Assembly: GCA_001787465.1 (NCBI GenBank)
Contig: MFXJ01000046.1
Span: 1 to 12,378 of the forward strand
Direction: 5' to 3'
DNA length: 12,378 bases
DNA from: Candidatus Peregrinibacteria bacterium RIFOXYB2_FULL_32_7
GTDB lineage: Bacteria > Patescibacteriota > Gracilibacteria > UBA1369 > GWF2-33-10
Made by a program: the position numbers and the translations under genes. This document shows, one piece after another, positions 1-12,378 of the stretch. The notes beneath the pieces were generated by a model, which had not been told where the DNA came from, did no database searches, and saw nothing but the letters and a program-made list of their open reading frames with translations. Numbering within the stretch: the stretch's first letter is position 1; each line of letters opens with the position of its first letter.

Positions 1-775
1 TAACATTTTGCCTATTTTTAGAAATAATTTCCTCTAAAAAATATTTTTTATATTTCATCATTTCTTCATAATTTGTGAAATCAATATTGTTTATAAAATT
101 TTCATATTCCAACTTAGTGTATTGTTTGTTATAAACACAATATTTTTGATTTCTAAGTCCAAAGCACATAAACGAATTTTGTGTATTTCTACAATCATAC
201 AAAAAACAAGAATCTGATACTTGTTTGCAATGAAAAGAATATTTTGTGTTATAGCATGAGAACATGTAGACACAATCATACAAAAGCTCACTATCCATTA
301 CCCAATAGACATCAATACAGGAATTTGAATTGTAAATTCGCACTGAATAATAAACATCTCTGCAGTTAAGAGAATCAAAAACCGTATAACAATTTTTTAG
401 CCCTTCACTATCCTGGCAAAACTCAGCATTTTCCTGCATATTTGAAAGAAGCGCTATAACTGGAGCAATTTTTTGTAATTCGTGAAATTGTTCAAAAAAA
501 CTTTTTGAAAAATCTATATTTAAATATGGCGAAATATAATCATCACTATTCCATTCATCATGACTATAAACAGGCATAAAGGTATTTTCAGAATAAAGAG
601 CGATAATATTTTTTCCTGACTTTGCAGATTTAATTTGATAAAATTTCTTATTTGGATACCAAGCCATAAGACTGCGCATAATATCATTGTCATCAATCCC
701 TAAATCCTGAATCCCAAATTTTTGATAAAGTTCTTGTTTTAAATTATTTTTTTTATTTAAAATACTTTTTTCCAT
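1..775 (-). CDS. CPR-family Cys/aromatic-rich protein, 3' end cut by window edge
   Basis: An open frame of 258 codons starts at ATG 775 and is still open at base 1, so the C-terminus lies outside the window. I recognise the family by its pattern, not by function. It has a segment like SFFEQFHELQKIAPV (residues 92-106), then a stretch rich in NC, DC, SC, Tyr and Asp, then the signature FGLRNQKYCVYNKQYTKLEY (205-224), which is common in Parcubacteria-like genomes. As I recall, automatic pipelines sometimes call such proteins CaiB/BaiF, a name the sequence does not support. Eleven cysteines lie at residues 120-213, several 9, 15 or 21 residues apart, suggesting a beta-solenoid with coils of about 21 residues (inference). 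Relatives usually carry an N-terminal zinc-ribbon-like CxxC; none is present in the first 60 residues. There is no signal peptide, membrane segment or Shine-Dalgarno site. It is divergent from the AbiE pair. Function unknown. Confidence 0.8.
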   Translation of the reverse strand, partial: MEKSILNKKNNLKQELYQKFGIQDLGIDDNDIMRSLMAWYPNKKFYQIKSAKSGKNIIALYSENTFMPVYSHDEWNSDDYISPYLNIDFSKSFFEQFHELQKIAPVIALLSNMQENAEFCQDSEGLKNCYTVFDSLNCRDVYYSVRIYNSNSCIDVYWVMDSELLYDCVYMFSCYNTKYSFHCKQVSDSCFLYDCRNTQNSFMCFGLRNQKYCVYNKQYTKLEYENFINNIDFTNYEEMMKYKKYFLEEIISKNRQNV

Positions 776-818
776 AAAAATAATACTAAATATTTTAAAA
801 TTACATATTTCTATATAG

Positions 819-827
819 ATTTTAGCA
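819..827 (-). promoter_or_regulatory. Candidate extended -10 promoter for the leftward gene
   Basis: On the minus strand this reads TGCTAAAAT, an extended -10 (TGn plus TAAAAT). It would start transcription near 812, giving a leader of about 37 nt before ATG 775. No good -35 is visible at 17 bp, which is normal for extended -10 promoters. The rest of the 776-895 gap is A/T-rich, with no other element I can support. Confidence 0.4.
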
Positions 828-881
828 TTTTTTATTTTTTTATCCATATAGTGAAAAGTTTATACTAACTAAAAAACAACA

Positions 882-910
882 TTGCATGTAAAGTTATGTT
901 ATATTATACT
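882..910 (+). promoter_or_regulatory. abiE promoter (TTGCAT-17-TATACT)
   Basis: TTGCAT at 882-887 and TATACT at 905-910 are separated by exactly 17 bp. The expected start of transcription is about 916-918, at the ATG at 917, so the abiEi message would be leaderless or nearly so. The -10 box lies inside the left arm of the palindrome at 898-937, so a repressor bound there would block RNA polymerase directly. Confidence 0.55.
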
Positions 911-937
911 GTACATATGAGTACAATATTATATAAC
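898..937. promoter_or_regulatory. 40-bp imperfect palindrome over -10 and start: probable AbiEi operator
   Basis: The left arm GTTATATTATACTGTAC (898-914) and the right arm GTACAATATTATATAAC (921-937) are inverted copies matching at 15 of 17 positions, around a 6-bp centre (915-920). The centre holds the first bases of the ATG at 917. AbiEi antitoxins of studied systems autorepress by binding inverted repeats in their own promoter, so this is the natural operator here (inference from family knowledge). In RNA the same sequence could fold into a hairpin at the extreme 5' end of the transcript. Confidence 0.6.
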
Positions 938-1486
938 GTCACTGGTCAAAGGATAGCTAAGTTAGCACGAATGGATGAAGATGTATTCCATAGTGATGAT
1001 TTAGCAAATCTTTGGGAAATTAAAGATGCGAATAATTTACATACAACTTTAAAAAGATATCATCAAAAAGGTTTATTAAAAAGAATTTATAAAGGAATGT
1101 ACTGTCTAAAAAACTTAGAAGACCTTGATCCATATCTACTTGGAACCAAAGCACTACATCGTTTTACTTATATTAGTACAGAAACAATACTTTTTATACA
1201 TGGCATTATTAATCGCAAGCCGTCATACATCACTATGATCAGCTCCAAATCACAGAAATTTCAAATTTACAAATACAAATATACGTCCAGACAATTAAAA
1301 GATGAATTTCTATATAATCCAATTGGTATTAATCAGAAAAATGGCTACAGAATTGCTAGTATTGAAAGAGCTATTGCTGATACAATCTATTTCAATCCAT
1401 ATAGCCAATTTGACGCCACCAATTTAATTGATTGGAATAAAATTCAAAAAATTCAAAAATCTATTGGATATCCTCAATCCACTTAA
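917..1486 (+). CDS. abiEi: AbiEi-type antitoxin / transcriptional regulator
   Basis: This is the antitoxin of a type IV AbiE toxin-antitoxin and phage-abortive-infection system. It probably acts as an autorepressor and counters the toxin without forming a stable complex with it (family knowledge). Residues about 10-65 form a winged helix-turn-helix (FHSDDLANLWEI, then LKRYHQKGLLKRIYKGMY). The rest has the typical AbiEi landmarks YISTETILFIHGII (85-98), a TMISSKS strand, RQLKDEFLYNPIGI (125-138) and IASIERAIADTIYFNP (146-161). The protein is 189 residues with start 917. An in-frame ATG at 896 would add seven residues, but it lies upstream of the predicted transcription start and left of the palindrome, so I prefer 917. 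The toxin gene follows after 8 bp. There is no Shine-Dalgarno site. Confidence 0.85.
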   Translation: MSTILYNVTGQRIAKLARMDEDVFHSDDLANLWEIKDANNLHTTLKRYHQKGLLKRIYKGMYCLKNLEDLDPYLLGTKALHRFTYISTETILFIHGIINRKPSYITMISSKSQKFQIYKYKYTSRQLKDEFLYNPIGINQKNGYRIASIERAIADTIYFNPYSQFDATNLIDWNKIQKIQKSIGYPQST

Positions 1487-1494
1487 TAATTAAA

Positions 1495-2238
1495 ATGATC
1501 TTACCTAATCCTCAAGACGCACTCCATCTTGCTTGGCTCTACAGATTATTAACAGAAATAATTGATTGTCAAAACATTTCCTCAATTATAGCTTTCAAAG
1601 GTGGCACTTGTGCAACCATGCGCGGCTGGCTCAATCGCTTTTCTGTCGATCTTGATTTTGAACTAATTGAAGATTTGGACGCTAAAAAAATGCTTTCTTT
1701 TCGACAATCTTTGAGAAAAATTTTTTCTAAGTTAGATTTAGAGATCAAAGATCAAAGCAAGATAATCCCACAATATTTTCTTAAATATACAGCTCCAGAA
1801 AATCAACGAAATACCATAAAACTAGAATTTATACCAAAAACAGCACAATCCAACACTTATGATATGGTAAGATTGATTGATATTGATAGAATCATACGTT
1901 GTTATAATCAAGAAACAATGTTTAGCAACAAATTAATAGCTCTTCTGGATAGATATGAAAAACACAAAATCATTGCGGCTCGCGATCTTTATGACATCAA
2001 TCAATTTTTATTACAGGGATTTAAATTCAAACCTAGTATTATCAAAGAACGCACCAAATTATCAGTATCAAAATTCTTTATTAAACTTAATTCTTTTATA
2101 GAGAAAAAAATCACTCAAGAAATCATTAATCAAGACTTAAATTATCTGTTAAATCAAGAAGAATTTCAAAAAATCAGAAAAACATTGAAAAATGAATCTT
2201 TATTGTTTTTAAAAAAATTGTGTATGGATGAAAACTAA
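1495..2238 (+). CDS. abiEii: AbiEii-type nucleotidyltransferase toxin
   Basis: This is the toxin partner of the pair, a DNA polymerase beta-fold nucleotidyltransferase of the AbiEii/MenT class. Characterised relatives transfer nucleotides to targets such as tRNA 3' ends or bind GTP; the substrate here is unknown. Seen in the 247 residues: the P-loop-like nucleotidyltransferase motif KGGT (35-38), then RFSVDLDFEL (48-57) with the two metal-binding aspartates D52 and D54. The later family motif KLIALLDRYEKHKIIAARDLYDI spans about 146-168, with K146, R163, D164 and D167 in the expected places. All key residues are intact, so it looks active. It starts 8 bp after the antitoxin stop and has no ribosome-binding site of its own, so it is probably translated from the same message. 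It converges on miaA with only 12 bp between the stops and no visible terminator. Confidence 0.87.
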   Translation: MILPNPQDALHLAWLYRLLTEIIDCQNISSIIAFKGGTCATMRGWLNRFSVDLDFELIEDLDAKKMLSFRQSLRKIFSKLDLEIKDQSKIIPQYFLKYTAPENQRNTIKLEFIPKTAQSNTYDMVRLIDIDRIIRCYNQETMFSNKLIALLDRYEKHKIIAARDLYDINQFLLQGFKFKPSIIKERTKLSVSKFFIKLNSFIEKKITQEIINQDLNYLLNQEEFQKIRKTLKNESLLFLKKLCMDEN

Positions 2239-2250
2239 AGTAAGGTGTTT

Positions 2251-3171
2251 TCAGCTATTTATCCACACTACCTCCTTCTCCTTCAAAAACCAAGTCATTT
2301 GCCTTTTAGCATAATGCCTTGTTTCTTTTTTTAATAAATCTTTCGCCTCATCAAGCGTCATTTCGTTGTTTAAAAATTTTGCAATTTGAAGATAACCCAA
2401 ACTCGACATTGATGGTAAATTACGATCGTATTTTGAAAGTAAATATTTTGTTTCTTCAATCAAACCATTTTCAATTTGCTTATCAACACGCTTATTAATT
2501 CTGTCATATAAAACTTCACGAGGCCAATCGATGGCAAATTTTAGAATATGATATTTGTCATTCTTGTGAGAGCAGGAATTTTTGTTTTCACTGCCAACTG
2601 CCATCTGCAAACTGCCAACTCTTTCTATCCCCCTTATCACATACCTCAAATTATTCGGATGAATTTTCATTGCTTCTATTTCATCCAAAGCTTTTAATTT
2701 TTCCCAAACATATTCTTTCCCATATTGCGAAGCTTCTTCTTCAAGTTGTTTTCTTAATTCCCAATTTGGCGGAGTTGCTCCTAATGTAAAATTTTCAATT
2801 ATCGCTCTAATATAAAGTCCAGTTCCACCAATAATAAATGGGATTTTATTTCTTTTATAAATATCGAAAATTTTCTCCTCAGCCAATTTCTTGAAATCAA
2901 AAGTTGTGAAATTTTCATTTGGCAAAACAACATCTATTAAATGATGTGGAATATCCTGCATTTCTTTTTTTGTGATTTTTGCAGTCCCAATGTCCATTTC
3001 TTTATAAATTTGTCGTGAATCAGCAGAAATAATTTCACCATTAAATTTTTTCGCAAGTTTAATACTCAATCCTGTTTTACCTGAAGCGGTTGGACCTAAA
3101 AGCACTATTAAAGGAATTTTCTCTTTTGGAATATTTTTTAAAAAACTTGAAATCAAATCTTCTGGATTCAT
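2251..3171 (-). CDS. miaA: tRNA dimethylallyltransferase MiaA
   Basis: MiaA transfers a dimethylallyl group to N6 of A37 in tRNAs reading UNN codons, the first step of i6A/ms2i6A synthesis. The 306 residues show the complete family pattern: P-loop GPTASGKT (26-33), ADSRQIYKEMDIGTAK (50-65) with the catalytic Asp51, PHHLIDV (75-81), GGTGLYIRAI (115-124), LRYVIRGIER (175-184), DWPREVLYDRINKRVD (215-230) and the C-terminal RHYAKRQMTWF. The length is normal. The loop at about 185-204, between the ALEI-like helix and the KFAIDWPRE strand, is a lineage-specific insertion encoded partly by a 7-bp repeat array (2590-2620). The gene ends in TGA, which supports the standard bacterial code. A TATAAT box lies about 40 bp upstream. 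Confidence 0.97.
   Translation of the reverse strand: MNPEDLISSFLKNIPKEKIPLIVLLGPTASGKTGLSIKLAKKFNGEIISADSRQIYKEMDIGTAKITKKEMQDIPHHLIDVVLPNENFTTFDFKKLAEEKIFDIYKRNKIPFIIGGTGLYIRAIIENFTLGATPPNWELRKQLEEEASQYGKEYVWEKLKALDEIEAMKIHPNNLRYVIRGIERVGSLQMAVGSENKNSCSHKNDKYHILKFAIDWPREVLYDRINKRVDKQIENGLIEETKYLLSKYDRNLPSMSSLGYLQIAKFLNNEMTLDEAKDLLKKETRHYAKRQMTWFLKEKEVVWINS
2590..2620 (-). repeat. In-frame heptamer array inside miaA
   Basis: On the coding strand this is four consecutive 7-bp units, AGTTGGC, AGTTTGC, AGATGGC and AGTTGGC, followed by AGT. It encodes VGSLQMAVGS (residues 185-194). As 7 is not a multiple of 3, the same word is read in different frames in successive copies. It sits at a surface loop that varies in MiaA and looks like a spacer repeat that has entered the gene. 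Confidence 0.75.
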
Positions 3172-3209
3172 TATGCAACTTTAAAAAGCTTCTTAAATTT
3201 ACAGGAAAA

Positions 3210-3238
3210 ATTATACTCCTACGCTTTAATAATTTAAA
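3210..3238 (-). promoter_or_regulatory. Candidate miaA promoter (TTTAAA-17-TATAAT)
   Basis: The minus strand has TTTAAA (3233-3238), 17 bp, then a perfect TATAAT (3210-3215). Transcription would start near 3203, leaving about 32 nt before ATG 3171. The promoter lies in the left arm of the inverted repeat at 3210-3352, which may affect its activity. The -35 match is poor. Confidence 0.45.
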
Positions 3239-3352
3239 ATTGTATAATGCTACGAAGCTTTATAATATTGTTTATTTACCTTATAAAATAAATAATTAAG
3301 CTTCGGAGCATATACTACTTAATTTTAAAATTTAAAAGCGGAGTAGTATATC
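3210..3352. repeat. 143-bp imperfect inverted repeat (MITE-like or long hairpin)
   Basis: The left arm 3210-3260 and the right arm 3298-3352 are inverted copies of each other. The outer 32 positions match at about 25, the inner GCTACGAAGCTT (3249-3260) pairs with AAGCTTCGGAGC (3298-3309) at 11 of 12, and a 3-4 base gap lies between. The 37-nt centre is A/T-rich. Smaller perfect inverted pairs are nested in it: ATTATAC/GTATAAT at 3210-3216 and 3242-3248, and ATATACTACT/AGTAGTATAT at 3310-3319 and 3342-3351. It fills most of the gap between the unknown gene and miaA. No protein is encoded. No clear target-site duplication is visible, so mobility is unproven. Confidence 0.6.
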
Positions 3353-3376
3353 AATTTCAAAATTGTGATATTTAAA

Positions 3377-4981
3377 CTATTTTTTTCTCACAAACCTAAT
3401 CTCTTTAAAATTTTCAAAAACAAACTTAGGACTTTTCCGCTTACTATTATTTTTATACAAACTTTCTTTTTCACAAACAAAACCGCTACAATCACCAACT
3501 GGCACTTCTCTATCTTTTTTATTTATCAAAATAAACGAATTACCTTCCTGTATCCACCTATTAATTCTTTCAATTTCACATGGAAATATATCTTTACTTA
3601 AAATATGTATCGGTTCTGGAAGCGGCTTAGAAGATTCCACTTTTTGCTCTTGTTGTACATCATCTTTTGTATCTTTATCTCCTTCGCTTTCTGTTAAATT
3701 CACACCAGCAGCTTTTAACGTCAATTGATCTCCAAAAGTAACAGAATTATCAATGTCATCACTTACACGCTCAGGAGATCCACTACCAACAGCTACTTTT
3801 GGAACTACAGCATCGTTCCATTCACCCATTCTTTTTTCAGCCTCAGCTATAGACTTTACTGGTTTTTTAATAAATTTTATTCTCAATCTTTTAATTTGAG
3901 AGTTATCATTAAAACGAATCCATGTCATCTCTCCATTTCTCAATGCCACACAAATACGATTATATCTACCTGATTTTCCTTCTTCTTGTAATCTTAAAGA
4001 TTCTAAATTAGATAAAGTAACTTCTTGACCAGCTATTGGAGTATCTCTATCATACTTTCTTCCTGCTTTTTCTTCTATTTTATTCCAACTACCATTCAAT
4101 ACCATCCCTCCTTGACTTAACAATTGCATTAAAATACTTCGATAAGCCTCATGTCTTTTAGAATGACCACCAAAGAAACTACGTAAAAAATCATTTATAA
4201 CCATAGCATCTTCTCTGGACACAGTACCATGAACTTCACACGAAACCGAATCACGATCTTCACTAATTTCTGCAGGCTGAACTGCATCACTAGGCTTCAA
4301 TATTCTAATTGGAGATTCTAACTTTAAAGAAGAAAAAAAATCATCCCAATCTCGCCTTTGTAAATAATAACATTCTGTTCCTCCAGAACCAATAATAATC
4401 CGATCATAACCTTGAGTAATTAATCTATTCGCAACAAGTTTGAACCTATTAGCTAATATATATTTAGAGGCTTCCAGTAACCACTCTTGATTCTCTCCTC
4501 TATTACACAAGCAAGCCAACAGATCTTTTCCTGTTTTAATTTTTAAAAGTTCCTCTATTCTTAACGAACTAAAATAAGCTTCTTCTTTTCCAGCATCTCC
4601 ATCGCTAACCGCCACTCCACTTAACACGCGACTTACACTTTCTCTATATACTCCTGACTCCCCTGGAACAGACGCTTCACGGCACACCTGTCGTCTACCT
4701 CCTTCCATATATTGACCACCTAAAACCTTAGGATCAGTTAAATCACTACATCCAATAAATATATAAACAAATCCTAGATTATATAAATCATTGAGAATTT
4801 TTGTTATATCAATAGTCTCATTAAAATCTAAATTTATTTGCCTCCTTCCTCCATATCGAATTGTTATATTTCCGTTAGTCTTTCCATTTCTCATTATATA
4901 TTCAACAACTGATTGTAAATTAGATCTAGTTAACTGAAATTGCACTTCCTTCCAAGAACTTCTTAATTCTTCACAAGGCAT
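3377..4981 (-). CDS. Unrecognised 534-residue protein
   Basis: I do not recognise this protein. It is a long uninterrupted frame on the minus strand with no signal peptide and no membrane helix, so it is probably cytoplasmic. Residues 1-85 look like a compact alpha/beta domain (ITIRYGGRRQINLDF, then ILNDLYNLGFVYIFIGCSD). Residues 90-130 are Gly/Ser/Arg-rich and linker-like. A mixed helical region follows (about 138-220, with YDRIIIGSGGTECYYLQRRD), then a domain at about 250-385. Residues about 390-470 form an acidic, Ser/Glu/Lys-rich disordered linker, and a C-terminal segment (475-534) has four cysteines' worth of polar sequence ending in basic residues. The pentapeptide GGRRQ occurs twice (44-48 and 94-98). 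The 4590-4720 stretch is visibly richer in GC than its surroundings. The start at 4981 is the first ATG; there is no ribosome-binding site. It is probably transcribed alone. Confidence 0.7.
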   Translation of the reverse strand: MPCEELRSSWKEVQFQLTRSNLQSVVEYIMRNGKTNGNITIRYGGRRQINLDFNETIDITKILNDLYNLGFVYIFIGCSDLTDPKVLGGQYMEGGRRQVCREASVPGESGVYRESVSRVLSGVAVSDGDAGKEEAYFSSLRIEELLKIKTGKDLLACLCNRGENQEWLLEASKYILANRFKLVANRLITQGYDRIIIGSGGTECYYLQRRDWDDFFSSLKLESPIRILKPSDAVQPAEISEDRDSVSCEVHGTVSREDAMVINDFLRSFFGGHSKRHEAYRSILMQLLSQGGMVLNGSWNKIEEKAGRKYDRDTPIAGQEVTLSNLESLRLQEEGKSGRYNRICVALRNGEMTWIRFNDNSQIKRLRIKFIKKPVKSIAEAEKRMGEWNDAVVPKVAVGSGSPERVSDDIDNSVTFGDQLTLKAAGVNLTESEGDKDTKDDVQQEQKVESSKPLPEPIHILSKDIFPCEIERINRWIQEGNSFILINKKDREVPVGDCSGFVCEKESLYKNNSKRKSPKFVFENFKEIRFVRKK

Positions 4982-5035
4982 AATTTTAAAATTTTAAAAA
5001 ATTAATTTTTCTAACACACACGCATTTTAAAGTTT

Positions 5036-5067
5036 ATTATATTTGCAATTAATTCAAATTAAGTCAA
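5036..5067 (-). promoter_or_regulatory. Candidate promoter of the 534-residue gene
   Basis: On the minus strand TATAAT lies at 5036-5041, with TTGACT at 5062-5067. The spacing is 20 bp, longer than the optimum, so the -35 assignment is uncertain. Transcription would begin near 5029, about 48 nt before ATG 4981. It lies back to back with the rplJ promoter. Confidence 0.35.
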
Positions 5068-5080
5068 ATATTTTTTCTCC

Positions 5081-5109
5081 TTGACTTTAAAAGACATATC
5101 CTTTAAATT
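5081..5109 (+). promoter_or_regulatory. rplJ-rplL promoter (TTGACT-17-TAAATT)
   Basis: TTGACT (5081-5086), 17 bp, then TAAATT (5104-5109). The predicted start near 5115-5117 coincides with the first paired base of the L10 leader RNA, which supports the call. The -10 box is weak. Confidence 0.5.
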
Positions 5110-5114
5110 ATTTT

Positions 5115-5241
5115 GTGCGTCGTAGACAGCAGGTTGTTTCTTCTTAAAAAAAAGAAATTTAAAAAAGTTCCTGCCTAGACAAACAAATTAGTGAATCAAA
5201 ACCTTTTTTAGGTTCTACTTCGTTTGTCGTCTACCCCGCGC
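5115..5241 (+). promoter_or_regulatory. Ribosomal protein L10 leader RNA
   Basis: This is the binding site in the nascent message for the L10-L12 complex, used for autoregulation of rplJL. It contains the characteristic GTAGACAGCAGG ... CCTGCCTAGAC pair. Stems that can be read by eye: a closing stem, GTGCG (5115-5119) with CGCGC (5237-5241) and GTAGAC (5122-5127) with GTCTAC (5229-5234); GCAGG (5129-5133) with CCTGC (5170-5174); GACAAAC (5178-5184) with GTTTGTC (5222-5228), enclosing a small AACC/GGTT hairpin. Together they make a three-way junction in the 190-nt untranslated region ahead of rplJ. This matches the known L10 leader family of bacteria. Confidence 0.8.
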
Positions 5242-5255
5242 AAACGATTTTTTTT
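5220..5255 (+). terminator. Intrinsic terminator/attenuator in the rplJ leader
   Basis: TCGTTTG (5220-5226) pairs perfectly with CAAACGA (5241-5247), and eight T follow at 5248-5255. The loop is 14 nt. The left arm is the same strand that pairs in the GACAAAC/GTTTGTC stem of the L10 leader, and the loop contains the 3' strand of its closing stem. The leader fold and the terminator therefore cannot form together, which is the layout of a transcription attenuator. Confidence 0.55.
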
Positions 5256-5306
5256 AGTCCGCTCACATTTCACATAAACTTTCCAAACTTTCTAAACTAG
5301 AAAAAA

Positions 5307-5831
5307 ATGGCAATTTCACGTCAAAAAAAAGAATTATCTCTTACTGAACTAACTGAAAATATAAAAAAAGCAAAATCTGTAGTATTTACTAAATATGCAG
5401 GAACTTCTGTTGTTGATCTTACAAAATTACGCCGTAAAGCACGAGCCGAAAATGTCAAAATCATGATCGCTAAGAAAACTTTGATTCAAAAAGCCGCAAC
5501 AAAAAACGGTTATGAACAAATTCCAGAGAATATAATGGATGGGCCAATCGCCATTGCGTTTAGTCCTGATGAAGTTTGCGCCGCAAAAATTATCAAACTA
5601 TTTGGCAAAGAAACTGCAACAGTACAATTAGCAGGAGGATTAATGGAAGGCAAAATTCTTGACTTAAAAGCCATTAAATCACTTGCTGATTTACCTAGTA
5701 AGGAAGAATTGCTTGCACAATTTGTCGGTATGATTCAAAGTCCACTGAGAAATTTTGCCAGCCTTATCGCCAATCCTCTCGCTTCATTTGCAAGAGCCAC
5801 AAAAGCCTATGCCGAACAAAAAGAAAAATAA
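5307..5831 (+). CDS. rplJ: 50S ribosomal protein L10
   Basis: L10 anchors the L7/L12 dimers of the ribosomal stalk to 23S rRNA and bL11, and with them recruits translation factors. The 174-residue length is normal. Recognisable segments are SVVFTKYAGTSVVDLTKLR (24-42), KIMIAKKTLIQKA (51-63), GPIAIAFSPDE (79-89), GGLMEGKILDLKAIKSLADLPSKEELLAQ (110-138) and a C-terminal helix (about 148-170) that holds the L12 dimers. It follows the L10 leader by about 50 nt after the T-run. The start is preceded only by AGAAAAAA, a poor ribosome-binding site. It is cotranscribed with rplL after an 83-bp repeat-filled spacer. Confidence 0.97.
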   Translation: MAISRQKKELSLTELTENIKKAKSVVFTKYAGTSVVDLTKLRRKARAENVKIMIAKKTLIQKAATKNGYEQIPENIMDGPIAIAFSPDEVCAAKIIKLFGKETATVQLAGGLMEGKILDLKAIKSLADLPSKEELLAQFVGMIQSPLRNFASLIANPLASFARATKAYAEQKEK

Positions 5832-5837
5832 TAATTA

Positions 5838-5907
5838 CCAATTCCCAATTACTCTTTACTCTTTACTAATTACCCTTTCCCCTTTCCTAATTTCTAATTC
5901 CTAATTT
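5838..5907 (+). repeat. Ten consecutive degenerate heptamers filling the rplJ-rplL spacer
   Basis: From 5838 to 5907 the sequence divides without remainder into ten 7-bp units, each fitting C[CT][ACT][AT]TT[ACT]. Units include CTCTTTA twice in a row, CCCTTTC twice in a row, and CTAATTT with variants. The array occupies nearly all of the 83 bp between the two ribosomal genes, leaving only TATAATT before the rplL ATG, with no Shine-Dalgarno sequence. Adjacent identical units suggest growth by duplication of one or two units. Confidence 0.8.
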
Positions 5908-5914
5908 TATAATT

Positions 5915-6322
5915 ATGTCTGACGTACAAACACAAGACAAAATTGAGCTTTCAAAAGAAGAGAAAGCTGTGATCGACGCTCTTGAAAAGCTTAACATTGT
6001 GCAGGTTAACAATGTTGTTAAATACATGGAGCAAGCATATGGCATTTCTGCCGCCGCTCCTGTTGCTGTTGCCGCTGTTGCCGCTACTGCTACTGATGCC
6101 GCACCTGAAGAAAAAGCTTCTTATAATATCAAACTTACATCTTCTGGAGATAAAAAAATTCAAGTTATTAAAGTAATCAGAGAAGTAACGAGTCTTGGAC
6201 TTGGAGAAGCTAAAAAAGTAGCTGACGAAAATGGCATGGTAAAAGAGAACGTCGCTAAGAAAGAAGCTGAAGAAATTAAGAAAAAATTAGAAGAAGCTGG
6301 AGCTAAAGTTGAATTACAATAA
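5915..6322 (+). CDS. rplL: 50S ribosomal protein L7/L12
   Basis: This is the stalk protein that contacts elongation factors. At 135 residues it is slightly longer than usual. It has an N-terminal dimerisation domain (about 12-45, LSKEEKAVIDALEKLNIVQV), an Ala/Val-rich hinge (46-66) and the conserved globular C-terminal domain (68-135: YNIKLTSSGDKKIQVIKVIREVTSLGLGEAKK, ending EEIKKKLEEAGAKVEL). The usual PKPVKEG loop reads NGMVKEN here, a small departure. It is the second gene of the rplJL operon and is closed by a strong terminator. The ATG at 5915 has no ribosome-binding site; the heptamer array lies immediately upstream. Confidence 0.97.
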   Translation: MSDVQTQDKIELSKEEKAVIDALEKLNIVQVNNVVKYMEQAYGISAAAPVAVAAVAATATDAAPEEKASYNIKLTSSGDKKIQVIKVIREVTSLGLGEAKKVADENGMVKENVAKKEAEEIKKKLEEAGAKVELQ

Positions 6323-6340
6323 AGTTTTTCCCAACCCAAT

Positions 6341-6373
6341 AAAAAAACACTTTGAGTTTCAAGGTGTTTTTTT
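6341..6373 (+). terminator. Intrinsic terminator of the rplJL operon
   Basis: ACACTTTGA (6347-6355), loop GTT, TCAAGGTGT (6359-6367), nine pairs including one G-U, followed by a run of seven T ending at 6373. The A-run at 6341-6347 extends the stem and would let it work in both directions. From here to 6465 I see nothing but A/T-rich sequence. Confidence 0.85.
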
Positions 6374-6465
6374 ATATTTAAACCATATTTTTTAAAAAAA
6401 TCCATCAAAAACCTTTCTCAGTTTCTTACCAAAGCGATATCGATCTGGTCGGTTCTCTTTAAATG

Positions 6466-6474
6466 TGATAAAAT
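6466..6474 (+). promoter_or_regulatory. Extended -10 promoter of the pilus operon
   Basis: TGATAAAAT is an extended -10 (TGn, then TAAAAT at 6469-6474). No convincing -35 lies at 17 bp. Transcription would begin near 6481, about 29 nt before the first pilus gene. Confidence 0.45.
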
Positions 6475-6509
6475 ATATAGATTTATAAATTTTAAACACC
6501 TAATTTCAA

Positions 6510-7637
6510 ATGGATCCAAACTCCTCTAAAAACACCGAAGATATCTTCGCAAATCAAAACTCTACCCCTGAACAAAATAATGTTCAAAATGATGGTCAGG
6601 AGAAAGTTAAAGAAGAAAACAAGAAATCTATAAAAAAACATCCGTTTCCTAGCTTAATTTTAAAATTAATTATTCTAATAGGAATTTTCAGTTTTGCGTA
6701 TATGCAAACACAGCTTTCAGTCAATTTTTCCATTTTTGGAGTGAGCGTTGCCAAAGAAATACAAACTTTGGAAAAGGAACTTTTGGATAATCAAGCACAA
6801 ATTAATAAAATAAATTTATCAGTAGCGGTCGATAGCTTAAATTTTTTCGCACTCAAAGCTGAAGATTATTTATCTCACCTAGAACAAATCAATTCAAATT
6901 TTGTAACTAAAAATACAAAAGAAAAACTTTCAGCTAAATTGCCTGAAATAAAAAATGAGCTTAAAGTCTCAATAACCACAGCCAAAGAAGCTGTTACTGC
7001 AGAAAAAAGCTCAGGTAACATAAGCGAAGAGCAAGCTAAGAAATCAACAGAAGAAAAACTAACCGAAGAGAAATTAGCTTTAGCCTCCGAACTAAATGCG
7101 TCTGAAAATAAAGATGATGTTAGAAAAAAAATCCAAAATCTAAACGAAATCTTAAACTTACTTAATAACGATGATTTAATCGCTAAAATCAAATCCTTTG
7201 ATATCGAAAGTTTATCTGAAGAATCAATTAAAAGTCTACTTGAAAATATCTATTCACAACAAAACAATAAATTAACAACAATTTATAATATTGATAAAGA
7301 AAAATTAATTTGGTCAAACGTGATGCACGAAATCGAAATCGTAACAAAAGGCATAGACCCGCTTTATGGAAGCGCTTTATCACAAAATATAGGCCAAATT
7401 AAATATAATAGTTTTCAATTAGAAAAAGGTGAAAATGAGCAAGAAGATAAAATTATAGTCAATGGAACTATAACGACCTCAGATAGCAAAAATTTCAATA
7501 TTGCTTCGGATTTAATTGATTCATTTACTAATTCAACCTTATTTAGCGGAGCGAAAATGCGTTCTTTTAACAAGAAATTTGATGAAGAAAATCAATATAT
7601 TGGAAATTTTAATATCGAACTTACTTTTCAAAACTAA
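6510..7637 (+). CDS. pilN: PilN-like type IV pilus assembly protein with long coiled coil
   Basis: This is a probable inner-membrane alignment-complex protein of the type IV pilus. Layout of the 375 residues: a polar Asn/Glu/Lys-rich cytoplasmic tail (1-46), one membrane helix (about 47-66), a long Lys/Glu-rich helical region (80-262), then an alpha/beta domain (264-375). That last domain has the PilN pattern: WSNVMHEIEIVTKGI, a strand with IIVNGTITT, then IASDLIDSFTNSTLFSGAKM and a final NFNIELTF strand. PilN is normally near 200 residues, so the coiled region is an expansion. The usual INLLP-type PilM-binding peptide is absent from the tail. It is the first gene of the operon, 12 bp before the PilO-like gene. 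Assignment rests on topology, the C-terminal pattern and gene order. Confidence 0.65.
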   Translation: MDPNSSKNTEDIFANQNSTPEQNNVQNDGQEKVKEENKKSIKKHPFPSLILKLIILIGIFSFAYMQTQLSVNFSIFGVSVAKEIQTLEKELLDNQAQINKINLSVAVDSLNFFALKAEDYLSHLEQINSNFVTKNTKEKLSAKLPEIKNELKVSITTAKEAVTAEKSSGNISEEQAKKSTEEKLTEEKLALASELNASENKDDVRKKIQNLNEILNLLNNDDLIAKIKSFDIESLSEESIKSLLENIYSQQNNKLTTIYNIDKEKLIWSNVMHEIEIVTKGIDPLYGSALSQNIGQIKYNSFQLEKGENEQEDKIIVNGTITTSDSKNFNIASDLIDSFTNSTLFSGAKMRSFNKKFDEENQYIGNFNIELTFQN

Positions 7638-7649
7638 TTTTTAACTTCC

Positions 7650-8249
7650 ATGAAAAAAACACAAATAACCATCGGAGCAATTCTTACTTCTGTTATAGCA
7701 ATAATTGTAATAGGAGCAAATTTATACAATTTCCAAAAATTAGTTCAAGCAAAATCAACTTTAAAAAATTTAACAAATTCCAATATAGAATTAGAAGAAA
7801 ATTTAAATAATACTGAAGCTAAATACATTAAATTTAAAAATGATAATCAAACGGAACTTTTAAAATATTCTGAAAAATTCAATAAGATACTCCCCTCTGA
7901 TGAAGCCATCACTGATTTTAATAGAGAAATAGAAAATTTTTCAAACTCTCTGCATTCTTTATCAAATCCAATTTTTTTGGAAAAAATGACTTACGGCTCA
8001 TCAAAAAAACAAGAAAAAATTAATGGATTATATATAGTACCAGTTTCTTTAAGTTTCCAAGGAACAGATAAAAATTTTTATAAAATCATAGAATACCTCG
8101 AATCTTCAGGAAATTTAGAAAACGAAAGCCGGCTTCTAGAAATAACAAAAATTGCGATTAACTGGGAAGGAAAAGAATTTGAAAAAAGCGACATAGAACT
8201 TTATGACTTTGAAATAAATGTAAATATATATTTATACAGTAGTATTTAA
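7650..8249 (+). CDS. pilO: PilO-like type IV pilus assembly protein
   Basis: This is the partner of PilN in the periplasmic alignment complex (in a CPR cell, the space outside the single membrane). The 199 residues have PilO layout: a short basic start, a membrane helix (about 5-26), a coiled coil (about 33-75) and a ferredoxin-like domain (about 80-199). Landmarks are ILPSDEAITDFNREIENF (79-96) and the strand-helix VPVSLSFQGTDKNFYKIIEYLESSG. It follows the PilN-like gene by 12 bp and precedes the ATPase gene by 37 bp of heptamer repeat. Sequence conservation in PilO is low, so size, topology and position carry much of the weight. Confidence 0.75.
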   Translation: MKKTQITIGAILTSVIAIIVIGANLYNFQKLVQAKSTLKNLTNSNIELEENLNNTEAKYIKFKNDNQTELLKYSEKFNKILPSDEAITDFNREIENFSNSLHSLSNPIFLEKMTYGSSKKQEKINGLYIVPVSLSFQGTDKNFYKIIEYLESSGNLENESRLLEITKIAINWEGKEFEKSDIELYDFEINVNIYLYSSI

Positions 8250-8283
8250 TTCAAAATTCATAATTTATAATTCATAATTAAAA
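8249..8283 (+). repeat. Five heptamers between pilO and pilB
   Basis: The units ATTCAAA, ATTCATA and ATTTATA, then ATTCATA again and ATTAAAA, run head to tail and fill the intergenic gap, starting with the last base of the pilO stop codon. The unit differs from those in the other arrays of the window; only the 7-bp period is shared. Confidence 0.65.
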
Positions 8284-8286
8284 AAA

Positions 8287-9516
8287 GTGTCTACATACAG
8301 AGAAAATTTGCAAAATGCGATCATGGTCGGAAATATACCAGCCCTAGTTATTAGCATGATCAGTGATGCGGTTGAACAAAGATCAAGCGATATTCATATT
8401 GAACCAGGTAAAAATGTGATCCGAATTCGTTATAGAATTGACGGTGTTCTTAGAATTATCGTCGAGTATCCTCAAAATCTTCATCCTGCCGTTGTTTCAA
8501 GAATAAAAATCCTTTCTAACTTAAAAATAGATGAACAAAGAATCCCTCAAGATGGCAGAGCTCAAGTGACAACTGAAGATAATAAGGAACTTGATCTCCG
8601 TGTTTCGACCTTGCCAACAGTCAATGGAGAAAAAGTTGTAATGCGTATTCAAGACGAATCAAAAACCATACCGACTTTAGAACAATTAGGTATTGACGGC
8701 CAAGCTCTACAAAAAATTCAAAAAGCGTTACTCGATCCTAACGGCATTATTTTAACTACCGGTCCTACTGGATCTGGTAAAACCACTACTTTATATGCTT
8801 GTTTAAATATTTTAAATAAAGCTGACGTCAATATTTTAACAATTGAAGATCCGGTGGAAATACAAATGGAAGGATTAAATCAAAGTCAAACTCATGCTGA
8901 TATAGACTATACTTTTGCTACCGGACTCAGAACCGCTCTACGTCAAGATCCTGACATTATCATGGTCGGTGAAATCCGCGATAAAGAAACAATTAATATA
9001 GCTATTGAAGCTTCACTTACCGGACATTTAGTATTATCAACAATACATACAAATAGCGCAGTAGAGACTTTGACTCGTATTACAAACATGGAAATTCCAA
9101 GCTATTTAATGACCTCAACTATTCGAACTATTATAGCGCAAAGACTTGTCCGCAGATTATGTCCCGATTGTAAAAAACCATCATCAGTCGATCAACAAAC
9201 TTTGGAACAAATTAAACAAATCATTTCAAAAACTTCTCAAATTGATCAAAATATTTTACAAAACACTCAGTTTTTTGAACCAATAGGATGCGATAAATGT
9301 CATAATATAGGCTATATCGGACGAGTTGGTTTATACGAGATTTTGGATATGTCTGATAGTTTAAGAAGATCAGTTCTTGAAGGGAAATCCACTTTAGATA
9401 TAAAAGAACAAGCCATGCAAGAAGGCATGATTTCTCTAGAACAAGCCGGTTTAATCAAAGCAATTCAAGGCTTAACAAGCTTAGGCGAAGTTTATAGAGT
9501 CTCAAGCCATGGATAA
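8287..9516 (+). CDS. pilB: Type IV pilus assembly ATPase PilB, lacking the N-terminal domain
   Basis: This is the hexameric AAA-like ATPase that powers pilus extension. The 409 residues contain the GspE/PilB core: SDIHIEP (34-40) with IRYRIDGVLR, then Walker A GPTGSGKT (149-156), Asp box EDPVE (177-181), Walker B IIMVGEIRD (214-222), His box GHLVLSTIHTN (236-246) and the four-cysteine zinc site C292-C295 ... C335-C338. The zinc site marks PilB/GspE and argues against the retraction ATPase PilT. Canonical PilB has about 560 residues; the whole N1/MshEN-type domain is absent, as an in-frame stop (8275-8277) lies just upstream. The start is GTG at 8287, with no ribosome-binding site; ATG at codon 13 is an alternative. 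It overlaps pilC by 8 bp, implying coupled translation. Confidence 0.92.
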   Translation: MSTYRENLQNAIMVGNIPALVISMISDAVEQRSSDIHIEPGKNVIRIRYRIDGVLRIIVEYPQNLHPAVVSRIKILSNLKIDEQRIPQDGRAQVTTEDNKELDLRVSTLPTVNGEKVVMRIQDESKTIPTLEQLGIDGQALQKIQKALLDPNGIILTTGPTGSGKTTTLYACLNILNKADVNILTIEDPVEIQMEGLNQSQTHADIDYTFATGLRTALRQDPDIIMVGEIRDKETINIAIEASLTGHLVLSTIHTNSAVETLTRITNMEIPSYLMTSTIRTIIAQRLVRRLCPDCKKPSSVDQQTLEQIKQIISKTSQIDQNILQNTQFFEPIGCDKCHNIGYIGRVGLYEILDMSDSLRRSVLEGKSTLDIKEQAMQEGMISLEQAGLIKAIQGLTSLGEVYRVSSHG

Positions 9517-10816
9517 AACTCAATTTTCTAAACTAAATTTTTTAAACCAAAATATGCCTAAAGATTCAAAAATTAAAACCGAAGAAATTAAAAAAACCGA
9601 AGGAAATTCTGTTAGTTTTGACATTGAAGCTAATGAGGAAGATAAAAAAGCTGAAGGACAAGAACAGAAAAAAAAGATCAATTTATCTGATATTTTTAAA
9701 AAATATAAAGAAAGCGATGATCCGCTAAGGGATATTTTTAAAAAAATAAATGAATGGGTTGAAGATTTAAACACCGTAAAAACAAAAGAAAAAGCAACAT
9801 TTTTTCGACTACTTTCTGTTATGATCAATGCTGGAATTCCGATTGTAGAATCTTTAAACGTTTTAGCTAACCAAACTAAAAATCCAAAACTTAAAAGGAT
9901 CATTATCAATATGGCCGATGATATAAAAAATGGTAACAAACTTTCAACCGCAATATCAAAACACAAAGATGTTTTTAATGAATCTGACATAGGAATGGTG
10001 TCAGCCGGAGAGTTCTCAGGTAGACTTAATAATATCTTACAAGATATCGCTAATGACACGGAAAAAAGCGCGGCTTTGAGAGCAAAAATAAAAGGCGCTT
10101 TAACTTATCCAATGGTAGTACTCTTAATATTAGCCGCGGCAATTGTAGCTTTAATGACTATGGTTGTGCCTCAAATTATGGGGCTTTTCTCAGGAAGCGA
10201 TATAGAACTTCCTTTAGCTACAAAAATAATGGTAGGACTTAGCGAATTCTTACAACAACATTTATTTTTAGTAATTTTAATACCAATATTCCTAATAATT
10301 TTCGTAAAAATAATTAAAAAAACTACACTTGGAAAATTTTATTTTGATGGACTGATGTTAATTTTACCTATTTTTGGACAACTAAATAAAAAAGCCTCTT
10401 TAAGTCGATTTAGCCGAATTTTAAGCAATTTAATGAAAAGCGGAGTTTCAATCGTCGAAGCTTTGCAAATTAGCGCTAATGGTATTGGCAATGAAGTTTA
10501 TAAAAAAAGAATAATGATTTCTTCACGCGATACTGCTCAAGGAATACCACTCGGACAAAATCTTCGTGGCAATGAATCTTTATTCCCATCAATGGTGGTA
10601 AGCATGATTGCAATCGGTGAACAAACAGGAGAAATAGCGAATATAATGGACAAAATAGCTGATTTTTATGAAGAAGAAGCAGATTTAATGAGCCAAAGCT
10701 TATCAAAACTTTTAGAACCTTTAATCCTTGTTTTTGTCGGCTTAAGTGTAGGTGGAATTGTAGCCGCGATCATGCAACCAATTATCTCATTAACCGATAT
10801 TGCTGATAAAATCTAG
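9509..10816 (+). CDS. pilC: Type IV pilus inner-membrane platform protein PilC
   Basis: This is the membrane platform on which PilB acts during pilin assembly. Two T2SF (GspF) repeats are clear in the 435 residues: about 94-217, with GIPIVESLNVLA and the GEFSG signature (167-171), and about 297-420, with GVSIVEALQISA and GEQTGE (370-375). Membrane helices lie near 201-222, 250-270 and 401-425. The first 90 residues are a charged, Lys/Glu-rich tail (KKTEGN ... EEDKKAEGQEQKKK), not the short conserved N-terminus of standard PilC, and may be disordered. The ATG lies inside the pilB 3' end (ATGGATAA overlap). It is the last gene of the operon. Confidence 0.95.
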   Translation: MDKTQFSKLNFLNQNMPKDSKIKTEEIKKTEGNSVSFDIEANEEDKKAEGQEQKKKINLSDIFKKYKESDDPLRDIFKKINEWVEDLNTVKTKEKATFFRLLSVMINAGIPIVESLNVLANQTKNPKLKRIIINMADDIKNGNKLSTAISKHKDVFNESDIGMVSAGEFSGRLNNILQDIANDTEKSAALRAKIKGALTYPMVVLLILAAAIVALMTMVVPQIMGLFSGSDIELPLATKIMVGLSEFLQQHLFLVILIPIFLIIFVKIIKKTTLGKFYFDGLMLILPIFGQLNKKASLSRFSRILSNLMKSGVSIVEALQISANGIGNEVYKKRIMISSRDTAQGIPLGQNLRGNESLFPSMVVSMIAIGEQTGEIANIMDKIADFYEEEADLMSQSLSKLLEPLILVFVGLSVGGIVAAIMQPIISLTDIADKI

Positions 10817-10820
10817 AAAC

Positions 10821-10849
10821 GTGATTCGTGATTCGTGATTCGTGATTCG
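10821..10849 (+). repeat. Tandem heptamer GTGATTC x4
   Basis: Four perfect copies of GTGATTC plus one base start 5 bp after the pilC stop. A diverged inverted form (GAATCAC, then AAATCAC) lies at 10886-10898, so the array has one arm on each side of a hairpin. Confidence 0.9.
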
Positions 10850-10892
10850 TTTTTATTAGAAAAATTTAAAATTTTTCTAAATTTCGAATCAC
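10842..10892. repeat. Long hairpin between converging pilC and PH genes
   Basis: GTGATTCG (10842-10849) pairs with CGAATCAC (10885-10892). Inside it, TTAGAAAAATTT (10856-10867) and AAATTTTTCTAA (10869-10880) form a perfect 12-bp A/T-rich inverted repeat around one base. It lies where two converging genes end, so it may stop transcription from both sides, but no clean U-run follows on either strand. Confidence 0.6.
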
Positions 10893-10906
10893 AAATCACT
10901 AACCCT

Positions 10907-11500
10907 CTACTTCATCAATCTCCTTTGCTGAATCATTTCAACTAGCAAATTTTTTAATGCATCATGATTTTTAAACGCATTTTCTTGAACCATTATACTT
11001 TGTTGTTTTAAAATATGTCTTTCAACATCTTTTGGTCGCATCGCATCTTTTAAAATAAAAGGTTCTCCGCTACCGACTCTTTGCACAGTAACATCTCCAA
11101 AAGAAAGCAAAGTTTGCGCCACTCCTTTTTTACTCCAAGTAACACCTTCAATATAAGTATATTCTATTCTAGTCGAGGAATTATCAAAAAATCCATTCCA
11201 TTCAACCACCAAAAGAGAGACATTAGTAACAAGCAAAGCATCAAAATACCAATCACAAACTTTATATAAAACAAAAAAGCTTCCAACTGCCGCCCAAACC
11301 ATCATCGGTATTTTCAAAATCGGAAAAAGAAACCAAATAAAAAATGGCATAAAAAGCCCAAAAAAAACTCTTTTTAAAATAACTTTATAATGTATCCAGA
11401 TATGTTTATGTGCGACATAAAGTATTTTCTCATTTTCCTCCTCTAAATAATTTTTAAAAAAGAAATTTCCAAATATTCGCGATAAGTATTCAAAAAACAT
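10907..11500 (-). CDS. Membrane protein with bacterial PH domain
   Basis: A 197-residue protein with two closely spaced hydrophobic helices (about 42-60 and 64-82) followed directly by a bPH_2/YdbS-like domain (about 84-160). The domain pattern is WYFDALLVTNVSLLVVEWNGFF, IEYTYIEGVTWSKKGVAQTLLSFGDVTVQRVGS; small membrane proteins of this kind are common in CPR genomes. The C-terminus (160-197) is a charged helix. The role is unknown; such domains are thought to bind lipids or partner proteins at the inner face of the membrane. It converges on pilC and is divergent from lepB. A good extended -10 lies 25 bp upstream of its ATG. Confidence 0.8.
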   Translation of the reverse strand: MFFEYLSRIFGNFFFKNYLEEENEKILYVAHKHIWIHYKVILKRVFFGLFMPFFIWFLFPILKIPMMVWAAVGSFFVLYKVCDWYFDALLVTNVSLLVVEWNGFFDNSSTRIEYTYIEGVTWSKKGVAQTLLSFGDVTVQRVGSGEPFILKDAMRPKDVERHILKQQSIMVQENAFKNHDALKNLLVEMIQQRRLMK

Positions 11501-11524
11501 ATAAAAATCTAAAAATCTAACTAT

Positions 11525-11533
11525 ATTGTAGCA
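11525..11533 (-). promoter_or_regulatory. Extended -10 promoter of the PH-domain gene
   Basis: The minus strand reads TGCTACAAT, an extended -10 with TACAAT. Transcription would start near 11518, about 17 nt before ATG 11500. The -35 position falls in the heptamer array at 11542-11569 and has no recognisable match. Confidence 0.5.
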
Positions 11534-11541
11534 GGATAAAA

Positions 11542-11569
11542 AAAAATGAAAAATGAAAAATAGAAAATG
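11542..11569 (+). repeat. Four heptamers upstream of lepB
   Basis: AAAAATG twice, AAAAATA, then GAAAATG: four 7-bp units in the divergent gap between the PH-domain gene and lepB. The remaining 75 bp before lepB hold a weak TTGATC-17-TAACTT promoter candidate (11589-11617) that I do not list separately. Confidence 0.65.
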
Positions 11570-11644
11570 AAGGTGATTTATAATCCCCTTGATCTCTCAA
11601 AATACTTCAGTTAACTTTGATTTAAAGAAAACTTATCTAAAATC

Positions 11645-12358
11645 ATGAACGATATTGATAAAAATAACGAACTAAAAGAACCTATAGAAGAAAAATCTTA
11701 TCTATCTAATATCTTACTATTCTTCTTAGATATATTAGCGAATGCTACGATTATCATTATTCTAGTTTTACTGATTCGCACTTTCATAATCGCTCCATTT
11801 CAAGTTTATGGACCATCAATGTGCAATGTCCTTAATTATTACGATTCAACATGTAAACAAGGGCCTGGAGAATATTTAATTATCAATAAATTTATTTACA
11901 AAAATTATGCCATTAAAAAAGGACAGGACCCTAAACGCGGAGATATTATTGTCTTCAAGGAGCCAACTAAACAAGAAGAATATTATATAAAACGAATAAT
12001 AGGTATTCCCGGCGACACACTAATTCTCGAAGATGGTTTTGTATACATAAAAAACGATCAATTTGAAACACCAATAAAACTTAATGAAACTGAATATTTA
12101 AATGAACTAAATTTTGGCAACACCAAAGCATTTAGAAACGATTTAAACGAATTTCACGTCCCAGAGAATGCTTATTTTGTTATGGGAGATAATAGAACGG
12201 CAAGCGCTGACAGCCGACGCTTATTTAACGAAAACGATCTTGAAAATGGTGCTTTTATATCAAAAGATTTAATAGTTGGCAAAGCTTGGACCGTTATTTG
12301 GCCGTTAGCAAACATAAGAATATTAGAAGATCCGGATTATCAAGTATTTGATAAATAA
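11645..12358 (+). CDS. lepB: Signal peptidase I
   Basis: This is a membrane serine protease that removes signal peptides from exported proteins, using a Ser/Lys dyad. The 237 residues show a cytoplasmic tail, one membrane helix (about 22-49), box B VYGPSM with catalytic Ser58, box D KRGDIIVF (97-104), then YYIKRIIGIPGD with the general-base Lys116, and box E FVMGDNRTASADSR (178-191). Between Ser58 and box D there is an insertion with Cys60 and Cys70 (SMCNVLNYYDSTCKQGPGEY) in place of the usual SMxPTL. Both cysteines lie outside the membrane and could form a disulfide; this variant is familiar from CPR signal peptidases. No Shine-Dalgarno site precedes the ATG. Nothing can be assigned in the last 20 bp. 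Confidence 0.95.
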   Translation: MNDIDKNNELKEPIEEKSYLSNILLFFLDILANATIIIILVLLIRTFIIAPFQVYGPSMCNVLNYYDSTCKQGPGEYLIINKFIYKNYAIKKGQDPKRGDIIVFKEPTKQEEYYIKRIIGIPGDTLILEDGFVYIKNDQFETPIKLNETEYLNELNFGNTKAFRNDLNEFHVPENAYFVMGDNRTASADSRRLFNENDLENGAFISKDLIVGKAWTVIWPLANIRILEDPDYQVFDK

Positions 12359-12378
12359 AAAATTCAAATCTTTTTATT

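Follow-up and report, generated by a model that had tools for sequence, protein, structure and literature searches.

Heptanucleotide tandem arrays with genus-specific words, and a heptamer-flanked hairpin element, in a family of Peregrinibacteria

Heptanucleotide tandem repeats are known from filamentous Cyanobacteria, where they are called STRR. A wider preference of bacterial simple repeats for 7-nt units was reported by Mrazek (2007), as cited in the available parts of PMC4679880 and PMC4692102, where slippage tied to the contact length of the polymerase is given as the proposed cause. As described there, these long simple sequence repeats show an excess of 7-nt units, lie mostly between genes and occur in scattered lineages, all of which makes them the closest general parallel to the arrays reported here. 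Two more narrowly defined families are also similar. The TAACTGA repeats of Beggiatoaceae, Cyanobacteria and Bacteroidetes (available part of PMC4679880) likewise form heptamer arrays, often shortly before starts; a single word prevails in the Beggiatoaceae genome, where direct repeats of related heptamers are seldom seen, and the same source mentions larger assemblages of mixed heptamers, as well as 7-nt indels between strains, in some other bacteria. The GGGAATC repeats of Xanthomonas (available part of PMC4692102) are heptamers too, often occur as inverted pairs and vary in length and sequence between two species, all as in our case; they consist of one G-rich word type, and 83% of them keep the same gene context between the two species. 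Finally, the Rickettsia palindromic elements (Ogata 2000, 2002, according to the accessible part of the review PMC10969869) are small hairpin-forming sequences that sit in frame in unrelated metabolic genes, as does an element described below. Among the open-licence papers listed in our literature searches there is no report of a heptamer excess for this group, and the accessible part of PMC4060949 mentions nothing on heptanucleotides. So far as the citing papers describe the repeats of Mrazek, ours differ in that the excess maps to one family of a CPR order, the words are specific to the genus, and the word has changed at an orthologous coding array; the last two features, together with elements in coding DNA that have heptamer flanks, are new, the heptamer excess itself being already known elsewhere.

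The window analysed here is the whole 12,378-nt stretch of contig MFXJ01000046.1, from a genome that is 74% complete (G000). An earlier sequence-only reading had claimed five arrays with a 7-bp period in it, four of them between genes. All five are present, with slightly altered coordinates, and the single exception to intergenic placement lies inside miaA. This array (2590..2620, minus strand; 4.4 units, 83% matches) is imperfect and in frame, with coding-strand units GTTGGCA GTTTGCA GATGGCA GTTGGCA GT, and occupies a variable region of the miaA ORF (2251..3171, minus strand), an IPP transferase according to its Pfam IPPT match and an alignment with PDB entries. The second array (5833..5906) fills the gap downstream of rplJ (5307..5831, plus strand; ribosomal protein L10, Pfam Ribosomal_L10), and its word shifts along the array with the phase kept (AATTACC, AATTCCC, CTTTACT, CTTTCCC, AATTCCT). 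The ORF that follows (5915..6322, plus strand), with homologues in 36 of 40 genomes, its own included, we take to be rplL-like from its position after rplJ. An AATTCAT array (8248..8279) fills the gap before an ORF at 8287..9516 (plus strand), presumably a secretion ATPase of the GspE/PilB type, which has matches in all 40 genomes, its own included, and served as an anchor for comparing relatives; its best named matches include two Candidatus Peregrinibacteria sequences (66% and 65% identity). The CGTGATT array (10820..10850, plus strand; 4.4 units) lies between convergent ORFs; it is the only perfect repeat of the five, and its word is common to a dispersed element. The fifth array (11542..11568, AAAAATG) is imperfect and lies in the divergent gap before a lepB-like signal peptidase ORF (11645..12358, plus strand; Pfam Peptidase_S26). 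At a score of at least 13 the window has four segments of period 7, and within the range of 2 to 30 only periods 14 (three segments) and 21 (one segment) occur besides; one period-14 segment (9516-9551) has no period-7 partner, and the miaA array, which makes up the five, scores 12. The window further contains an AbiE-type pair (896-2238), in which an AbiEi-like ORF with a weak Pfam match under the curated cut-off precedes an ORF for an AbiEii nucleotidyl transferase, and a 534-aa ORF (3377-4981) without a Pfam match at E 0.001.

The excess of period 7 extends over the genome. In a G000 sample of 465,688 bp, comprising the odd-numbered contigs C1 to C79 (40 contig stretches, at most 20 kb each) and the window, we found 68 period-7 arrays with a score of at least 12, against 1.0 expected (mean of three Markov-3 draws). 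The next periods are 9 and 15 (11 arrays each), 8 and 12 (7 each) and 6 (3), and no period outside the multiples of 7 exceeds 11 arrays; counts for periods 14 and 21 fall from 36 to 9 and from 18 to 8, respectively, once arrays of shorter period are removed. Among exact arrays of at least three copies, 23 have period 7, three each have periods 5, 6 and 8, and none has period 9, as compared with no exact period-7 array in one Markov-5 draw. Exact period-4 arrays number 22, against 18 in the Markov-5 draw, and no unit length from 2 to 6 bp is clearly overrepresented. The sequence-only reading had staked its proposal on period 7 exceeding periods 5, 6, 8 and 9 genome-wide, and this is what we observe (68 arrays against at most 11). 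Both this excess over neighbouring unit lengths and the mainly intergenic placement (of the 68 arrays, 42 lie in gaps between ORFs, 24 within ORFs and 2 at the ends of contigs) agree with the description of heptanucleotide long simple sequence repeats. Placement was assigned with a crude ORF caller, which marks 90% of the DNA as coding and which puts 28 of the 29 arrays of periods 9, 12 and 15 into ORFs, against the 24 of 68 for period 7. With the similarly crude starts of this sample, Shine-Dalgarno-like motifs were found before 9 of 200 starts and in 34 of 200 cases about 100 nt further upstream.

To delimit the trait taxonomically we used a set of 40 genomes, including G000 itself, in which the only other member of the family is a 96% complete genome of a sister genus (G001). 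This genome has 90 period-7 arrays in 718 kb and 36 exact arrays; the densities are 0.146 arrays per kb in G000 and 0.125 in G001. Twenty genomes from other families of the same order, sampled at 40 kb each, gave three arrays and no exact array in 800 kb, where the G000 density would predict about 117. Low GC content does not explain the excess, since the equally AT-rich relatives G003 (30% GC) and G006 (32% GC) have 0 and 2 arrays, respectively, in 40 kb each. In a member of another family (G027) a weaker TTACTAA array (score 11) lies before rplL. In 80 pooled loci of diverse bacteria (1.34 Mb) we found 18 period-7 arrays, distributed over 10 loci, a few of which are rich in them; periods 6 and 12 also reach 18 arrays each, and the pooled loci therefore have no general excess of period 7. 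The excess is confined to the two genomes of the family among the 22 sampled from the order, and the 7-bp process is not general to CPR. Five of the 18 arrays from diverse bacteria lie within 21 kb in one locus from Omnitrophota (L209), with inverted pairs among them by eye.

The two genera share the period and largely differ in the words. The 68 arrays of G000 have 31 consensus words, so that no word dominates in the way described for the TAACTGA and GGGAATC families, and the 36 arrays of the first G001 sample have 19; five words occur in both sets, all of them with at most one G or C. The comparison of units was restricted to words with at least two G or C (29 of the 68 arrays in G000, 37 of the 90 in G001), all others being dropped beforehand. 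Within G000, 66 of 406 pairs of arrays share a unit (permuted mean 10.6, maximum 20), and within G001 69 of 666 do (mean 7.1, maximum 19); between the genomes the figure is 10 of 1073 (mean 12.6, maximum 32). With all arrays kept, there are 306 sharing pairs in G000, where the control has 129.1, and 175 in the first G001 sample, where it has 38.3. Sharing thus exceeds the control within genomes and not between them, i.e. the GC-containing words form a separate vocabulary in each genus. The word of the array at 10820-10850 is a clear case: its doublet CGTGATTCGTGATT has 22 matches on 15 G000 contigs (overlapping matches counted) and is absent from all 39 relatives searched. Words also drift within single arrays while the phase is kept, e.g. 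TTCGTGA, TTCGTAA and TTCACAA in one G000 array (L024). The earlier description of the arrays' words as unrelated therefore has to be given up in part, because words recur within G000 far above permuted controls. Its other suggestion, that a process or constraint acts on the period and not on the sequence, is supported by the comparison, given that two sister genera share the excess without sharing words and that an orthologous array has swapped its word and kept its period.

That orthologous array is the one in miaA. In G000 and G001 it consists of four units in an open frame, and unit positions 3 and 5 differ between the genera in all four, i.e. the word has changed in place; the array is identical at 20 of 30 positions, against 795 of 885 in the flanks (P 5e-4). 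Thirty loci were compared, from 38 genomes with a MiaA match, and a heptamer array is found in two of them; the 28 loci outside the family score at most 7 there. The G001 word (AGTAGTC type) recurs in other G001 arrays. A search of the 74%-complete G000 for its own word (AACTGCC doublet, at most one mismatch) gave no second occurrence, so that copying into this array from another one would have no visible source. Since any slip by one 7-bp unit would put miaA out of frame, copying of the whole array is an attractive conjecture at this site. Two partial miaA matches lie on either side of the full G001 gene (G001:C22:25387-25578 and 30670-30750; 86% and 78% identity), which suggests local rearrangement.

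Heptamers with different words in the two genera, read by eye, also fill the linker of an ORF (L001 396-2795) that consists of two fused domains which we take to be Ddl-like. The gap before the ATPase gene is made up of AATTCAT units in G000 and contains AATTTTG units in G001, with AAAATTC common to both in reverse orientation. Among 83 orthologous gaps (score at least 11), arrays are present in G000 only in 15, in G001 only in 11 and in both in 6, which is no more than expected by chance (Fisher P 0.35); the result is similar after an identity filter of 45% that drops nine gaps (6 of 74, P 0.20). The notion that orthologous gaps keep their arrays above chance is thus not supported. Four of the six gaps with arrays in both genera share no unit. 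The other two have AAAATTC in common; one is the gap before the ATPase gene, and the other, at L051, shares AAAATTT as well. The Xanthomonas GGGAATC repeats differ from this case, in which word types change and the joint presence of arrays in orthologous gaps stays at the level of chance. In G001 the gap upstream of rplL (L090), which holds heptamers in the window, carries a GTTAAA series with an 8-bp period (score 9).

The reading that we favour, and consider somewhat more probable than its negation, is a clade-limited process of duplication in 7-nt steps combined with copying between loci, with genus-specific words and a dispersing element flanked by AATCACG. In the family, short stretches of tandem DNA would constantly form, grow and be replaced by steps of 7 nt. 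Point changes would produce new words, which would then spread through the array and also from one array to another, giving rise to the genus-specific set. Words of the AATCACG family flank a GC-rich hairpin core, and the composite would disperse and can come to sit in frame in genes. We infer that the 7-nt step corresponds to replication slippage or template switching, and the spread between arrays to ectopic copying; it seems to be the step size, rather than the sequence, that is inherited. A more specific version, in which an inherited property of DNA copying in 7-nt steps, frame-preserving copying of arrays between loci and concerted evolution lead to genus words that flank gene-entering hairpins, is a tentative proposal, more doubtful than credible at present.

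Several enzymes were considered as the source of the step, and none of them emerged as a candidate. MutS is present in both G000 and G001, and missing mismatch repair is rejected as the cause. Its presence fits the lack of an excess of short units, although it does not single out 7; slippage that occurs despite MutS should also permit loops of 5, 6 and 8 bp, none of which is clearly enriched. The Y-family polymerase domain is absent from G000 and G001 and from 20 of the 38 other genomes, i.e. its absence does not track the trait, and its loss is likewise rejected as a cause. The reverse transcriptase domain is absent from both genomes and from 29 of the 38 others. The Y1 transposase (PF01797), which marks genomes with REP/RAYT systems, has no match in G000 (74% complete) or G001 (96% complete) and is absent from 25 of the 38 others, matches being found in 13 of the 40 genomes.

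One alternative is selection on function, in which a protein or an RNA structure reads the 7-nt register, the arrays serving as leaders before starts or as terminators; we regard it as unlikely. For 15 of the 25 arrays in co-directional gaps, the end lies at most 11 nt from the downstream start, either inside the gene or before it (a raw count), and for the TAACTGA repeats translational regulation was proposed by MacGregor (2015), according to the available part of PMC4679880; however, such gaps often barely exceed the length of the array, so that nearness to the start is partly forced. Folding also speaks for function in one place: the RNA of 10817-10906, between the convergent ORFs of the window, folds with -26.1 kcal/mol (z -5.68), its inverted heptamer arms (10825-10847 and 10880-10902) being 83% complementary, with a perfect 12-bp hairpin inside the arms (10856-10867 and 10869-10880) and without a GC-rich core. 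An inverted 9-mer partner lies no more than 150 bp away from 31 of the 90 arrays in G001 (control mean 7.5, maximum 14), but the corresponding excess in G000 is small (12 of 68, control 7.1, maximum 11). Against functional selection stand the differences of words between genera, the chance-level presence of arrays in orthologous gaps and the occurrence of arrays in coding DNA as well.

We find similarly little reason to expect that the arrays simply go back to a small number of mobile repeat families that have spread, the heptamers being their decaying flanks, even though one dispersed composite element is evident in G000. Of 13 loci with the 16-nt array CGTGATTCGTGATTCG, eight, including that in the window, have units of opposite orientation nearby, and five have a GC-rich core, whose length is about 31 or 55 bp. 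As an exact string, the core has eight copies at seven places in G000 and none in G001; in the 38 other genomes it has one isolated match (G033), without heptamers, and no core is found at L002. AATCACG-type heptamers in the same orientation lie on both sides of the core at six of the seven places, and an inverted CGTGATT-type array lies further out at four. As DNA, the long core folds with -13.7 kcal/mol (z -3.08). At one element-bearing gap (L058 4239-4333) the corresponding gene matches abut in G001, as mobility would lead one to expect. In-frame copies are found in ugd (two in tandem), queA and a P-type ATPase gene, none of them with the inverted array; the three ORFs match chains of UDP-glucose dehydrogenase, QueA and Ca-transporting ATPase. 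The stretch encoded by the element is unaligned or gapped with respect to solved structures in ugd (residues 136-159) and in the ATPase (residues 390-417), and in queA the insert falls somewhere within residues 61-116, a segment in which its surroundings are unaligned as well. Read directly, (AATCACG)n is free of stop codons whichever frame is taken, and TGA occurs in its complement, a difference that would favour one of the two orientations inside genes.

A hairpin core dispersed at unrelated loci and in-frame insertion in conserved genes (three ORFs) are features of Rickettsia palindromic and MITE-like elements. The likeness to the Rickettsia elements is one of description; ours differs in its heptamer flanks and its 31- or 55-bp core, and has only three coding places with the core. 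The statement of the sequence-only reading that no repeat family is spreading accordingly needs qualification, inasmuch as the CGTGATT doublet is dispersed in G000 and the core adjoins 5 of the 13 loci. As a general explanation, though, mobile families fall short: one period with as many as 31 words in 68 arrays is not expected of a single family, the core is found at only a minority of the CGTGATT loci, and G001, which lacks the exact core, has the 7-bp excess with other words. Chance in low-complexity AT-rich DNA, or an assembly artefact, is hardly credible: most words are indeed AT-rich (39 of 68 with fewer than two G or C) and both genomes are fragmented assemblies, but the Markov nulls, with about one array and no exact array, refute chance, the AT-rich G003 and G006 are almost devoid of arrays, the remaining 29 words have at least two G or C, coding arrays keep the frame, and two separate assemblies agree.

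The words were also sought in viral contigs. Three of them occur in 8, 3 and 5 stretches, against 4, 1 and 2 in one permuted control each, a fourth was found in 27 stretches (a raw count), and the element core in none; a global word set common to viral contigs is suggestive at most. Perfect (AATCACG)n arrays, the word of the window, are present in seven high-GC viral contigs (L328-L335, GC 0.60-0.66), one of which (L329) also carries AGAGCTG units, a G001 word. The 27 stretches L344-L370 contain triplet arrays of AGTAGTC; by eye, some of these have inverted partners, which is also the case in G001.

The reading of 7-nt-step duplication with copying between loci bears on a problem of wider interest, as the bacterial preference for 7-nt repeats is in print with a hypothesis only, judging from those parts of PMC4679880 and PMC4692102 that cite Mrazek (2007). 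A pair of sister genera that shares the trait but not the words, within an order whose sampled members are largely without it, makes the question of the 7-nt unit testable. Moreover, the elements lying in frame illustrate one way in which conserved enzymes of reduced genomes gain additional peptide stretches from repeat DNA.
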